DNA of 64,000 nt, from positions 1,907,203 through 1,971,202 of the forward strand of contig NZ_KV440949.1 in NCBI RefSeq assembly GCF_001636315.1. The letters are read 5' to 3'. Origin of the DNA: Neobacillus mesonae (GTDB taxonomy: Bacteria > Bacillota > Bacilli > Bacillales > Cytobacillaceae). Shown here one piece after another: positions 1 to 64,000 of this stretch (its first letter is position 1; every line of letters begins with the position of its first letter). Made by a program: the position numbers and the translations under genes. The notes under the pieces were generated by a model, which made no database searches, was not told the origin of the DNA, and saw only the letters and a list, made by a program, of their open reading frames with translations.

Positions 1-2
1 TG

Positions 3-137
3 GCCAACATGGCAGCCGTCACCGCACGATTCGGCCCATCACGAACAGCCTATCTAGTCGTTCCAATCGTAGGCGCATTTTTGATCGACGTATTCGGCAT
101 GCCAATCATCATCACTACTATTAACTTGTTTAAGTAA
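3..137 (+). CDS. gltS: Sodium/glutamate symporter, C-terminal end (partial)
   Basis: Only the last 44 codons are in the window. The frame read from base 3 gives a hydrophobic end containing FGPSRTAYLVVPIVGAF and stops with TAA at 135-137. This matches my recollection of the C-terminus of GltS-type sodium/glutamate symporters, where a conserved ERxGPS-type stretch precedes the last membrane segment. A long hairpin terminator follows. The assignment rests on 44 residues only; another transporter of similar ending cannot be excluded. Confidence 0.55.
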   Translation, partial: ANMAAVTARFGPSRTAYLVVPIVGAFLIDVFGMPIIITTINLFK

Positions 138-225
138 TGAAGCATGGGTTGAGGTATTGGGGGATGGGTGAGATCAGTTTTAGGAGAACTCACTAATACT
201 CCGGTCCATTTCAGCTCACATAAAT

Positions 226-291
226 AAAAGTATGCTTTTTTGATGGCAGTGTTTATGAACTAAACACGCCATGGAGAAGCATACTTTTTTT
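226..291 (+). terminator. Long rho-independent terminator after gltS
   Basis: AAAAGTATGCTT (226-237) pairs with AAGCATACTTTT (277-288). An inner dyad, TGGC plus GTGTTTA against TAAACAC plus GCCA, continues the stem, and a T-run ends at 291. It lies about 90 nt after the gltS stop. Confidence 0.8.
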
Positions 292-344
292 GTGAGGATT
301 AATATTATCTGTTCTAATTGTCTCCTATCATTTTTACCGCTGGC

Positions 345-712
345 TCTCTTCATGGTATCTTTTCGGGAAGAATCAGGACTTTATTTTGACTGGTGACCTC
401 CTTCTTGGTACCTTTGCGGGAAGAATCGGACCTTTATTTTGACCGGTGACCTCCTTCTTGCTACCTTTGCGGGAAGAATTACGCCTTTATTTTGACCGAC
501 GACCTTCTTCTTGGTACCTTCACGGGAAGAATCAGACCTTTATTTTGACCGGTGACCTCCTTCTTGGTACCTTTGCGGGAAGAATCGGACCTTTATTTTG
601 ACCGGTGACCTCCTTCTTGATACCTTTGCGGGAAGAATTACGCCTTTATTTTGACCGGCGACCTCCTTCTTGTTACCTTTGCGGAAAGAATCACGACTTT
701 ATTTTGACCGTT
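345..712. repeat. Tandem array, seven copies, 53-bp period
   Basis: The core CGGGAAGAAT recurs at 364, 417, 470, 523, 576, 629 and (as CGGAAAGAAT) 682, exactly 53 bp apart each time. The unit also contains TTATTTTGACCGGTGACC and CTTCTTGGTACC. The array fills the gap between the gltS terminator and ytoQ. The apparent short ORF across it is a by-product of the repeats. Confidence 0.95.
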
Positions 713-831
713 GAAACCATTGGATTTCCCCTTTACATCCACGAATGGAAAAACACTAGGCGGAAAAATCCACGTTTCCAAAAAAGTAGTATATGATAGA
801 GTTAGAATATTCTAGCTATGGAGGGATTTGG

Positions 832-1272
832 ATGGAGTTGACGGTTTATTTGGCAGGGCAGATTCATGATGATTGGCGGGATGTTGTGGCAAAAAGAGCC
901 AAGGAGAAGAATCTTCCTTTGGTGTTTGTCGGACCGCAGACAAATCATGACCGCTCCGATAATATCGGTGAGGAAATTTTAGGCGAGCAGCCTGGAAATT
1001 ATTATAAAGATGACGCTGCGTCTGATATCAATAATTTCAGAACCCAGGTATTGATGCAAAAATCGGATATCGTGATTGCCCTATTCGGCGAAAAATATAA
1101 GCAGTGGAACACGGCAATGGATGCTAGCACGGCGATTGCGCTGAACAAGCCTACGATTATCGTTAGACCGGCATCGTTAATTCATCCATTGAAGGAGCTT
1201 TCCAATAAAGCGAATGTAACGGTTGAGACGGTTGACCAGGCTTTAGATGTAATAAGCTATATATTTGAATAA
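832..1272 (+). CDS. ytoQ: YtoQ family protein
   Basis: A 146-residue protein of the YtoQ family, a small conserved Bacillales family with a nucleoside 2-deoxyribosyltransferase-like fold; its biochemical role is not established. It starts MELTVYLAGQIHDDWR and includes VFVGPQTNHDRSD, DINNFRTQVLMQKSDIVIALFG and WNTAMDASTAIALNKP, the pattern of this fold. The start at 832 is chosen because GGAGGG (819-825) lies 6 nt upstream; a longer frame from 793 has no ribosome site. The length fits B. subtilis YtoQ. It stands alone, with its own terminator. Confidence 0.85.
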   Translation: MELTVYLAGQIHDDWRDVVAKRAKEKNLPLVFVGPQTNHDRSDNIGEEILGEQPGNYYKDDAASDINNFRTQVLMQKSDIVIALFGEKYKQWNTAMDASTAIALNKPTIIVRPASLIHPLKELSNKANVTVETVDQALDVISYIFE

Positions 1273-1292
1273 CAGCATTGATTTTCAAGGTT

Positions 1293-1325
1293 AGGGGACA
1301 GGCTGAAATGGCCTGCCCCTTTCTT
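1293..1325 (+). terminator. Terminator after ytoQ
   Basis: AGGGGACAGGC (1293-1303) pairs with GCCTGCCCCT (1311-1320) across a 7-nt loop with one bulge, followed by TTCTTTT. Confidence 0.75.
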
Positions 1326-1354
1326 TTACCTCCTGCTCTTCCTCAATTTGGAGG

Positions 1355-1385
1355 ATGAGGCAAGAGAACCGTCCCCATGCATCAT
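1355..1385. repeat. Conserved-loop hairpin element (copy 1)
   Basis: ATGAGGCA (1355-1362) and TGCATCAT (1378-1385) form an 8-bp arm pair with one mismatch around the 15-nt loop AGAGAACCGTCCCCA. It abuts the stop codon of the minus-strand amidohydrolase and may act as its 3' end. Member of the dispersed family described in the findings. Confidence 0.8.
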
Positions 1386-3118
1386 TAGTTTTCGTATATT
1401 ACTTTGTCGTTTACAATTGTTTTGAGTACTTTGATGTCTTTAATTTTTACTGGGTCTATTGTTAGTGGGTTTTCTTGGAGTATGACAAAGTCTGCATATT
1501 TTCCTATTTCGATTGAGCCTTTGATATTTTCTTCAAAGTTTTGCCAAGCTGCATCGCTTGTTACTGCTCGAAGTGCCTGTAATGGTGTGATCCTTTGATC
1601 TGGACCAATGACTTGACCGCTTCTTGAAATTCGGTTAACAGCAGACCAAACTGCCTGCAGCGGGTCCATTGGAGTTATGTGTGTATCAAGGTGAATACTA
1701 AATTTTATGCCGCGTTCAATGGACGATTTAAGCGGGCTCATCATAGCAGCTCGTTCGGGCCCCATGAATGTATCGCGGTGTTGATCGCCCCAGAAAAATG
1801 TATGCGAAACAAAATAGGATGGTGTAACACCAAGTTCCTTCATTTGATCTAATTGATCTAATCTAGCCATTTGCGAATGCTCAATACGATGACGGGCATC
1901 TTTGCGCGGATACTTCTCCTGAGCTGTACGGTAAGCATAAAGAATATCATCAATTGCGGCGTCGCCGTTACCGTGAATGGCAATTTGGTATCCTGCCTTA
2001 TGCAATTCCACGACCCGCTTCGTTAATTCCTCACGGCTTTGTGCTGGATATCCTCGATAATTTGGGTCATCCCCCGGCGGAACATGGTACGGTTGACTCA
2101 AATAGCCAGTGTACCCTTGAATGGAGCCATCGTGAGACATCTTCACAGGGCCCAGCTTCAACATATCACTGCCAAAACCTGTGACAAAACCGCCTAATTC
2201 ACCAGGTGAAATAACTCCTCCCCAGCCAGAGCCCATAGCTGTAACCCTTAATGGCAACAACCCTTGTTTCTGGTATTTTTGCAAATCGACAAGCCCCTGT
2301 TTGCTTGCACCTGCTATAATAGAGGTCGTTACACCTTTTGAGATATAATCCTGAACAGCCTTTTTAAACGCTGCAAGATTTTCTTCCTCTGTAACATTAG
2401 GAATATGCTTACTTACTAGACCCATAGCCGATTCCTCTAATACTCCTGTAGGTTCTCCTGTCTTAGGATCTTTAACAATGACACCACCTGACGGGTTAGG
2501 AGTACCTTTCGTTATTCCTGCTATTTTAAGGGCAGCGCTATTGGCTACTGCTAGATGCCCTGAAGTATGTGCAATGTAGATTGGGAGTTCCGTTGATACC
2601 TTGTCCAAGTCATCACGCGTAGGGTGACGCTTTTCTGCTAAAAGTGTCTGATCATACCCCCGCCCGAGTATCCATTCACCTTCGTGGGTTTCCATACCCC
2701 GATCTTTCAAGGCAATGATTAGATCATCAATCGTTTTAATCGGTCCCACCGGCGGACTATTTAAATTTACTTGAACCGTCCCATCCATTCCGGAGCTCGG
2801 GAAATGACTATGGGCATCATAAAACCCCGGCAATAATATTTTATTTTCTAAATCAACGATTTTTGTACTGCTTCCTTTTAACTTGCTAATCTCATTATTT
2901 GAACCGACTGCAATGATTTTGCCATCCTTGACCGCAACAGCTTCAGCATTAGCAGCATCTTCATCCATGGTGATCACTTTTCCGTTGAAGTAAATCGTGT
3001 CAGGTGCTAGCGGATCAAGATGTTTTGGGAGCGTACCTGAAGAAAAGCCTACCAATGCAAGCATAAATACAATAGAGAGTATAAACATATTTTTTTTACT
3101 TAAGAGATTCTTTTTCAA
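1385..3118 (-). CDS. Exported amidohydrolase, YtcJ-like (amidohydrolase family 3)
   Basis: A 577-residue metal-dependent amidohydrolase of the family 3 (YtcJ/NfdA-like) group, which hydrolyses amide-type bonds; the substrate is unknown. The N-terminal hydrophobic stretch NMFILSIVFMLALVGFSSG is a signal or anchor, so it acts outside the membrane. Metal-binding DAHSH is at about residues 102-106, followed by HGNGDAAID, RHRIEHSQM and the C-terminal GSIEIGKYADFVIL typical of the family. The TTG start at 3118 is chosen because AAGGTGG lies 7 nt upstream; the in-frame ATG further upstream adds 26 residues without a ribosome site. The stop abuts a conserved-loop hairpin. Confidence 0.8.
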   Translation of the reverse strand: MKKNLLSKKNMFILSIVFMLALVGFSSGTLPKHLDPLAPDTIYFNGKVITMDEDAANAEAVAVKDGKIIAVGSNNEISKLKGSSTKIVDLENKILLPGFYDAHSHFPSSGMDGTVQVNLNSPPVGPIKTIDDLIIALKDRGMETHEGEWILGRGYDQTLLAEKRHPTRDDLDKVSTELPIYIAHTSGHLAVANSAALKIAGITKGTPNPSGGVIVKDPKTGEPTGVLEESAMGLVSKHIPNVTEEENLAAFKKAVQDYISKGVTTSIIAGASKQGLVDLQKYQKQGLLPLRVTAMGSGWGGVISPGELGGFVTGFGSDMLKLGPVKMSHDGSIQGYTGYLSQPYHVPPGDDPNYRGYPAQSREELTKRVVELHKAGYQIAIHGNGDAAIDDILYAYRTAQEKYPRKDARHRIEHSQMARLDQLDQMKELGVTPSYFVSHTFFWGDQHRDTFMGPERAAMMSPLKSSIERGIKFSIHLDTHITPMDPLQAVWSAVNRISRSGQVIGPDQRITPLQALRAVTSDAAWQNFEENIKGSIEIGKYADFVILQENPLTIDPVKIKDIKVLKTIVNDKVIYEN

Positions 3119-3555
3119 ATAAATACCACCTTCACACTTTTTATTTTCTTTTTTGCACACACTAAAATAATTCTGTTTAATTCTCCACCCTTTCAAAACC
3201 TTCTTTTTGGAGCATTATGCAAGATAAATTACTTGATAAAACTTTACCTATACTACTAGAAAGCCACCACCCCCTATCCTAAAGACTGAAAAAACCGTTA
3301 GTCTACTATGTATTCCATGATAGATAAGTAAATTTCCATCAACATCATGACGTCCGGACCAGATTACATAAAATTCCAAGTAGTTTTTACATATATAGTA
3401 TTTTATCTTCATAATATACTAAATATTCCGAATTTAATATATAACTTTATAACTAATTTTGTAGTGCATACTCTATGGTGCTAGACACAAAGTGTAAAAA
3501 ATAACAGTTCTTAACTGAACTACCCCTAAGCATAGGAATATTTATACTATAAAGC
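3119..3555. other. AT-rich intergenic region, nothing firm seen
   Basis: About 440 bp between the amidohydrolase start and the nitrilase terminator. It must hold the amidohydrolase promoter, but no convincing -35/-10 pair, operator or RNA motif was found. There is a weak dyad AGACT...AGTCT near 3284-3304. Confidence 0.5.
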
Positions 3556-3589
3556 AAAAAGAAGGAACCCTATATAGAGTTCCTTCTTT
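3556..3589 (-). terminator. Terminator of the nitrilase-family gene
   Basis: AAGAAGGAAC and GTTCCTTCTT flank a short loop. On the minus strand the hairpin is followed by TTTTTGCTTT, a T-rich tail, 10 nt after the stop codon. Confidence 0.85.
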
Positions 3590-3598
3590 CACTAATAG

Positions 3599-4399
3599 TT
3601 ATCTTGAAATGTAGCACTCCGGTCGACGGTTCGCGACACTTGGGAGCTTTTCTCTCACGCGCTCTATCCGCTTTAGATCAATGTCTGATAAAATCAAGGC
3701 TTCTTCTTCGCCGCCGCTTGATAGAATAATACCCATTGGGTCGACGGTGATGCTGCGACCGGTAAATATGTCGCCGACGAGGTTGGCACCACACACGAAT
3801 ACTGTATTTTCGATGGCTCTCGCACGAAGAAGAGTTTGCCAATGATCTTCTTTTAGCGGCCCCTTCACCCAGCCAGCTGGTACGAACAAGACATCCGCTC
3901 CTTGCAGCACTAACTGCCGCGCAATCTCTGGGAAACGGAGCTCGTAGCAGACAAGCAGGCCGATTTTTCCAAACTCTGTTTCTACTACTTTGTATTCACT
4001 ATCCCCTGGAATAATCGTATCGGATTCCTTATATTTAAAGGCATCGTATAGATGGGTCTTACGATAGGCTTGTACGATTTGCCCAGAACGGTCAATAAAA
4101 ACGGTGGTATTAAATGCGCGTTTCGGGTCGTCCACTTTAGATTCATAAACACCGCAAACTACATAGATTCCATTTTCCTTCGCTGCTTTTGCCAATGCGG
4201 TAACAAACGGGCCGTCCAGTGGTTCCGCTGCTTCTGCCGGCAGTAAGCCCGAATCCGGGGTCGCCAATACCATATAAAATTCTGGCAAAATTACAAAATC
4301 CGCCCCCGCACTTTTCGCTTTCGCAATATATTCTAACGCCTTTTCTAAATTCGCCTTCTTATCCGTACTTGTCGTCAATTGAGCCGTAGCAACTCTCAC
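3599..4399 (-). CDS. Carbon-nitrogen hydrolase family protein (nitrilase superfamily)
   Basis: A 266-residue cytoplasmic C-N hydrolase. The catalytic triad is visible as Glu40 (VILPEFYM), Lys114 (AYRKTHLYDAF) and Cys151 (GLLVCYELRFPEIAR). The overall pattern fits Nit2/omega-amidase-like or deaminated glutathione amidase-like members, but the substrate cannot be read from sequence. Start is GTG at 4399, preceded by GGAGGAGGA at good spacing. It is a single-gene unit with its own terminator; upstream on the same strand is the terminator of the Macro/TIR operon. Confidence 0.85.
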   Translation of the reverse strand: MRVATAQLTTSTDKKANLEKALEYIAKAKSAGADFVILPEFYMVLATPDSGLLPAEAAEPLDGPFVTALAKAAKENGIYVVCGVYESKVDDPKRAFNTTVFIDRSGQIVQAYRKTHLYDAFKYKESDTIIPGDSEYKVVETEFGKIGLLVCYELRFPEIARQLVLQGADVLFVPAGWVKGPLKEDHWQTLLRARAIENTVFVCGANLVGDIFTGRSITVDPMGIILSSGGEEEALILSDIDLKRIERVREKLPSVANRRPECYISR

Positions 4400-4494
4400 A
4401 ATATTCCTCCTCCTTCATAACAAAACTCATTCTTCTATATTTTAATATACTTTCGGAAAATTCCAACACCCCATACATCATAAGAAAAGCAAAA

Positions 4495-4518
4495 AAGAGA
4501 GGGTTTCTCCCCTCTCTT
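4495..4518 (-). terminator. Terminator of the Macro/TIR operon
   Basis: AAGAGAGGG (4495-4503) pairs with CCCCTCTCTT (4509-4518). On the minus strand TTTTTTGC follows. It lies just after the 56-residue ORF, so the three genes form one unit. Confidence 0.85.
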
Positions 4519-4532
4519 CAAATTCTTTATAA

Positions 4533-4703
4533 TTAAGCCCGCTTCTTATACGGGTCCTCGTGGTAATCCGCTTTACGTTTGTAAATGACTTTTCCGGATT
4601 CTTCTTTTCCGTGTTTGGTAGGAATGACGGCTCTGATGCCTGCTACCGCTTCTCCAATTTTATACGCATTTTTGTTTAATTTTAATACCACAGCTCTGTT
4701 CAT
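4533..4703 (-). CDS. 56-residue protein translationally coupled to the TIR gene
   Basis: Starts at 4703 with ATG that overlaps the TGA of the TIR-like gene as ATGA, preceded by GGAGGTG at about 7 nt spacing. Product begins MNRAVVLKLNKNAYKIGEAV and ends KRKADYHEDPYKKRA; it is basic, has no membrane segment and no domain I recognise. The coupling, the strong ribosome site and the terminator right after it argue that it is a real gene and a third member of this operon. Function unknown: it could be a regulator, an accessory factor, or an unrelated small gene. Confidence 0.7.
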   Translation of the reverse strand: MNRAVVLKLNKNAYKIGEAVAGIRAVIPTKHGKEESGKVIYKRKADYHEDPYKKRA

Positions 4704-5707
4704 GAAGACGCACCTCCAAAAATAGTATTGATAGTGCTTAGTAGGTTGTAATTATCGAGAAAGATATCGTCAATCTCTTCTTGACTTAATACCCTTTTTC
4801 CCGTAATGGCAACCGTTAGAACTAATTGGTTCCCTATAGGATAACATAAAACATAGGTATTATCAAAGGCAGTACTATTTTTTTGAAAAACTAACTCCGT
4901 ACATTGTAAGAAGCAGTCGATGACGACAATTCTTTCTGTGTCTTCCCTGGCTTCATTTACATTAAAGGGATAAAATTCCCCCTGGCCGTCATTTCCAGCG
5001 ATTTGTCTTAAGCCTTCCTGCCCTTCCGCCTGCCATACGCCTATTGCTTCGACATAATAAAAATCGGGCGCTTGGTAGGCATTTCTAACAGCTTCTTGGA
5101 GGTATTCAAATTTTTTAGAAGGGTCTGTTAGAAGTCGTTTAGAAAGAGTTCGGAGAATACGGATTAGGGTGTAATCCTTATCCATATTGGCTTGAGCTTC
5201 CTCTAAAAGCTTAACTGGATCTTGGAAGAAGCTTAGCTCAGTGATTTTTCTTTTAATCGCCCTGCAAGCGACATTGACAGCAGCCACATAATTATTGTCA
5301 CCGCGGGTCTCATATCTTAAGACAGTTAGACCATCTAGATCTGAAGGTAAACGAAACCCTTTTATTTCCTCACTCTCTGGTAAGGACCCGGGAATAATGA
5401 AAAACACTCGTCCTCTTCTTAACCTTCCCCAAAATAACCCCATTTCAAACAATGTATTATCTCTTGTCGTAAAGGTGATGGTTCCGCGAATATTTACCAC
5501 ATCATCCGGTGAAAATACAAATACAGCAAAATCATTCTCATCTAATTGACGTTCGAGGGTTTCCATATTGTATTCTAAGGGACGAAATGCGCCTGCTGAC
5601 CAAGGTGTAACCTCTGCAACATGTGAAAGTGCTTCATGAATCGCATCTACATACTCAATCGATTCTTTTGCAGATCCGATAAATAATTTTGGTTTGATTT
5701 TGGCCAT
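4700..5707 (-). CDS. TIR-like (CAP12-type) nucleotide-binding protein, Thoeris ThsB-like
   Basis: 335 residues. Residues 5-125 match the predicted nucleotide-binding/TIR-like CAP12 family: KPKLFIGSAKES at the start, DENDFAVFVFSPDD (56-69), then RDNTLFEMGLFWGRLRRGR (82-100). Glu88 is the position of the catalytic NADase glutamate in this family. Residues about 160-335 form a second globular region I do not recognise, perhaps a sensor. It lies 75 bp after the Macro-domain membrane protein and overlaps the next small gene. By analogy with Thoeris it would sense infection and make an NAD-derived signal for the Macro protein; that is inference. No cyclase (CD-NTase or Pycsar) gene is next to it. 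Confidence 0.8.
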   Translation of the reverse strand: MAKIKPKLFIGSAKESIEYVDAIHEALSHVAEVTPWSAGAFRPLEYNMETLERQLDENDFAVFVFSPDDVVNIRGTITFTTRDNTLFEMGLFWGRLRRGRVFFIIPGSLPESEEIKGFRLPSDLDGLTVLRYETRGDNNYVAAVNVACRAIKRKITELSFFQDPVKLLEEAQANMDKDYTLIRILRTLSKRLLTDPSKKFEYLQEAVRNAYQAPDFYYVEAIGVWQAEGQEGLRQIAGNDGQGEFYPFNVNEAREDTERIVVIDCFLQCTELVFQKNSTAFDNTYVLCYPIGNQLVLTVAITGKRVLSQEEIDDIFLDNYNLLSTINTIFGGASS

Positions 5708-5782
5708 TTACTCCTCCAAAAAACTATTTTCTATAATTATTATATCACAAATTTCCTCTTTTTGGAACGAACGGTTCTGGTA

Positions 5783-6547
5783 CTACTTTAACGTATATAA
5801 ATTTATTTTATCCTTTTTCGACTCATGTATGACTATCGAGACCTTCGAAGGGTAGGTAAATTTGATTCTGCTGACTTTAAATGACCAAATGATTAACTCT
5901 AACAACTCCTGGTCGGTGATTAGATTGTATTCCTTAAATCTGGTGATCCCCGAACCTAGCAATGGAATGGATACGGACCTGCCGCTGTAAACTACATCAA
6001 TTTCATTCCAAAAATGGAGCAAGAAATTTATATAGTCATTCATGTATAAAAACGCTCGATTGTCGTGATCAAATCTAGAAAAAGCCGTTAGCAAATAATC
6101 ATGATGCTGAAAAATACTTCCCAGTTTGTATTGCTTCTTTTTCCCACGGCTTCTGCTGCTATTTACCGCCGCCAGGTTTTCTTTTAAACGGTCATCGTCC
6201 TCCATCAAACGATCCAGCTCTTGAACGTCAGGGATCATTCTTTTTATATACATCCCGTTGAGCGACCTCTCCGAAATGATGGAATTGTCAACTTCTGTAT
6301 CAAAATACTCGTTAAAGGCGATAACCTTAAGCTCATTTTCTTCAAAAATGTCCCCAAACTTTATTTCCACCGTGGAATTGTTAATCGTCAGTTTCGTCTT
6401 TTGAAGAAAGTTTGCCCTCAGCCATAAAAACAAATAGACAATAAGCAAAAATAAAACAAGGCTCACCCCAGTTATCAGTTTGAAACGACCTGGGATCTCC
6501 ACCACAATCAAAACAAATGAGAAAATCAAACTAATAACCGACAACAC
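5783..6547 (-). CDS. Two-TM Macro-domain effector, Thoeris ThsA-like (type II)
   Basis: 254 residues from the GTG at 6547. Two membrane helices lie at about 3-17 and 24-44, followed by a cytoplasmic domain that fits the ThsA Macro domain (DUF6430): VIAFNEYFDTEVDNSIIS (75-92), LLTAFSRFDHDNRAFLY (152-168) and VSIPLLGSGITRF (192-204). In type II Thoeris a membrane-anchored Macro protein binds a TIR-made ADP-ribose-type signal and damages the membrane. The start is uncertain: the GTG has a poor ribosome site, while the open frame continues upstream to 6604 and would add KIKVRFFDEGLIREYFS after GGGGGG, but only with an ATC/ATT start. Confidence 0.75.
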   Translation of the reverse strand: MLSVISLIFSFVLIVVEIPGRFKLITGVSLVLFLLIVYLFLWLRANFLQKTKLTINNSTVEIKFGDIFEENELKVIAFNEYFDTEVDNSIISERSLNGMYIKRMIPDVQELDRLMEDDDRLKENLAAVNSSRSRGKKKQYKLGSIFQHHDYLLTAFSRFDHDNRAFLYMNDYINFLLHFWNEIDVVYSGRSVSIPLLGSGITRFKEYNLITDQELLELIIWSFKVSRIKFTYPSKVSIVIHESKKDKINLYTLK

Positions 6548-6620
6548 TGAAAAGTACTCTCTTATCAGCCCTTCATCAAAAAAACGAACCTTAATTTTGA
6601 TTTTTCATCCCCCCAGTTGA

Positions 6621-6649
6621 TGAAGCAAGAGAACCGTCCCCGTGCTTCA
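6621..6649. repeat. Conserved-loop hairpin element (copy 2)
   Basis: TGAAGCA (6621-6627) and TGCTTCA (6643-6649) pair perfectly around the 15-nt loop AGAGAACCGTCCCCG. The TGA stop of the MBL hydrolase (6649-6647) lies inside the arm, so the element forms the 3' end of that gene. Confidence 0.85.
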
Positions 6650-7615
6650 CGCAGAATAATGCCAAACCCCGCTGACCATTTCTTTCTGAACCTTCCCCTG
6701 CAATTCCAGGTAATCCAAGTGACCGATAACCTCGGACATGACGAGCGAAAATTGCTTAATGTAGGTTTCTTTGTAATACGTTTTGGCGACATCGGCGGCT
6801 GTTGTGCTGCCAGATTCAATTAATGCCAGGAACTTATCTGCTTTTCGCCCGATTCCGTCCAGCCTTTTTTGAATTAATGCCTTGTGGTTTTCAATCAGCA
6901 TACCGTGCCCTGGAAAAATCACATCCGCGTTTACCCCTAATACTCTTTTTAATGATTGATAATGTTCATATAGTGTCATCATCCGGTGACCCTCTAGATC
7001 CGGTTCTACCAAAGCATTACTTGAGATATGTTGAAGTAATAAATCCCCACCGAACAGCCATTGGCTATCATTTTGGTAAAAAACAATTTGATCCGGCGCA
7101 TGGCCTGGTACATACAGGACATCGAAATCAAGCAGCTGATTTCCTTTTACTGTGCGAATTTCACCATCCATTTTCTTTGTTCTATTTTTCTCCAGCGCCT
7201 GCTGCAAATACGCCGTTTGTTTTTCCCCTTGCTCGCCGCAGCCCATTTCCTTATAAAGCTTTGCAAAAAACTCCACCCGCATCGCCATAAAGTCATCGTC
7301 CCTTTTTAAGCGGGGAACGGACAGTGGGTGGGCGTAAACCGGAACGGGGTGCTCACTCAGAATTCGGTTCACTAAGCCGACATGGTCGACATGATGGTGG
7401 GTCAGAAGAATTTGGGTGATATCGTTTATGCTTAAATCGTGTGCTGTTAATGCCGTCTGCAAGGCGTTCCAGCAATCTTCGTTATCAAATCCTGCATCAA
7501 TGAGCGTCAAAGAATGCTGCTTTTTATATAAGAAAAAATTTACCGATTTTAATGACGAAGAGACTGGCACCATAATGGGAATCACTTCACAGCCGTTTTT
7601 CTGTAAGTGGGACAA
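6647..7615 (-). CDS. MBL-fold metallo-hydrolase
   Basis: 322 residues of the metallo-beta-lactamase fold, cytoplasmic. The zinc motif THHHVDH is at about residues 72-78; further metal ligands are in PGHAPDQIVFY, FGGDLLL and FPGHGML. A C-terminal winged-helix-like tail (KTYYKETYIKQFSLVMSEVIGHLDYL) is typical of YobT/LACTB2-like members. The TTG start at 7615 is chosen because GGAG lies 9 nt upstream; the frame opens at another TTG five codons earlier that overlaps that GGAG. Substrate unknown (thioester or phosphodiester hydrolysis are both seen in the family). Confidence 0.8.
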   Translation of the reverse strand: MSHLQKNGCEVIPIMVPVSSSLKSVNFFLYKKQHSLTLIDAGFDNEDCWNALQTALTAHDLSINDITQILLTHHHVDHVGLVNRILSEHPVPVYAHPLSVPRLKRDDDFMAMRVEFFAKLYKEMGCGEQGEKQTAYLQQALEKNRTKKMDGEIRTVKGNQLLDFDVLYVPGHAPDQIVFYQNDSQWLFGGDLLLQHISSNALVEPDLEGHRMMTLYEHYQSLKRVLGVNADVIFPGHGMLIENHKALIQKRLDGIGRKADKFLALIESGSTTAADVAKTYYKETYIKQFSLVMSEVIGHLDYLELQGKVQKEMVSGVWHYSA

Positions 7616-7772
7616 AATTTTCAACTCCAAACAAATTTTTAAACTATTAGGTATATTTTTTTATTCGCCATGATTGGTGGATGGTCCTGCAAAACTGAGG
7701 AAACTTGTTTTTTGATTTATAAGGAGGGGCTTGGATGGTTTGGATACACCTACCTGTATACCTAATTTGAAA

Positions 7773-7890
7773 TTTAACCGTCTAAAAATTGAATTTACCC
7801 GTCAACTATGTGATTTTACCCGTCGATTTTTCAAATTTACCCGTCAATATCCACCCGTTACCCGTCACTTTTTCCATTTTACCCGTTAAT
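7773..7890. repeat. 21-bp phased array of ACCCGTC motifs
   Basis: ACCCGTC or a close variant starts at 7776, 7797, 7818, 7839, 7860 and 7881, each 21 bp apart, usually preceded by TTT. One extra copy sits off-phase at 7853. It lies between gltT and the MBL hydrolase. Confidence 0.85.
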
Positions 7891-7920
7891 CCTCAAGGTA
7901 CTTTTTTTAAGTAAAAAAAA

Positions 7921-7954
7921 AAGAGGAAATAGATCTTACTCTATTTCCCCTTTT
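7921..7954 (-). terminator. Terminator of gltT
   Basis: AAGAGGAAATAG (7921-7932) pairs with CTATTTCCCCTTTT (7941-7954); on the minus strand a run of ten T follows. Confidence 0.85.
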
Positions 7955-7966
7955 GTATCTTATAAA

Positions 7967-7997
7967 ATGGGACACGAGAACCGTCCCCATGTCCCAT
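7967..7997. repeat. Conserved-loop hairpin element (copy 3)
   Basis: ATGGGACA (7967-7974) and TGTCCCAT (7990-7997) pair perfectly around the 15-nt loop CGAGAACCGTCCCCA. The stem sequence differs from copies 1 and 2 but complementarity is kept. It lies just after the gltT stop at 8002. Confidence 0.9.
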
Positions 7998-8001
7998 TGC
8001 T

Positions 8002-9285
8002 TTATGCTGTTTTTTGCATAGATTGAAGGTATTTGGTCTTTTGGAGTGTGTCGAAGCGGCCTTCCCATTTGGACATGACGACGGTCGCAAGTGCGTTGCC
8101 GATGACATTTACAACGGTACGGGCCATGTCGAGCAGACGGTCGATTCCGGCGATGAAAGCAAGGCCTTCAAGCGGGATGCCAACCGTTCCCAAGGTTGCC
8201 AACAGGACAACAAAGGATACTCCCGGTACACCAGCAATTCCTTTCGATGTAATCATTAACACTAATACCAATGTGATTTGCTGTGAAATACTTAAATCAA
8301 TACCGTACAGCTGCGCGATAAAAATCGCTGCAAGCGCTTGGTACAATGTCGAGCCGTCAAGGTTGAACGAATAGCCCGTTGGAACGACAAACGAGACAAT
8401 ATCTCTCGGGCAGCCGAACCTTTGCATTTTTTCAATGATCTTTGGCAATACGGTCTCGGAGCTAGAAGTCGAATAGGCTAAAATCAGCTCATCCTTTAAC
8501 ACCTTGACAAGTTGAAAAATATTGACGCCAGCCCATTTTGCAATGCTTCCTAGAACAATAACGATAAAAAATAACATCGTAGCATACACAAGAATCATTA
8601 ATTTTCCAAGCGGAATTAACGATGCCACACCAAATTTTGAAACAGCGACACCCATTAAGCCAAACACACCAAACGGAGCAAACTTCATGATCAGGTTCGT
8701 CACCCAGAACATTGCGCTTGCCACGCCTTCAAAAAATGCAAGGACTGGCTTTCCTTTTTCACCAATCGCAGCTACTCCTAAACCGAAGAGTACGGAGAAG
8801 AAGATAATGGATAGCATATTGCCAGCAGCCATTGCCTCAATTACATTTTTCGGAACAATCCCGACAATAATATCCATCATCCCGTTGTGCTGCACTTGTT
8901 CCGTTGTTTGCACGTACTGGTCAATATTCCCTTTGGTTAGTGAAGACATGTCCACCCCTTCACCAGGTTTAAAAATATTCGCCGCCATCAAGCCGATAAC
9001 GATTGCAATCGTAGTTACGATTTCAAAGTAAATTAGCGTTTTCCCGCCAAGCTTCCCTAATTGCTTGATGTCACCTGTTCCCGCAACACCAATAATCAAT
9101 GTGGAGATAATAATAGGGACAACAATCATTTTAATCATATTAAGAAAAATGGTACCTAGCGGCTGCAAGTACGTTTCCACCGCTGGATTCCCGTAAAATA
9201 CTGCACCGACAATAATCCCTAGAATTAAGCCTGCAAGAATTTGAACTGCCAATGAAACTTTAAACGCTTTCATTTTGGATTTCAT
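8002..9285 (-). CDS. gltT: Glutamate/aspartate:cation symporter GltT
   Basis: 427-residue DAACS-family symporter of the inner membrane for uptake of glutamate and aspartate with protons or sodium. It shows the family's serine-rich reentrant loop (AYSTSSSETVLPKI), the substrate motif SFNLDGSTLYQALAAIF and the C-terminal AGIDRLLDMARTVVNVIGN. Close resemblance to B. subtilis GltT as I remember it (KMIVVPIIISTLIIGVAGTGD; FGLGVAAIGEKGKPVL). It lies downstream of GlnKL, which regulate glutamine use in B. subtilis. An 18-bp perfect palindrome sits in its leader at 9314-9331. Confidence 0.9.
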   Translation of the reverse strand: MKSKMKAFKVSLAVQILAGLILGIIVGAVFYGNPAVETYLQPLGTIFLNMIKMIVVPIIISTLIIGVAGTGDIKQLGKLGGKTLIYFEIVTTIAIVIGLMAANIFKPGEGVDMSSLTKGNIDQYVQTTEQVQHNGMMDIIVGIVPKNVIEAMAAGNMLSIIFFSVLFGLGVAAIGEKGKPVLAFFEGVASAMFWVTNLIMKFAPFGVFGLMGVAVSKFGVASLIPLGKLMILVYATMLFFIVIVLGSIAKWAGVNIFQLVKVLKDELILAYSTSSSETVLPKIIEKMQRFGCPRDIVSFVVPTGYSFNLDGSTLYQALAAIFIAQLYGIDLSISQQITLVLVLMITSKGIAGVPGVSFVVLLATLGTVGIPLEGLAFIAGIDRLLDMARTVVNVIGNALATVVMSKWEGRFDTLQKTKYLQSMQKTA

Positions 9286-9313
9286 CTATAAGGTCACCCC
9301 TCTATCAAACTTT

Positions 9314-9331
9314 CTAACCCCTAGGGGTTAG
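9314..9331. promoter_or_regulatory. Perfect 18-bp palindrome upstream of gltT
   Basis: CTAACCCCTAGGGGTTAG reads the same on both strands and lies 29 bp before the gltT start. It lacks a T-run on either side, so it looks like an operator rather than a terminator. The binding protein is unknown; it does not match the direct-repeat site reported for GlnL. Confidence 0.5.
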
Positions 9332-9411
9332 TATTTTAGATTAATATAAAGGCAACCTATAAAATCCTACACAATCCGACATTTATTTTCGAAAAAATTT
9401 TTGTTTTAGAC

Positions 9412-9840
9412 GCTGGCGTATAGCTGCATTGACCATTTTGGTGGGTTTTTATCTTTTTTTGGCAATTAAGCCCACTTGCATTTACCTTTTTCATAGAGCT
9501 TCCTCTTTTTCGGGCAATGCACCCCACTCTCATCGACCTTTTTCATAGAGTTCCCTCTTTTTTGGGCAATGCAACCCACTCTCATTTACCTTTTTCATAG
9601 AGTTCCCTCTTTTTCGGGCAATGCAACCCGCTTGCATTTACCTTTTTCATTGAGTTTCCTCTTTTTTAGGCAATGCAACCCACTTTCATTTACCTTTTTC
9701 AAAGAGTTTCCTCCTTTTTGGGCAATGCAACCCGCTTGCATTTACCTCTTTTATAGAGTATCCTGCTTTCGGGCAATGCAACCAGCTCTCATTGACCATT
9801 TTAGAAGAGTGCTCTCTTTTTCGGGCAATACAAACCCCAC
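9412..9840. repeat. Tandem array, eight copies, 52-bp period
   Basis: The core GGGCAATGCAACCC recurs at 9460 (degenerate), 9512, 9564, 9616, 9668, 9720, 9771 and 9823: 52 bp apart except one step of 51. The unit also has TTTACCTTTTTCATAGAG. Some units contain the dyad AATGCAA/TTGCATT. It separates glnL from gltT. Confidence 0.95.
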
Positions 9841-9855
9841 CCGAAGAAAATTTTT

Positions 9856-10749
9856 TCAACCTCTATATTTTTCTAACGTTTCCAAATACAGCACCTGGAG
9901 AAATTTACGGATGTTGATTTTGATTTTCGGCGGGTTCTGGCGTTCATCGCGGATATAGACCATGTACGTCCTTACCTCTTGAAAGTCAAAATAGCGCGGT
10001 GCAAAATATTCAAACGCCTCGTTCGTAAAATCGATCGCCCCCAGAGACGCTAAATTATTGATGGCGCTTAGAATCGTCCGGCGAATCCGTTGCTCGATGG
10101 CCTTGCATTCCTTTTTCATATCAGCATGGCGGACCTTTCTTCTAGCCCCGGCCGCTTCATATAAATCCTTTAATGGCGGCAGCTGCACAGGCCTGTCGCT
10201 CATCTCAATCAAAAATTCAATAATCGCCGTGATATCCTCGCTTCCAGCTTCCCCGACTACACCCATTTGGTTGAGAATCGAAAGAACGATATCCTTCACC
10301 GATTGCCGGTTGCGAGTCGGCGGATTCTGCGTGAGACCGATCTGCTCCAATGATTGTCGGATCGTTTGCAAGGAATCCTTCAGCCGCGCCTGCTCAGCGG
10401 TTCTTTTTAAAATACTTTCGACTTCGACGCGGTTGATCGGCTTGTGGATGAAAAACTCGACACCCTTTTCGTACGCCTCCCCGACCATTTCCTTATTAAC
10501 AATCTGCGAAATCATAATAAATTGGCCGGAAAAACCTTTCCGCCGGAGCTGCTCCATCGCCTCAATCCCGTCCATTTCCGGCATTAAACAATCAATCAGT
10601 ACGATGTCCGGGCTTAAGCTCATGACGGACGAAAGCGCATCGCTGCCATTTTCGGCCTCTCCAATTACCATGCCAAGCTGGCTGTCGCTGATAATTTTTT
10701 TCAGCATCGTCCGGCAAACCTTATCATCATCTACGATAAAATAACGCAA
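9856..10749 (-). CDS. glnL: Response regulator GlnL (YcbB type)
   Basis: 297-residue response regulator, cytoplasmic. The receiver domain has the acidic pair Asp7-Asp8 (YFIVDDDK), phospho-acceptor Asp53 (VLIDCLMPEMDG) and FIHKPIN with the conserved Lys. The C-terminal half is the YcbB domain (MKKECKAIEQRIRRTILSAINNLASLG), seen in B. subtilis GlnL, which regulates glutamine uptake and glutaminase genes. The TTG start at 10749 is preceded by GAGGGG and follows the glnK stop by 2 bp, so the pair is one operon. The longer frame would overlap glnK. Confidence 0.88.
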   Translation of the reverse strand: MRYFIVDDDKVCRTMLKKIISDSQLGMVIGEAENGSDALSSVMSLSPDIVLIDCLMPEMDGIEAMEQLRRKGFSGQFIMISQIVNKEMVGEAYEKGVEFFIHKPINRVEVESILKRTAEQARLKDSLQTIRQSLEQIGLTQNPPTRNRQSVKDIVLSILNQMGVVGEAGSEDITAIIEFLIEMSDRPVQLPPLKDLYEAAGARRKVRHADMKKECKAIEQRIRRTILSAINNLASLGAIDFTNEAFEYFAPRYFDFQEVRTYMVYIRDERQNPPKIKINIRKFLQVLYLETLEKYRG

Positions 10750-10751
10750 CG

Positions 10752-12008
10752 CTATTCCCCTCGCTTTCGTATGGTGTTCACTGGCAGGCACACTTGAAAA
10801 ATCGTCCCGGTGTCCGGCGTTTCAATTTCAATCCGCCCCTGAAACGCCTGCACAATGTCAAGCACATGTGACAGGCCAATCCCCGTCGCCGCCACGCCTT
10901 TGTCATTAAACTTCGTGGTGTAGCCCGGCTCAAACACAATCGAAACATCCTCATCAGGAATACCCACGCCTGTATCTTTTACGAAAAAACAAATCTCTCC
11001 TGATTCTTCCAATATATCAAACTGAATCTCGCCGCTGTCAGCAATCGCTTCGACGGCATTTGCAGTTAGGTTATTTAATAGCGCCAGCAGCGGAATCGGC
11101 TTGTCGGTTTTAAAATTAACCTCCTGCTTAACATGGAAAGTAATTGTTTTTTTTAACCGCTGGCTGTACCGCTCGTTCGCATGAACAGTGAGGTTGAGAA
11201 CATCCGACAGCGAAAAATCGAGATCTCTTTTTTGCTCAGTAACCTTTGTCAGACCCGATAATATTCGCTGGGAATCCTTTTTGACTTCATGGATTTCTTG
11301 CGCAATAAGAAGCGCTTGTTTTCCAAGGTCGTGGCTGTCCTGCTTTAACTTTCGATATAAATCATGGCTGGAAGCCGTAATTTGTTCAATGTGGTCAATT
11401 GATTTTTCTAAATAAAGGGTTTCAACATACAGCTCCGCCCCCACTCGGAGCATTTCTTCCACCCGTTTCTTTTGCTCGGAAATGATCATCGAGCCGTACA
11501 GCCCGATGGCAAAATAGCTCCGTAGCAAGGCCACACCGGCAAGGATGGCCCACTCCCTGAGGGTAAGATTTGCTTGAGATAGAAACTCATGCCGGATCAA
11601 ATCTTCCGCTCCGTTGCCGAAAAATTCAAACAAAGCGGCCCACGCGCCTAACAACAGCGGATAGGTTTTGTAGCGGTTGACCTCGATGAGATGAAGGCCA
11701 AGGGCAAAGATAAAATAAAACAGAAAGGCCGGCAAATGATTGATAAAGCTTTCGGCTAGCGGCATGATTTCAAACAGGAGATTCCATACCGACCTGAAAC
11801 ATACTACCGTCAGCCCGGTCACAATCCCCGTCCGGAGCACCGACACCGGGGGCCAAATAAGAATCAGTAGGAAAAAGGTAATGCTCCCCAGCCCAAAACG
11901 GAACAAATCCCCATCAAACGGAACCAGTTTCACCTCACCAGCCAGCGCCGTTAACAACGCCGTTACCATCACCACAACCCAATCACGCCGCAAAAAACGC
12001 TCACCCAC
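10752..12008 (-). CDS. glnK: Sensor histidine kinase GlnK (YcbA type)
   Basis: 418-residue membrane sensor kinase. About five to six membrane helices fill residues 10-180, then a coiled region with the phospho-acceptor stretch KQDSHDLGKQALLIAQEI, and an ATPase domain with N-box LNNLTANAVEAIADSG, G1 box VKDTGVGIPDED and G2 box ATGIGLSHVLDIV. It matches B. subtilis GlnK, which senses glutamine and signals to GlnL. GTG start at 12008 after GAGGGGGTGG. It is the first gene of the glnK-glnL pair. No glsA or glnT gene is in the window. Confidence 0.85.
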   Translation of the reverse strand: MGERFLRRDWVVVMVTALLTALAGEVKLVPFDGDLFRFGLGSITFFLLILIWPPVSVLRTGIVTGLTVVCFRSVWNLLFEIMPLAESFINHLPAFLFYFIFALGLHLIEVNRYKTYPLLLGAWAALFEFFGNGAEDLIRHEFLSQANLTLREWAILAGVALLRSYFAIGLYGSMIISEQKKRVEEMLRVGAELYVETLYLEKSIDHIEQITASSHDLYRKLKQDSHDLGKQALLIAQEIHEVKKDSQRILSGLTKVTEQKRDLDFSLSDVLNLTVHANERYSQRLKKTITFHVKQEVNFKTDKPIPLLALLNNLTANAVEAIADSGEIQFDILEESGEICFFVKDTGVGIPDEDVSIVFEPGYTTKFNDKGVAATGIGLSHVLDIVQAFQGRIEIETPDTGTIFQVCLPVNTIRKRGE

Positions 12009-12048
12009 AAAACCACCCCCTCTACCTTTTTTAATATACCAGAAAAAG

Positions 12049-12080
12049 ATGATGCATGGGGACGGTTCTTGTTATCATTC
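12049..12080. repeat. Conserved-loop hairpin element, degenerate
   Basis: ATGATGCA (12049-12056) followed by the 15-nt loop TGGGGACGGTTCTTG and a poorly matching right arm (TTATCATT). Orientation opposite to most copies. Confidence 0.6.
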
Positions 12081-12180
12081 GAACCTGTTACTTTTTTCCT
12101 AACTTTTAATATTTATCAAACCGTTTTCTTCCTCCACCCGTTTCCTACATTGAAAATATAAACTATTGGAGGGAAAAGGG

Positions 12181-12972
12181 ATGAAAAAAACGTTGTTGAT
12201 TGGCGCTCTCTTTTTGTTTATGTTTGCGGCGGCCGGGATATCGGTATACGCGAACATGGATCATTCAATGAAGCCAACATCTGCAAAGAACGATGGCGTG
12301 ATTAGAGTGTATGGACCAGGTGGGCCTCTGGGACCGATGAAGGAAGCTGCGGAAAAATTCACAGCCGAAACCGGAATAAAAGTGGTCGTGACGGCCGGAC
12401 CAGAATCGAATTGGATTGACAGCGCGAAACAAGATGCAGACATCATTTACGGCGGATCGGAGTACATGCTGCGCAGCTTTATGCTCAGCAATCCAGGAAT
12501 GATCAATGAAAAATCACTGACAGAATTATATCCACGGGCCGCAGGGATTTTGGTACGAAAAGGGAATCCGAAAAAAATTCATTCGCTTGAAGATTTAACA
12601 AAGAGCGGGGTAAAAATTGTGGATGTCAATGGCGCTGGGCAGCTCGGATTATGGGAGGACTTGGCAGGGAGAAAGGGACTCATCGGCGGAATCAGCAAAA
12701 ACATTGATATTTCTGTAAAGTCTAGTGCGGAAGCGATTGAGTTATGGAAATCCAATTCGAAGCTCGACGCGTGGATTACATATGAATCTTGGCACTATAG
12801 ACTTACGGATGTCACCGATCTAGTCGAACTGCCGGAAGCAGAAAAACTATACAGAGGTACCCCAATTGCCCTGGCCACCATCACGGACAATAAAAAAGAA
12901 GCCCAACAATTTGTCGATTTCCTAAAAACCGAAGCATCTCACCAAGTATTCCAAAAATGGGGATGGAAATAG
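12181..12972 (+). CDS. Extracellular substrate-binding protein, AcfC-like
   Basis: 263 residues with a signal peptide (MKKTLLIGALFLFMFAAAG) and a periplasmic-binding-protein type II fold. VIRVYGPGGPLGPMKEAA, DADIIYGGSEYMLRSFM and YPRAAGILVRKGNPKKI match the accessory colonisation factor AcfC family, related to anion-binding (molybdate or sulfate type) proteins. No lipobox cysteine is obvious. ATG at 12181 follows GGAGGGAAAAGGG; the frame five codons longer starts inside this site. No permease or ATPase gene is adjacent, so the transport partner, if any, is elsewhere. Ligand not predictable. Confidence 0.78.
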   Translation: MKKTLLIGALFLFMFAAAGISVYANMDHSMKPTSAKNDGVIRVYGPGGPLGPMKEAAEKFTAETGIKVVVTAGPESNWIDSAKQDADIIYGGSEYMLRSFMLSNPGMINEKSLTELYPRAAGILVRKGNPKKIHSLEDLTKSGVKIVDVNGAGQLGLWEDLAGRKGLIGGISKNIDISVKSSAEAIELWKSNSKLDAWITYESWHYRLTDVTDLVELPEAEKLYRGTPIALATITDNKKEAQQFVDFLKTEASHQVFQKWGWK

Positions 12973-13005
12973 AAAACGGGCAAGTTTAAAAGTACCGATT
13001 AACAC

Positions 13006-13036
13006 AAAAACCTCAAGAATTTCCTTGAGGTTTTTT
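13006..13036 (+). terminator. Terminator after the AcfC-like gene
   Basis: AAACCTCAAG and CTTGAGGTTT flank a short loop, followed by TTTTTT. Confidence 0.9.
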
Positions 13037-13049
13037 ATGTTAAGGGCAT

Positions 13050-13705
13050 TATCTTCGGTTCTTTCTGGCAGTTTTGTCCTTCATCGGGCTTATGAAGGAC
13101 ATTCCGGACCTGGATCCCGCCTGTTTTGTCCTTCATCGACTCTATGAAGACCATTTTGGACTTGACCCACGCCTGTTTTGTCCTTCATCAGCCTTATGAA
13201 GACCATTTTGAAACTAGCTCCCGGCTATTTTGTCCTTCATCTGCCTTATGAAGACCATTTTGGACTTAACCCACGCCTGTTTTGTCCTTCATCGACCCTA
13301 TGAAGACCATTTTGGCCTTGACCCACGACTGTTTTGTCCTTCATCAGCCTTATGAAGACCATTTTGAACCTGGCTCCCGCCTATTTTGTCCTTCATCAGC
13401 CTTATGAAGACCATTTTGAACCTGGCTCACGCCTGTTTCGTCCTTCATCAAACTTATGAAGACCATTTTGGTCCTGGTTCCCGGCTATTTTGGCCTTCAT
13501 CGACCTTATGAAGACCATTTCCGACTTAACCCACGCCTGTTTTGTCCTTCATCGACCCTATGAAGACCATTTTGGCCTTGACCCACGACTGTTTTGTCCT
13601 TCATCGACCCTATGAAGACCATTTTAGCCTTGACCCACGCCTGTTTTGTCCTTCTCGACCCTATGAGGACCATTTTGGACCTGGCTCCCGCCTGTTTTGT
13701 CCTTA
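13050..13705. repeat. Tandem array, thirteen copies, 52-bp period, with internal dyad
   Basis: TTTTGTCCTTCAT recurs from 13072 to 13644 every 52 bp exactly, and once more at 13695 after a 1-bp deletion. In the best units TGTCCTTCAT and ATGAAGGACA form 10-bp arms around a 7-nt loop. The array lies between two convergent genes. Short frames across it are artefacts. The same unit family occurs again at 47640-47935. Confidence 0.95.
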
Positions 13706-13761
13706 AGATCTTTGAATGAAACACAAGAACCATCCAACCGTCCCCAAGCATCACTCGTTCT

Positions 13762-15852
13762 TCAAAATTTAAATCTTACACTAAAAGTGGTGCCTTCTGA
13801 TTCTGTTTGGATGTCAATTTGGGCGTGATGACGGGCTGCTATGGCGTAGCAGACTCCTAGTCCCAAGCCGGTGCCGTTATCTTTGGTCGTGAAGAAAGGG
13901 GTTCCTAATTTTTCAACAATTTCAGGCTTAATCCCCTCGCCTTGATCCTCTACCGCAAGAACCACGCAATGATCCTGATCTTTATAGGTTCTAATGGTTA
14001 AAATCTTCTCTGGGTCCATCGCTTCTAAACCATTTCGACATAGGTTGAGTAATAATTGCCGAATTTCATTTCGATTTAAAAGCAGCTCTGGGATCTCTTC
14101 TGTTTCGATTTTAATCGATTTATTTTGACTAGACGCATCAATCTTAATTAAGGGAGCTGTATCACGAATAATCGAATTTAAATCTAACATCTGTAAATCT
14201 GACGTCCTGGTATTCCCCATTGAAAGAAATTCTGTAATAATCGAATTTGCACGGTCCAATTCTTCAATCATTAAATCAAAATAATAATCTTGATTCCGAT
14301 ATTTTTCATCCTTTTTTAAAAACTGTAAAAACCCTCTTACTGTTGTCATCGGATTCCGAATCTCATGGCTGATTCCTGCCGCCATTTGCCCGATTAATTC
14401 TAGACTGGATAACCTTTTCAATTCCTTCGCATACTTCTTTTTTTCCGTAACGTTTTTAAAAAGACAACAGATTCCCTCATCAAATGGGTAAGCCACAACT
14501 TCGTGCCAATAATCATCAGAGGGTGAAGCAATTTCGAACTGTACTGGTATCCGCTCGACCATGGCCCGACAAAATTCTTTATACATGACTGTATCTACAG
14601 CTTCCGGGAAGACCTCCCAAATTTTCTTGCCAAATACATCCTTTGCGGTTTTCCCTTGTGGTAAATACTGATGTTCGTTAATGTAAATAAACTCCCATTC
14701 TTTATTCAACGCAAAGAATCCATCGGTAATACTTTCCATTACACTTGTCACTTTCTCATTCGCCGCCGCTAGTTCCTTTGTCCGGTCTTCTACCATATTT
14801 TCGAGCTGGTCCATATAGAGCAGGTTAGAGAACGTAGGAGCCGTAGCATCAACGATCGAATGAGCCAACTGAATCTGAGATGGTAGATAAGGGGCACCTT
14901 TTCCATCTATATTGATCACCGCTACGACCCCTAAAACCTCCCCCGTTGAAACTAATGGAATCATGAGTATATTCCTAACATTGAAACGCCGGTAAATCTC
15001 ACCCTCTAGGCTTTTGTCAGCAAAAACGTCGGGAATGAAGCACGCTTCTTTTGTTTTCATAACCTTTCGAATAACGGATCTTTCATATTTGTCGATTATT
15101 TTATTCATATAGGACCTCAGCCATTCTGCTTCTGTCCAATCCCTTTCATATCTTAACTTCGCTGATTTGATGGTTTTTTTGTCTACTGGGTCTAAAAGGT
15201 AGGCCACCATATATTGGCTGTCTAGAATTTTCTCTAGGTAAAAAAAACATTTATCAAGGCTTTCCTGTACCGAGGAGCACAATGATAAATCACGTGTCGC
15301 ATCTAGTAATAACTGTTTTTCGGCAATCAAGGTTTCCTTTTGTGTTAAAATTTTCGCATTTCGAATGGCGACTGCCGCCATATTCACATAAGCTTCCACA
15401 CTTTGAATTTCGGATTCGCTAAGGTCCATGGGAGTTCCATAGTCGAATAAAGAAACGAGTCCAAACAACTCTTGCTCATATGAGATTGGCAAGACTAATA
15501 AAGATCTAATTTTGAAGGCTTTGATTGATCTCAGATCTGGACGATGATCCTTCGAAGTATCTGGGATGTAAATCGTTTTTCTAGTTTCAATCACTTCTTT
15601 GAACAATAAATCTTTTTCAGGATCAATAACCAGTGAATCGAGCCTTACGCCATTTATGATCTCTGGTTTTCCTGCAAATCCTCTAAAAGTTCCATCTGCG
15701 TTCGGTAAAAAAATCCCCACCGAATGACACTGCACAATTTCATCCGATATTGCCGAGGTCACATACTGTAATACTTCACGCAATTCCAACCTTGTATTAA
15801 TAATTTTCGTTATATCCGCAAGCCGAGAGTATCTCGTTTGTTCCCTTACCAT
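13762..15852 (-). CDS. Soluble GAF-GAF-PAS sensor histidine kinase
   Basis: 696 residues, no membrane segments, so a cytoplasmic sensor. Domain order: GAF at about 20-165, GAF at about 190-345, a short coiled coil (350-372), PAS at about 370-470, HisKA with His496 in AAGISHEIRNPMTTVRGFL, and an ATPase domain with N-box LLLNLCRNGLEAM (600-612), VEDQGEGIKPE and DNGTGLGLGVC. The HisKA sequence resembles Bacillus sporulation-type kinases. No response regulator is adjacent, so it is an orphan kinase that could feed the Spo0A phosphorelay; this is inference. The signal is unknown. Confidence 0.8.
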   Translation of the reverse strand: MVREQTRYSRLADITKIINTRLELREVLQYVTSAISDEIVQCHSVGIFLPNADGTFRGFAGKPEIINGVRLDSLVIDPEKDLLFKEVIETRKTIYIPDTSKDHRPDLRSIKAFKIRSLLVLPISYEQELFGLVSLFDYGTPMDLSESEIQSVEAYVNMAAVAIRNAKILTQKETLIAEKQLLLDATRDLSLCSSVQESLDKCFFYLEKILDSQYMVAYLLDPVDKKTIKSAKLRYERDWTEAEWLRSYMNKIIDKYERSVIRKVMKTKEACFIPDVFADKSLEGEIYRRFNVRNILMIPLVSTGEVLGVVAVINIDGKGAPYLPSQIQLAHSIVDATAPTFSNLLYMDQLENMVEDRTKELAAANEKVTSVMESITDGFFALNKEWEFIYINEHQYLPQGKTAKDVFGKKIWEVFPEAVDTVMYKEFCRAMVERIPVQFEIASPSDDYWHEVVAYPFDEGICCLFKNVTEKKKYAKELKRLSSLELIGQMAAGISHEIRNPMTTVRGFLQFLKKDEKYRNQDYYFDLMIEELDRANSIITEFLSMGNTRTSDLQMLDLNSIIRDTAPLIKIDASSQNKSIKIETEEIPELLLNRNEIRQLLLNLCRNGLEAMDPEKILTIRTYKDQDHCVVLAVEDQGEGIKPEIVEKLGTPFFTTKDNGTGLGLGVCYAIAARHHAQIDIQTESEGTTFSVRFKF

Positions 15853-16522
15853 TCACACGGTCTCCTAACATGTACAAAATAAATGTCATATATTCTTGAT
15901 AAATTCTCTTTTACCTATCATTTTACATAAAATTTCATACAAGGAATGGAGAATTTTACGAAAAAGTGTTATTCGTTAAAAAATAAATAGAGGGCGCTTA
16001 AAAACAAGTTTTAGATGCCACAATGAACTGTATGATTATATCAAAATACCTAGAGCGTGGATTTTTAGGGAAAAAGCACGCCTTACTAAATGAAACAGCA
16101 ATAGACACCCGAAGAAGGATGTCTGAATTGTTTCCTATTCCCCTATGACTCTTTAAGTTTATTCCTTAATGTTTCTTTTTACTGCATATTTCGTCTTCTA
16201 ATTTATTCTACCCGAAACTATTAATTTCCTTTATTAAAATATAAGGTCGCTGGAAAATTCAAATACTAGACCCAATAGGAAGGAAAAGAATCGTCCCCAT
16301 GCACCAAAAAATATTTTGCCGTTATGTATCTACGTTTTGTCCTTTATTCCCCTAATTCTAGTGGTGCCAGTCACGCAAGCGAGTAAGCCAATATTCCTAT
16401 TTTGTGCAATAAAAATAAGAGTTTAGATGGTATTATTTTTTTAATTTTCAGTATTTTATTCACTTCCTGCAAACTGGTTTATAAGTTAATATTTGTATAA
16501 ATAAGGGTATAGGAGGTTTTTT
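15853..16522. other. Long intergenic region between divergent genes
   Basis: About 670 bp. It holds a weak dyad CAAT..ACACCC/GGATGTCT..ATTG at about 16099-16131 and a degenerate conserved-loop element (GAATCGTCCCCATGCACC) at about 16288-16305. No convincing gene, promoter or structured RNA was identified. Confidence 0.5.
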
Positions 16523-17920
16523 ATGGTTAAGTTTCCTACTAAAATTCTTGCTGCTACTTTGGCTATTTCTTTGGCAGGCGGCAGCCTTGTACTAGCTTGT
16601 GAGGATGGACAGAAGAGTTATATTGAAGCGGGCGAATCTGCATTTGGCGGTGTGCCGCAAGTAGAAGGTTCTAAGAACTTTCAGCATTTAAAAGAGACAG
16701 CTGCGGTTCCTTTAAAAGACATAAAAGGAGCTCCTGCAACAACTGCTGACGTGTATGCCTATAAGGGATATGCTTATCTTGGAACTCATAGAGGGCAAAT
16801 GACCAACGAGGGCGTCCGTATTTTTGACATGAAAGACCCTTCAAATCCAAAGGAAGTCGCTGTCATTGCAAATGATATTCCTGGAACATGGCAGGAGAAA
16901 GTCATTGTCCAATCCGTCAGTACCCCTTCTTTTAAGGGAGATCTCGCTGCAGTCAGCGTCCAAAGGGTAGATAAAGAACGATACGGATATGAAGGAGAAA
17001 CCTCCGACAATGGCGGCGTTGTCCTATATGATGTTACAAATCCGAAAAAGCCAAAGAAACTTGGATTTTGGAAGACCCCAACTGAACTTCCGACTGGAAC
17101 CCATGAAATGTGGCTGACAGAACAAAACAATAGGGTTCTATTGCTTGCAACTAACTACCAGGCCCACAGATATAAGGACCAAGGCGTAAAGGTCCATGAC
17201 TTTTCTATTGTAGATGTATCAAATCCTTCAGAGCCAAAAGAACTGGCAAATTGGGACCCAACTGTGATTGGCGATGGCTTTAACGGTGATTATACCTTTA
17301 AAGATGAAAAAGGTGCCTCTAGGACTGCCTTTTTGCATAGTATTATTGCAGACGAGACAGGCAAAACCGCCTACCTATCCTATTGGGATTTAGGAACAAT
17401 CATACTTAACATCGAGGATCCGGAAAATCCAAAATTCCTAGGACGTACAAAATTTGAGAGAAATGTTCAGGGAGCCGCACATTCCGCAGCTCTTGCACAA
17501 GGAGGAAATGTTTTAATTGAAACGAGGGAAGTATTCAATCCTGATCCTCATGACCCTGGATTCGAAAGAGGCTGGGGATATGTACGCATCTATGATATCA
17601 AAGATAAAAGCAACCCAGTGTTACTAAGCACCTTCAGGACGGTAAATTCGGCCGTGCAAATCAAAGCAGGAGAACGTAAAACTGGTACGTATACCGTACA
17701 TGATCCAAAGGTGAGAGGGAATACGCTTTACCTTTCCCACTATTCCGATGGTATCCGAATGGTGGACATCACGGATCCTGCCAATCCTACAGAAGTTGGA
17801 TCATATGTTTCCGATAAAGCAAATGTATGGGGAGTATTTGTCGATAAGAACTATATACTGGCTTCAGATATGGGGCAGGGATTAAAAGTGCTTCAAAAAG
17901 TTGGTACAGGCTCCCGATAA
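16523..17920 (+). CDS. LVIVD-repeat lipoprotein (beta-propeller)
   Basis: 465 residues. The signal peptide ends in lipobox LVLAC with Cys26 as lipidation site, so the protein is anchored outside the membrane. It carries several LVIVD-type repeats: GVRIFDMKDPSNPKEVAVI, GVVLYDVTNPKKPKKLGFW, FSIVDVSNPSEPKELANW, GTIILNIEDPENPKFLGR and IRMVDITDPANPTEVGSY, which build a beta-propeller likely used in binding. Start follows AGGAGG at good spacing. It stands alone. Ligand unknown. Confidence 0.85.
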   Translation: MVKFPTKILAATLAISLAGGSLVLACEDGQKSYIEAGESAFGGVPQVEGSKNFQHLKETAAVPLKDIKGAPATTADVYAYKGYAYLGTHRGQMTNEGVRIFDMKDPSNPKEVAVIANDIPGTWQEKVIVQSVSTPSFKGDLAAVSVQRVDKERYGYEGETSDNGGVVLYDVTNPKKPKKLGFWKTPTELPTGTHEMWLTEQNNRVLLLATNYQAHRYKDQGVKVHDFSIVDVSNPSEPKELANWDPTVIGDGFNGDYTFKDEKGASRTAFLHSIIADETGKTAYLSYWDLGTIILNIEDPENPKFLGRTKFERNVQGAAHSAALAQGGNVLIETREVFNPDPHDPGFERGWGYVRIYDIKDKSNPVLLSTFRTVNSAVQIKAGERKTGTYTVHDPKVRGNTLYLSHYSDGIRMVDITDPANPTEVGSYVSDKANVWGVFVDKNYILASDMGQGLKVLQKVGTGSR

Positions 17921-17939
17921 AAACAAAATTTCACCTTCA

Positions 17940-17985
17940 AAAAGCAGTTCATCCTTCAAGATTTAAGGTTGCACTGCTTTTTTTT
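17940..17985 (+). terminator. Terminator after the LVIVD gene
   Basis: AAAGCAGT and ACTGCTTT flank a 24-nt loop, followed by a run of T. Confidence 0.75.
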
Positions 17986-18164
17986 TCACTGCTGAATGTA
18001 AAATAATCGATTTTTCTTAGAGTTAGAAAACCACGCTGCTTTGCATTATCCAATCAAAACAAACTCGTATCCCCCCTTTTTTACATCCTTCGAAAATCAT
18101 CAAATGAAACAGAAGGACCACCACCACGGCTTCATATATTTTCCCTTATGTGGGTATAACACTA

Positions 18165-18179
18165 TGGTAATGATTATAA
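18165..18179. promoter_or_regulatory. Fur-family (Fur/PerR/Zur) box upstream of the zinc peptidase
   Basis: TGGTAATGATTATAA differs from the Fur 15-mer TGATAATNATTATCA at two positions and from the PerR box TTATAATNATTATAA at two. It lies 27 bp before the start codon. Which of the family would bind cannot be settled by eye. Confidence 0.45.
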
Positions 18180-18206
18180 GACGTTTATGTGGAAGGAGGC
18201 AAAAAG

Positions 18207-19037
18207 ATGAAGTGGAAAGGAAGACGGGAGAGTTCAAACGTGGAAGACCGGAGAGGTATGGGCGGTAAGATGGTGTTTGGCGGAGGAATTGGCGGGGTGA
18301 TTATTATTCTCCTCTTCACCCTTCTTGGCGGCAATCCCGGCGATTTGATCAATAACATGTCATCGAATGATGGCTCTAATACCAACGTTCCATACGAAGA
18401 AACGGCGCAGGAGAAGGAACTGAAGGATTTTGTTTCCGTTGTGCTTGCGGATACAGAGGATGTCTGGTCTGAAATTTTTAAAAAGAAAGGGCTGGAATAT
18501 GAAAATCCTAAGCTTGTATTGTACAGCGGCAGCGTTCAGTCGGCCTGCGGGTCAGCAAGCTCCGCGGTGGGGCCTTTCTATTGTCCTGGCGACCATAAAC
18601 TCTATATCGACTTAAGTTTTTATCAAGAGCTAAAGGATCAGTTCCAAGCACCCGGTGACTTTGCGATGGCCTATGTGATTGCGCATGAAGTTGGTCACCA
18701 TGTACAGACACTCTTGCATTTAGGTGAACAGACCCCAGCAGCTAAAAGACGTACCAATGAATACTCCATCCGATTTGAATTACAGGCAGACTATTTAGCC
18801 GGTGTCTGGGCCCACTACGTGCAAGGCAAGGGCTACCTTGAAAAAGGCGACCTCGAAGAAGCACTCAATGCCGCAAAAGCTGTCGGCGACGACAACATCC
18901 AGAAAAAATCCCAAGGCTACGTCGTGCCTGACAGCTTCACCCACGGCACCTCGGAACAAAGAAAACGCTGGTTCTACAAAGGCTTCCAAAACGGCACCAT
19001 CGAAGGCGGCGACACCTTCCGCGCCGTAAACCTTTGA
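18207..19037 (+). CDS. Membrane-anchored neutral zinc metallopeptidase, YpfJ family
   Basis: 276 residues. A glycine-rich N-terminus with one membrane helix (about 22-38, FGGGIGGVIIILLFTLLGG) anchors an outside domain. The zinc site HEVGHH has His160, Glu161 and His164; the third ligand is probably in ELQADYLAGVW. CGSASSAVGPFYCPGD is a conserved block of the family. The ATG at 18207 follows AAGGAGG; the frame opens six codons earlier inside that site. Substrate unknown. A Fur-family box precedes it and the stop TGA lies in the arm of a conserved-loop hairpin. Confidence 0.88.
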   Translation: MKWKGRRESSNVEDRRGMGGKMVFGGGIGGVIIILLFTLLGGNPGDLINNMSSNDGSNTNVPYEETAQEKELKDFVSVVLADTEDVWSEIFKKKGLEYENPKLVLYSGSVQSACGSASSAVGPFYCPGDHKLYIDLSFYQELKDQFQAPGDFAMAYVIAHEVGHHVQTLLHLGEQTPAAKRRTNEYSIRFELQADYLAGVWAHYVQGKGYLEKGDLEEALNAAKAVGDDNIQKKSQGYVVPDSFTHGTSEQRKRWFYKGFQNGTIEGGDTFRAVNL

Positions 19038-19064
19038 AGCAAAGGGACGGTTCTTGTGCCTCAT
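19034..19064. repeat. Conserved-loop hairpin element (copy 4)
   Basis: TGAAGCA and TGCCTCA (one mismatch) flank the 15-nt loop AAGGGACGGTTCTTG. The arm contains the stop codon of the peptidase (TGA 19035-19037). Confidence 0.75.
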
Positions 19065-19073
19065 TCCATATTT

Positions 19074-19100
19074 GATGCAGAAGAACCGTCCCCATGCAGC
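19074..19100. repeat. Conserved-loop hairpin element (copy 5), opposite orientation
   Basis: GATGCA, loop GAAGAACCGTCCCCA (15 nt), TGCAGC. With copy 4 it makes an inverted pair between two convergent genes, so the two could also pair with each other and stop transcription from both sides. Confidence 0.75.
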
Positions 19101-19876
19101 TATAAAACTTTCAAGCCCGTTTCTACAGCCATTATATAGCCATAACCTTTGCCGTACTTGATTTTATACCAGCCGCCTCTTTTTGCTAAGATTTGGACTT
19201 TGTTATTTTTATTTACGCTGCCAATTCGTTTAGCTGTCGCCTGTGGTGCAATTCTTACATTAAAGCCAGCCCCTGCAAGGATTTTACCATTAGCTTTCAT
19301 TTTCACTTCCATTTTTGGCGCAGGAGTTGAAGAATTCAATTCATGATGAACACCATCACTGGTTGGAAGCGGGAATTTTAAACCCGCCTTTTTGACGACT
19401 GCAGCTAATGAAGCACTCACATATCCCGCTCCATTCAGCGCTCTCCCTTTTTTATCACGGACAACCGCATCAAAGGCGATGCCTGCTACATGGGGGGCAT
19501 CTGGCCTAGGGTGTGAAACCAAGCCGACTAAACTATGCTTTCTTATTTCAGCATGTTTGCAGGAGCTGTTTGGTGCATGAATGATTTCGTAAAAATGCTG
19601 CTGGTACTGGAATGGACGATAAGCTGATTTGTATGTAATTTTCCAGCCTTTTGCTTTAAGCAGCTTCTCATATTTTGCTTTTGCAATTAATAACTTCGGA
19701 TCGACCTCATCCCAAATAACCATTTTCCCTTTTTCCATCTTAATAGCAAGTGGATCGGTTAGTGGGGAAATCCTAGAACATTTTGATGCAGCCAAAGCTT
19801 TCCCCTGCGCCGGAATAAAAGACAACATAAAAAAAAGAATAACAAAATAAATATGTACTTTTCTCAACCTTCCCAT
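19100..19876 (-). CDS. Secreted VanY-type D-alanyl-D-alanine carboxypeptidase with SH3 domain
   Basis: 258 residues with a signal peptide (VHIYFVILFFMLSFIPAQGKALAA). The catalytic domain (about 40-182) shows SAYRPFQYQQHF, the zinc motif SHPRPDAPHVAGIAFDAVV (His122 or His129, Asp136) and DGVHHEL (Glu179 region) of the peptidase M15B/VanY fold. Residues about 195-258 form a bacterial SH3 domain (AGFNVRIAPQATAKRIGSV, WYKIKYGKGYGYI) that binds the cell wall. It probably trims peptidoglycan stem peptides. The stop lies next to the inverted hairpin pair at 19034-19100. Confidence 0.85.
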   Translation of the reverse strand: MGRLRKVHIYFVILFFMLSFIPAQGKALAASKCSRISPLTDPLAIKMEKGKMVIWDEVDPKLLIAKAKYEKLLKAKGWKITYKSAYRPFQYQQHFYEIIHAPNSSCKHAEIRKHSLVGLVSHPRPDAPHVAGIAFDAVVRDKKGRALNGAGYVSASLAAVVKKAGLKFPLPTSDGVHHELNSSTPAPKMEVKMKANGKILAGAGFNVRIAPQATAKRIGSVNKNNKVQILAKRGGWYKIKYGKGYGYIMAVETGLKVL

Positions 19877-20001
19877 TACGATCCTCCTATGACAAAATAT
19901 CTATACTAAACTATTCAACATTCATTCCCCTTTTCCTTCCAAATTTAGAGAGTTTTTTAAAAATCCCTTGCGATATTTATCATGAGTGTACAATAAAAAA
20001 A

Positions 20002-20024
20002 GAGAAGTGCTATGAACACTTCTC
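20002..20024 (-). terminator. Terminator of the pdp-deoC-cdd-nupC operon
   Basis: GAGAAGTG (20002-20009) and CACTTCTC (20017-20024) pair perfectly; on the minus strand a run of seven T follows. It is about 165 nt after the nupC stop. Confidence 0.8.
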
Positions 20025-20154
20025 CCTGCAACTGCTACCATCAGGGGGGTAGAGTGACCCACCCCGTAAGCTAGCTCAAAACTATTTGCTGTGCCTTTTT
20101 ATGCACAAAAAATTTCTAATTGTCCCTGTAAGACTGTCCTCATGCCTCACTCCA

Positions 20155-20188
20155 CTCATGTTCCACAAGAACCGTCCCCGTGCCTCAC
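20155..20188. repeat. Conserved-loop hairpin element, degenerate
   Basis: ATGTTCCA, loop CAAGAACCGTCCCCG, TGCCTCAC. Loop and right arm are intact, the left arm no longer pairs. It lies directly after the nupC stop. Confidence 0.6.
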
Positions 20189-20190
20189 TC

Positions 20191-21372
20191 TTATAAAACG
20201 ACACTAACTATAACAGCCGACAATACGCTTACTAACGTGGCGCCGTACAAAAGCTTCAACCCAAACTTGGCTACGGTATTTCCTTTTTGTTCGTTTAAAC
20301 TTTTAACAGCTCCCGAGATGATTCCGATAGAGGAGAAGTTCGCAAAGGAGACCAGGAATACGGAAATAATTCCTAATGTACGCGGGCTGAATGATTCCGC
20401 TACTTTTGCCAGGTCCATCATGGCGACAAACTCATTCGTCACAAGCTTAGTGGCCAAAATACCGCCAGCCTCTACTACCTCTGCAGCCGGAACACCCATA
20501 ATAAAGGCAATAGGCGCAAAGATATATCCTAAAATTTCTTGGAATGAAATCCCGAAAATCATATCAAAAACGTTATTAATCGCACCAATTAAGGCAACAA
20601 ATCCAATTAACATCGCACCGACAATGACCGCTACTTTAAACCCATCCATGATATATTCCCCTAGCATTTCAAAGAAGGACTGTTTTTCTACATCCTGAAT
20701 TTCGAGAATATCCTCTTCCGGTTTAACGGTATACGGGTTAATGATGGAAGCGATAATGAATCCACCAAATAAGTTAAGGACAAGAGCCGTCACCACATAT
20801 CTTGGTTCAATCATCGTCATATACGCACCGACAATGGACATCGACACCGTTGACATAGCCGATGCACAAAGCGTATATAAGCGGTTGGCAGGCAGGAGTC
20901 CAAGCTGCTTTTTCACGGTAATAAACACTTCAGATTGACCAATCATCGCTGAAGCTACAGCATTGTAGGATTCCAATTTCCCCATGCCGTTTACTTTACT
21001 AAGCAGTAAACCAATGCCCCTCATTACAAACGGTAAAATTTTCAGGTACTGAAAAATCCCAATTAAGACGGAAATAAACACAATCGGCAGCAATACATTC
21101 AAGAAGAAAGGAGATTCCCCTTTATTGGCCAGTCCGCCAAATACAAAGGAGATTCCTTCGCCCGCATATTCCAGCAGCTTGCTAAAAACAGAGGCGAACA
21201 CCTTGATTAATTCCAAACCGAGCGTCGTATTTAATAATAATGCTGATAATATTAATTGAATAATAACCATAAGAATAATCGGTTTAATTTTGATCTGTTT
21301 CCGGTTATTGCTCGCTGCGTAAGCTAATCCTAAAACAACAAGCAAACCGATGAGTGCAATGATATATTTCAC
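20191..21372 (-). CDS. nupC: Nucleoside transporter NupC (concentrative, CNT family)
   Basis: 393-residue membrane protein with about ten helices. [38 protein letters not shown], and [16 protein letters not shown] are the conserved core motifs of the CNT family, which imports pyrimidine (and often purine) nucleosides with a cation. It is the last gene of the minus-strand operon pdp-deoC-cdd-nupC, so imported nucleosides are deaminated, phosphorolysed and fed into central metabolism by its neighbours. Length is normal for the family. Confidence 0.92.
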
Positions 21373-21442
21373 GGTTAGTCCTCCAGATGATGTACTTTTC
21401 TTAAGATGCCGTATCCGCTTTCACTAAATACATAAAATGTAC

Positions 21443-22015
<573 letters not shown>

Positions 22016-22050
22016 TGGTTCCAACAGACACAGTCCTGAAAACTCACGAA

Positions 22051-22725
22051 TTAATAGGAAGCTGTTGAAGTTTCACCGTTCACAATCTTTACACCTGAAC
22101 TAGCACCAATTCGATTGGCGCCTGCTTTGATCACAGCTTCAGCGTCTTCTAAACTTCTCACGCCGCCGGAAGCTTTGACACCTACATCAGGACCGACTGT
22201 TTTTCTCATGAGAGCAACATCCTCTGGAGTCGCGCCGCCAGTGGAGAAACCAGTAGAGGTTTTCACAAAGTCTGCTCCGGCTTTAACGGATAACTCGCAT
22301 GCCTTTACTTTTTCTTCGTCTGTTAACAGAAATGTTTCGATAATCACTTTTGTCAAAGCCTTCCCTTTTGCTGCATCGACAACCGCTTTGATATCTTTTT
22401 CAACCACATCATATTGCTTGTCCTTTAAGGCCCCAATATTAATAACCATATCCACTTCCGTTGCGCCGTTTTCAATCGCATTTTCCGTTTCAAAGGCTTT
22501 TACTTCTGATGTCGTAGCCCCGAGCGGAAAGCCAATCACGGTGCAGACTTTCACTTCTGGTGTATCACGAAGGAATTCTGCTGCGGTCTTGACCCATGTT
22601 GGATTAATGCAAACGGAAGCAAATTTGTATTGTTTCGCTTCTTCAAGCAATAGCATCACTTCTGCCTTTGCAGCATCAGCTTTTAATAATGTGTGATCAA
22701 TTAATCCTGCTAGATTTTGTGTCAT
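22051..22725 (-). CDS. deoC: Deoxyribose-phosphate aldolase
   Basis: 224 residues. It cleaves 2-deoxyribose 5-phosphate to acetaldehyde and glyceraldehyde 3-phosphate. Schiff-base Lys155 is in [16 protein letters not shown], and the proton-relay Asp92 ([10 protein letters not shown]) and [10 protein letters not shown] motif are present. The start at 22725 is preferred because GAGG lies 9 nt before it; an ATG three codons earlier sits directly on that site. It follows pdp by 20 bp, in the same operon. Confidence 0.93.
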
Positions 22726-22745
22726 GCTTCTCATCCTCTTCTTAA

Positions 22746-24047
22746 TTATTGAATTTCTGTATAAATCAATGTAGGTTTTTCCACTTTTTCATCTGCCAGC
22801 CTGTAAGCAGCGTAGATTTTTTCGATAACTTCCTCTACATTTTCCTGGTTGCTATGAATCGTCACCAATGCCTCTCCTGGTTGGATATAATCCCCTACCT
22901 TCTTATGAAGCATCACGCCTACGGCTAAATCGATGACCGATTCTTTTGTCGCGCGTCCAGCACCAAGCAGCATCGCAGCAATACCGATTTCCTCAGCAGC
23001 GATTTCAGCTACATAACCAGATTGTTTCGCAAGAACTTCTACTGTATAAGAAGCGGTTGGAAGTTTTGCCGGATCATCGACAACGGATGCATCCCCGCCT
23101 TGGGCGGCTAGGAAGATTTTAAAGGTTTCCAGCGCCTTTCCGTTTCGGATCGATTTTTCGAGCATTTCACGCGCTTGATTCGTATCGGCTGCTTTTTCCG
23201 CCAAAACTACCATATAGCTGCCTAGCGTTAAGCAAAGTTCATGTAAATCCTCCGGTCCTTGCCCTTTCAGCGTGTCAATCGCTTCTTTTACTTCAAGCGC
23301 ATTTCCAACGGCGAAGCCAAGCGGCTGGCTCATATCGGAAATGATCGCCTTTGTTTTACGGCCAACACCGTTTCCGATGTCCACCATAGTCTGGGCTAAA
23401 TCCTTCGCATCCTCAAGATTTTTCATAAACGCTCCGCTGCCTGTTTTGACATCAAGCACAATCGCATCTGCCCCTGCGGCAATTTTTTTGCTCATAATCG
23501 AACTTGCAATCAGCGGAATAGAATCAACAGTCGCCGTTACATCTCGTAAGGCATACAATTTTTTATCGGCAGGTGTTAAATTACCACTTTGACCAATGAC
23601 AGCTACTTTATTCTTATTGACTAAATCCGTAAATTCATCGTTGGTAATTTCTACATGAAACCCTTCAATGGATTCCAATTTGTCAATTGTACCACCAGTA
23701 TGGCCAAGGCCTCTGCCTGACATTTTAGCAACCGGTACACCAACCGAAGCAACTAGCGGTGCCAGCACAAGAGTGGTGGTATCGCCGACTCCGCCGGTAC
23801 TGTGCTTATCTACTTTTATTCCCTCAATCCCGGAAAGATCAATTTGATCACCAGATTGAACCATCGCTTCTGTTAAATAAACGCGTTCTTTCTTTGTCAT
23901 TCCTTGAAAAAATACAGCCATCGAAAAGGCGGACATTTGATAGTCAGGAATGTCTCCGTTTGTAAAGCCATTTATCAAAAATTGAATTTCATCTTTCGAT
24001 AATTCAAACCCATCACGTTTTTTCTCGATCAAGTCAACCATTCTCAT
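22746..24047 (-). CDS. pdp: Pyrimidine-nucleoside phosphorylase
   Basis: 433 residues of the thymidine/pyrimidine phosphorylase family. It cleaves uridine, deoxyuridine and thymidine with phosphate. The family signature is visible ([18 protein letters not shown]), with the phosphate-binding KHSTGGVGD and the [16 protein letters not shown] block. Strong AAGGAGG 7 nt before ATG. First gene of the operon pdp-deoC-cdd-nupC. Its leader carries a cre site (24105-24119) and the operator shared with the pbuE-like gene (24166-24187). Confidence 0.94.
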
Positions 24048-24104
24048 AGTATTTCCTCCTTATATTAGACGGAAATGTTCACCTTCATCCAAAAAAGTCT
24101 TGGA

Positions 24105-24119
24105 CGGGAGCGTTTTCAT
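24105..24119 (-). promoter_or_regulatory. cre site (CcpA) in the pdp leader
   Basis: On the minus strand ATGAAAACGCTCCCG matches the cre consensus WTGNAANCGNWNNCW at every defined base except the last. It lies about 58 bp before the pdp start, downstream of the presumed promoter, where CcpA would act as a roadblock. Catabolite repression of this operon is known in B. subtilis. Confidence 0.65.
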
Positions 24120-24165
24120 TTCTTTTAAAAAGTGAATAAATAATAATGATTTGATAAACTACATT

Positions 24166-24187
24166 GATTACTATAGCAGTAGTAACC
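24166..24187. promoter_or_regulatory. Operator shared by the pdp and pbuE-like promoters
   Basis: A 22-bp imperfect palindrome GATTACTATA-GC-AGTAGTAACC. It matches the palindrome at 27331-27352 (read on its minus strand) at 18 of 22 positions. It sits between pdp and the divergent TrmB-type regulator, which is the obvious candidate to bind it. Confidence 0.65.
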
Positions 24188-24339
24188 ATTCAAGTAAATA
24201 GCTATTTTTTTAAAAAAGTAACTTCCTCTAATGGTAATTCATAGGAGGTTGTGAAAAGCGTTTACAAAACTACCTTCATGCCATATGATAAATTTAGTTT
24301 GTAAATTATTAGATTATTGACATAAAAGAGGTTAGAGCC

Positions 24340-25104
24340 ATGCTCCAAAAGTTTGGATTTTCGCAATATGAAAGCAAAGTATATGAATGTTTATCCTCAA
24401 GTCCTGAACCTCTTGACGCTTCGATGATCGTGAAGCACTCAGGGGTCCCAAAAGCTAAAGTATATGAAGTAATTTCAAGAATGATCGAAAAAGGGATGGT
24501 ACTAGATTCAGTTTCCGAAAAGAAAAAGCTTTACACGGCTTTACCGTTGAATCTTGTGATTGAAAAGCTGACGAAGGATTTCCAAGCGAATATCAATAAA
24601 TTAAAAAACAATTCCAGCAAAAAAATCGTAAAAGATGACCGGGTGTGGAGTTTAAAAATGGATTCTTCCATCAAGCTGCAATGTAAGCAGCTATTGGAGG
24701 AGGCACAACATTCAATTCACATTTCTATATGGAAAGATGAACTGCCCGAATATTTGCCAATATTACTGGAGAAAGAACAATCCGGTGTCAAAGTAGAAGC
24801 CCTGATCGTTGGGGGGGCGGCAGAGGAAATCGCGTTATCCACCGTTTATACGTTGTCTCCCACCGAGGAACATCGATTATTGGAGAAAAACCGCCTCATT
24901 ATTATTGATGAAGAAACGATTTTATTTGCCGGTGTAGAGAACGGCACGTGGCAGGCGATGATCACCAAATCAGCGCCATTTGTCAAATTTTTCGTTGAAT
25001 TCTTCCATCATGATGTCGCCTTAACGACCATCACCAAACGATACGAAGACCAGTTAATGCAGGATGAAGAAATCAAACAACTTTTACTAAGGCTGCGCTA
25101 TTAA
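24340..25104 (+). CDS. TrmB-family transcriptional regulator
   Basis: 254 residues. A winged helix occupies residues 1-75 (LQKFGFSQYESKVYECL, GVPKAKVYEVISRMIEKGMV), followed by a linker helix and a TrmB/phospholipase-D-like sensor domain (SIHISIWKDELPEYLPILLE, LEKNRLIIIDEETILFAG). TrmB proteins usually bind sugars or related ligands. It is divergent from pdp and lies between two nucleoside operons that share an operator, so it is probably the local regulator of nucleoside salvage, replacing the DeoR repressor used in B. subtilis. Effector unknown; deoxyribose or ribose phosphates are plausible guesses. Confidence 0.8.
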   Translation: MLQKFGFSQYESKVYECLSSSPEPLDASMIVKHSGVPKAKVYEVISRMIEKGMVLDSVSEKKKLYTALPLNLVIEKLTKDFQANINKLKNNSSKKIVKDDRVWSLKMDSSIKLQCKQLLEEAQHSIHISIWKDELPEYLPILLEKEQSGVKVEALIVGGAAEEIALSTVYTLSPTEEHRLLEKNRLIIIDEETILFAGVENGTWQAMITKSAPFVKFFVEFFHHDVALTTITKRYEDQLMQDEEIKQLLLRLRY

Positions 25105-25108
25105 AAAG

Positions 25109-25362
25109 ATGTCAGGCACCATGTGAATTTTTCACATGTCCAGCTTCAGCGCCCAGCGACTAGTGTACTTCGGTCTTCTCCCTACGATAAGTCAACATCG
25201 AATCGCTAATGTTCTTCGTGTTTCCTTTATCTCAGTCGAAGCCCTCCACAAGGAAGGCTTCGACAGCATAAGCATCGCACGAAGAAAATGCGTTAGCATT
25301 TTCGAGGAGTCCATACGTCGCTAAACGGGCGCTTACGCTTTTCTTGATGCCTGACACCTTTG
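25109..25362. mobile_element. Non-coding MITE-like palindromic element
   Basis: Ends GATGTCAGGCACC and GATGCCTGACACC are near inverted copies. Inside are paired blocks GCGCCCAGCGACT with GTCGCTAAACGGGCGC, and GTCGAAGCC with GGCTTCGAC. The element starts just after the regulator stop and ends two bases before the deoD stop. It resembles dispersed repeats I have seen in Bacillaceae genomes. No transposase; short frames inside are not genes. Confidence 0.7.
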
Positions 25363-25364
25363 CT

Positions 25365-26066
25365 CTATATTAATGTTTCAAGCGCGATTGTGACCATGTC
25401 ATTGAAGCTTGTCTGCCGTTCCTCAGCTGTTGTATCCTCGCCGGTAAAGATATGATCGCTGACTGTCAGAATGGACAGTGCTTGTGCGCCGTACTTTGCG
25501 GCCAATGTGTACAAGGCAGTTGTTTCCATCTCCACCGCCAGTACCCCATAGTCGGCTAATTTTTGAACAAGATCAATGCTATCACGATAAAAAACATCTG
25601 CTGATAAGACATTACCGACCTTAAGATTGATTCCCTGATTTGTTCCAATTTGGAAGGCCTTATTTAACAAACCAAAGTGAGCACAAGGAGCATAATCAAC
25701 CCCAGAAAAAGTGAGCCGGTTAATATTCGAATCAGTCGAAGCCGTCATCGCAAGGACAACATCGCGGACATGCATATCCTTTTGAATCGCCCCGCAGGAA
25801 CCAACCCGAATCAAGTTTTTCACGCCATATTCGCGAATCAGTTCATTTACATAAATAGAGAGGGATGGCAGCCCCATTCCGGTTCCTTGAACGGATACCT
25901 TTTCCCCTTTATATGTTCCAGTAAAGCCCAGCATACCACGCACTTCGTTATAACAGATAACATCCTCTAGAAATGTTTCAGCAATATACTTTGCCCGCAG
26001 CGGATCCCCCGGCAGCAGAATTTTTTCTGCAATTTCACCTTGTTTTGCATTAATATGAACACTCAT
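25365..26066 (-). CDS. deoD: Purine nucleoside phosphorylase, DeoD type
   Basis: 233 residues, the hexameric DeoD type. [25 protein letters not shown] is the family N-terminus (phosphate-binding GDPLR; quoted by key parts), with [29 protein letters not shown] and [11 protein letters not shown]. It cleaves purine nucleosides with phosphate. The ATG at 26066 matches the known N-terminus; a GTG lies one codon earlier. A strong AAGGAGG lies about 27 nt upstream, unusually far, so the real start context deserves a check. It follows the pbuE-like gene by 57 bp in one operon. Confidence 0.93.
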
Positions 26067-26123
26067 CACATCAGGATCTATAAAAAGGGTCTCCCTCCTT
26101 ACAAATCCCGTTCACCTCCTTGT

Positions 26124-27290
26124 TTATAGTTCATGAACTTCTTTATTGGTTACATGTGTTCCTCTTAGTGAAAAAATCGAACAAATGAATGCCAGCACGA
26201 CAAAAATACCGCCGATGGATGCATTATAATGAACAGATGACTGGTTAATCACCATACCGCCGATCACAGATCCCGCGGCAATTCCTAAATGCATCGCTGA
26301 ATTATTCAGACCTTGCTGGATATCCGCTATCTCCGGTGATGTTTCAATTAAATAATTTTGCATCGCCGGTGTAAGGGCCCAGCTTAACATGCTCCATACC
26401 ATCATTACTATGACAAACAGGGTAATGGAGAAGGTTACGTTAGGCAGAATCAAGAGGGCGAGACAGAATGCCGCGACAACCGCTAGGATACTTTTCTTCG
26501 ATCCCCATTTGTCGGCTAAAAATCCGCCCAGCCCGCCGCCAAAAACGGCTGCGATCCCAAATATAAAATAAAAAATACTAATCCATGCTGCATTTAAATG
26601 CAGGGTTGTTTGTAAAAAAGGTGTGAGATAGGCATACAAAGTCAGATGCCCAGTTAAAAACAGCAAGGATGTCAGCTGGGCAAACAATATTTTTGGCTTC
26701 TTTAATGTTTTTAATTGATTTCCGATTGAAATAATCGGTTTAGGAGCCATTTTTTGCAGAAATAACATCACTCCCGCCATGGAAATAAGAGTAAGGACAG
26801 CAATGAACAGAAAGGGCGTGCGCCAGCCGAAATGATTTCCAATCACAAGACCCAACGGTACACCGATGACTAACGACCCGCTGACTCCCATGAAAATGAC
26901 GCCAATTGCTCGGGCGCGAAACTCTTCCTTGACAATGCTCGAGGCCATCGTTGCCGATAATACAATTAACAGAGAACCTGTTGCTGCAGAAATCATTCTG
27001 GTGATAAAAAGGATGAAGAAATTAGGGCTGAAAAAAGCGAGAATATTTCCGCCAAAAAAGATCAATAACGTCCAAAGAAATAGTTTTTTCCTTTCCACTT
27101 TAGCTGTTAAGGTTAACAGCACAGGTGAGGCAACAGCGAAAACAAGGGAGTAAATGGTAATCAATTCGCCGGCTTTACTCACCGACACCCCTAAGCCGTC
27201 GGCCACAATATCCAAAATCCCGCCAACAATCAATTCCGCCATCCCCACTACAAACGAAACAATGGCTAACATGTACACTCTAAAATTCAA
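26124..27290 (-). CDS. MFS efflux transporter, PbuE-like
   Basis: 388 residues with 12 membrane helices (DHA1 group of the major facilitator superfamily). Strong resemblance to B. subtilis PbuE, a hypoxanthine/adenine efflux pump: MNFRVYMLAIVSFVVGMAELIVGGIL-type start, EEFRARAIGVIFMGVSGSLVIGVPLG and PEIADIQQGLNNSAMHLGIA-type end (partial quotes). Neighbouring deoD supports a purine role: bases released by phosphorolysis could be exported. In B. subtilis pbuE has an adenine riboswitch; none is seen here. Instead there is an operator at 27331-27352 and a terminator-like hairpin upstream. Confidence 0.8.
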   Translation of the reverse strand: MNFRVYMLAIVSFVVGMAELIVGGILDIVADGLGVSVSKAGELITIYSLVFAVASPVLLTLTAKVERKKLFLWTLLIFFGGNILAFFSPNFFILFITRMISAATGSLLIVLSATMASSIVKEEFRARAIGVIFMGVSGSLVIGVPLGLVIGNHFGWRTPFLFIAVLTLISMAGVMLFLQKMAPKPIISIGNQLKTLKKPKILFAQLTSLLFLTGHLTLYAYLTPFLQTTLHLNAAWISIFYFIFGIAAVFGGGLGGFLADKWGSKKSILAVVAAFCLALLILPNVTFSITLFVIVMMVWSMLSWALTPAMQNYLIETSPEIADIQQGLNNSAMHLGIAAGSVIGGMVINQSSVHYNASIGGIFVVLAFICSIFSLRGTHVTNKEVHEL

Positions 27291-27330
27291 AATGATGGAC
27301 CTCCTTTCGGTAATATTATTTACAGTTTTA

Positions 27331-27352
27331 GGTTACTACCTGTATAGTAACC
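27331..27352. promoter_or_regulatory. Palindromic operator of the pbuE-like/deoD operon
   Basis: Near-perfect 22-bp palindrome with arms GGTTACTA (27331-27338) and TAGTAACC (27345-27352). On the minus strand a TATAAT lies directly before it, so it covers the start point and should act in repression. Nearly the same sequence is found before pdp (24166-24187). Confidence 0.7.
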
Positions 27353-27394
27353 TATTATAAATATTTGTGGCAAGAACTAATTTTTTCTATAAAC

Positions 27395-27437
27395 AAAAAA
27401 ATGCCAAGCACACCGCTAAATGGGTGTCTGGCATTTT
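27395..27437 (-). terminator. Terminator-like hairpin upstream of the pbuE-like gene
   Basis: AAAAATGCCA and TGGCATTTTT with inner CACC/GGGTG form a strong stem; on the minus strand it ends in TTTTTTTGTTT. No minus-strand gene lies upstream within the window before the divergent EamA gene, so it is either an attenuator, insulation, or a remnant. Confidence 0.6.
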
Positions 27438-27442
27438 TATAG

Positions 27443-27471
27443 TGAGGCATGGGGTCGGTTCTTGTGTTTCA
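27443..27471. repeat. Conserved-loop hairpin element (copy 6, wobble-paired)
   Basis: TGAGGCA (27443-27449), loop TGGGGTCGGTTCTTG (15 nt), TGTTTCA (27465-27471). All seven pairs form if two G-U wobbles are allowed, on the plus-strand RNA only. Confidence 0.7.
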
Positions 27472-27674
27472 TTTAGGGCATGGCAATGATGTTTTTCAGA
27501 CTATTACTACTATTAGCAACTTAAATACATCCCTTTCCTTTTGGTGAAAATCCATATAGGATAATGAGTAGTGAATTGGGGGAAGAAAAATAATATAGGG
27601 GATGAAAGACATTTACAATGGTTTAGATGGAAAAACTCGTATCGTAACCAGTTAAATAGAGAAAGAAGGTTATT

Positions 27675-28559
27675 ATGTTAAAAGCATATTTTTTACTAAC
27701 TATTTGTGTTGTGGTTTGGGGAAGTAATTTTATATTTGGCAAGATGTTAGTACAAGATTTTTCTCCAACTCTTTTAACCATGGTTAGACTTGTGTTTATT
27801 GTATTATTATTATTTGGATTATCCGCAAACAAAAAACACTTCAGCAAATTGAATAAAACAGATTTACTTATAGTTTTTTCACTAGGAGTTATTGGTGTAT
27901 TCATAAACCAATGGTCATTTTTTGTAGGATTACAAACAGCGGACCCAACAACTTCTGCCTTAATTTTAGCCACTACCCCTATTTTAACTAGTGCTCTAGC
28001 TGCCATTTTTCTAAAAGAAAAGTTAACCATTCGGATGCTGATGGGTTCTATTGTAGCCATTATAGGGATTTACTTTGTGGTAACAAACGGAAAATTATCC
28101 TCTGTACATGTCGATAAAGGGTTATTATGGATCGTTATAACGATGGTCACCTTTTCTATAATGATTATTTTGACAAGGCTCCTCTCTCAAAGAATAGCTC
28201 CGCTTACCATTACTTTATATTCGAATCTAGTGGGATTGGTGGTGTCAATTCCATTTGTATTTTTACTAGATCACCCCTTACGAATCAGCACTAGCATGTC
28301 GAGTTGGGCTCTGCTAATTTGCACAGCTGTTGTGGTGCACGGGATTGCGACACTGATTTGGAATAGCAACATCCGACATGTTGATGCATCAAAGGCTTCA
28401 ATTCTATCTAATTTAGAGCCTTTTGTAACCATGATTATGGGATTAATATTACTCTCCAAACCAATTACGGGTACGGAAATTTTGGGTTCTCTATTTATTG
28501 TCGGTGGAGTCGTCCTGTCTACGTACCAACGAAAAAACAAAACGGCTACCATTAAATAA
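27675..28559 (+). CDS. EamA-family (DMT) transporter
   Basis: 294 residues, ten membrane helices in two EamA repeats (MLKAYFLLTICVVVWGSNFIFGKM and the second starting near DKGLLWIVITMVTFSIM; partial quotes). FLKEKLTIRMLMGSIVAIIG and LEPFVTMIMGLILLSKPITG are typical for this drug/metabolite exporter family. Substrate unknown. Start ATG follows GAAAGAAGG. It stands alone and ends shortly before a conserved-loop hairpin. Confidence 0.82.
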   Translation: MLKAYFLLTICVVVWGSNFIFGKMLVQDFSPTLLTMVRLVFIVLLLFGLSANKKHFSKLNKTDLLIVFSLGVIGVFINQWSFFVGLQTADPTTSALILATTPILTSALAAIFLKEKLTIRMLMGSIVAIIGIYFVVTNGKLSSVHVDKGLLWIVITMVTFSIMIILTRLLSQRIAPLTITLYSNLVGLVVSIPFVFLLDHPLRISTSMSSWALLICTAVVVHGIATLIWNSNIRHVDASKASILSNLEPFVTMIMGLILLSKPITGTEILGSLFIVGGVVLSTYQRKNKTATIK

Positions 28560-28612
28560 CGGAGGTACTCCAGTTTTCTTGGGCAATTTTCCGAAAAGAA
28601 AATTGCAAAAAA

Positions 28613-28643
28613 ATGATGCATGAGATCCGTCCCCATGCATCAT
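28613..28643. repeat. Conserved-loop hairpin element (copy 7, perfect stem)
   Basis: ATGATGCA (28613-28620) and TGCATCAT (28636-28643) pair perfectly around TGAGATCCGTCCCCA (15 nt). It lies between convergent EamA and pepD. Confidence 0.85.
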
Positions 28644-28656
28644 TCTGCGTACGTTA

Positions 28657-30132
28657 CTACGCCTCCCAATCAAAAGACTTCATTTCCTTTAATACGGATA
28701 GGAAGTACTCCCAGTTATTGATGGTTGATGGGATGCTTAGATGTTCGTTTGGTGTGTGGACATTATACATGTTCGGTCCTATTGATATTGCGTCGAGCCC
28801 AGCGATTTTGTCGATGAAAATACCGCACTCGATGCCGGCATGGACGGCGATAATCTCAGCCTCCTTGGCGTATTTTTCCCGGTGCACCTTCTCAAATACT
28901 TTACGAATCTTTGAATCCGAATTATAAGGCCACTCTGGATAATCGTTTTCCGTTAAAAACCCGCAGCCCAGCGTTTCCGCTACTAAGCGAGCCCGTTTGA
29001 CAATATCTTCTTTTAAACTTTTCACTGAACTTCTTGCATCACTTTCAAAATGCAGCTCTGTCTCAGTTGTGGTTACCACTCCGAGGTTGGTCGAGCTCTC
29101 CACTAGTCCGGCAATTTCCATACTCATGCTTTGAATACCGTTTGGAATTAGCATCAGTGAAGCAATGGCTTTCTGTTTTGTTTGCTCCGAAAAAACACGA
29201 GGAACCTCAGGCTCCGCTTTTTTCAAGCTAATATGTATCTCTGGGTCAGACGTTTTTAGCTCATTTTTTAAAATGTTATTCCATTCATCGATTTTAGCTT
29301 CTAATTTTTCAATTGAATCTTCAGATACTAAAATAACCGCATCCGTTTCACGAGGAATCGCATTGGTGGCTGCCCCACCGTTGATTTGCTGCAAGAAATA
29401 CGGGACGTCATCAGCTAGGCCTGCCAAGATTCTCCCCATAATTTTATTGGAATTGCCTCTTCCCTTATGAATAGACATCCCGGAATGCCCGCCTTTTAAT
29501 CCTTTAACACTGAGTGAATATGCAGCTGTGTTCATCGGTGCCTTATCCCAAACAATTGGCAGGACTTGCGTTGTTTTGATTCCGCCGGCGCTGCTAACTA
29601 ATAACTTATGGTCTTCCTCTGAATCAATATTAATTAGAATTTCCCCCGCAAAGTTAGCTGGGTCTACCGCTAAAGCACCACCCATTGTTGTTTCTTCCTC
29701 TGTCGTGATGACAACTTCCAGGGCGGGATGGGGGATTTCCTTGGAATCCAGCAGAGCAAGGGCGTAAGCAACCGCCACACCATTATCGGCGCCTAATGTA
29801 GTCTCGGTTGCATAAAGCATATCCTCCACGATTCTCAATTGAATTGGGTCCTTTTCAAAATCATGAACAGTCCCCTGATTTTTTTCGCAAACCATATCCA
29901 TATGTCCTTGAATGATCAGGGTCGGTACGTCTTCATATCCATTGGTGGCAGGCTTTTTGATAATGACATTTAAGGCTTCGTCCTGTATCACTTCCAAATG
30001 ACGCTCTTTTGCAAACTGAACTAAATAATCACTAATCGCTTTCTCATTCCCGGAACCCCTTGGAATCTTCGAAATCTCTGAAAAAAAGTAAAATACCGGG
30101 TGCTGTATTAAATCCTTTAAACTATTGTACAT
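28657..30132 (-). CDS. pepD: Aminoacyl-histidine dipeptidase PepD (peptidase M20)
   Basis: 491 residues. Cytoplasmic di-zinc dipeptidase, often splitting Xaa-His (carnosine-type) dipeptides. Metal-site motifs are present: IIQGHMDMVCEK (first His and Asp), TTLGADNGVAVA (bridging Asp), VITTEEETTMGGA (catalytic Glu pair) and, near the end, AVHAGIECGIF with the last metal His. Length and order fit PepD. Start ATG at 30132 after GAGAGGAAGG. Its 5' leader (30133-30283) is long and may be structured. Confidence 0.9.
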   Translation of the reverse strand: MYNSLKDLIQHPVFYFFSEISKIPRGSGNEKAISDYLVQFAKERHLEVIQDEALNVIIKKPATNGYEDVPTLIIQGHMDMVCEKNQGTVHDFEKDPIQLRIVEDMLYATETTLGADNGVAVAYALALLDSKEIPHPALEVVITTEEETTMGGALAVDPANFAGEILINIDSEEDHKLLVSSAGGIKTTQVLPIVWDKAPMNTAAYSLSVKGLKGGHSGMSIHKGRGNSNKIMGRILAGLADDVPYFLQQINGGAATNAIPRETDAVILVSEDSIEKLEAKIDEWNNILKNELKTSDPEIHISLKKAEPEVPRVFSEQTKQKAIASLMLIPNGIQSMSMEIAGLVESSTNLGVVTTTETELHFESDARSSVKSLKEDIVKRARLVAETLGCGFLTENDYPEWPYNSDSKIRKVFEKVHREKYAKEAEIIAVHAGIECGIFIDKIAGLDAISIGPNMYNVHTPNEHLSIPSTINNWEYFLSVLKEMKSFDWEA

Positions 30133-30283
30133 TGTGACCTTCCTCTCATTTTAAATTAACCTCATGAATGCTTTATGAGGACAAGATTGGCATTTTCCCT
30201 AGGCTCTCTGGCTGGGTCCGACTGCATTAGCAGCATCATTCCTGGATATTCTGTCTGCACTTCAATTTCTCCCTTACATTATA
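30133..30283 (-). promoter_or_regulatory. Promoter and possible structured leader of pepD
   Basis: TATAAT is read on the minus strand at 30283-30278, giving a leader of about 140 nt with GC content higher than nearby spacers. It contains local pairings such as CTGC/GCAG and CCTCAT/ATGAGG (30177-30157 region). It does not contain a T-box, SAM, TPP, lysine, purine or glycine riboswitch core that I can recognise. No good -35. Confidence 0.35.
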
Positions 30284-30342
30284 CCTCATTCTGCTTATTA
30301 AGGAGTGAGGCATGGAGATGCTTCTTCCACTTCAAAAATTAA

Positions 30343-30376
30343 AAAAGATGCATGAGAACGTTCCCCATGCATCTTT
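30343..30376 (-). terminator. Conserved-loop hairpin acting as terminator (copy 8)
   Basis: AAAAGATGCA and TGCATCTTT pair around TGAGAACGTTCCCCA (15 nt). On the minus strand it is followed by TTTTTT, and it lies 9 nt after the stop of the small gene at 30385, so this copy is clearly a terminator. Confidence 0.85.
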
Positions 30377-30384
30377 ATTATGTT

Positions 30385-30588
30385 TTAGTTTATTAAGTCT
30401 TGAACCTTTAATTCGATAGCGCTAAGATGTGTTTCTTTCAGTTTATTTTTAGGATGTGGATGAAACCATTGAATTTCTCCAGCTTTGAAAAGGCCGGCAT
30501 AATCCTTTCCTTTAATATTTATCTTAAACTGTTGACATTCGTGGAACAGACCTTTAAACATTGTTTTCACTTCAAAATTCTTAAACAT
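30385..30588 (-). CDS. Small DUF5342-like protein, paralogue A
   Basis: 67 residues, no membrane segment. MFKNFEVKTMFKGLFHECQQ, KINIKGKDYAGLFK and WFHPHPKNKLKETHLSAIE are shared almost position by position with the protein at 56670-56873. I associate the family with DUF5342 of Bacillus, from memory. Start ATG follows AAGGAGG. The upstream region, with two CTCATTRAAT boxes 22 bp apart, is also conserved between the two paralogues, so they are likely co-regulated. Function unknown. Confidence 0.75.
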   Translation of the reverse strand: MFKNFEVKTMFKGLFHECQQFKINIKGKDYAGLFKAGEIQWFHPHPKNKLKETHLSAIELKVQDLIN

Positions 30589-30673
30589 AATAATAACCTC
30601 CTTAATTTTAGAAAGCTATTTTAACTTTACTTTCGTGCTTCCTTGTTTATAACAATAACGGTTAAAGATAACA

Positions 30674-30707
30674 ATTTAATGAGAATAAGATTAGAATTCA
30701 ATGAGAA
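30674..30707 (-). promoter_or_regulatory. Conserved double box upstream of DUF5342-like paralogue A
   Basis: ATTTAATGAG at 30674 and ATTCAATGAG at 30696 (plus-strand reading) are 22 bp apart with AAGATTA between them. The same arrangement is found at 56960-56993 before the second paralogue. Confidence 0.55.
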
Positions 30708-30766
30708 GTAATTAGGAGGGGAGCTTTGGGGATTGGAATATATTAAGTCCATCTTTGAAGATAAAT

Positions 30767-30797
30767 AAAAGCACATCCAGCTGGATGTACTTTTATT
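30767..30797 (-). terminator. Terminator of the YdjM-like gene
   Basis: CACATCCAG and CTGGATGT form an almost loop-free palindrome; T-rich on both sides (CTTTTATT on the minus strand). Confidence 0.75.
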
Positions 30798-30845
30798 AGA
30801 AAAATTACCGATTGTCTCTTGAAACCGCCCTACCAATCTTGAAAT

Positions 30846-31472
30846 CTATATCTCTATCGAAGAAATAGGTAAAAACAGCTTCACACCTCGTTTATTAAAA
30901 GGCAGTATTTTTAAATCGGCAATTAAATGGCTAATATAACCGATAAGGCAGGTGTAATAAACACCATTAATACCGAGGGACGCTTCTAGTTTGGAAGCGA
31001 TTATTCCGAAGAAAAGGACTCCCAAAATCGAATGAGTATAGCTGCGGTGTGAAACAAAAGACGCGATCAGAATATAGATTCCAAGCAGAATTAACCACGT
31101 TTCCTGTAAAGAAATTCCGCCCAACAGGACTCCGATTCCGGTAATGGTTAACATATGCTTTTGCTTGATCTTTGCCGATACGGCCATCATAACTATGCCG
31201 ATCCCCATACCAATCCATCTCTCATCAGCCGAACCCTCAAAGAAACTATAAACGACCATCAAAATCCCAATTAACTGTGCAACCAGCTGAATCAAATGAT
31301 GGGAAAATGTGATTTTTTCCCGAAGCTTCCCATCAATGTCCAGATCGGGGACCAACGCCGAAACTCCGCCTAATCCAACTAAAAATAGAGTAGTTGAAGG
31401 AGATGTATGAAGAGTGTTGGCAACAACAAATCCTGCTGCCGCTCCAATTGCTGCATGTGCTGTTCCGTTCAA
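30846..31472 (-). CDS. Membrane-bound metal-dependent hydrolase, YdjM/DUF457 type
   Basis: 208 residues with about five membrane helices. Conserved metal-type motifs of the family are present: MNGTAHAAIGAAAGF, ALVPDLDIDGKLREK, SFVSHRSYTHSILGVLFF, GYISHLIADL and KRGVKLFLP. The family is called LexA-binding or YdjM-like membrane hydrolase; its reaction is unknown. A second, more distant member is at 55087-55950. It is a single-gene unit. Confidence 0.8.
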   Translation of the reverse strand: MNGTAHAAIGAAAGFVVANTLHTSPSTTLFLVGLGGVSALVPDLDIDGKLREKITFSHHLIQLVAQLIGILMVVYSFFEGSADERWIGMGIGIVMMAVSAKIKQKHMLTITGIGVLLGGISLQETWLILLGIYILIASFVSHRSYTHSILGVLFFGIIASKLEASLGINGVYYTCLIGYISHLIADLKILPFNKRGVKLFLPISSIEI

Positions 31473-31601
31473 TAGTCATTCCACCTTTGTTGTAGTACTT
31501 TCCAAAACACTGCTTTATTCATTCTACAACAAAACATCTGTTCTGTTAAAAAGTTTTTTATTTTATTGAAGGGAGTTTTTCTACTAATCACTATATTAAC
31601 A

Positions 31602-31645
31602 AAGGCTGGAACCCGATTTCTTTTTAGAATTGGATTCCAGCCCTT
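31602..31645 (-). terminator. Terminator of the kyn operon
   Basis: AAGGCTGGAA (31602-31611) and TTCCAGCCCTT (31635-31645) form the outer stem, with an inner ATTTC/GAATT. It lies 26 nt after the kynB stop. Confidence 0.7.
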
Positions 31646-31670
31646 AATGTTCTATTTCAAGAAGTGATAC

Positions 31671-32294
31671 CTACACTCTCCGTAATACCGCACGGACTGG
31701 GCTCCCGTCTGCTTCCACGAGTGAAAGCGGGAGGGCGGCTAATTCATAGTCGCCTGAGTCGATATGGTCTAGCACCAAACCTTCCAGAATGTGAATTCCA
31801 TGACGGGTTAGTTCATGGTGTGCTGAAAGTTCTTTGCTATCAATTGGATCTACGGATGGTAAATCGAGGCCAAGCAGCCGGATTCCCTTATTTCCCAGAT
31901 AGGACGCTAACTCGGGTTCGATTTCTGGAATCGCAGCTGGGAAAACACTTCGATCGGTCCATGCATCGGTTCGGATTAACAGGCGTGTGACTCCTTCAAG
32001 CTCAACTCCGGATAATTCCTTTATTCCAATCGATGACGGTTTCGGCAAATGGATGACCTGGGCCCTGCCAATATATAAATTTACATCAAGCTCAATGACT
32101 CTCTTTCCATCATTGTCAAAATGAAACGGGGCATCAATATGTGTACCAGTGTGGGTGCTCATCGTGATCTGCCCGACATTAACCGAACCGCTTTCCTCTT
32201 TACTCCAAGTAACTTTGTAGCTAAAAGGGGTGTCCCCCGGCCAAACAACAATGCGGTTATCCAGCGGCTGAGAAATATCAATCCAAGGATTCAT
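31671..32294 (-). CDS. kynB: Kynurenine formamidase (arylformamidase)
   Basis: 207 residues of the cyclase/KynB fold. It hydrolyses N-formylkynurenine to kynurenine. Metal motif HTGTHIDAPFHF with His48, His52 and Asp54; further GDTPFSYKVTW and GIRLLGLDLPSVDP are typical. Last gene of the minus-strand operon kynU-permease-kynA-kynB. The 690-bp gap to kynA is filled by a 52-bp repeat array, which is unusual inside an operon. Confidence 0.93.
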   Translation of the reverse strand: MNPWIDISQPLDNRIVVWPGDTPFSYKVTWSKEESGSVNVGQITMSTHTGTHIDAPFHFDNDGKRVIELDVNLYIGRAQVIHLPKPSSIGIKELSGVELEGVTRLLIRTDAWTDRSVFPAAIPEIEPELASYLGNKGIRLLGLDLPSVDPIDSKELSAHHELTRHGIHILEGLVLDHIDSGDYELAALPLSLVEADGSPVRAVLRRV

Positions 32295-32329
32295 GAGTAA
32301 AAACCTCCTAAACTATTCTTTTAGGCAAA

Positions 32330-32960
32330 AAACTGTTCAATTGAAGACAAAACAGCCTTAATTTTATGGAAAAGTGTCTTCTATATGTCTTATTGGAGAC
32401 AATATCTACTGCGTCTTTATAAAAAATGTCTTCAATAGGCCGCATTGGAGACAAAACTCTCTCCATTTTTGTAAAAGTGTCTCCAATAAGCTTCATTGGA
32501 GACAAAACTCTCTCTTTTTTAACGAGAAGTGTCTCCAATAAGCTCCATTGAAGACAAAATCCGCTTCCTTTTCACGAAAACTGTCTTTAATAAGCTTCAT
32601 TGAAGACAAAATCCACTCTTTTTTCACGAAAAGTGTCTCCAATAAGCTTCATTCAAGACAAAACCCGCTCCATGTTCACGAGAAGTGTCTCCAATAAGCT
32701 CCATTGAAGACAAAATCCGCTCTTTTTTCACGAGAAGTGTCTCCAATAAGCTCCATTGGAGACAAAACCCACTCTTTTTTCACGAAAAGTGTCTCCAATA
32801 AGCTTCATTGGAGACAAAACTCTCTCTATTTTTACGAAAAGTGTCTCCAACAAGCACCATTGGAGACAAAACTCTCTCCATTTTCACGAAAACTGTCTCC
32901 AATAAGCCACATTGGAGACAAAATCCGCTCTATTTACTCAATAACTGTCTTCAATAACAG
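32330..32960. repeat. Tandem array, about eleven copies, 52-bp period, with internal dyad
   Basis: GTGTCTCC (or CTGTCTYY) recurs at 32477, 32529, 32581, 32633, 32685, 32737, 32789, 32841, 32893 and 32945, each 52 bp apart; the first two units before 32477 are more diverged. TGTCTCCAAT and ATTGGAGACA form 10-bp arms around a 7-nt loop, the same geometry as the array at 13050. It separates kynA from kynB. Short frames here are artefacts. Confidence 0.95.
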
Positions 32961-32985
32961 CTAGAATTACCAAGCACATCCCCTC

Positions 32986-33825
32986 TTACAGCTTTGTCCG
33001 TAAGCTCAACAGCTCCGGGAAAAATTGCTGGTCCAGCACTCTTTTTAAATAGGTAACTCCGGACGAGCCGCCTGTTCCTGTTTTATGGCCAATAATTCTT
33101 TCGACTGTAGTCATATGATTAAATCGCCAAAGCTGCTGCTGGTTGCCGATATCCACCAGCTTCTCCGCCAGCTCGTATAAATCCCAATATTGGTCCGTGT
33201 TGCGGTACACCGTCAGCCATGCCTCTTCGACACTTGCGTTCGGTTCATAGTTTTGCGACCAGTCGCGGTTCAGCGCTTTTTCATCGACCTCTAACCCATG
33301 CGCCGCAAGTGCAAATATTGCTGCATCATAAATGCTCGGCTCATTTAGCGCCTTCACCATCAACGGATATAACTCTTCCTGATGCTGATAGACGGCAAGG
33401 GTACGAGCATTCTTATTTCCAAGCGCAAACTCAATCAAGCGATTTTGATAGGATTGAAATCCTGAAGAGCGCCCCAATTTATCACGAAATTGCATGTACT
33501 CGGACGGCGTCAGCGTTGAAAGCACACTCCACGACTGGATGAGCTGCTGTTGAATCCTCGATACCCGCGACAGCATTTTAAACGAAGGCTCCAGATCATT
33601 TTGACGGATGCAGGCAATGGCCGCATTCAGCTCGTGCAAAATCAGCTTCATCCATAACTCGCTCGTTTGATGAATGATGATAAACAGCATTTCATCGTGG
33701 TGATCCGAAAGCCGGTGCTGGCTCGACAAAAGCTGGTCAAGCCGCAAATAATCACCATATGACATATCCTTTTGAAAGTCTAATTGAATGCCTTTTTCTA
33801 AATTTTTATTCTCTAAGTTATCCAT
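32986..33825 (-). CDS. kynA: Tryptophan 2,3-dioxygenase
   Basis: 279 residues, haem enzyme that opens the indole ring of tryptophan to N-formylkynurenine. Diagnostic segments are [29 protein letters not shown] (His52 at the active site), and [16 protein letters not shown] with the haem-ligand His and the substrate-binding GTGGS. Length is normal. It follows the permease by 16 bp. Confidence 0.95.
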
Positions 33826-33841
33826 TTTGAAGACCCCCTAA

Positions 33842-35230
33842 TCAATCTTTCACCACTATGTCCTGCTGGGAAGCTGCATCCACTCTCTTTTTATGAAAAA
33901 AGAAATAGACAACCGTTAAAAATACCAGCCACGGAATCCCGAACTGAAGCAAAATTTTAAACGGTGTAAACCATGTTGTAATCATTAAACACACTAACAA
34001 AACCGCTCCAAGTAGGGTTAAATAAGGAAACCCGATCATCCTCACAGGAAGCTTGCGGCCCCCTGATTTTTCCCACATGTTTCGGAAAAATAAATGCGAA
34101 ATAAACACCATTAACCATGTAAAAATAGCTCCAAACATAGAAATCCCCATCATAAAGGCGTACGAGGTTCCCGGGAACACGGCGCTGACCACCGCGGCGA
34201 CAATAATCCCGACGGCGGAAACAGCTAGAGCAAATAATGGAACTCCCTTACCATTAACTTTTCCAAAAACAGCAGGAGCAAATTTTGCTTGGGACAAAGA
34301 GAACACCATTCTAGTCGAAGCATACAATTGGCTGTTCATCGCCGATAAGGCTGCGGTCAAAATAATAAAATTCATAATTCCAGAGGCACCGGGGATATTC
34401 AAAATTTCCATTACTTTTACAAATGGACTTTTATCGATACCTGCCTGCTTCCACGGAACAATCATCAGCATGATCGCGAGCGTCAGGACATAAAAGGTGG
34501 AAAGACGGAAAACCGTTGCCTTCAACGCTTTAGGCACCGCCACATCGGGATCCTTCGCTTCACCGGCGGTTACGGCAATCAATTCGGTTCCTAAAAAGCT
34601 AAATAGCGAAATAAAAATCGCAATCCAGACACCCTTAAAGCCAAACGGCAGAAATCCCCCGTCATTTGTAAAATTTTCAGGACCAATGTTAGAAGGACCA
34701 GAGGATCCAAATAAAACATAAGCGCCTAGTAAAATAAAGCCGATAATCGCACTGATTTTGATCATCGAAAACCAGTATTCAAAGGTTGCAAAGGTGTGTA
34801 CGCTCGTAGCATTTACATAAATGAGCACCGCTCCAAAAAACAAAATCCAGACAATTCCCGGCACGGTTGGGAACCAGTATTTCATATAGACGGCAATGGC
34901 ACTTACTTCGACTCCGACAGCCAAAACGTTGGCAACCCAATACGAATAGCGGACGAGGTACCCAGCCATCGGATGGATGTATTTTTCGGCAATTAGCCCG
35001 AACGATCCTGATGTGGGATGGGCAACCGTCATTTCCGCCAAACAGCCCATGAGCAAGAGGACAATAAACGCCCCAATTGCATAACTAATCAAGACACCCG
35101 GCCCTGCCGTACTAATGGCAAGACCGCTGCCGAGGAACAGCCCGGTTCCGATGGCACACCCCATCGCAATCATCGTCAGCTGCTTTGTTTTGAGTTCCCG
35201 CTTTAATCCCTTTTCCATCTTACTTTCCAT
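33842..35230 (-). CDS. Amino acid permease (APC family), probably for tryptophan
   Basis: 462 residues with 12 membrane helices. MIAMGCAIGTGLFLGSG is the glycine-rich first helix of AAT-type APC permeases; FLGTELIAVTAGEAKDP is the usual loop after helix 6. It lies between kynU and kynA in one operon, so tryptophan or another aromatic amino acid is the likely substrate (inference from context). The start at 35230 follows AAGGCGGGG. No lipobox or unusual feature. Confidence 0.85.
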   Translation of the reverse strand: MESKMEKGLKRELKTKQLTMIAMGCAIGTGLFLGSGLAISTAGPGVLISYAIGAFIVLLLMGCLAEMTVAHPTSGSFGLIAEKYIHPMAGYLVRYSYWVANVLAVGVEVSAIAVYMKYWFPTVPGIVWILFFGAVLIYVNATSVHTFATFEYWFSMIKISAIIGFILLGAYVLFGSSGPSNIGPENFTNDGGFLPFGFKGVWIAIFISLFSFLGTELIAVTAGEAKDPDVAVPKALKATVFRLSTFYVLTLAIMLMIVPWKQAGIDKSPFVKVMEILNIPGASGIMNFIILTAALSAMNSQLYASTRMVFSLSQAKFAPAVFGKVNGKGVPLFALAVSAVGIIVAAVVSAVFPGTSYAFMMGISMFGAIFTWLMVFISHLFFRNMWEKSGGRKLPVRMIGFPYLTLLGAVLLVCLMITTWFTPFKILLQFGIPWLVFLTVVYFFFHKKRVDAASQQDIVVKD

Positions 35231-35321
35231 ATGTCCCCGCCTTTCCTTTATCGGAATTTTTTTTATGAAGCCGCAGCGTCACTTTTTAGGTATCGCGGCT
35301 TCTTTTTCTGCTTATCTGCGA

Positions 35322-35393
35322 ATTTTTGCGTATGGCATGCATTATTTGCCTATAGCAGCATGTTACTTGCAGATAACAACAAGTTACTTGCGA
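35322..35393. repeat. Weak 21-bp phased array of TATTTGC/TACTTGC
   Basis: ATTTTTGCG (35322), TATTTGCC (35343), TACTTGCA (35364) and TACTTGCG (35385) are 21 bp apart. Another related copy, TATCTGCGA at 35313, is off phase. It lies between kynU and the permease. Confidence 0.6.
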
Positions 35394-35408
35394 GTTGCTC
35401 CATTCCGT

Positions 35409-36683
35409 CTACGCCACAATTTCCCGCTCATTAGCAAACTTCTCATATTGTTTTTCCGTCATAATTTCCTTCAAAATTCGCACCACGTTCCACACGTCTC
35501 CATAAGAGGTATAAAGCGCAATCGGCGCTAGGCGGATCACGTTTGGGGCGCGGAAATCCGGAATAATCCCGTTTTCTTTTAATGACTTACAAATCCGTGC
35601 TGCTTCCGGATGCTCAAGGCAGACATGGCCGCCGCGGCGTGCATCGTCACGTGGATTGCCAATTTCAAACCCAAGCCCCGCTAACTCCACTTCAATCAAT
35701 TCCATGAAATACTGATTGATCTCTAGCGATTTTTTTCGAATATTTTCAATCCCTGCTTCTGCAAAAATTTCCAAAGATCCAAGCAGCGGTGCCATGCTTA
35801 ACACATGCGGCGTGCCTATTTGATAGGCCCCGGCTGTTTCCGCAGGCGTAAAGGTATGCTCCAGATCAAACTGTTTATCCTTTCGGGAGCCAAACCATCC
35901 GGCCAAACCAGGATTCGTACCAAAATGTTTCCGATTCACATACAGCCCGCCAACACTTCCCGGCCCGCCGTTCAAGTATTTGTAATTACACCAATACGCA
36001 AAATCTACATCCCACTCGCTAAAAGCATGAGGGATCGCCCCGACGGAATGACAGCCATCAAAACCGATTAAAATGCCGCGTTTATGGGCTTCCTCGGTTA
36101 ACCGTTTCATATCAAGAATTTGCCCGCTGCGATACTGAACCGTCGGGAGAATCACTAAAGCCACCTCATCGGTCATTGCTTCTATTATATCCTCTTCTTC
36201 AATGACACGGCCATCCCTGCTTTTTACGCGAATCAAATGCTCATCTGGATCATAACCGTGGATGCGTAGCTGGCTTTTTAGCGCATAAATATCCGTAGGA
36301 AAATTCAACTCATCAGCTACAATTTTCGTCCGTTTTCCTTGCGGCTGATAAAATGTCGCTACTAACTGATGTAGATTAACCGTCGTGGAACCGGTTACAA
36401 TCACTTCCTCAGCTGATGCTCCTACGAGGGGTGCCAACAATTCTGCTAATCTCTCAGAAAGATCAAACCAGGGATGTGTTCCCTTTGTCCAGCCGTCAAT
36501 CCCCTGTTCCTTCCAATCTTCCAGCGATTCCAGCAAAGTCCGTTCTGCTCGCTTTGAAAGCAGCCCCAACGAGTTTCCGTCCATATAAATCGAACCTGGC
36601 TTGAGAAAAAACTCCTCCCGAAACTGCCTTAAAGAGTCCGCGTCATCTAGTTTTTTTGCATATTCTAAAGTTGGTTGCATCAT
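35409..36683 (-). CDS. kynU: Kynureninase
   Basis: 424 residues, PLP enzyme that splits kynurenine into anthranilate and alanine. The cofactor Lys is about residue 235 in [27 protein letters not shown] holds the PLP Asp, and [10 protein letters not shown] is the typical N-terminus. ATG at 36683 follows AAGGGGG at 9 nt; the longer frame from 36737 would run through the promoter. First gene of the kyn operon, divergent from a TetR regulator. Confidence 0.94.
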
Positions 36684-36716
36684 TATGAAATTCCCCCTTT
36701 TTATTACTTGAAGAAA

Positions 36717-36745
36717 ATATATCAATAAATATGACATGATGTCAA
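36717..36745 (-). promoter_or_regulatory. kynU promoter with overlapping palindromic operator
   Basis: On the minus strand TTGACA (36745-36740), a 17-bp spacer and ATATAT (36722-36717) form a good promoter. The perfect palindrome TGACATGATGTCA (36732-36744) covers the -35 box, an ideal site for repression by the divergent TetR protein. Confidence 0.7.
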
Positions 36746-36830
36746 TATTATATTTCAGAAAATTAACAATCTTGTAACCGCACTTATTTTTAGATATTCT
36801 TTATGGTAGAAAGTACAGGAGGATACGGAA

Positions 36831-37448
36831 ATGAAGGAGAAACATGATGTGGTCGACAAACGCCATTTACGTTCCATGAAGACAAAGCAAAAGCTGCTGG
36901 AGGCTGCCAGGGAAGTTTTTCTAGTGGAAGGCTTTCAAAAAGCAACGATTTCACAAATGATCAAAAAGGCAGGAATTGGCTACGGAACCGCTTATGTTCA
37001 TTTTGAAGGAAAAGAAGAAATTTTAATGGTGCTAATGGATGATGTTATGGAAAAATTCTATGACATTGCCGAGGTTTCCTTTTCCCCAAATACAAAGGAA
37101 GAAGCGCGGCAGATCATCCTTTCGCAGGCAACTGCTTTTTTAAAAATGGCCGAAACCGAACGGAGCATGATGCAGTTATTTGAGCAGGCCATCGGAATCT
37201 CGTCATCGATTGCAGCGAAATGGAAAGCAATCCGTGAAAAATTCATCCAGCGAATTTCACAAGACATCGCATTCGCCCAGAAAAATGGACTGGCCCAAGC
37301 AGAGCTAAACCACACGCTTGTCGCTAAGGGCTGGTTCTTCACGAACGAAATGTATCTATGGGAAATCGTCCGAAATGAACACCAAGGCACCGTCGAGGAA
37401 ATCGCCGAAACCATGACTGCTGTTTATACGGACGGGCTTTATCATTAA
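36831..37448 (+). CDS. TetR-family regulator, probable repressor of the kyn operon
   Basis: 205 residues. The N-terminal helix-turn-helix (KQKLLEAAREVFLVEGFQKATISQMIKKAG, given in part; GYGTAYVHFEGKEEIL) is typical for TetR; the C-terminal part is a helical ligand-binding domain. Start follows CAGGAGG. It is divergent from kynU with one palindromic site between them, so it probably represses the kyn operon and responds to kynurenine or tryptophan (inference). It ends in a strong terminator. Confidence 0.85.
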   Translation: MKEKHDVVDKRHLRSMKTKQKLLEAAREVFLVEGFQKATISQMIKKAGIGYGTAYVHFEGKEEILMVLMDDVMEKFYDIAEVSFSPNTKEEARQIILSQATAFLKMAETERSMMQLFEQAIGISSSIAAKWKAIREKFIQRISQDIAFAQKNGLAQAELNHTLVAKGWFFTNEMYLWEIVRNEHQGTVEEIAETMTAVYTDGLYH

Positions 37449-37452
37449 GAAG

Positions 37453-37480
37453 GGCCGGGCAAAAACTGCCCGGTTTTTTT
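37453..37480 (+). terminator. Terminator cassette, copy 1
   Basis: CCGGGCA and TGCCCGG flank AAAAC, followed by seven T. The terminator and its flank TCTAGTAAATAATCCT occur again at 38529-38570. Confidence 0.92.
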
Positions 37481-37609
37481 ATCTAGTAAATAATCCTCCG
37501 TGCTTTGCTAAATCTAAACATTTAGGAGCCGTCATCCCCCTGTTGACTACTAAAAGAGGATTTTTTTGATAAACTAAACTAAGAAAAAGCGTATGAAAAG
37601 AGGAATGAA

Positions 37610-38482
37610 ATGAGCAACATTAAAAAGCAGAAGCCCAAAACACTTAAAATAATTTTACGAGGATTGGCCATCATGATTGGGGGTTTTATTGCAGCATATG
37701 GCCTAGAAACGGTATTAATCCCAAATAACGTATCTGATGGAGGTGTAACCGGTCTTAGTATTGTTGGTTCCGAATTATTTGGATTACCATTAGGAGCTCT
37801 CATTGCCATTATTAACATCCCTTTTATTTGGTTAGGATATCAACAAATCGGAAAAAGCTTTGCTTTTTTTTCGGTTCTCGGAATTGCTTCACTCGCTGTT
37901 AGCACCACCCTGATGCATCATATGCCAGCTATTATTAAAGGGGATACCTTACTAGTTACGGTGGTTGGCGGGATTATTCTGGGGTTTGGAATGGGACTGG
38001 CCCTGCGTAATGGCGGTGCACTAGATGGTATTGATATGCTGGCCGTACTACTTTCGCGAAAATTACCGTTTGGGACAAGTGATTTCATTCTTTTCTTGAA
38101 CTTATTTGTCTTTATTTTTGTTTCTACCGTATTCGGCTTTCAAGGGGCTATCCTGTCAGCAATTGCTTACTATATTGCTTCTAAAGTGATTCACATCGTT
38201 GAGGAGGGTTTAAGCGGCTCTAAAACCTTTAAAATCATCACCACTCAACCTGAATTAATGGTAGAAACTATACGTGATCGATTAGGTCGAAGTGCAACGT
38301 ATAATGAAGTTCTTGGTGGATATTCCAAAGAAAAATTCAAGGAAATTACTTGTGTTATCAATCGCTTAGAAGACAGCAAAATTAAAGAAATCATTCATGA
38401 AATTGATGAAGGTGCCTTTGTAACGGTATATGACGTAGCAGAGGTTAAGGGCGGGAATTTCAGAAAGCGTAATATTCATTAG
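37610..38482 (+). CDS. YitT family membrane protein (DUF161/DUF2179)
   Basis: 290 residues. Five or six membrane helices (residues about 12-200) are followed by a cytoplasmic DUF2179 domain (TFKIITTQPELMVETIRDRL, SATYNEVLGGYSKEKFKEI). LIPNNVSDGGVTGLSIV and LRNGGALDGIDMLAVLLSRKL are the conserved YitT repeats. Function is not known in this widespread Bacillus family. The start at 37610 lacks a strong ribosome site but GAGG is at about 9 nt. It is framed by two copies of the same terminator. Confidence 0.88.
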   Translation: MSNIKKQKPKTLKIILRGLAIMIGGFIAAYGLETVLIPNNVSDGGVTGLSIVGSELFGLPLGALIAIINIPFIWLGYQQIGKSFAFFSVLGIASLAVSTTLMHHMPAIIKGDTLLVTVVGGIILGFGMGLALRNGGALDGIDMLAVLLSRKLPFGTSDFILFLNLFVFIFVSTVFGFQGAILSAIAYYIASKVIHIVEEGLSGSKTFKIITTQPELMVETIRDRLGRSATYNEVLGGYSKEKFKEITCVINRLEDSKIKEIIHEIDEGAFVTVYDVAEVKGGNFRKRNIH

Positions 38483-38528
38483 TTAAAACCAAATACATTA
38501 CCAAAGAACACCTTTATTACGAAGAGAA

Positions 38529-38556
38529 GCCGGGCAAAAACTGCCCGGTTTTTTTG
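38529..38556 (+). terminator. Terminator cassette, copy 2
   Basis: Same CCGGGCA/TGCCCGG hairpin with T-run as at 37453, followed by TCTAGTAAATAATCCT in both places. A shorter relic is at 43604. Confidence 0.92.
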
Positions 38557-38575
38557 TCTAGTAAATAATCCTAGG

Positions 38576-38606
38576 ATGAAGCACAAGAACCGTCCCCGCG
38601 CGTCAT
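38576..38606. repeat. Conserved-loop hairpin element, six of eight pairs
   Basis: ATGAAGCA, loop CAAGAACCGTCCCCG (15 nt), CGCGTCAT. Confidence 0.7.
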
Positions 38607-38730
38607 CGCCTCCCGTTTTCAAAATATTTAGGATAATATGTGTTTTTTACCTTGACAACCATAATTCACTTTACTATAGTTAGGTAAATAATTAATCCTA
38701 TAAAACCAATATGAATTAGAGGTGTAATCT

Positions 38731-39969
38731 GTGAAGCTTTCCACAAAAATAACAGTCAGCTTAGTGCTCGGCATATTCTTTGGTGCAATTTTAAATGTAT
38801 TTTTTCCAAGCATTGTTCCTACGTTGGATCAATATGTCTTATCACCAGTAGGGAAAGGATTTCTTAGAATTATTCAGTTTGTTGTTGTACCTATTGTGTT
38901 TACGTCACTTATCGTAGGATTCTTAAGCATTAAGAATACAGAAAAAGTGGGCCGCCTTACTTGGAAGCTATTAACTCTATATATTTTTACGAACATCGTT
39001 GCTCTCCTAATTGGAATAGCCACTGCTTCTGTGTTAAAGCCTGGAACCGCTGTGGGCGATGTAGGTAAAGTCAGTGCCCAGGAAGCACCTGAAGGCCAAG
39101 GAATCATCGACTGGCTCATTTCGATTATTCCATCAAATCCATTTGAGGCATTTTCAACGGGAAACTTACTGCAAATTATTTTCACGGCGATCCTTATTAT
39201 TATTGGATTACGCCTTGCGGGTGATAAAGGAAAAGCATTCCTTTCCTTTATTGAAAGCTTCCATCACATCATTGAAAAAATTACTGTCGTTATACTGAAG
39301 CTTTCCCCGATTGGAGTATTTGCCTTAATTAGTTCAGTTATAGCAACGCAAGGGTTTGGTTTGGTACAGAAGCTGCTGATGTACATAATCGGCCTGGTTT
39401 TAGCAATCGGCATCATGCTGGCTGCCTATTCACTCATTTTATATGTGTGTAAAATTTCTCCCGCGCGTTTTTGGAAAAGCTTCCTGCCAACCTTCGGGAT
39501 TGCCTTTGGCACCGCAAGTTCCAATGCTTCTCTCCCGGCCGCGATTGAGAATGCACAGCGTCAATATAAAATGAAAGACGAGATTGCTAGTTTCGCTATT
39601 CCTTTAGGGACGGCCTTAAAAAGGGATGGTGCCTGTATTTTACAAGGCTTTAACGCCTTGTTTGTGGCCCAGCTTTTCGATGTCCAATTAACGCCGCTTC
39701 TGATTGCAACGATTATGATCAGTTCCATTGTGGTTTCTTTCAGTACTGCTGGCGTGCCAGGGGCGGGAATTATCATGATGTCAACCGTATTAACAGCTGC
39801 AGGGCTTCCCCTTGAAGGCATCGCAATTGTTGCCGGCATCGACCGTCTAACCGATGGCTTTAGAACTCTATTAAATGTGTTTGGAAACACAGCAAACGCC
39901 GCCCTGCTCGACCAATGGGAACAAAAAGCTTCCGCAAAACCTCTTAACAAGGGGAAAATGACAGCATAA
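38731..39969 (+). CDS. Dicarboxylate/amino acid:cation symporter (DAACS)
   Basis: 412 residues with the DAACS fold of eight helices and two reentrant loops. FGTASSNASLPAAIENA is the serine-rich first loop, VPGAGIIMMSTVLTAAG and AGIDRLTDGFRTLLNVFGN are the second loop and last helix. The usual substrate motif (NMDGT) reads ALKRDGACILQGF here, so substrate specificity probably differs from GltT at 8002. GTG start after GAGGTG. Single-gene unit with its own terminator. Confidence 0.85.
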   Translation: MKLSTKITVSLVLGIFFGAILNVFFPSIVPTLDQYVLSPVGKGFLRIIQFVVVPIVFTSLIVGFLSIKNTEKVGRLTWKLLTLYIFTNIVALLIGIATASVLKPGTAVGDVGKVSAQEAPEGQGIIDWLISIIPSNPFEAFSTGNLLQIIFTAILIIIGLRLAGDKGKAFLSFIESFHHIIEKITVVILKLSPIGVFALISSVIATQGFGLVQKLLMYIIGLVLAIGIMLAAYSLILYVCKISPARFWKSFLPTFGIAFGTASSNASLPAAIENAQRQYKMKDEIASFAIPLGTALKRDGACILQGFNALFVAQLFDVQLTPLLIATIMISSIVVSFSTAGVPGAGIIMMSTVLTAAGLPLEGIAIVAGIDRLTDGFRTLLNVFGNTANAALLDQWEQKASAKPLNKGKMTA

Positions 39970-40008
39970 GCAGGTTATGAAAAACCCAAACCCCTTACAA
40001 CGAAAAAA

Positions 40009-40040
40009 AACGCTGTTGATGAAAGATCAACAGCGTTTTT
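40009..40040 (+). terminator. Terminator after the DAACS gene
   Basis: AACGCTGTTGAT and ATCAACAGCGTT pair perfectly over a 5-nt loop, then TTTT. Confidence 0.92.
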
Positions 40041-40169
40041 ATGACTCCATATACCTCGTTGACTTTTTTCGTTCATCAAAGCCGGACAGTCCCACTCTAG
40101 GCGGGTAAATAAATGTTTAGTTAGCTACCCTTTCCCACATAGCTAAATAATATATATTTACTTTTACAC

Positions 40170-41525
40170 TTATCCGATGAGGATTTTTTCTTCCGCGTAA
40201 CGGATTTTTGATACTTTGTTGGAACGAATGGCAAGGGCAAAGGCCATTGTTAGGGGGCCCACTCTTCCGATAAACATCATGATGGTGATTAAAATACGTC
40301 CCATATGGCTTAAATCACCAGTTAATCCTGTACTAAGTCCAACGGTTCCAAAGGCAGAAACGGTTTCGAATATGATGGCCGTTACATCTGCTCCTCTTTC
40401 GGTGATCGTAAGGGAAAAGAAAATAATGAAAATAAAAATCATACTTGATACCGCGATTGATAAAGCCCTAAATACTTGTGAAGCGGGGACTCTCCGTTTA
40501 AATACATTAATATCTTGCTTGTTCGTTAAAACCGACCATAGAGCGAGAAGCAATAGAGCAAACGTTGTCACTTTAATTCCCCCGCCTGTTGAGCCAGGCG
40601 ATGCGCCAATAAACATCAATCCTACCATAAGGACAAGGGAACTAGGTGTCATTTGTCCAATATCAATAGTATTAAAGCCAGCGGTACGAGTAACGACTCC
40701 CTGAAAATAAGCAGCCCACCATTTTTCTGTTGTTCCCAAGCTCCCTAAAGTAGCAGGATTGTTATATTCTAATGCAAAAATAATCAATGTACTTACTACA
40801 TTCAGAATTAATGTAACGGTTAAAACAATTTTAGTGTGAAGGGAAAATTTAAATATATTCCTCTTTTCAAAAATGTCTGCAACTACAAAAAAACCGACCC
40901 CGCCTATGATAAATAAGGAAGTAATCACAAGATTGACAGTCGGATCACCGACCCACTTGCTCAAATTATCTGGTTCAAGCCCAAATCCCGCATTGTTAAA
41001 GGCAGAAATAGAATGGAATATTCCATAATAAATAGCTTTCCCCATACTCATTTCCTGTGACCATCTTATCGCTAAAAAAATGGCACCAATAGCTTCTACA
41101 ATTAACGTAATAACAATTACCTTTTGAACAAGCTTGATGATTCCTTGCAATGAAAAAGCATTCATTGACTGTTGAAGCAGAAGTCTTTGCTTAAACCCAA
41201 TCCTTTTCCCCAATAAGATAAAAGTAAGAATTCCACTCGTCATAAATCCCCAGCCGCCCAGTTGAACAAGGAGAAGTAAAACGATTTGACCGAACAAAGT
41301 AAATGTCGTTCCAGTATCGACTACCCCAAGCCCTGTAACACAAACAGCAGAAGTTGCTTCAAATAAAGCATCAATGAAATTGAGATGATGCCTATCCTTT
41401 GTCGCAGCGGGAATCATAAATAAACACGTCCCCAAAAAGATTAATGCCATAAAACCCAGCATTAGTACGTGTGCCGGGTTAAGCTGAATGGTCTTATATT
41501 GATTAACTTTTTTAAATAGCTTCAA
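40170..41525 (-). CDS. Potassium uptake protein, KtrB/KtrD (TrkH) type
   Basis: 451 residues, membrane subunit of a Ktr-type K+ channel/transporter. Four pore regions are visible through their filter glycines: SAVCVTGLGVVDTG, SAFNNAGFGL, VTRTAGFNTIDIG and SAFGTVGLSTGLTG; GASPGSTGGGIKV is a conserved loop. The TTG at 41525 is preferred: GAAGGTG lies 6 nt upstream. The frame opens 7 codons earlier at a GTG without a site. The cytoplasmic gating partner (KtrA/KtrC) is not in the window. Confidence 0.88.
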   Translation of the reverse strand: MKLFKKVNQYKTIQLNPAHVLMLGFMALIFLGTCLFMIPAATKDRHHLNFIDALFEATSAVCVTGLGVVDTGTTFTLFGQIVLLLLVQLGGWGFMTSGILTFILLGKRIGFKQRLLLQQSMNAFSLQGIIKLVQKVIVITLIVEAIGAIFLAIRWSQEMSMGKAIYYGIFHSISAFNNAGFGLEPDNLSKWVGDPTVNLVITSLFIIGGVGFFVVADIFEKRNIFKFSLHTKIVLTVTLILNVVSTLIIFALEYNNPATLGSLGTTEKWWAAYFQGVVTRTAGFNTIDIGQMTPSSLVLMVGLMFIGASPGSTGGGIKVTTFALLLLALWSVLTNKQDINVFKRRVPASQVFRALSIAVSSMIFIFIIFFSLTITERGADVTAIIFETVSAFGTVGLSTGLTGDLSHMGRILITIMMFIGRVGPLTMAFALAIRSNKVSKIRYAEEKILIG

Positions 41526-41633
41526 AATGTTCACCTTCAATGGCACAATTTTCTTTTTATCATATTCCCTTTTTGATTCTTCTTCAAGCTAACTTTTTTC
41601 TTGGTTTCAACATGATTATTCCCAAAGAAGAAT

Positions 41634-41661
41634 AAACGCTAGGAATGACCCTAGCGTTTTT
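41634..41661. terminator. Terminator between the M20 dipeptidase and the Ktr gene
   Basis: AAACGCTAGG and CCTAGCGTTT flank a short loop. On the minus strand, where the dipeptidase ends at 41748, it closes that transcript. Confidence 0.75.
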
Positions 41662-41747
41662 TCTACAGCTATTGAATGGTTTTATTATTATCAAAAGGGA
41701 TCCTTCACTTTTTCCACAGTAACGTAACTGCTTATGCTGTCAATCCC

Positions 41748-43115
41748 TCATGATTTCAACTGTTCTAAAAAAGAACAAATCGTTAAAATGCCTTTATCAA
41801 AGTTTTCTAAGTTAAAATGTTCATTAGGCGCATGAAGATTCTCGTCTGGCAGACCGAATCCCATTAAAACAACAGGTGCATTCAGGGATTGATTGAAATC
41901 CGACACAATCGGAATTGAGCCGCCTTCCCGCTTGTAAACAGGTGATTTTTCGTATACGTCTTGGTATGCTTCGGCTGCTTTTTGAATCATCGGACTGTCG
42001 ATCGGCGTTAAAAATGGATTGCCCGTATCCCCTAGAGACACGCTAACCGTGCAGCCTTGTGGCGCCTGTTCTTCCAGATGTCTTTTGATCAAATCCTGAA
42101 TCTTTTCAGGGTTTTGATTATTGACCAGACGGCAGGTTATTTTCGCATGCGCTTCGTTCGGGATGACCGTTTTAGTACCTTCCCCCTGAAATCCTCCCCA
42201 TAAACCGTTCATCTCTAATGTTGGACGGGAACTAATTCTTTCTGGGTAAGGTACATTGTGTTCCCCGCCCGTCAAATCCGTTAATCCTAGCTGTTGCTTT
42301 AGCTTTTCTTCATCAAATCCCAATGCTTGAATTTGTTCCTTTTCAAATTCAGTTAGTTCAAGGACATCATCATAAAAATGGGCAACATTTACCTTTCCGT
42401 TTGAATCATGAAGGGTGGACAACAGCTGTACCAATAAATGATTGGCGTTCTGAACTCCACCGCCAAACATACCAGAGTGCAAATCCGTATTAGCCGTTTT
42501 TAAGGAAACTTCCAGTGCACATAGACCTCTTAAAGAATAGGTGATCGCAGGAACCCCTCTATCCCACATATCAGAATCAGAAATCACCACTACATCACAG
42601 GATAATTTTTCATTATTTTCGGCTAAAAACTGCGGCAGATGAGGACTTCCAATCTCTTCTTCTCCTTCAATACAAAATTTCACGTTAACGGGCAGTTTTC
42701 CTTCTGATTCTAATAAGGTTTCCACGGCTTTGATATGTAAAAACATCTGGCCTTTGTCGTCTGTTGCTCCTCTCGCAAAAATCTTCTCATCACGGATGGT
42801 CGGTTCAAACGGCGGGGTCTCCCATAAATGAACAGGGTCAACAGGCTGTACATCATAATGACCGTAGACTAAGACCGTCGGAGCATTCTCCTGATGAAGC
42901 CAGTCGGCGTAAATAATCGGATGACCTTTTGTCTGGACAACTTCTGCATGTTCCATGCCAATATTTTTTAATTTATCGGCTATCCATGAAGCAGCTTGTT
43001 GAACGTCCTCTTTATGCTCCGATAAGGAACTAATGCTGGGAATCCGGAGCAATTCTTTTAATTCTTCCACATTTTGATCATGGTTGTTGGATACAAACTC
43101 AGCGTATCGACTCAT
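41748..43115 (-). CDS. M20-family dipeptidase
   Basis: 455 residues, cytoplasmic di-zinc peptidase of the CNDP2-like/PepV-related M20 branch. Motifs: VLVYGHYDVQPVDP (metal His, Asp), ARGATDDKGQM (bridging Asp), CIEGEEEIGSPHL (catalytic Glu pair), SDSDMWDRGVPAI and EGGSIPIVSDF. The cleaved peptides are not predictable. Starts MSRYAEFVSNN; it stands alone. Its start region is next to a decayed gene copy at 43219. Confidence 0.87.
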   Translation of the reverse strand: MSRYAEFVSNNHDQNVEELKELLRIPSISSLSEHKEDVQQAASWIADKLKNIGMEHAEVVQTKGHPIIYADWLHQENAPTVLVYGHYDVQPVDPVHLWETPPFEPTIRDEKIFARGATDDKGQMFLHIKAVETLLESEGKLPVNVKFCIEGEEEIGSPHLPQFLAENNEKLSCDVVVISDSDMWDRGVPAITYSLRGLCALEVSLKTANTDLHSGMFGGGVQNANHLLVQLLSTLHDSNGKVNVAHFYDDVLELTEFEKEQIQALGFDEEKLKQQLGLTDLTGGEHNVPYPERISSRPTLEMNGLWGGFQGEGTKTVIPNEAHAKITCRLVNNQNPEKIQDLIKRHLEEQAPQGCTVSVSLGDTGNPFLTPIDSPMIQKAAEAYQDVYEKSPVYKREGGSIPIVSDFNQSLNAPVVLMGFGLPDENLHAPNEHFNLENFDKGILTICSFLEQLKS

Positions 43116-43218
43116 TTAATCACCTTTTCTCTTTTATTATCCAATCTTATTTTATACATAATAGTGGTTTGAATACTTCCTAAACATCCTGAATGTTATC
43201 AATCTATCAATAAATATT

Positions 43219-43602
43219 TTGTCGGTTTCAGCTGCTGCTCCATATGCCGTTTTGGCGAAACCAATTGAAATCACGGCTACTGACAATGGACAATCATCAT
43301 TAAAGCCCCTTACTTCTGATGTTGCGATTATTGCCCACCGGGGGACCTCCGCATATGGCCCGGAACATACACTTACTGCCTACAAGCAGGCCATCACCAT
43401 GGAGGCCGATTATGTCGAATTCGATTTACAAATGACCAAGGATGGCGAGCTGATTGCCATCCTTGTTGAAACACTGGCACGGACAACTAATGCCAAGGAA
43501 CTTTACCCAAACCGCGCACCATGGAAGGTAAAGGATTTTACTCTTAACGAAATCAAACGTCTTGATGCCGGCTTATGGTTTAATAAAGCATACGCGGAAT
43601 AA
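43219..43602 (+). pseudogene. Truncated copy of the GDPD-PhoD gene
   Basis: About 380 bp that match 45329-45706 almost base for base, i.e. residues 14-139 of the downstream GDPD-PhoD protein. The signal-peptide start, the promoter, the rest of the GDPD domain and the whole PhoD domain are missing. The catalytic AMHDETLA has become AILVETLA, losing His and Asp, so even the fragment is not active. It has no ribosome site and ends in TAA followed by a relic of the terminator cassette at 43604. Confidence 0.9.
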
Positions 43603-43603
43603 A

Positions 43604-43623
43604 ACTGCCCGGATTTTTTTGTC
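43604..43623 (+). terminator. Relic of the terminator cassette, copy 3
   Basis: AAACTGCCCGGATTTTTTTG keeps the right arm and T-run of the hairpins at 37453 and 38529, but the left arm is gone (GCGGAATA instead). Confidence 0.7.
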
Positions 43624-43639
43624 TAAATATCATTCTAGG

Positions 43640-43668
43640 ATGAGACGCGAGAACCATCCCCTTCTCAT
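43640..43668. repeat. Conserved-loop hairpin element, partial
   Basis: ATGAGA and TCTCAT flank CGCGAGAACCATCCCCT. The stop codon of the MFS gene (43667-43665) is in the right arm. Confidence 0.65.
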
Positions 43669-44933
43669 TGTCCACTTGTTATATTATGCCTATCATACAG
43701 GTCTGTTGGCTTGGAGAATGATAGACTTTGCGGTAATGTGATGGATGCTAAGCTGGCAAGAAGCGCGAGGATGCCCGCGGCACTGAACGATAATAGGTGT
43801 GTTCCAAACACTTCGTACCCCCAGCCACCCAAAAACGAACCGATGGCTGCTCCAACTTGATGCCCGATAAAATACGCCAATCCATTTAAAATTGCTAATA
43901 ACCGTACTCCATATAAATCACCTAAAATTGCCGTGGACATGGCGACGGAACCGGACCATGCCAATCCCCCAATAAAGGATACAAGAAAGAGCTGCCAAGT
44001 AGCCGCCGAAAAAACAAGACCGAAAAATCCCAAGCCTCGGACAACATACACTAAAAACAAAATATTTTTTCGCGGAAAACGGTCGGCGAGCTGCGCCAAG
44101 AACAATGATCCAAAGATCGCCACAACCCCAATTATCCCAACTCCAAGGGAAGCTGTCATTGGTGCAAAATGATGGTCCATCAACATTGGGACCCCATGGG
44201 AGCCTAATAGATTCATCCCAAATCCACAAGCAAATAAGCCAAACACAATTTTCCAATAGGTTGGTGTTTTTAAAGCATCCTTTAATGTGAGATTGGCAGG
44301 GGCAACAGGTCTTATTTTCGCGCCGTCAGCACCTGCTCCATCAGCCTCCTCTGGAACATCCTCCCGCATAATAAAAATCGCCGACGGAAGAACAATGCAG
44401 AGGAAGATTGCCCCCAATAATAACAGCGTATTATGCCAGCCCATAAGGCCAATCAACCATGTTTCAACGGGGGTCATAACTGCCAAACCAGCCATTCCAC
44501 CTGTCGTCAAATAAAAAAGCGCCTTCCCTCGTTGGCGGACAAACCATTTGCTAACAATGGGCGATAAGGTAATACTGCTTAAAAAGGCAAGCCCAATCGA
44601 CAAGAACACCCCATAAGAAAGGAGAAAGGAAAGCATCCCTTTAGAATAAACCGTCCATACAATCGAAATACATACAATGGCCAGCCCCATCAACAACACC
44701 ATACGGGTATTAAAAGTTTTTAAAAGAATACCAGCTAACGGCATGCCAACTCCATAAAAAATCATGCCAATGGAAACAATGAGAGAAATTTCCGTTCGCG
44801 ACAACTTTAAATCATCCATAATGGGATGGATAAAAGGTCCGATTCCCATCCGCATTCCCATTGAAAGCAAAACGATGATGGAGGCAGTAATGACAATATA
44901 CCAGCCAAAATAGAGGCGTTTAGCTTTATTCAT
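43665..44933 (-). CDS. MFS transporter, monocarboxylate/oxalate-formate type
   Basis: About 422 residues with 12 membrane helices. RLYFGWYIVITASIIVLLSMG, LSRTEISLIVSIGMIFYGVGMPLAG and WFVRQRGKALFYLTTGGMAGLAV (partial quotes) are typical of the MCT/OFA-like branch that moves small organic acids. Substrate unknown. The start is uncertain: ATG at 44933 with GGTG 6 nt upstream is preferred; a frame four codons longer starts at TTG 44945. Confidence 0.8.
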   Translation of the reverse strand: MNKAKRLYFGWYIVITASIIVLLSMGMRMGIGPFIHPIMDDLKLSRTEISLIVSIGMIFYGVGMPLAGILLKTFNTRMVLLMGLAIVCISIVWTVYSKGMLSFLLSYGVFLSIGLAFLSSITLSPIVSKWFVRQRGKALFYLTTGGMAGLAVMTPVETWLIGLMGWHNTLLLLGAIFLCIVLPSAIFIMREDVPEEADGAGADGAKIRPVAPANLTLKDALKTPTYWKIVFGLFACGFGMNLLGSHGVPMLMDHHFAPMTASLGVGIIGVVAIFGSLFLAQLADRFPRKNILFLVYVVRGLGFFGLVFSAATWQLFLVSFIGGLAWSGSVAMSTAILGDLYGVRLLAILNGLAYFIGHQVGAAIGSFLGGWGYEVFGTHLLSFSAAGILALLASLASITLPQSLSFSKPTDLYDRHNITSGQ

Positions 44934-45194
44934 AATGTACACCAATTCCTATTTCCCTTGCGAAACCATAAAATAACACCATTTCACATACCCCCAAAAA
45001 TTTATAACCATACCCCTTTTAATCAATATTAGCACCGACTATTTGAAAATTACAAAATCTTGGACTGGATTTTCTAGTATTGAGCCTTTTTTAATAAAAA
45101 ATTTAAAATGAGTTGCAGTGTGTAAGAGATACAACCCTCAACAAATCCGTGGTGTCAGGCACCCCAATGGGACAAAAGCCCTGTTTTCGCCCCA

Positions 45195-45233
45195 TTTACA
45201 GACTATTCATACTCTATTAACACGGGCTCAACA
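45195..45233 (+). promoter_or_regulatory. Pho box: four PhoP repeats spaced 11 bp
   Basis: TTTACA (45195), TTCATA (45206), TTAACA (45217) and TCAACA (45228) are four hexamers exactly 11 bp apart, matching the TT(A/T/C)ACA repeats bound by PhoP-P in Bacillus. TATATT at 45241 may serve as -10. This predicts induction on phosphate starvation. Confidence 0.75.
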
Positions 45234-45289
45234 ATGCTCCTATATTTTTAATATGGTAATACATAAAATTTGTAGGAGATGATGGAAAG

Positions 45290-47506
45290 ATGAAAAAGAG
45301 TTTAATTGCTGGTCTTGCTTGCCTGTCTTTGTCGGTTTCAGCGGCTGCTCCATATGCTGTTTTAGCGAAACCAATTGAAATGACGGCTACTGACAATGGA
45401 CAATCATTATTAAAGCCCCTTACCTCTGATGTTGCGATTATTGCCCACCGCGGGGCCTCCGCATACGGCCCGGAACATACACTTGCTGCCTACAAGCAGG
45501 CCATGACCATGAAGGCCGATTATGTCGAATTCGATTTACAAATGACCAAGGATGGCGAGCTGATTGCCATGCATGATGAAACACTAGCGCGAACAACTAA
45601 TGCTAAGGAACTTTACCCAGACCGCGCACCATGGCGGGTAAAGGATTTTACTCTTGACGAAATCAATCGTCTTGATGCCGGCTCATGGTTTAATAAAGCC
45701 TATCCGGATCAGGCCAAACAAGCGTACATCGGCCAGAAGGTGCCAACACTTGAGGAAGCCATTAAATTCGTCAAGCAGCATGGAAATGGCAAAGCCAGCC
45801 TTTACATAGAAACAAAAGCCCCCAATGTGTACCCGGGAATGGAAGAGAGATTAATAGAAATCTTGAAAAAAACCAATGTTCTAGATGATGAGAAACTATT
45901 GCTCCAATCTTTCAGCGAAGATAGCCTTCGCAAGTTACATAATCTTGTCCCTCATGTAAAACTGATTCAGCTTTATAACGCAAGTATGCTGAAAGGGAAA
46001 GATGTTTATCAGGAGATGAAGCGAATCTCAGATTATGCTTCTGGTGTGGGTCCGAGCAAGGAGCTGGTGGTTCCGAAGCTGATGGAAGCCGCTCATCAGA
46101 ACAAGCTACACGTTCACCCATATACCGTCAATTCTAAGCATGATATGGTATCGCTCCTCTCCCTTGGTGTCGACGGGCTATTCACAAATTTTCCTGACCA
46201 ATTTGAAAATCTCCTGGACAAGCCGTTTATCTCTCATGGGGTGGCTAGTGGCGATATAACCGATTCTTCCGCGATTTTATGGGCACGGGCAAATGGTAAA
46301 GCCAATGTGCAATTTGAAATTTCAACAGACAGCACGTTCAAACACAATACTATTGTTAGAACAAGCGCTGCAGAGGCCAAGAACGATTTTACCGTAAAAG
46401 TAGATGTTAACGAATTACAACCAAATACCACTTATTTTTACCGGGCACATGCGGTTTCCAGTAAGTATATGGTAAATGGAAAGTTCAAAACGGCACCGGA
46501 GAAAAACAGCTTAGAGCCATTGACAATGGTTTGGGGCGGAGATACGGGCGGTCAGGGAGAGATTCCGCCATTCAAATCATTCGAAGCAATGGCCAAATTA
46601 AACCCAGACTTCTTCCTGTTCAGCGGCGACACGATTTATGCCGATAATGCGACACCGGCCGTGCCAAATCCGCCTTCCCAAACGGAAAAGGATTTCTGGG
46701 CAAAGTATAAAGAAAATCGTACCGACAAAGGATTACGCAGTCTCCTGCAGAATACTGGAACGTTTGCGATCTGGGATGACCATGAAGTAATCAATGACTT
46801 TTCTGGCCCATCCGAACCGCTGACACCAGCTGGATTACAGGCGTTTAAGAACTACTGGCCGATTTCAAATGAACGCAGTGCAGCGGACAAGTTGTATCAC
46901 AAGTATTCTTGGGGCAATACGATGGACATGATCATCCTAAACAACCGCGGCTACCGCTCCCCGAACACTCAGGCAGATGGACCGGATAAATCAATGCTTG
47001 GAAAAGAACAATTAGACTGGTTGAAGCAGCAGCTTCTTGAGTCAGATTCGAAAGTGAAGCTGGTCGCGACTTCTGTGCCAATCTCCGTTCCAACCGGAAA
47101 AGCGATGGCGAGAGATGGTTGGGCAAATGGTGATAACGTCAACCCGAATGACCCAACAGGATATGAGAAGGAGTTCAAGGAAATCTCTGATTTTATCATC
47201 GAAAAAGGGATTAAAAATGTCTTCTTCGTTACCACGGATGTTCACTTTGCAGAAGTGATTAAATATGATGCCAATCAAGACGGAAAATCGGATTATCACG
47301 AGCTGATCAGCGGTCCGATTGGCGCTGTAAAAATTAAACCAGGGACATTGGACCCAACATTTGGTCCAGAAAGATTATATTCTGAAGGAAACTTCTTCAA
47401 CTTTGGCGTATTACGTGTGGACCCTGCGACAAAGCAAGCCACGGTCGAAATTCAGGATGAAAACGGCAAGGCTCATTTCAAGCATACATTTAAGCTGGAG
47501 GATTAA
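45290..47506 (+). CDS. Secreted fusion of glycerophosphodiester phosphodiesterase and PhoD-type phosphatase
   Basis: 738 residues. Signal peptide (MKKSLIAGLACLSLSVSAAA). GDPD domain about 45-310: IIAHRGASAYGPEHT (His53, Arg54), DYVEFDLQMTKDG (Glu80, Asp82), AMHDETLARTTN (His95). Then a PhoD N-terminal domain (HGVASGDITDSSAILWARA, 316-334) and a PhoD metallophosphatase: VWGGDTGGQ (Asp418), FSGDTIYAD (Asp447), IWDDHEVINDF (His498), TTDVHFAEV (His652). It should release glycerol phosphate from diesters or teichoic acid and then free phosphate. Start follows GGAGATG. Preceded by a four-repeat Pho box. A partial copy is at 43219. Confidence 0.92.
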   Translation: MKKSLIAGLACLSLSVSAAAPYAVLAKPIEMTATDNGQSLLKPLTSDVAIIAHRGASAYGPEHTLAAYKQAMTMKADYVEFDLQMTKDGELIAMHDETLARTTNAKELYPDRAPWRVKDFTLDEINRLDAGSWFNKAYPDQAKQAYIGQKVPTLEEAIKFVKQHGNGKASLYIETKAPNVYPGMEERLIEILKKTNVLDDEKLLLQSFSEDSLRKLHNLVPHVKLIQLYNASMLKGKDVYQEMKRISDYASGVGPSKELVVPKLMEAAHQNKLHVHPYTVNSKHDMVSLLSLGVDGLFTNFPDQFENLLDKPFISHGVASGDITDSSAILWARANGKANVQFEISTDSTFKHNTIVRTSAAEAKNDFTVKVDVNELQPNTTYFYRAHAVSSKYMVNGKFKTAPEKNSLEPLTMVWGGDTGGQGEIPPFKSFEAMAKLNPDFFLFSGDTIYADNATPAVPNPPSQTEKDFWAKYKENRTDKGLRSLLQNTGTFAIWDDHEVINDFSGPSEPLTPAGLQAFKNYWPISNERSAADKLYHKYSWGNTMDMIILNNRGYRSPNTQADGPDKSMLGKEQLDWLKQQLLESDSKVKLVATSVPISVPTGKAMARDGWANGDNVNPNDPTGYEKEFKEISDFIIEKGIKNVFFVTTDVHFAEVIKYDANQDGKSDYHELISGPIGAVKIKPGTLDPTFGPERLYSEGNFFNFGVLRVDPATKQATVEIQDENGKAHFKHTFKLED

Positions 47507-47578
47507 ACTGGGAAATTAGAGGTTTTGTACGCGTAAAAAGCATGACTAGCTGATGTGAGAATTGTAGCTTAAAAAATT

Positions 47579-47610
47579 AAGGCGCCAACCGGTTTTATGG
47601 ATGGCGCCTT
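47579..47610 (+). terminator. Hairpin after the GDPD-PhoD gene
   Basis: AAGGCGCCA and TGGCGCCTT flank a 14-nt loop; the T-tail is short, so termination may be weak. Confidence 0.65.
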
Positions 47611-47629
47611 TGAACTCGGGAAACACTCT

Positions 47630-47935
47630 ATGAAGGACATTTTGAACCTGGTTCCCAGCTATTTTGGCCTTCATCGGATTTATGAAGGACATTTTGAACC
47701 CGGGTCCCAGCTATTTTGGTCTTCATCGGGTTTATGAAGGACATTTTGAACCCGGGTCCCAGCTATTTTGGTCTTCATCGGGCTTATGAAGGACATTTTG
47801 AACCCGGGTCCCAGCTATTTTGGTCTTCATCGGGCTTATGAAGGACATTTTGAACCCGGGTCCCAGCTATTTTGATCTTCATCGGGCTTATGAAGGACAT
47901 TTTGAACCCTGGGTCAGGCTATTTTGGCCTTTGTC
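47630..47935. repeat. Tandem array, six copies, 52-bp period (same family as 13050)
   Basis: CTATTTTGGTCTTCATCGGG plus ATGAAGGACATTTTGAACCC recur with the core ATTTTGG at 47661, 47713, 47765, 47817, 47869 and 47921, each 52 bp apart. Four inner units are nearly identical, which suggests recent expansion. The unit is clearly related to the array at 13050-13705, 34 kb away. Confidence 0.95.
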
Positions 47936-47950
47936 CTAGGATTCTCTTAT

Positions 47951-48060
47951 AGTGCGCAGCTCCTTCATTTTTTTACTCTGACGTGCTTTATTAAGGGATT
48001 ACAGTACGCAGTTTATTGTTTTTTCAACTTCAGCGCGCTCTATGGAAGTCATAATACGTG
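47951..48060. repeat. Second 52-bp repeat of unrelated sequence, about two copies
   Basis: AGTGCGCAG (47951) recurs as AGTACGCAG (48003), and ACGTGCTTTA (47981) as GCGCGCTCTA (48033), both 52 bp apart. It directly follows the previous array but shares no sequence with it. Confidence 0.6.
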
Positions 48061-48128
48061 TTTAAAGCTGCACTACACTACTTCAATTTTCCATCATTAA
48101 TTCAGGCACAAAAAAACGGAGAGAAAAA

Positions 48129-48320
48129 TTACTCCCCGTCAGACACTACCACTTCGTATCCAAGCTGTTTTAAGCTGTCTTCGTATACCTCGCGCTCGAC
48201 AATATAATATGTTTCGGCGTTATCATTCGAAATCACAACTTCACTCGGACTTTTATCCACTTTTGCTTCCATTAAATTTTCATACGGAGCACCTAGTAAT
48301 TCTGTTACGTCCAGTGCCAT
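48129..48320 (-). CDS. Small acidic hypothetical protein
   Basis: 63 residues, starting MALDVTELLGAPYENLMEAK and ending QLGYEVVVSDGE. No membrane segment and no family I recognise. AAGGGG lies at good distance before the ATG, so it is probably translated. It lies between two repeat arrays and is followed on the minus strand by a spacer with TTTTTTGTGCC. Confidence 0.65.
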   Translation of the reverse strand: MALDVTELLGAPYENLMEAKVDKSPSEVVISNDNAETYYIVEREVYEDSLKQLGYEVVVSDGE

Positions 48321-48380
48321 CGTAACACCCCTTCCCTTTTGCGAGTGACTTTAGCGAGTTTTTCTAATCGACAGAGTATA

Positions 48381-48455
48381 TATCTACGAGTTGGTGCTAT
48401 TTATCTTCGAGTTACAAAGAAATATCTGCAACTTTATACGATATATCTGCGATGC
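48381..48455. repeat. 21-bp phased array of TATCTNCGA/TATCTGC
   Basis: TATCTACGAG (48381), TATCTTCGAG (48402), TATCTGCAAC (48423) and TATCTGCGAT (48444) are exactly 21 bp apart. It lies between the aldolase gene and the small gene at 48129. The motif resembles that of the array at 35322. Confidence 0.85.
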
Positions 48456-48471
48456 GCCCGATACAAGACTT

Positions 48472-49422
48472 TTAAACCGTAGCTACTGAAGACTCTGGTG
48501 TGGTTACTTTATCATAAAACTCTACAAACTTGTCACGTTCGGTGCTGCTGCGGTGGGCCATGGCGACACGTGGGTGTTCGTTAAGAACTCCTGAAATCAT
48601 GTAAGGAATAATATAGCCCCATTCCCATTTTTGACGCATTTCGAGCATGTGTTTTTCAATGATACCAAGAACCGGTTTCAGTTCATAGGTAGTTTTTGGA
48701 ATGTAACTAACCAAAAGCTCTGTATTACAATTACCGGCAGCACGGCCCATCCCATAAACGGACGAATCAAGGAATGTCACACCATTTCGCATCGCCGTGA
48801 TGGTGTTCGCGAAAGCTAACTGCATATTGTTATGCGTGTGAATGCCAAGCTGTTTATTTGGAAGCATTGATTGGAACTTTTTCACTTGATGCTCGATATC
48901 GGAAGGGTCTAGACTTCCAAAGGAGTCCACAATATAAACAACATCTACGGGACTTTCCTTCACCATTTCAAACGCTTCAATCAACTGATGTTCGGGAACG
49001 CTTGATAAGGCCATGATGTTAAGAGAGGTTTCATAACCCATGTCATGGAACATTTGGACAAGCTCCAATCCTTTATCTACCTCACGCACGTAACAAGCAA
49101 CTCGAATCATATCCAGGATGCTTTGCTCACGAGGCAGCACATCATTTGGATCCACGCGCCCAATATCGACTAATGCCGATAGCTTCGTGAATTTTTTCTC
49201 GGGAATAATTTCCTTTAAAAATTGATCATCCAAAAATCTCCATGGATTAGGCTCTGTGGCATTCAAAAGCTTTGCGGAATTTTTATAACCAATTTCCATA
49301 TATTCCACGCCGGCGTCATTCAGACCATTATACAGGTCTTGAACAAATTCAACGCTGAAATCCCAATTATTCACTAGCCCGCCATCACGAATCGTACAAT
49401 CAATAATCTTAGTATGCTTCAT
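48472..49422 (-). CDS. DRE-TIM (HMGL-like) aldolase/lyase family protein
   Basis: 316 residues of the HMG-CoA lyase-like TIM-barrel family. CTIRDGGLVNNWDF carries the metal-binding Asp (DRE-type motif as IRDGG), VVYIVDSFGSLDPSDIE and LGIHTHNNMQLAFANT hold the metal-binding His pair, and VTFLDSSVYGMGRAAGNCNTE (partial) is the conserved glycine-rich end. It resembles the N-terminal part of 4-hydroxy-2-oxovalerate aldolase, but without a dehydrogenase partner. Substrate unknown. Confidence 0.78.
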   Translation of the reverse strand: MKHTKIIDCTIRDGGLVNNWDFSVEFVQDLYNGLNDAGVEYMEIGYKNSAKLLNATEPNPWRFLDDQFLKEIIPEKKFTKLSALVDIGRVDPNDVLPREQSILDMIRVACYVREVDKGLELVQMFHDMGYETSLNIMALSSVPEHQLIEAFEMVKESPVDVVYIVDSFGSLDPSDIEHQVKKFQSMLPNKQLGIHTHNNMQLAFANTITAMRNGVTFLDSSVYGMGRAAGNCNTELLVSYIPKTTYELKPVLGIIEKHMLEMRQKWEWGYIIPYMISGVLNEHPRVAMAHRSSTERDKFVEFYDKVTTPESSVATV

Positions 49423-49568
49423 GGATCGTCATCTCCCCTTGTTGATTTCTCTCTCTACTTTTGCACTTTTAAGCGCTAAAATAATTGGATTAATATTAAC
49501 ATTCTGAAAGGGTAATGTCCACTGAAAAAATCCAAGTATGCATAGGGATTGTTCTTCTCCATTATTTT

Positions 49569-49600
49569 ATGAAGCAAAAGAACCGTCCCCCATCCATCAT
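49569..49600. repeat. Conserved-loop hairpin element, degenerate
   Basis: ATGAAGCA, loop AAAGAACCGTCCCCC, then ATCCATCAT. Only the outer four pairs remain. Confidence 0.6.
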
Positions 49601-49686
49601 TCCTAAAACTAGGACAACAAAAGCCCATTCGAATTGGAACTTTTTTTCATATGATACATTAAATAGAGGAAAAGGAGGCTTATGTC

Positions 49687-49815
49687 ATGGATGGTGTAGC
49701 AGGAGCTGGTGCAGGTTTTGCTTTGATTGTTGTGCTGTTTATCCTTCTAATTATTGTTGGAGCTGCCTTTGTTGGCGGTTGTGGTGGATTCGGCGGATAT
49801 GGCGGGTATATTTAA
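49687..49815 (+). CDS. YjcZ-family small membrane protein (first copy)
   Basis: 42 residues: a short N-terminus [10 protein letters not shown], one hydrophobic helix [21 protein letters not shown] and a glycine-tyrosine tail GFGGYGGYI. This is the pattern of YjcZ/YrzO-type small sporulation or membrane proteins of Bacillus. AAGGAGG lies 8 nt before the ATG at 49687. It is followed 35 bp later by a second copy with the parts in reverse order (glycine-rich first). Confidence 0.8.
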
Positions 49816-49850
49816 TAATAAAAATTAACTTTACGAAAGGTGGAAATTTT

Positions 49851-50000
49851 ATGTTTGGATACGGTTATGGTGGATACGGTGGTTTTGGCGGCTGCTGCGG
49901 TGGTTATGGTTATGGCGGATTCGGCGGCGGCAATTGGTTTGCGCTAATCGTTGTACTGTTCATCCTATTAATCATCGTAGGAGCAGCTTGCTTTTATTAA
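49851..50000 (+). CDS. YjcZ-family small membrane protein (second copy)
   Basis: 49 residues: [20 protein letters not shown], then a hydrophobic helix [21 protein letters not shown] at the very end, the standard YjcZ layout. Ribosome site AAAGGTGG. Together with the gene at 49687 it forms a two-gene unit closed by a strong terminator. Confidence 0.88.
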
Positions 50001-50015
50001 TTAAAAGCAAACACG

Positions 50016-50045
50016 AAAAAAGCCCTTCATCCGAGGGGCTTTTTC
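50016..50045 (+). terminator. Terminator of the YjcZ pair
   Basis: AAAAAGCCC and GGGGCTTTTT flank a 9-nt loop. Confidence 0.88.
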
Positions 50046-50147
50046 CTTTTGGTAATGGCTTTACCGCAGCGAACGCTAATTAAATCATAATCATGGAGGC
50101 AAATGTAGGCGGATATCCACCTGGCTTCCCTATAGTTTATGCAGCTT

Positions 50148-50327
50148 TCAAAAATCAGGATCACTTTCTGAATCTGTCTCCCCGGCATCTTTCTTATTTG
50201 TCAGGTCGAGTATTGCTATTTCTTCAGGCGATAGCTCTGATAGTCTTTTTACATCGGCAAAGTCGATGAATTCAATTAAACCAATTTTCGGAACGTAAAT
50301 AAAGTTCTTTTTGGATCCGATTAGCAT
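50148..50327 (-). CDS. Small acidic hypothetical protein
   Basis: 59 residues: MLIGSKKNFIYVPKIGLIEF at the start and a strongly acidic end (DAGETDSESDPDF). GAGGTG lies 8 nt before the ATG at 50327. No known family recognised, no membrane segment. Codon structure and ribosome site suggest a real gene. Confidence 0.6.
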   Translation of the reverse strand: MLIGSKKNFIYVPKIGLIEFIDFADVKRLSELSPEEIAILDLTNKKDAGETDSESDPDF

Positions 50328-50424
50328 CCTTCCTACACCTCTTTTCCCCTTTTTAAATTAGACGAGCGACCCCTTTTTCCTTGTGACAAATTTGGGAACA
50401 ATTCGGCCATCCACGGTCACCTTT

Positions 50425-50522
50425 TTTAAACGAACGTTTATGTAAAAACAGCAGAACCGCATTAAATAACAATCTTTCTTAGCTATATGCCGAAAATTTT
50501 GTCAGTCAAACGAACGTTTATT
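50425..50522. promoter_or_regulatory. Two AAACGAACGTTTAT boxes, 80 bp apart
   Basis: TAAACGAACGTTTATG (50427-50442) and CAAACGAACGTTTATT (50507-50522) share a near-palindromic core (AAACG/CGTTT), followed in both cases by a similar stretch containing AACCGCAT. It looks like a diverged 80-bp direct repeat carrying two TetR-type operators, between the small gene at 50148 and the selenoprotein candidate at 50752. Confidence 0.5.
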
Positions 50523-50751
50523 TGAAATTAGCTCCAACCGCATCAATACAATACTTTTAAGTCCATTTAGCCATAAAAAAAGTCGAATCCTAGGGAGAAC
50601 ATAAACTTGTCATTTCCAGCCCTAACTTTAATGAACAGCATACATAACGTAAGAGAATTTCAGAAAAAATCTGGATAGAGTTTTATTAGTTTGTTCATTC
50701 TAATAAGGAAAAATGGGGATGAATATAATTTGAATAAGAAAGGAGTTAACA

Positions 50752-51261
50752 ATGCGGCCTATAATTATAGTCTTGTCCTTACTTTCTTTTCTAGTATTAT
50801 CAGCATTTGGACAAAAGACGATTACCGAACCAATCACTTTATTAAACCACGAACAAAAAGAGGTGACTTTTCCTTTAGAAAAACCAACAGTATTCTTTTT
50901 TATTACAACCTATAAATGAACTCTCTGTCAAAAGCAGCTGGTTCAGTTGCATAAAAATAGAAGTAAATTGGCTGGAATGAACGTTGAAATGTTCGTCATT
51001 AGCAAAGATTCACCAGAAGAGCTACGCACATTGCACGATAAATTGGAGAAAACATTTGGACATAGTCTCTCTTTTATTTCCGATCCGAAATTAGAATTAA
51101 TCGAAAAAATGGGAATGAAGAAGAATGGTGTGGCTTATAGAGGTTATGGCATGATGGATAAAGAGGGGAATATTGTTTTTAGCACCAAAAATGACCACTG
51201 GGGAGAGCAAATCGAGCAAACCGTTGAAAAGATTAGAGAAGAATATAATAAACTACAATAA
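50752..51261 (+). CDS. Membrane-anchored redoxin with in-frame UGA, candidate selenoprotein
   Basis: 169 residues if UGA at 50917-50919 (residue 56) is read as selenocysteine. An N-terminal hydrophobic segment (MRPIIIVLSLLSFLVLSAF) anchors it outside the membrane. The AhpC/TSA-like domain follows: FPLEKPTVFFFITTYK-U-TLCQKQLVQLHK (in parts), giving a U-x-x-C active site (Sec56, Cys59). The frame continues without any other stop, with VEMFVISKDSPEELRTLHDK and LSFISDPKLELIEKMGM of the thioredoxin-like fold. AAAGGAG is 6 nt before the ATG. Standard gene finders would call a 55-codon fragment plus a downstream ORF. Confidence 0.8.
50934..50950 (+). promoter_or_regulatory. SECIS-like hairpin of the redoxin gene
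   Basis: GCAGCT (50934-50939), loop GGTTC, AGTTGC (50945-50950): six pairs with one G-U. The stem starts 14 nt and the GG-loop 20 nt after the UGA. In E. coli fdhF the loop GGUCU starts about 18 nt after UGA. Confidence 0.7.
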
Positions 51262-51309
51262 AAGTGCAAAATAACGGAAGCTTTCTTGAATAAACAAAAC
51301 GATCAAACC

Positions 51310-51342
51310 AAACGCTCAGAGGAATATTCTCTGGGCGTTTTT
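51310..51342 (+). terminator. Terminator after the redoxin gene
   Basis: AAACGCTCAGAG and CTCTGGGCGTTT flank a 7-nt loop, followed by T. This shows that transcription is expected to run through the UGA to here. Confidence 0.85.
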
Positions 51343-51487
51343 ACCGGTTTCTGAAAAACTTACACGTCCAAAAAGATCTTGAAAATATAGTTGTTTTTTA
51401 CCGAGGAAGTGTTAAAATCATACTGTTTGCACTTTAATTAACTTGTAAATACAATGTATTACAGCATAGAGGAGAAAGCAGAAGAAA

Positions 51488-52093
51488 ATGACGTGGGAAG
51501 TACTTAGTATAATTGGCACCATTGCCTTTGCTGTCAGTGGCGCAATTGTGGCAATGGAAGAGGAATATGATATTTTAGGTGTTTATATTTTAGGAATTGT
51601 TACGGCTTTTGGAGGGGGGGCCATTCGGAATTTGTTAATTGGCGTCCCCGTTTCGGCATTATGGAGTCAGGGGTTACTATTTCAAATTGCTTTATTATCC
51701 ATAACGGCGATTTTTCTATTTCCAACAAATCTATTAAAGCATTGGCAGAAGTGGGGAAATATGTTTGATGCGATTGGGTTGTCCGCCTTTGCAATACAAG
51801 GTGCTATTTATGCTACAAAAATGGGCCACCCGCTCAGCGCTGTCATCGTTGCCGCCGTCCTTACCGGAATCGGCGGCGGGATTATTCGTGACCTGCTTGC
51901 CAAACGAAAACCAATTGTTCTCAGAGCTGAGATTTACGCCGTTTGGGCCATCGTCGCCGGAGTCATCATTGGTTTAAAAATAGCCGTTGACCCTTGGCAA
52001 TTATATACCCTGTTTGTGATAGTAACCGGCTTGCGTATTCTCTCGTATACATTTGATTGGAAGCTGCCTGTCAAACGGCTGAGGACATATTAA
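51488..52093 (+). CDS. TRIC-family cation channel (UPF0126)
   Basis: 201 residues, seven helices in two repeats. FAVSGAIVAMEEEYDILGVYI with TAFGGGAIRNLLIG, and AFAIQGAIYATKMGHPL with LTGIGGGIIRDLLAKRKP are the two GGGxxRD/N repeats of the TRIC/YvgT/YicG family, trimeric monovalent cation channels in bacteria. Start ATG follows GAGGAGAAAG. Single gene with a terminator right after the stop. Confidence 0.87.
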   Translation: MTWEVLSIIGTIAFAVSGAIVAMEEEYDILGVYILGIVTAFGGGAIRNLLIGVPVSALWSQGLLFQIALLSITAIFLFPTNLLKHWQKWGNMFDAIGLSAFAIQGAIYATKMGHPLSAVIVAAVLTGIGGGIIRDLLAKRKPIVLRAEIYAVWAIVAGVIIGLKIAVDPWQLYTLFVIVTGLRILSYTFDWKLPVKRLRTY

Positions 52094-52097
52094 AAAT

Positions 52098-52121
52098 CGA
52101 CGATAGGTTCGTCGCTTTTTT
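52098..52121 (+). terminator. Terminator after the TRIC gene
   Basis: CGACGA and TCGTCG flank a short loop, followed by TTTTTT. Confidence 0.85.
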
Positions 52122-52140
52122 CCCTTCAGTTCACAATGGA

Positions 52141-52171
52141 AAAAGAGACCATCCTTTTGGGTGGTTTTCTT
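52141..52171 (-). terminator. Second hairpin, T-rich on both sides
   Basis: GACCATCC and GGGTGGTT pair over TTTT. The minus-strand reading ends in CTCTTTTT, possibly the terminator of the J-domain gene. Confidence 0.6.
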
Positions 52172-52307
52172 GTTTTCTAGAACGTTTTTCCCGGAAGAAA
52201 TAAGCGCTAGTTTCACGCATTATTCCGACAAAATTCTAGCTGTGCCAGCACTCGTATCCCCGGTAAAATGAACACTTGTTTTCGAACAAGCATCTCCTTT
52301 TTACTCA

Positions 52308-53099
52308 TTATCCCTTCATACTATTTTTATAAACATCATATTCAGTTTTAATATAATGAAAGGCCTCTGCGCTTCCGCCGTGGTCGGGATGTGTTATTTT
52401 TAAAAGTTTCTTATATCCTGCTAAAATCTCTTTTTGACTAGCGCTTTTGGAAAGTCCTAATTTTTGCCGATAATCATTTGGTTGAAGCGGAAGTTGAGTT
52501 CCCCGCGGCTGTTTACGCTCTTTGTAATGTCCTTTAGCAAGTTCTTCTTTTAATTTTAATAATTCGTTACGCAAATCCATATTTTCCCGCAATAATTTCT
52601 TAGTTTCGTATTGTAGTTCCGTTTTTTCCTTCTCTATTTTCATCATTTCTTTTTGTAATTTATCTCGTTGTTGAATTAACGAATGGATGGAAGTCTGATG
52701 AAGCTGCTCAATTCCTTTTATTTGCTCATCCTGTGCTTTTATCTTTACTTTTAATTGGCGAATCATGGGATCGGAATCTTCGGGAACATGGTCGGAACGG
52801 CTTATTTTAGCTCCATTAGATATGTACTCGATTTTGCGGGTTTGCAGCCCTATGTTTTCCACCTTTCCTTCACTTATCCAACGCTCGACAATTTGCATCC
52901 CCATACTTTCGGCTATACCAGCGTCTGTTAACATGCTCATGGCCTGAACTGTATCATGAAACTTGTACCCTGATTTGTTCTGCCCTTTTCCCTCAAATGT
53001 AATCTTCCTTTCACGAAGCCACCGTCTTACAGTTAAAATACTCTTTTCCTCTGTAACCCCTGCATCCATTAACAATTCATAAGCTTGATCAGTGTTCAC
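52308..53099 (-). CDS. J-domain protein with duplicated N-terminal helical repeat
   Basis: 263 residues. Residues 6-37 (AYELLMDAGVTEEKSILTVR...) and 53-84 (AMSMLTDAGIAESMGMQIVE...) are a tandem repeat that looks like a helix-turn-helix or short helical module. A long coiled coil follows (about 111-190). The C-terminus (210-258) is a J domain with YRQKLGLSKSASQKEILAGY and HPDHGGS (His237-Pro-Asp239), which stimulates DnaK-type chaperones. GTG start at 53099 follows GAGGGAAGGGAG; the longer frame runs through a dispersed repeat. It may tether DnaK to a DNA or protein partner (inference). Confidence 0.78.
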   Translation of the reverse strand: MNTDQAYELLMDAGVTEEKSILTVRRWLRERKITFEGKGQNKSGYKFHDTVQAMSMLTDAGIAESMGMQIVERWISEGKVENIGLQTRKIEYISNGAKISRSDHVPEDSDPMIRQLKVKIKAQDEQIKGIEQLHQTSIHSLIQQRDKLQKEMMKIEKEKTELQYETKKLLRENMDLRNELLKLKEELAKGHYKERKQPRGTQLPLQPNDYRQKLGLSKSASQKEILAGYKKLLKITHPDHGGSAEAFHYIKTEYDVYKNSMKG

Positions 53100-53183
53100 A
53101 CGGATCTCCCTTCCCTCTTCATTAATATGTTTTATATTAAATGAGGAAAACCATAATGTGAATGGATAAAAAAGACTAGAACG

Positions 53184-53214
53184 TGAAGCAGGGGGACGGT
53201 TCTTCTGCACATAC
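53184..53214. repeat. Conserved-loop hairpin element, degenerate
   Basis: GTGAAGCA, loop GGGGGACGGTTCTTC (15 nt), TGCACATA; only GCA/TGC pairs remain. Confidence 0.6.
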
Positions 53215-53255
53215 ATAAAGCGGAAGAACCAAATCAATCTTCCTAAGCGGTCCAA

Positions 53256-53699
53256 TCATCTCATTAAATATTTAATAAATGCTCCAACAGCTAAGCCTGG
53301 TACCACACATAATATCGGAAGCCAAACAGGTCCAAATAATATCCCAAATAAGCTTAAATGTGATGAAAAGATACATCCAACTGTGACAAAATATGCCGAA
53401 AAGACAAATGGTAGAAATGCGTACTTTTCTTTTCCTCCCCCTGCATCTTTAAACGCATCCCACATTGCAAAAAAATACAAACAGGGATAAAACATTAACC
53501 ATTGATAATCAGTATGTTCGATCGCTTTTTCAATCTCCCCATGAAAACTCAAAATAATTATTTCATTAAAATTTGCCTGAACATTAATAAGAACTTCCAA
53601 GAAGACAAATACAATACCTTTTAACGGTTTACCATTTAGTAGTTGACTGAATCCCGGAAGTGCAATACTCCATAACAACGCTTCTTTTTTGTTCGCCAC
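53256..53699 (-). CDS. Multi-helix membrane protein of unknown function
   Basis: 147 residues with about four membrane helices. ALLWSIALPGFSQLLNGKPLKGIVF at the N-terminus looks like the GxGQ/LNG motif of small TM2-like membrane proteins; QWLMFYPCLYFFAMWDAFKDAGGG is a further conserved-looking block. I recall similar unnamed proteins in other Bacillus genomes. It ends about 157 bp upstream of the J-domain start on the same strand and could be co-transcribed. Confidence 0.65.
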   Translation of the reverse strand: MANKKEALLWSIALPGFSQLLNGKPLKGIVFVFLEVLINVQANFNEIIILSFHGEIEKAIEHTDYQWLMFYPCLYFFAMWDAFKDAGGGKEKYAFLPFVFSAYFVTVGCIFSSHLSLFGILFGPVWLPILCVVPGLAVGAFIKYLMR

Positions 53700-53773
53700 A
53701 TTGTCCTATTCCTTTTCTATATTCTTTTTTCAACTGGCTTGTTTAATGGAGGTTCTTTCATTCCATTTGATTG

Positions 53774-54817
53774 TCATTCACTTCGATCGAATGCTCTTGG
53801 CGGTGATTCCATCCATCCTTTATCAATTAAGATATTCGCACCATCATCAACAAATAGGCCGACGTTAGTCACAGTTCTTAAATATAATGTACTTATATCC
53901 CTTCTTCCATTTACTGCAAGTGAGTTCCCATACGACCTAATTTTCATGGAAAACATGTCCACTTTATGAAATAACATGATTTTATCGGAAAAAGGAGGAT
54001 TGGTTGATGTTGTCACCAAATGGTCTATGTATGACGGTGTTGATAAGTTTTCTTTATGAAGCTTTTCAATAAATTGCTTCACCGCTTTATCGGTCATATC
54101 TAAACCTCGTTTAAACAAAGCTTTTATTTTCTCGTCCTTAACCGTCTGATAAAATCCCAATAATAACGCTTTACTTGTTATGTTATTTTCAATGTTATCG
54201 TAAAGGTGGACGATTTCCATTGCATGCAGCGGTCTAACATCCCCAAACCAACCATTAAGAAAGTTTTGTTTATTAATAAATTCTGGTTTTTCAGGTGTAG
54301 GAATAATTGGAGGCTTAACAATTAATTTCTTTTCCATTAAAACATTATTAATTTGTCCCAATAAGATATCGGTGCATTGATTTGCATAAACGAAAAATTC
54401 TCTAATATCCTCCCTCATTACCAGCGGAATGGCAACGGAATATAGGCTGATACCGGCCTTAGCCGCATATTTTATATATTGTACGTAAAAATCATCTTCG
54501 TATAAACGTGGGGCACCAAGATTTACATCATCTTTTGAAAAACCTACAGGTATAGGGAAATTTTCCCTCTTTAAGATTCCCTCTATCCTTTGCAAGAAAT
54601 CTTTACTTAACGCTAAACCATTTTCCAAGATGGTCCTAATATACTCATCCTCACAATGTTGAAGAAAATAAGATAAGATTTGACTAGACATACTGTTCCC
54701 CATATAAGTAACCCAAAGTTTACCCATTTCAACTGTTGTTAATGGCTGCGATGCGTCTAATTCTTTTGTACTTAAATTAATCGGTTTCATTATATCCATT
54801 GGGTTGATAATATCCAA
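53774..54817 (-). CDS. DUF3231 family protein (two tandem domains)
   Basis: 347 residues in two DUF3231 repeats: LTTVEMGKLWVTYMGNSMSS...LSYFLQHCED in the first (about 25-165) and RPLHAMEIVHLYDNIENN...FYQTVKDEKIKALFKRG in the second (about 195-335). The family is helical and ferritin-like in appearance, common in spore-formers, function unknown. TTG start at 54817 with AAGGAG 9 nt upstream. It is bounded by a bidirectional terminator upstream. Confidence 0.85.
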   Translation of the reverse strand: MDIINPMDIMKPINLSTKELDASQPLTTVEMGKLWVTYMGNSMSSQILSYFLQHCEDEYIRTILENGLALSKDFLQRIEGILKRENFPIPVGFSKDDVNLGAPRLYEDDFYVQYIKYAAKAGISLYSVAIPLVMREDIREFFVYANQCTDILLGQINNVLMEKKLIVKPPIIPTPEKPEFINKQNFLNGWFGDVRPLHAMEIVHLYDNIENNITSKALLLGFYQTVKDEKIKALFKRGLDMTDKAVKQFIEKLHKENLSTPSYIDHLVTTSTNPPFSDKIMLFHKVDMFSMKIRSYGNSLAVNGRRDISTLYLRTVTNVGLFVDDGANILIDKGWMESPPRAFDRSE

Positions 54818-54960
54818 TTTAAAAATCTCCTTATCATTTTTGTTTAGAATTAGTTTTTAATTACATTTTTATTCCACTGACTTGTCCCGTTCATTGTAGT
54901 ACGCCACTTCGACTAACTCCTGTTTTTATGAGAAAATTTCTGCAGTCTATTATGCAAACA

Positions 54961-55000
54961 AAAATGACCAGCAAATTAGATTAATTTGCTGGTCATTTTA
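54961..55000. terminator. Terminator of the DUF457 gene
   Basis: AAAATGACCAGCAAATTA and TAATTTGCTGGTCATTTT form a nearly perfect long stem with a short loop, T-rich on both strands. The minus-strand hydrolase gene ends about 90 bp to the right. Confidence 0.9.
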
Positions 55001-55086
55001 TATTACATTTTGTTATGTTTACAACAGGAAACGGAACCCGTTAGCTGGTTACACTTCACTTTGCAGCCTATGACTTGAAAATTTAA

Positions 55087-55950
55087 TTAGCGGGTAATGT
55101 ATTCATAAAGAAAGGATTGGCCGTTGCGATAGAATCTTGGGTCGTAAATACCGAGTTGCTTACCGTCATCAATGACGACTACAAAGGGTGACCATTGGTA
55201 GAGAGTTTTGGCTTTCGGGCTTTTTGAAAATAAATAATCTAGATCTGCATCCTCTTTGGATTGGAGGACATACTGAGTCTTCTTAGGTTGAAATATTCCG
55301 TCTTGAAAAATGGTGACGGTTCCTTCCTGTTTCGCGATGACTTGAAAGGTAGTAGGAATAAAACCAGCTGATAAGGCAATTTGCTCATAATCCTGATTGT
55401 ATTTTTGATAGAAATAATAGCCTTGCACACTTTGCAGGATAACATGAAGAGCCATTAAGACCCACGCTACTCGAAAATAATAGGGTCTCTTCATGACCTT
55501 CTTCCTTGATAAATAATAGCAGCTGCCAATAATTACCCAGAAAACAAAATCAATAATCGAGATGGTACCAAAGGTAATTCTTGTCTGAGAAAAAGGCTCA
55601 AGATAACCCGTTCCCCAAGCATTAAATAAATCACTTGTATCATGAATCACTACGGCAAGCCATCCTAGAAAAAATAACCGCCTGTCCCTAACTTTAAAGA
55701 CAAGCATGCATACCACATAGAATAATAACGCCCAAATCGGTGTAAGAAAAATTGAATGGGTAATGCCGCGATGCCACATTTGATAAAGCCCTTCTGAATC
55801 CCAAAGTTGAGAAATCACATCACTATCAGGAATCTGGCTGGCTCCTATGGCGGTGAATAAATAAGCTCTTTTTGTTCTTCGATCCATCTTGTCTTTATGA
55901 ATGGAACTATATAACGAAAGTCCAAAAAGTGTATGGGTAATCGTATCCAA
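55087..55950 (-). CDS. Membrane-bound metal-dependent hydrolase, YfhP-like (DUF457)
   Basis: 287 residues, four or five membrane helices. MDTITHTLFGLSLYSSI at the start, ASQIPDSDVISQL, MWHRGITHSIFLTPIWALL and VVIHDTSDLFNAWGT carry the conserved His and Asp residues of the YfhP/YdjM hydrolase family; a soluble C-terminal domain (about 205-287) follows. TTG start at 55950 chosen because GGAGG is 7 nt upstream. Function unknown. A shorter family member is at 30846. Confidence 0.83.
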   Translation of the reverse strand: MDTITHTLFGLSLYSSIHKDKMDRRTKRAYLFTAIGASQIPDSDVISQLWDSEGLYQMWHRGITHSIFLTPIWALLFYVVCMLVFKVRDRRLFFLGWLAVVIHDTSDLFNAWGTGYLEPFSQTRITFGTISIIDFVFWVIIGSCYYLSRKKVMKRPYYFRVAWVLMALHVILQSVQGYYFYQKYNQDYEQIALSAGFIPTTFQVIAKQEGTVTIFQDGIFQPKKTQYVLQSKEDADLDYLFSKSPKAKTLYQWSPFVVVIDDGKQLGIYDPRFYRNGQSFLYEYITR

Positions 55951-56171
55951 AGCTACTCCTCCACAGATCATGAGGTTTTTTTAAAGCGTCTCCACCCACC
56001 TTAATTCGACATAATCAAACGATTTCCTTCCTTGATAAAGGGATACAAATAATTCTATCCATCTACAACAAAACCCGAGCGGAGGATTACTAAGCCAAGG
56101 CAAATTCATATTGCTGGATAATACTAGGGGGATAGGTATAATTTGATATAGAACGTATGAAAGGATTGTGA

Positions 56172-56516
56172 ATGATGAGTAACTTGCCGAATTGCCCAAA
56201 ATGTAATTCACAGTATACTTATGAGGATGGGAGCCTGTTGGTATGCCCGGAGTGTGGCCATGAATGGACGCTAACCGCAGCAGCTGAACAGAGTGACGAC
56301 CAAAAGGGGATCACGGATGCCCATGGAAACGTCTTAACGGATGGAGATACTGTAACGATCATCAAAGACCTCAAAGTAAAAGGAAGTTCAACTGTCCTTA
56401 AACAAGGCACCAAAGTAAAAAGTATCCGGTTAGTAGACGGAGACCACGATATCGACTGCAAAATCGAAGGCTTCGGCGCCATGAAGCTAAAATCTGAATT
56501 TGTCAAAAAACTATAG
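56172..56516 (+). CDS. Zinc-ribbon protein, YjdM/PhnA family
   Basis: 114 residues. The N-terminal zinc ribbon is visible as [14 protein letters not shown]...VCPECGHEW (four Cys), followed by a small SH3-like barrel ([32 protein letters not shown]). It is the widespread PhnA/YjdM family, once linked to phosphonate use but now regarded as of unknown function. AAAGGA lies 6 nt before the first ATG. Confidence 0.9.
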
Positions 56517-56599
56517 ATGCCAGATGCCAGGCACCTCCAGTTACTCCTCCCTTTAGGCAGGAATATTTTGGATTAAAAGAAGTGCCATAACCCGCAAAA

Positions 56600-56646
56600 A
56601 GACTGACCCAATAGAGCCGTCCTTCAACGGTCTTTTGAGTCAGTCT
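56600..56646 (-). terminator. Terminator of DUF5342-like paralogue B
   Basis: AGACTGAC and GTCAGTCT outer stem with an inner GACCG/CGGTC-type pairing; TTTTTG follows on the minus strand. Confidence 0.75.
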
Positions 56647-56669
56647 AGTGTTTGTCGTTTTTTGATGTT

Positions 56670-56873
56670 TTAATTTAATATGTCTTGAACCTTTAATTCA
56701 AGTGCATGAATAGATGCTTCATTAAGCTTATTTTTCGGATGTGGATGGAACCAAAGAATCTCTCTATCTTTTAATAGGCCGGCAAACTTATTGCCTTTAA
56801 TGTTTACTTTAAACTGGTGACATTCATGGATATGACCTTTAAACATTTTCTTTACTTCAATATTTTTAAACAT
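56670..56873 (-). CDS. Small DUF5342-like protein, paralogue B
   Basis: 67 residues, paralogue of 30385-30588: MFKNIEVKKMFKGHIHECHQ, KVNIKGNKFAGLLK, WFHPHPKNKLNEASIHALE, LKVQDILN. The ATG at 56873 is chosen because GGAGG is 9 nt upstream and the paralogue starts at the same place; another ATG lies two codons earlier. The leader with its two boxes (56960-56993) is conserved too. Function unknown. Confidence 0.75.
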   Translation of the reverse strand: MFKNIEVKKMFKGHIHECHQFKVNIKGNKFAGLLKDREILWFHPHPKNKLNEASIHALELKVQDILN

Positions 56874-56959
56874 TATCATAACCTCCCGATTCTAAAAACA
56901 TAACTTAGAACTTATAAGTGCTATGCTGTTGTTAATAACTATAACTTTTATAAATGAGA

Positions 56960-56993
56960 ATTCGATGAGGTCAAGATTAAAATTTAATGAGAA
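56960..56993 (-). promoter_or_regulatory. Conserved double box upstream of DUF5342-like paralogue B
   Basis: ATTCGATGAG (56960) and ATTTAATGAG (56982), 22 bp apart with AAGATTA between, match the arrangement at 30674-30707. Confidence 0.55.
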
Positions 56994-57041
56994 ATGGTCA
57001 ATGATATCGACCCATGCAGATTGGTGTCAGGCACCGCGTTT

Positions 57042-57788
57042 TTAATCCCACCAGAAATACCATATGGAAGAATTCATAAGTGTGCCTGCAAGCGAACCAA
57101 CGGATTCAACCCCTTGCCAAACAATATCAGGACAAAATCCAAATTGCTCCCAAGCAAGCACTTCCGACTGTTGCTTTGTCCTAGGAGGGTTCTCAACGAA
57201 AAATTCCCAGACGTCCTCGGTTACTAGAGCTGGGAACGCCCCATATTGTTCATACCAGTATTGGAATACGGCAGCCTGCTCTTCTGGCATAGGACATTCA
57301 TTAAACCCGCCCATCGGAACCCAAGCAGCTGCTTCCCAAGGTTTAACCGTTGGAATCTTTGCTACGATTACTTTCTTATTTATTACTTCTTCTATAGATA
57401 AGAAATGGCTTATTGGTTCCTCAAAGGAAAACTCGCCTGCAATATCATCCTCTTCTTCGTCCTCGTCAGCGGTCATGACATCATCAAGCAGGGTCCTTAA
57501 TAATTTTGTTGCATCAACATCCTTCGATTTAGATAAAATGGTCTCGCGATCATCGGTCGAAAATTCCCTCGCTTCGGGATCAACGATTTCTAACATCCTC
57601 TCCGAAGGAATTATGATAAGTGGCGTATATCCTTCCTTTTTGCCTTCAATTAAGGCTTGTTGGTACCTCCTCATCACATCTTCAGCATTCCTTTCCTCCA
57701 TAACCCAACAGTCGCAGCCCAATTTAGCAACGATATCATCAATAAAATCTTTTTCTTTCTTGTTCTTGAATTTATCAAAAAATCCCAT
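57042..57788 (-). CDS. DUF4253 domain protein
   Basis: 248 residues, cytoplasmic. The C-terminal DUF4253 region has WEAAAWVPMGGFNECPMPEEQ and FQYWYEQYGAFPALVTEDVWEF (partial), typical of this family, often linked to immunity-type or unknown roles. The middle is acidic (TADEDEEEDDIAGE). ATG at 57788 chosen: TAGGAG is 9 nt upstream; another ATG sits directly on it. It is divergent from the candidate selenoperoxiredoxin, with a 21-bp array between. Confidence 0.8.
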   Translation of the reverse strand: MGFFDKFKNKKEKDFIDDIVAKLGCDCWVMEERNAEDVMRRYQQALIEGKKEGYTPLIIIPSERMLEIVDPEAREFSTDDRETILSKSKDVDATKLLRTLLDDVMTADEDEEEDDIAGEFSFEEPISHFLSIEEVINKKVIVAKIPTVKPWEAAAWVPMGGFNECPMPEEQAAVFQYWYEQYGAFPALVTEDVWEFFVENPPRTKQQSEVLAWEQFGFCPDIVWQGVESVGSLAGTLMNSSIWYFWWD

Positions 57789-57942
57789 GCTCTCCATCTC
57801 CTACAAGATTAAATAAATTTTATAGATAAATTCGATACTTTTTACTTATTTCCTTTAAAAAAGAGCGGTACAGAATTTAATATCAGCCTGTATTTAAAAA
57901 TAAGACAGAATTAACGCTACAAAAAAATAGATTCGATGATAT

Positions 57943-58034
57943 TATCGGCGAATTTTTCGTATATATCGGCGAAACGGGGCCATTTATCGGCGATATTTTG
58001 TTTTTATCGGCGCAAAGAGCAAATTTATCGGCGA
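57943..58034. repeat. 21-bp phased array of TATCGGCGA
   Basis: TATCGGCG starts at 57943, 57964, 57985, 58005 and 58026 (steps 21, 21, 20, 21). It is the reverse complement of the motif repeated at 21921-22015, so the same element is used at two places in opposite orientation. Confidence 0.95.
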
Positions 58035-58168
58035 ATCGTAAAAACAACCACTTCTATAAAACCACCCGCAAAAAAGTACAACACACAATAGGCTCAATGG
58101 GACAAAAACCCGGACATACAATAGGTATGGAATGACTTGCACATGCATGAAATGAGGTGGAATGTTCA

Positions 58169-58774
58169 ATGTCCAAGGATAGAATAGAAGATTCCCGACT
58201 TTCCTATTGTGCACTGCCTACGGAGGCGGCGCCCTTATTTACCGCAGAAGCTTACGACAAAGCGGAAAAGAAAATCAAACAGGTAAGTTTGGAGAGTTAT
58301 CGTGGAAAATGGCTGATTTTATTTTTTTATTCGAGTGATTTCACCTTTGTCTGACCGACAGAGCTGGCAGCGGTCGCTGCTATTTATGATCAGTTACGGT
58401 ATCTTAATTCGGAGGTTCTGGCGATTAGTACGGACAGTGTTTATTCCCATAAAGTATTTGCGGAGATTTCCCCATCGGTGTCAAAGGTGCAATTCCCTCT
58501 ATTAAGCGACCGGACGCAGGCGATCAGCAAGGCCTACAGGGTCTTCAATGAGAAGATCGGGGCTTCGTACAGAGCAACCGTCATCATCGACCCCGAAGGA
58601 ATTATTGCTGCCAAACTGCTATACCCGCCGGAAGTGGGACGAAATGTGTACGAGATAATGAGAATTATTCAGGGAGTCCAATATGGCAGAAGCACAGGAG
58701 AAGGGGTCCCCGCCAACTGGATCCCCGGCCAGCCCGGAATCATAAGGGATCCAAAGAATATTGGGAAAATCTAA
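58169..58774 (+). CDS. prxU: Peroxiredoxin with UGA at the peroxidatic cysteine, candidate selenoprotein PrxU
   Basis: 201 residues if UGA at 58352-58354 (residue 62) is selenocysteine. The context is YSSDFTFV-U-PTELAAVAAIYDQL, where typical 2-Cys peroxiredoxins have DFTFVCPTELAA, so the UGA replaces exactly the peroxidatic cysteine codon. The frame is otherwise open to 58774 with LAISTDSVYSHKVF, FPLLSDRTQAISKAY, RATVIIDPEG and the C-terminal end. The usual resolving-Cys motif (EVCPA) reads GEGVPANWIPGQPG, so that Cys is absent; Cys14 is the only other Cys. ATG at 58169 follows GAGGTGG at 8 nt. A SECIS-like hairpin follows the UGA. Confidence 0.87.
58367..58380 (+). promoter_or_regulatory. 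SECIS-like hairpin of prxU
   Basis: GCAGC (58367-58371), loop GGTC, GCTGC (58376-58380): five perfect pairs. The stem begins 12 nt and the loop 17 nt after the UGA. The E. coli fdhF SECIS has an apical GGUCU loop at nearly the same distance. Confidence 0.8.
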
Positions 58775-58795
58775 TAAGGAAAGTACAAGCGCCCC

Positions 58796-58831
58796 GGTGT
58801 CAGGCACTCAAAATCAGCGGTGCCTGACACC
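58796..58831. repeat. Palindromic GGTGTCAGGCAC element
   Basis: GGTGTCAGGCAC (58796-58807) and GTGCCTGACACC (58820-58831) pair perfectly over 12 nt. The half-site TGTCAGGCACC also occurs singly near 45153, 57023 and at the ends of the element at 25109-25362. Confidence 0.85.
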
Positions 58832-58851
58832 CATATCCAAGATTATTGTCA

Positions 58852-59130
58852 GTTCCATTGACCCAAAAGGTGATAATTCCTTAATGCAATGGGCTTCCTT
58901 TGACCAAAATAGTGATAAATCCTCTAAAAAGGGTAATGCAATATGGTTCCTTTGACCAAAATAGTGATAAATCCTCTAAAAAGGGTAATGCATGCTGGTT
59001 CCATTGACCAAAATAGTGAAAAATCCTCTAAAAAGGGGAATGCAACGGGCTTCCTTTGACCAAAATAGTAATAAATCCTCTAAAAAGGGGAATGCAATAT
59101 GGTTCCATGGACCAAAAAGCCGAAAAATCC
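58852..59130. repeat. Tandem array, five copies, 52-bp period
   Basis: TGACCAAAATAGTGATAAAT recurs with GACC at 58902, 58954, 59006, 59058 and 59110, each 52 bp apart; a shortened unit lies at 58860. Units also share CCTCTAAAAAGGGTAATGCA. It lies between convergent prxU and the aldo/keto reductase. Confidence 0.95.
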
Positions 59131-59172
59131 TTTAAAAGAGTTAACTTAGAAGGATGATTCATTTTTTCACAC

Positions 59173-59202
59173 AAAAAAGGATGCCCCTTGGACACCCTTT
59201 TC
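59173..59202 (-). terminator. Terminator of the aldo/keto reductase
   Basis: AAAAGG...CCTTTT with an imperfect GGGTGTCC/GGCATCC stem on the minus strand, followed by TTTTTTGTG. Confidence 0.7.
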
Positions 59203-59208
59203 GTTTAA

Positions 59209-60198
59209 CTATTTGAGAATTTTATCTATCCTCTTTAGCTCGTCATGTGTGAATTCTAAGTTATTAAGAGCAGCAACATTTTCTTCGATTTGGCTTACTT
59301 TGCTGGCCCCGATGAGGACTGAGGTTACTTTACCACCGCGCAGTACCCAGGCAAGCGCCATTTGTGACAGACTTTGGCCGCGCTCTGCAGCAAGTTCATT
59401 TAATTTTTGCACTCGTGCGACTACCTCAGGTGTGATTTCATTTTCCTGAAGGAAACCTGTTGGCTTTGCTGCACGGGAATCGGCTGGAATACCCGTTAGA
59501 TATTTATTGGTTAACAAGCCCTGCTCAAGTGGACTAAAGACAATCGACCCCACCCCATTTTCCTCTAACACATCCTGCAGACCATCTTCAATCCATCTAT
59601 TAAACATAGAATAATCTGGCTGGTTAATCAGCAGTGGCGTTCCCAGGCTATTTAGAATTTCAATTGCTTGAGCGGTTTGTTCGGCACTATAATTTGAGAT
59701 TCCGACATACAAGGCTTTGCCTTGGCGAACGACGGCATCCAATGCTGCCATGGTTTCCTCTAATGGTGTATTAGGATCAGGACGGTGAGAATAGAAAATA
59801 TCGACATAGTCTAAACCCATGCGCTTTAGGCTTTGGTCTAAACTTGAAATCAAATATTTTCTAGAACCCCAGTCTCCATATGGCCCTGGCCACATATAGT
59901 AGCCTGCCTTCGTGGAGATCACCATTTCATCACGATAGGGGGCAAAGTCTTTCTTAAGTACTTGTCCAAACATTTCTTCAGCAGACCCAGCTGGAGGACC
60001 GTAATTGTTGGCTAAATCAAAATGAGTGATGCCTAAATCAAAGGCTTTTCTTAACATGGCACGTCCATTTTCAAAGGAGTCCACTCCACCAAAGTTATGC
60101 CAAAGTCCTAGTGAAACGGCAGGAAGCTGTAGCCCGGACCGGCCGCTTCGATTATACTTCATAGATTCATAACGATTTTCTGCAGCTTGATACACCAT
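59209..60198 (-). CDS. Aldo/keto reductase, MgrA/YghZ type
   Basis: 329 residues, NADPH-dependent (beta/alpha)8 reductase of the AKR14/YghZ group, which reduces methylglyoxal or L-glyceraldehyde 3-phosphate. The catalytic tetrad is Asp61 and Tyr66 (HFDLANNYGPPAGSAE), Lys97 (ISTKAGYYMWPGPYG) and His138 (DIFYSHRPDPNTP). GLWHNFGGVD and FSPLEQGLLTNKYL are typical of this subgroup. Start ATG at 60198. Stand-alone gene. Confidence 0.88.
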   Translation of the reverse strand: MVYQAAENRYESMKYNRSGRSGLQLPAVSLGLWHNFGGVDSFENGRAMLRKAFDLGITHFDLANNYGPPAGSAEEMFGQVLKKDFAPYRDEMVISTKAGYYMWPGPYGDWGSRKYLISSLDQSLKRMGLDYVDIFYSHRPDPNTPLEETMAALDAVVRQGKALYVGISNYSAEQTAQAIEILNSLGTPLLINQPDYSMFNRWIEDGLQDVLEENGVGSIVFSPLEQGLLTNKYLTGIPADSRAAKPTGFLQENEITPEVVARVQKLNELAAERGQSLSQMALAWVLRGGKVTSVLIGASKVSQIEENVAALNNLEFTHDELKRIDKILK

Positions 60199-60404
60199 TG
60201 TTTCAGGCCTCCTTTTAGTAAAATGTATACTTATTCATAAACGATTACTAAAGAATACAAAGCAAGTGTATCCTTTACCCGCCAACCACCAAAAACTCAA
60301 ATACTATTAGTATATTATGCCATTTTTAATATCATAGCGAAATGGCAAAGTTACCAAAAAGATTGCATGACACATGGATAGGTTCCCTGTCCCTCTTAAA
60401 ACCC

Positions 60405-60439
60405 AAAGGGACAAGGTTCCTGTCCCCTTGTCCCTTTTT
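60405..60439 (-). terminator. Terminator of the GH84 gene, variant of the conserved-loop hairpin
   Basis: AAAGGGACA (60405-60413) and TGTCCCTTT (60429-60437) flank a 15-nt loop, AGGTTCCTGTCCCCT, related to the AGAACCGTCCCC loop. The stop codon of the GH84 gene overlaps its end (60440-60438). Confidence 0.8.
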
Positions 60440-62633
60440 AATGATCTGCTGGGGGTGTGATGAGCACCTGTCCATTTTCTATGAGGACCTTGGCTCCAAT
60501 TACAGCGTGTAGATCAAGCCAGTTTCTTTCCATCCAATTGCTATTATGGATACTTAAGACATAGCCGTTGTCTGGGATGGCGGAATTATTACCGCCCCTC
60601 TTCACCACCACGCCTTCCTCTACGGTTACTTCATAGCCATATGGATTGGTTCGAGTTGTCTCTCCATGCTCAGGTGTGTATAAAATCAGCTGATCTGCTC
60701 CCCGCTTTGTATTAATGCCGTCCAGCTTTCTTGACTTTACATTTTGCCCCCAAATACCTTGTACAAGGAACGGTCTTAGCGCAGTCTCTCCAATTTTTTG
60801 CGGAATCGCATCAATTTCTTGCAACAGGGACTTTAATCGTGCTCTGTATTGTCCAGCTGCCTCAGTCTCATTATATTTCTCAGCGACCAAAGCTTTCACA
60901 GCCAGCTGACCGGCTTTCCCGTACAGTTCAATCTTCTCTAAATACGGCTTGGTTTCATTTAGGAATTTCTCATTTCCCAGGTTTTGACGCAGTCTTTCGG
61001 GCGCCGTTTGTAACTTTTCAAATTCAGCAAGGAGCTTATTGGCAGCCTGTTCGGTATCATCTGCCTCATAGGCCTTCCAGAACTCTTCAATCAATGGCGT
61101 TAAGGTCAGCGAATCCTGGTCATTAAGCGTTGACGAATAAGAATTCTCAGCAAATGTCCGCAAGGCATCTGCTGCCTTTCCGCCAAAAGACTGAATACTG
61201 CGCTCCCACGAATCAATCGGATGATAGTCGGCTGGATTCCAGCTGTAATCAGCGATCGTATATAGTGGGATTTTTGAAGCTTCTGCCTCATTCATTGGAT
61301 TCGCTGTTAATCCTACGACACCGTTTTTGGTTAAATCAGCATCTCTATGATCGAGCGGACCGAGGAATATTCGATTACGCTCAAAATCGTTCACCGGATA
61401 ATTATCCCATAGCAACAAATCATGCTGAAAAATGTCTCGTACCTTCTGTGCTTCTTCAGCTGTGATCTGCTTAGAAACCACATCCTGACCCGTCCACATA
61501 ACAATCGTATCCTCATCAAGCAAATCGGCAAAGCGCTCCCGATAGGTGTTTGATTGATTTCCAGCATAATCCGTTGGAACCGTAATCAACCGTTCTCCAC
61601 CCTTATGTGTTCCAAGAAATTCTTTTGAAAAACGATTCAACAGATAGGCATGCGCAGCTGCTATTGGATCTTCCTCTTCACCAAATCTAGTTTTATCCTG
61701 TTCGCAATATAATGTTTTATTAATATCATCGAGGAAAATGGCATAGGAGCGTACGCCTAAATCCCACATTTTTTCCATCTTCTTAATCAATAAGTCAAAA
61801 TCTTGATTGCCCGAATAGCAAATAGATTGACCTGGTGAAAGGGAAAAAGTAAATTTCACATGGTTTTCCTGTGCCTTCTCGATTAGCTCGGCTATTCTTG
61901 CCAGCTCTTTCTCCGGATAAGGCTCCCGCCAATTTTCCCTATGATATGGGTCATCCTTGGGTGCATAAATATACGTATTCAGTTTATTCTCCCCATAGAA
62001 TTCCAATTGATTTAACCGATCCTCATGTGTCCAAGGCGGGCCATAAAATCCTTCAATCGATCCCCGGATAGGCATTTCTGGCCAGTCACGGATTTCTACC
62101 TGTGGAAACCAATCCCTGCCTTTTTGTTTTTGGATCAATTGTTTAAACGTCTTGGCCGCATAATATGTACCTGTCTGATCTTTTCCAGCCAGGATAATTT
62201 GGTTCTTCCCTTTGCTGCTTGATGCCAGAACATATCCTTCCTTCTTCAATGCTTCCGGACCTTCAATACCCATTTGGTTCAGCACTTCTGCGGCAGCTTG
62301 ATTTTCATCTGGGCCGCCAATCCAAATCGTAACAGGTGTTTTGACCTGCTTATTGTCGTTATAGCGGATAATTTCCTTTACCTCCGCAGCTTCTAGGGCA
62401 CCAACCACCTCTTTAATCGCGTATTCATCGGTGTCCTTCCCTGTAACAATTCCCACTTTTGGTGTAAGAGGAAAACCATTATCTGTCAAGTGGACCTCCT
62501 GTGGCGTTGGGTTCATAACTGGTGTGACTTCACTGGCAGCTGATGCTTTATTTGCCCCATAGATCATAGGAACACTTAATAGTAAACTAGTAGACATGAC
62601 CAGCGCCTTTTTCCAAAAAGTTAATCCAATCAT
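60438..62633 (-). CDS. Secreted GH84 beta-N-acetylglucosaminidase (hyaluronidase/O-GlcNAcase-like)
   Basis: 731 residues. Signal peptide (FWKKALVMSTSLLLSVPMIYG). A small N-terminal domain (about 40-175) precedes the GH84 barrel: PIRGSIEGFYGPPWTHEDRL (189-208, partial), NTYIYAPKDDPYHRENWR, and the catalytic pair Asp302-Asp303 in YAIFLDDINKTLYC. A helical C-terminal region follows. It releases terminal N-acetylglucosamine from glycans or glycoproteins outside the cell. Start ATG at 62633 is only weakly supported (GGAGG 12 nt upstream). A terminator-like hairpin lies in its leader. Confidence 0.88.
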   Translation of the reverse strand: MIGLTFWKKALVMSTSLLLSVPMIYGANKASAASEVTPVMNPTPQEVHLTDNGFPLTPKVGIVTGKDTDEYAIKEVVGALEAAEVKEIIRYNDNKQVKTPVTIWIGGPDENQAAAEVLNQMGIEGPEALKKEGYVLASSSKGKNQIILAGKDQTGTYYAAKTFKQLIQKQKGRDWFPQVEIRDWPEMPIRGSIEGFYGPPWTHEDRLNQLEFYGENKLNTYIYAPKDDPYHRENWREPYPEKELARIAELIEKAQENHVKFTFSLSPGQSICYSGNQDFDLLIKKMEKMWDLGVRSYAIFLDDINKTLYCEQDKTRFGEEEDPIAAAHAYLLNRFSKEFLGTHKGGERLITVPTDYAGNQSNTYRERFADLLDEDTIVMWTGQDVVSKQITAEEAQKVRDIFQHDLLLWDNYPVNDFERNRIFLGPLDHRDADLTKNGVVGLTANPMNEAEASKIPLYTIADYSWNPADYHPIDSWERSIQSFGGKAADALRTFAENSYSSTLNDQDSLTLTPLIEEFWKAYEADDTEQAANKLLAEFEKLQTAPERLRQNLGNEKFLNETKPYLEKIELYGKAGQLAVKALVAEKYNETEAAGQYRARLKSLLQEIDAIPQKIGETALRPFLVQGIWGQNVKSRKLDGINTKRGADQLILYTPEHGETTRTNPYGYEVTVEEGVVVKRGGNNSAIPDNGYVLSIHNSNWMERNWLDLHAVIGAKVLIENGQVLITPPADH

Positions 62634-62764
62634 CCTTATCGACTTCCTCCATTTAGTGTGTTTTTTTCAAAATATTCATCGACTTCCTTGTTAATGGTTA
62701 AGTTTTCGGGTACAACACCCCCTTGATAATTTTTTTTATGGTTGGCTACTAGATTTCTTTTTGA

Positions 62765-62820
62765 AAAATAAAAATGGCATGGAAAACTAGCGAGTGCATT
62801 CCCGCTTTGTTTTCCATGCC
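62765..62820 (-). terminator. Terminator-like hairpin in the GH84 leader
   Basis: GGCATGGAAAAC (62776-62787) and GTTTTCCATGCC (62809-62820) pair perfectly over 12 bp; the minus-strand reading ends in ATTTTTATTTTT. No minus-strand gene lies upstream, so the hairpin is in the leader of the GH84 gene and could be an attenuator. Confidence 0.6.
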
Positions 62821-62862
62821 TAGTATCATCTAGTAACATGAAACCAATTATTTACTATTTAT

Positions 62863-62877
62863 ACTAAAGCGTTTACA
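62863..62877. promoter_or_regulatory. cre-like site between GH84 and AI-2E genes
   Basis: ACTAAAGCGTTTACA matches WTGNAANCGNWNNCW except at two positions. Catabolite control of a glycosidase would be sensible. Confidence 0.35.
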
Positions 62878-63083
62878 TTTGGGGGTCAACATATTTTAGA
62901 ATAGTCAGTAATATAGAACCACAATGGAATGATAATTGAGTAAATAGGCCCATAGATCACACGGTCAGCGAGTTAGCATCTTATGATAGATCATAGCTCC
63001 TGCAGCCCTATACATAGCACTAGCCGCTCGTAAATGGTAATATTATTTTTAAAACATGATCCAAAGAAAGCAGGTATGATATA

Positions 63084-64000
63084 GTGTCGATAGTAGAAAA
63101 AAGATGGTTTAAAGGGATGATTGCCATCCTGTTATTTTTGTTAATTTTGCTTTTGTTAAATAAAAATCAGTATATCCTAACTCCAATTGTGGTTTTGCTT
63201 AAAACCATCTTTTTACCTTTCGTAGTAGCGGGGATATTGTTTTATCTATGCCGCCCGCTGGTAGAATGGCTTATAAAAAAGAAAGCTCCCAAATGGGCAG
63301 CCATTTTGACCGCCTATGCTGCCATCTGTTTATTTTTCTTTGGTGTGATCAGATTAGTTGGCCCGATCATCACTGATCAATTAGAACGATTTATGGATAA
63401 TGTACCGGCCATGTTTTCTACCGTGAATGATTTCATTGCCTATATTAAAGAGAATCAGAACACTTTTCCGAATTTTGTTCAAGAGGGATTGGTAACCGCC
63501 AGTGAAGAAATACAATCTAGGCTGGAAGCAAGTGGAGGAAAAATCGCAAGCGGGATTCTTGGTATTTTCAGTTTTATCGGAGGTTTTATTAATACCGTCT
63601 TCTATCTTGTGCTGGTCCCATTTATTTTATTTTATATGCTAAAGGACAGTCATCGGTTTGCGCCGAGTGTGGCCATGTTTTTCCCGAGGTCTAAAAAGGA
63701 ACATGTTCTTCGCATCTTAAAAGAAATGGACAAGACGATTTCTACCTATATTCAAGGTCAAATGCTTGTTAGTGTAATTGTCGGCGTTCTGTTGTTTATC
63801 GGCTACTTATTGATCGGCTTAAATTATTCCCTTGTTTTAGCGATGTTTGGTATGTTTACAAACGTCATCCCATTTCTTGGGCCATACATTGCCGTCATCC
63901 CTGCCTTTCTTGTTGCCTTATTTCAAAAACCAATTTTGGCGCTTTACGTAGCCATCATTATGTTAGTCGCACAGCAAATCGAAGGAAATATCATCTCGCC
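63084..64000 (+). CDS. AI-2E family transporter (N-terminal part, runs off the window)
   Basis: At least 305 residues from GTG at 63084, with no stop before the window end. Several membrane helices: GMIAILLFLLILLLL, IFLPFVVAGILFYLCRPLVEW and VPFILFYMLKDSHRF, then TISTYIQGQMLVSVIVGVLL and LVLAMFGMFTNVIPFLGPYI (key family signature). The YueF/YtvI/YdbI group exports or exchanges small molecules or ions; in Bacilli some are Na+/H+ or Li+/H+ antiporter-like. AAGCAGG lies about 9 nt upstream. Confidence 0.85.
   Translation, partial: MSIVEKRWFKGMIAILLFLLILLLLNKNQYILTPIVVLLKTIFLPFVVAGILFYLCRPLVEWLIKKKAPKWAAILTAYAAICLFFFGVIRLVGPIITDQLERFMDNVPAMFSTVNDFIAYIKENQNTFPNFVQEGLVTASEEIQSRLEASGGKIASGILGIFSFIGGFINTVFYLVLVPFILFYMLKDSHRFAPSVAMFFPRSKKEHVLRILKEMDKTISTYIQGQMLVSVIVGVLLFIGYLLIGLNYSLVLAMFGMFTNVIPFLGPYIAVIPAFLVALFQKPILALYVAIIMLVAQQIEGNIIS

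Follow-up and report, generated by a model that had tools for sequence, protein, structure and literature searches.

A predicted selenocysteine-containing peroxiredoxin with a SECIS-like hairpin in Neobacillus mesonae and its relatives

A peroxiredoxin gene of Neobacillus mesonae, found in a stretch of 64,000 nucleotides (hereafter the window), very probably encodes a working selenoprotein: a member of the Prx1/AhpC group whose peroxidatic residue is selenocysteine (Sec). This is what the preliminary description had proposed, together with a hairpin of the GGUC-loop type, and the proposal is supported by the comparison of homologous genes, of the hairpins that follow their UGA codons, and of the genomes that carry them.

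A single in-frame UGA at the peroxidatic position

The coding sequence (58169..58774, + strand) comprises 201 codons including the one for Sec, followed by TAA, and is preceded by the ribosome binding site GAGGTGG (58154-58160, +), 8 nt before the ATG. The frame has a single interruption, a TGA at 58352..58354 (+) that corresponds to residue 62 and lies in the context DFTFV-U-PTELAA; structurally characterized homologues have, at the aligned place, the Cys of the motif FTFVCPTE, which marks the peroxidatic position. The TGA at this Cys, the 201-codon frame, and the ribosome site had all been reported beforehand, and every coordinate was confirmed. A profile search with Pfam AhpC-TSA gave 119.4 bits (cut-off 26), and the protein possesses both the AhpC/TSA domain and the TxxU active site. 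Eleven orthologues from the genus are 70-89% identical and have the same frame. The orthologues, too, have purine-rich sites ahead of their starts, which were themselves chosen by such a site.

Within the genus, the gene occurs in 12 of 61 genomes, each time with exactly one TGA at the same codon, and the mean column identity over these 12 rows is 86%. At the family level, 93 of 193 genomes from 18 of 25 genera yielded 95 matches at E ≤ 1e-60, all with a TGA; 70 of these were read codon by codon and the other 25 are known only from stop counts within the match, and six of the 95 rows carry a further stop besides the one TGA. An order-wide draw of 397 genomes gave 54 with a match; the gene has a single TGA in 52 of these, is decayed in one (G535), and is free of stops in one (G369). 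Codon-level reading covered 104 rows (44 + 40 + 20), which were reduced to 90 distinct genes, here called bacillar genes, by dropping the window gene found again (L140), a decayed row (L223), and protein duplicates. The site codon is TGA in 89 of the 90 and TGT in one (L220); the 89 are referred to as the UGA genes. The preliminary description had suggested looking for alternation between Cys and UGA at this site. Free alternation is not what we found, given the one TGT among 90 distinct genes, and the homologue comparison (TGA in 12/12 genus rows and 95/95 family matches) favours a selenoprotein. A scan of named genomes, biased to Cys in that one of its two patterns spells FTFVCPTE, found TGA at the site in Neobacillus mesonae (71% identity), Litchfieldia alkalitelluris, and Bacillus sp. 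cl95 (each ~58%), and Cys in the other 77 of the best 80 of 588 relatives, all at most 45% identical.

These counts bear on the alternative that the TGA is a lesion, either a pseudogene mutation or a sequencing error, in an ordinary Cys peroxiredoxin gene. Mechanical listing of open reading frames does break the frame into pieces of 65 and 98 aa, as such a lesion would. Against it stand the presence of TGA at this very codon in 89 of 90 distinct genes whose remaining frame is intact, the high column identity of the genus rows, the scarcity of synonymous change within the hairpin described below, and the different appearance of true decay, seen in G535 with its extra stops. The probability left to a lesion is negligible, and for the gene as such we regard this reading as already refuted by the comparative data.

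The hairpin after the UGA and the Sec machinery

Bacterial Sec decoding depends on SelB, which binds the loop of a hairpin and inserts Sec at UGA; the hairpin lies shortly past the UGA and has a G among the first two loop bases. The window gene has a SECIS-like hairpin at 58365..58382 (+), whose core (58367-58380) consists of GCAGC (58367-58371), the loop GGTC (58372-58375), and GCTGC (58376-58380); two outer pairs added by RNAfold extend the stem to 7 bp. The UGA is separated from the core stem by 12 nt and from the loop by 17 nt, which agrees with the distances given in the preliminary description and places the start of the loop 18 nt after the UGA. The hairpin is thus close downstream of the UGA, with a G among the first two bases of its loop, as the bacterial rule has it.

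Taken as a single sequence, the window hairpin has an unremarkable folding energy (z -1.33, with 19 of 200 shuffles equally good), and a scan of 58250-58550 against Rfam returned chance matches only, the hairpin matching no Rfam family. As the folding energy is ordinary, one sequence alone is no proof of the hairpin, and the proof is supplied by comparison across genes. Folding of single hairpins was rejected as proof, as no peroxiredoxin element tried reached significance.

The hairpin core lies within codons 67-71, which encode Ala-Ala-Val-Ala-Ala. The 37 four-fold columns with the residue shared by 85% or more of the 89 UGA genes were ranked by least third-base variation, and these five codons took ranks 1-5, with entropies of 0.51-1.00 bits compared to a median of 1.76 over all 37 columns; codons 63, 64, and 61, beside the UGA, came next. 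The facing third bases of codons 67 and 70 covary, with A/T in 48, G/C in 34, G/T in 7, and A/C in none of the 89 UGA genes. All third-base changes in the stem are synonymous, so the pairing is not explained by selection on the protein. The covariation rests on few changes, as the tree needs 7 and 9 at the two stem positions and 3 in the loop, and an independent-pairs sign test is underpowered at 5 pairs (median p 0.125), none of which goes the wrong way. The loop reads GGTC in 79 and AGTT in 10 of the 89 genes, and the 14-nt hairpin string is identical in 12/12 genus copies. As the loop follows a clear rule (GGUC or AGUU), this set of 89 related hairpins should be useful for the prediction of Sec genes in Bacilli.

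The genome was searched for selA, selB, selC, and selD, as the preliminary description had advised, and all four were found, on the 5.8 Mb contig that includes the window. The selA match scores 555.7 bits (cut-off 267.9); selB scores 244.4 bits (cut-off 242.25) with its winged-helix domains present, in a locus read that is cut at the 5' end. The tRNA-Sec was detected by ARAGORN with the anticodon tca, and we rely on this anticodon for the call because the Rfam tRNA-Sec model is poorly specific, with 5 of 14 control genomes exceeding its cut-off. The selD gene (L002:7093-8145, - strand) has its own UGA in KAG-U-GCK, and beside it is a SelW-like gene (L002:8292-8531, +) with a UGA in CMM-U-NYAPKA; both are near selA and give the genome two further UGA genes besides the peroxiredoxin. 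Judged by gene content, the genome decodes UGA as Sec. In the proposed mechanism, SelD would provide selenophosphate, SelA would make Sec-tRNA(Sec), and SelB, tethered by the hairpin, would bring the charged tRNA to the ribosome, where the UGA would be read as Sec.

SelB was matched in 59 of the 61 genomes of the genus and in 170 of the 193 of the family, which contradicts the earlier statement that Sec use is uncommon in this group. The peroxiredoxin gene itself is patchy and is missing from 49 of 61 genus genomes, though SelB is nearly universal in the genus. Within the family, SelB was found in 90 of 93 genomes with the peroxiredoxin versus 80 of 100 without it (Fisher p 0.0003, uncorrected for kinship). 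The three family genomes that have the peroxiredoxin and lack SelB are G045 (720 contigs, 94% complete), G139, and G189 (each 66% complete). Similarly, SelB occurs in 40 of 41 peroxiredoxin-positive genomes of the order outside the family. The exception is G369, which combines the TGT codon at the site (L220) with a broken hairpin, GCAGC-AATG-GCCGC, and no SelB match, and can be seen as a natural experiment. In a separate group of the family (g20), SelB was matched in 0 of 12 listed genomes, and no g20 genome has the Sec peroxiredoxin; this looks like the loss of the Sec trait in one genus.

Co-occurrence with SelB also weighs on the idea that the UGA is a regulated stop that yields a short product of 61 residues, read through (as Trp, Cys, or another amino acid) only occasionally or independently of SelB. 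Low selenium would be expected to cause termination at the UGA, in keeping with such a stop. Yet the UGA falls exactly at the catalytic Cys, the hairpin is conserved and covarying, SelB accompanies the gene, and the lone Cys version sits in a genome without SelB, all of which makes a regulated stop very improbable and favours Sec insertion. Bacillus-like bacteria are spore formers that mostly live with oxygen, and a large group of them (93/193 family genomes) appears to keep a full Sec system and to put Sec in an enzyme of peroxide defence.

Other UGA-bearing relatives of peroxiredoxins were observed in the genus. A second, shorter Sec peroxiredoxin-like family with the context DFTPG-U-IKEI is found in many genus genomes, and all 10 rows read (L240-L249, from ten genus genomes) have the same CCTCTTGGAAAGAGG hairpin after the UGA; with P0001 as query, this family had no match in the window's own genome. 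A third peroxiredoxin-like family with a UGA, DWTPV-U-GAQMPSYEDD, was read in two genus genomes (L250 and L251).

Active site, reduction, and the upstream element

The sole ordinary Cys of the window protein is Cys14 (58208..58210, +). Val180 (58706..58708, +) occupies the place of the C-terminal resolving Cys of Prx1/AhpC proteins, where GEGVPANW replaces GEVCPANW. None of the 90 bacillar genes encodes a Cys in the resolving motif, which sets them apart from typical 2-Cys peroxiredoxins with their C-terminal resolving Cys; five of the 90 do have a Cys among their final 60 residues, at position +85 relative to the site and in every case outside the resolving motif. A Cys located 45-49 residues before the site is encoded by 71 of the 90 genes, and 15 of the 89 UGA rows have no Cys whatever, and on these counts we rejected the N-terminal Cys14 as a universal resolving Cys. 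In the proposed reaction, the selenolate of Sec would attack the peroxide. As there is no C-terminal resolving Cys, the resulting selenenic acid would probably be reset by an outside thiol, which may be bacillithiol, bacilliredoxin, or thioredoxin. The genome has bshC, so bacillithiol is probably available, and the N-terminal Cys could help reduction in most members.

The signature PxxxTxxC/U is called highly conserved in a review (PMC13188914). The window protein has Ser55 (58331..58333, +) at the place of the Pro and reads SxxxTxxU, and so departs from the full PxxxTxxU signature. Of the 90 bacillar genes, 48 encode Pro at the first position of the signature, 21 Ala, 14 Ser, and 7 Gly, and 1 of the 12 genus copies has Pro there; 89 of the 90 retain the Thr. 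The replaced Pro counts somewhat against reading the window protein as a plain peroxidase.

Upstream of the gene is CATACAATA (58115..58123, +), a conserved CATA-type promoter-like element. The sporulation sigma factors E, K, and G recognize -10 boxes that contain CATA, and CATACAATA may be a sporulation -10 box. CATA lies 25-90 nt before the start in 82 of the 90 genes versus 29.7 expected from shuffles, which preserve single bases only in a set of genes that are related; among controls, it was found in 1 of 18 ahpC genes of the Cys type from the genus and in 22% of random 65-nt pieces of the window. The longer -10 forms CATAYRNT and CATANNNTA occur in only 24 and 25 of the 90 genes, with shuffle means of 2.4 and 3.5, and a -35 box for sigma E or K had no convincing fit by eye upstream of the genes; both observations speak against a sporulation promoter. 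The CATA element nevertheless provides a lead that the gene may be under a mother-cell sporulation sigma factor (E or K), with a possible link between selenium and sporulation in Bacillus-like bacteria. In the segment 58087-58123, CATACAATA is preceded by AATAGGCTCAATGGGACA, which (with one base free) is found upstream of 7 of 12 genus genes, a candidate promoter or operator.

The same features can be read differently: the UGA and its hairpin could be real and the enzyme not mainly a peroxidase in the cell, where it would serve as a selenol sensor or react with other electrophiles, for instance while the cell sporulates. The missing C-terminal resolving Cys, the CATA-type element, and the replacement of the signature Pro in 42 of 90 genes, the window's among them, are compatible with such a role. 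The near-invariant signature Thr points the other way, as does the resemblance to PrxU, which is annotated as a thioredoxin-dependent peroxiredoxin. We consider a main function other than peroxide reduction unlikely and retain the reading of a peroxidase with Sec at its peroxidatic position.

Relation to known peroxiredoxins

Peroxiredoxins containing Sec (TxxU) are a listed selenoprotein family in PMC1088965, PMC9312934, and PMC13188914, the latter two of which cite Soehling et al. 2001 for the enzyme of Eubacterium acidaminophilum. Table 1 of PMC1794560 puts peroxiredoxin at 12, and the paper has a total of three selenoproteins for Bacillales; PMC5029168 gives 91 for peroxiredoxin in 78 organisms. 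Nowhere in its main text does the 2026 review PMC13188914 use the words Bacillus, Bacillales, Bacilli, or Bacillota. A literature search by titles and abstracts, mostly outside subscription journals, found no paper on a Sec peroxiredoxin in Bacillales, Bacillaceae, or Neobacillus. The kind of enzyme is already known; its bacillar branch is widespread and little described.

The window protein shares its domain family and the surroundings of its active site with the Prx1/AhpC 2-Cys peroxiredoxins (TIGR03137), although it scores 152 bits against that model (cut-off 272). It differs from this type by having Sec in place of Cys and by its C-terminus, as 74 of 76 Cys-type rows have a Cys in the last 60 residues. 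The Cys AhpC of the genus itself reads ELEDLQN at the place of the hairpin in 18 of 18 rows.

A close relative is the peroxiredoxin WP_225003809.1 of Cytobacillus spongiae, which is 65% identical and shares the TGA codon, the hairpin core, and the N-terminal Cys. Its gene (L253), unlike the window's, is located on a 690 kb plasmid record, and it is named only 'peroxiredoxin'. In the RefSeq-derived gene table it is entered as a single CDS that runs through the TGA. Public annotation thus already includes such genes, and the earlier remark that the gene is missed by standard gene calling does not hold as a general claim.

In E. coli fdhF, the SECIS element is a short stem with GGUC as its apical loop, some 18 nt downstream of the UGA. 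The window hairpin, compared at the level of sequence, has the same loop on a short stem at a similar distance past the UGA.

The best-scoring NCBIfam model for the window protein is NF040737 (peroxi_PrxU), at 167.6 bits and below the cut-off of 270. A search of 398 genomes of the phylum with this model gave matches above the cut-off in 48 genomes, and every one of these matches contains one TGA or more; additional stops occur in 8 of the 48 rows, and the PrxU rows that we read come from 25 of the 48 genomes. PrxU, as represented by prxU of Peptoclostridium (Eubacterium) acidaminophilum and NF040737, has Sec at the same site, in the context FTFVUATE. Its hairpin, TCAGC-AGTT-GCTGA, is equally distant from the UGA, with the loop AGTT in 23 and GGTC in 2 of 25 rows, and it also lacks a C-terminal resolving Cys, as none of the 25 rows has a Cys in the last 60 residues. 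These similarities bear out the likeness to PrxU claimed in the preliminary description, notwithstanding the score below the NF040737 cut-off. The two differ in that PrxU is 38-44% identical to the window protein, has a Cys at -10 in 25/25 rows (0/89 bacillar UGA rows), and keeps the signature Pro in 25/25 rows (48/90 bacillar genes).

The Cys peroxiredoxins compared comprised 76 of 77 rows (L057, which has no start, was dropped), 53 of which entered an earlier 168-row tree. That tree, made with a quick method and a simple model, has long rows and places bacillar and PrxU rows apart. A 72-row tree under a mixture model, composed of 33 Cys, 28 of 90 bacillar, and 11 of 25 PrxU rows with eight mostly long Cys rows left out, recovered the bacillar rows as one group (support 100) and PrxU as another (91), with Cys rows between them. 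Joining both Sec groups costs 5.7 log-likelihood units on the 72-row tree and is not rejected (p-AU 0.37). We tentatively entertain, as a possibility somewhat on the doubtful side, a distinct 'Sec-only' branch of the Bacillaceae, which may have acquired Sec independently of the clostridial PrxU and whose members would be one-chalcogen enzymes with a relaxed signature, reduced by outside thiols and induced in sporulation by a mother-cell sigma factor. If this were true, selenium would serve spore formation. As for the enzyme itself, its sequence indicates that the window protein functions in the manner of PrxU and belongs with it to the known Sec-peroxiredoxins, but outside NCBI's PrxU equivalog.
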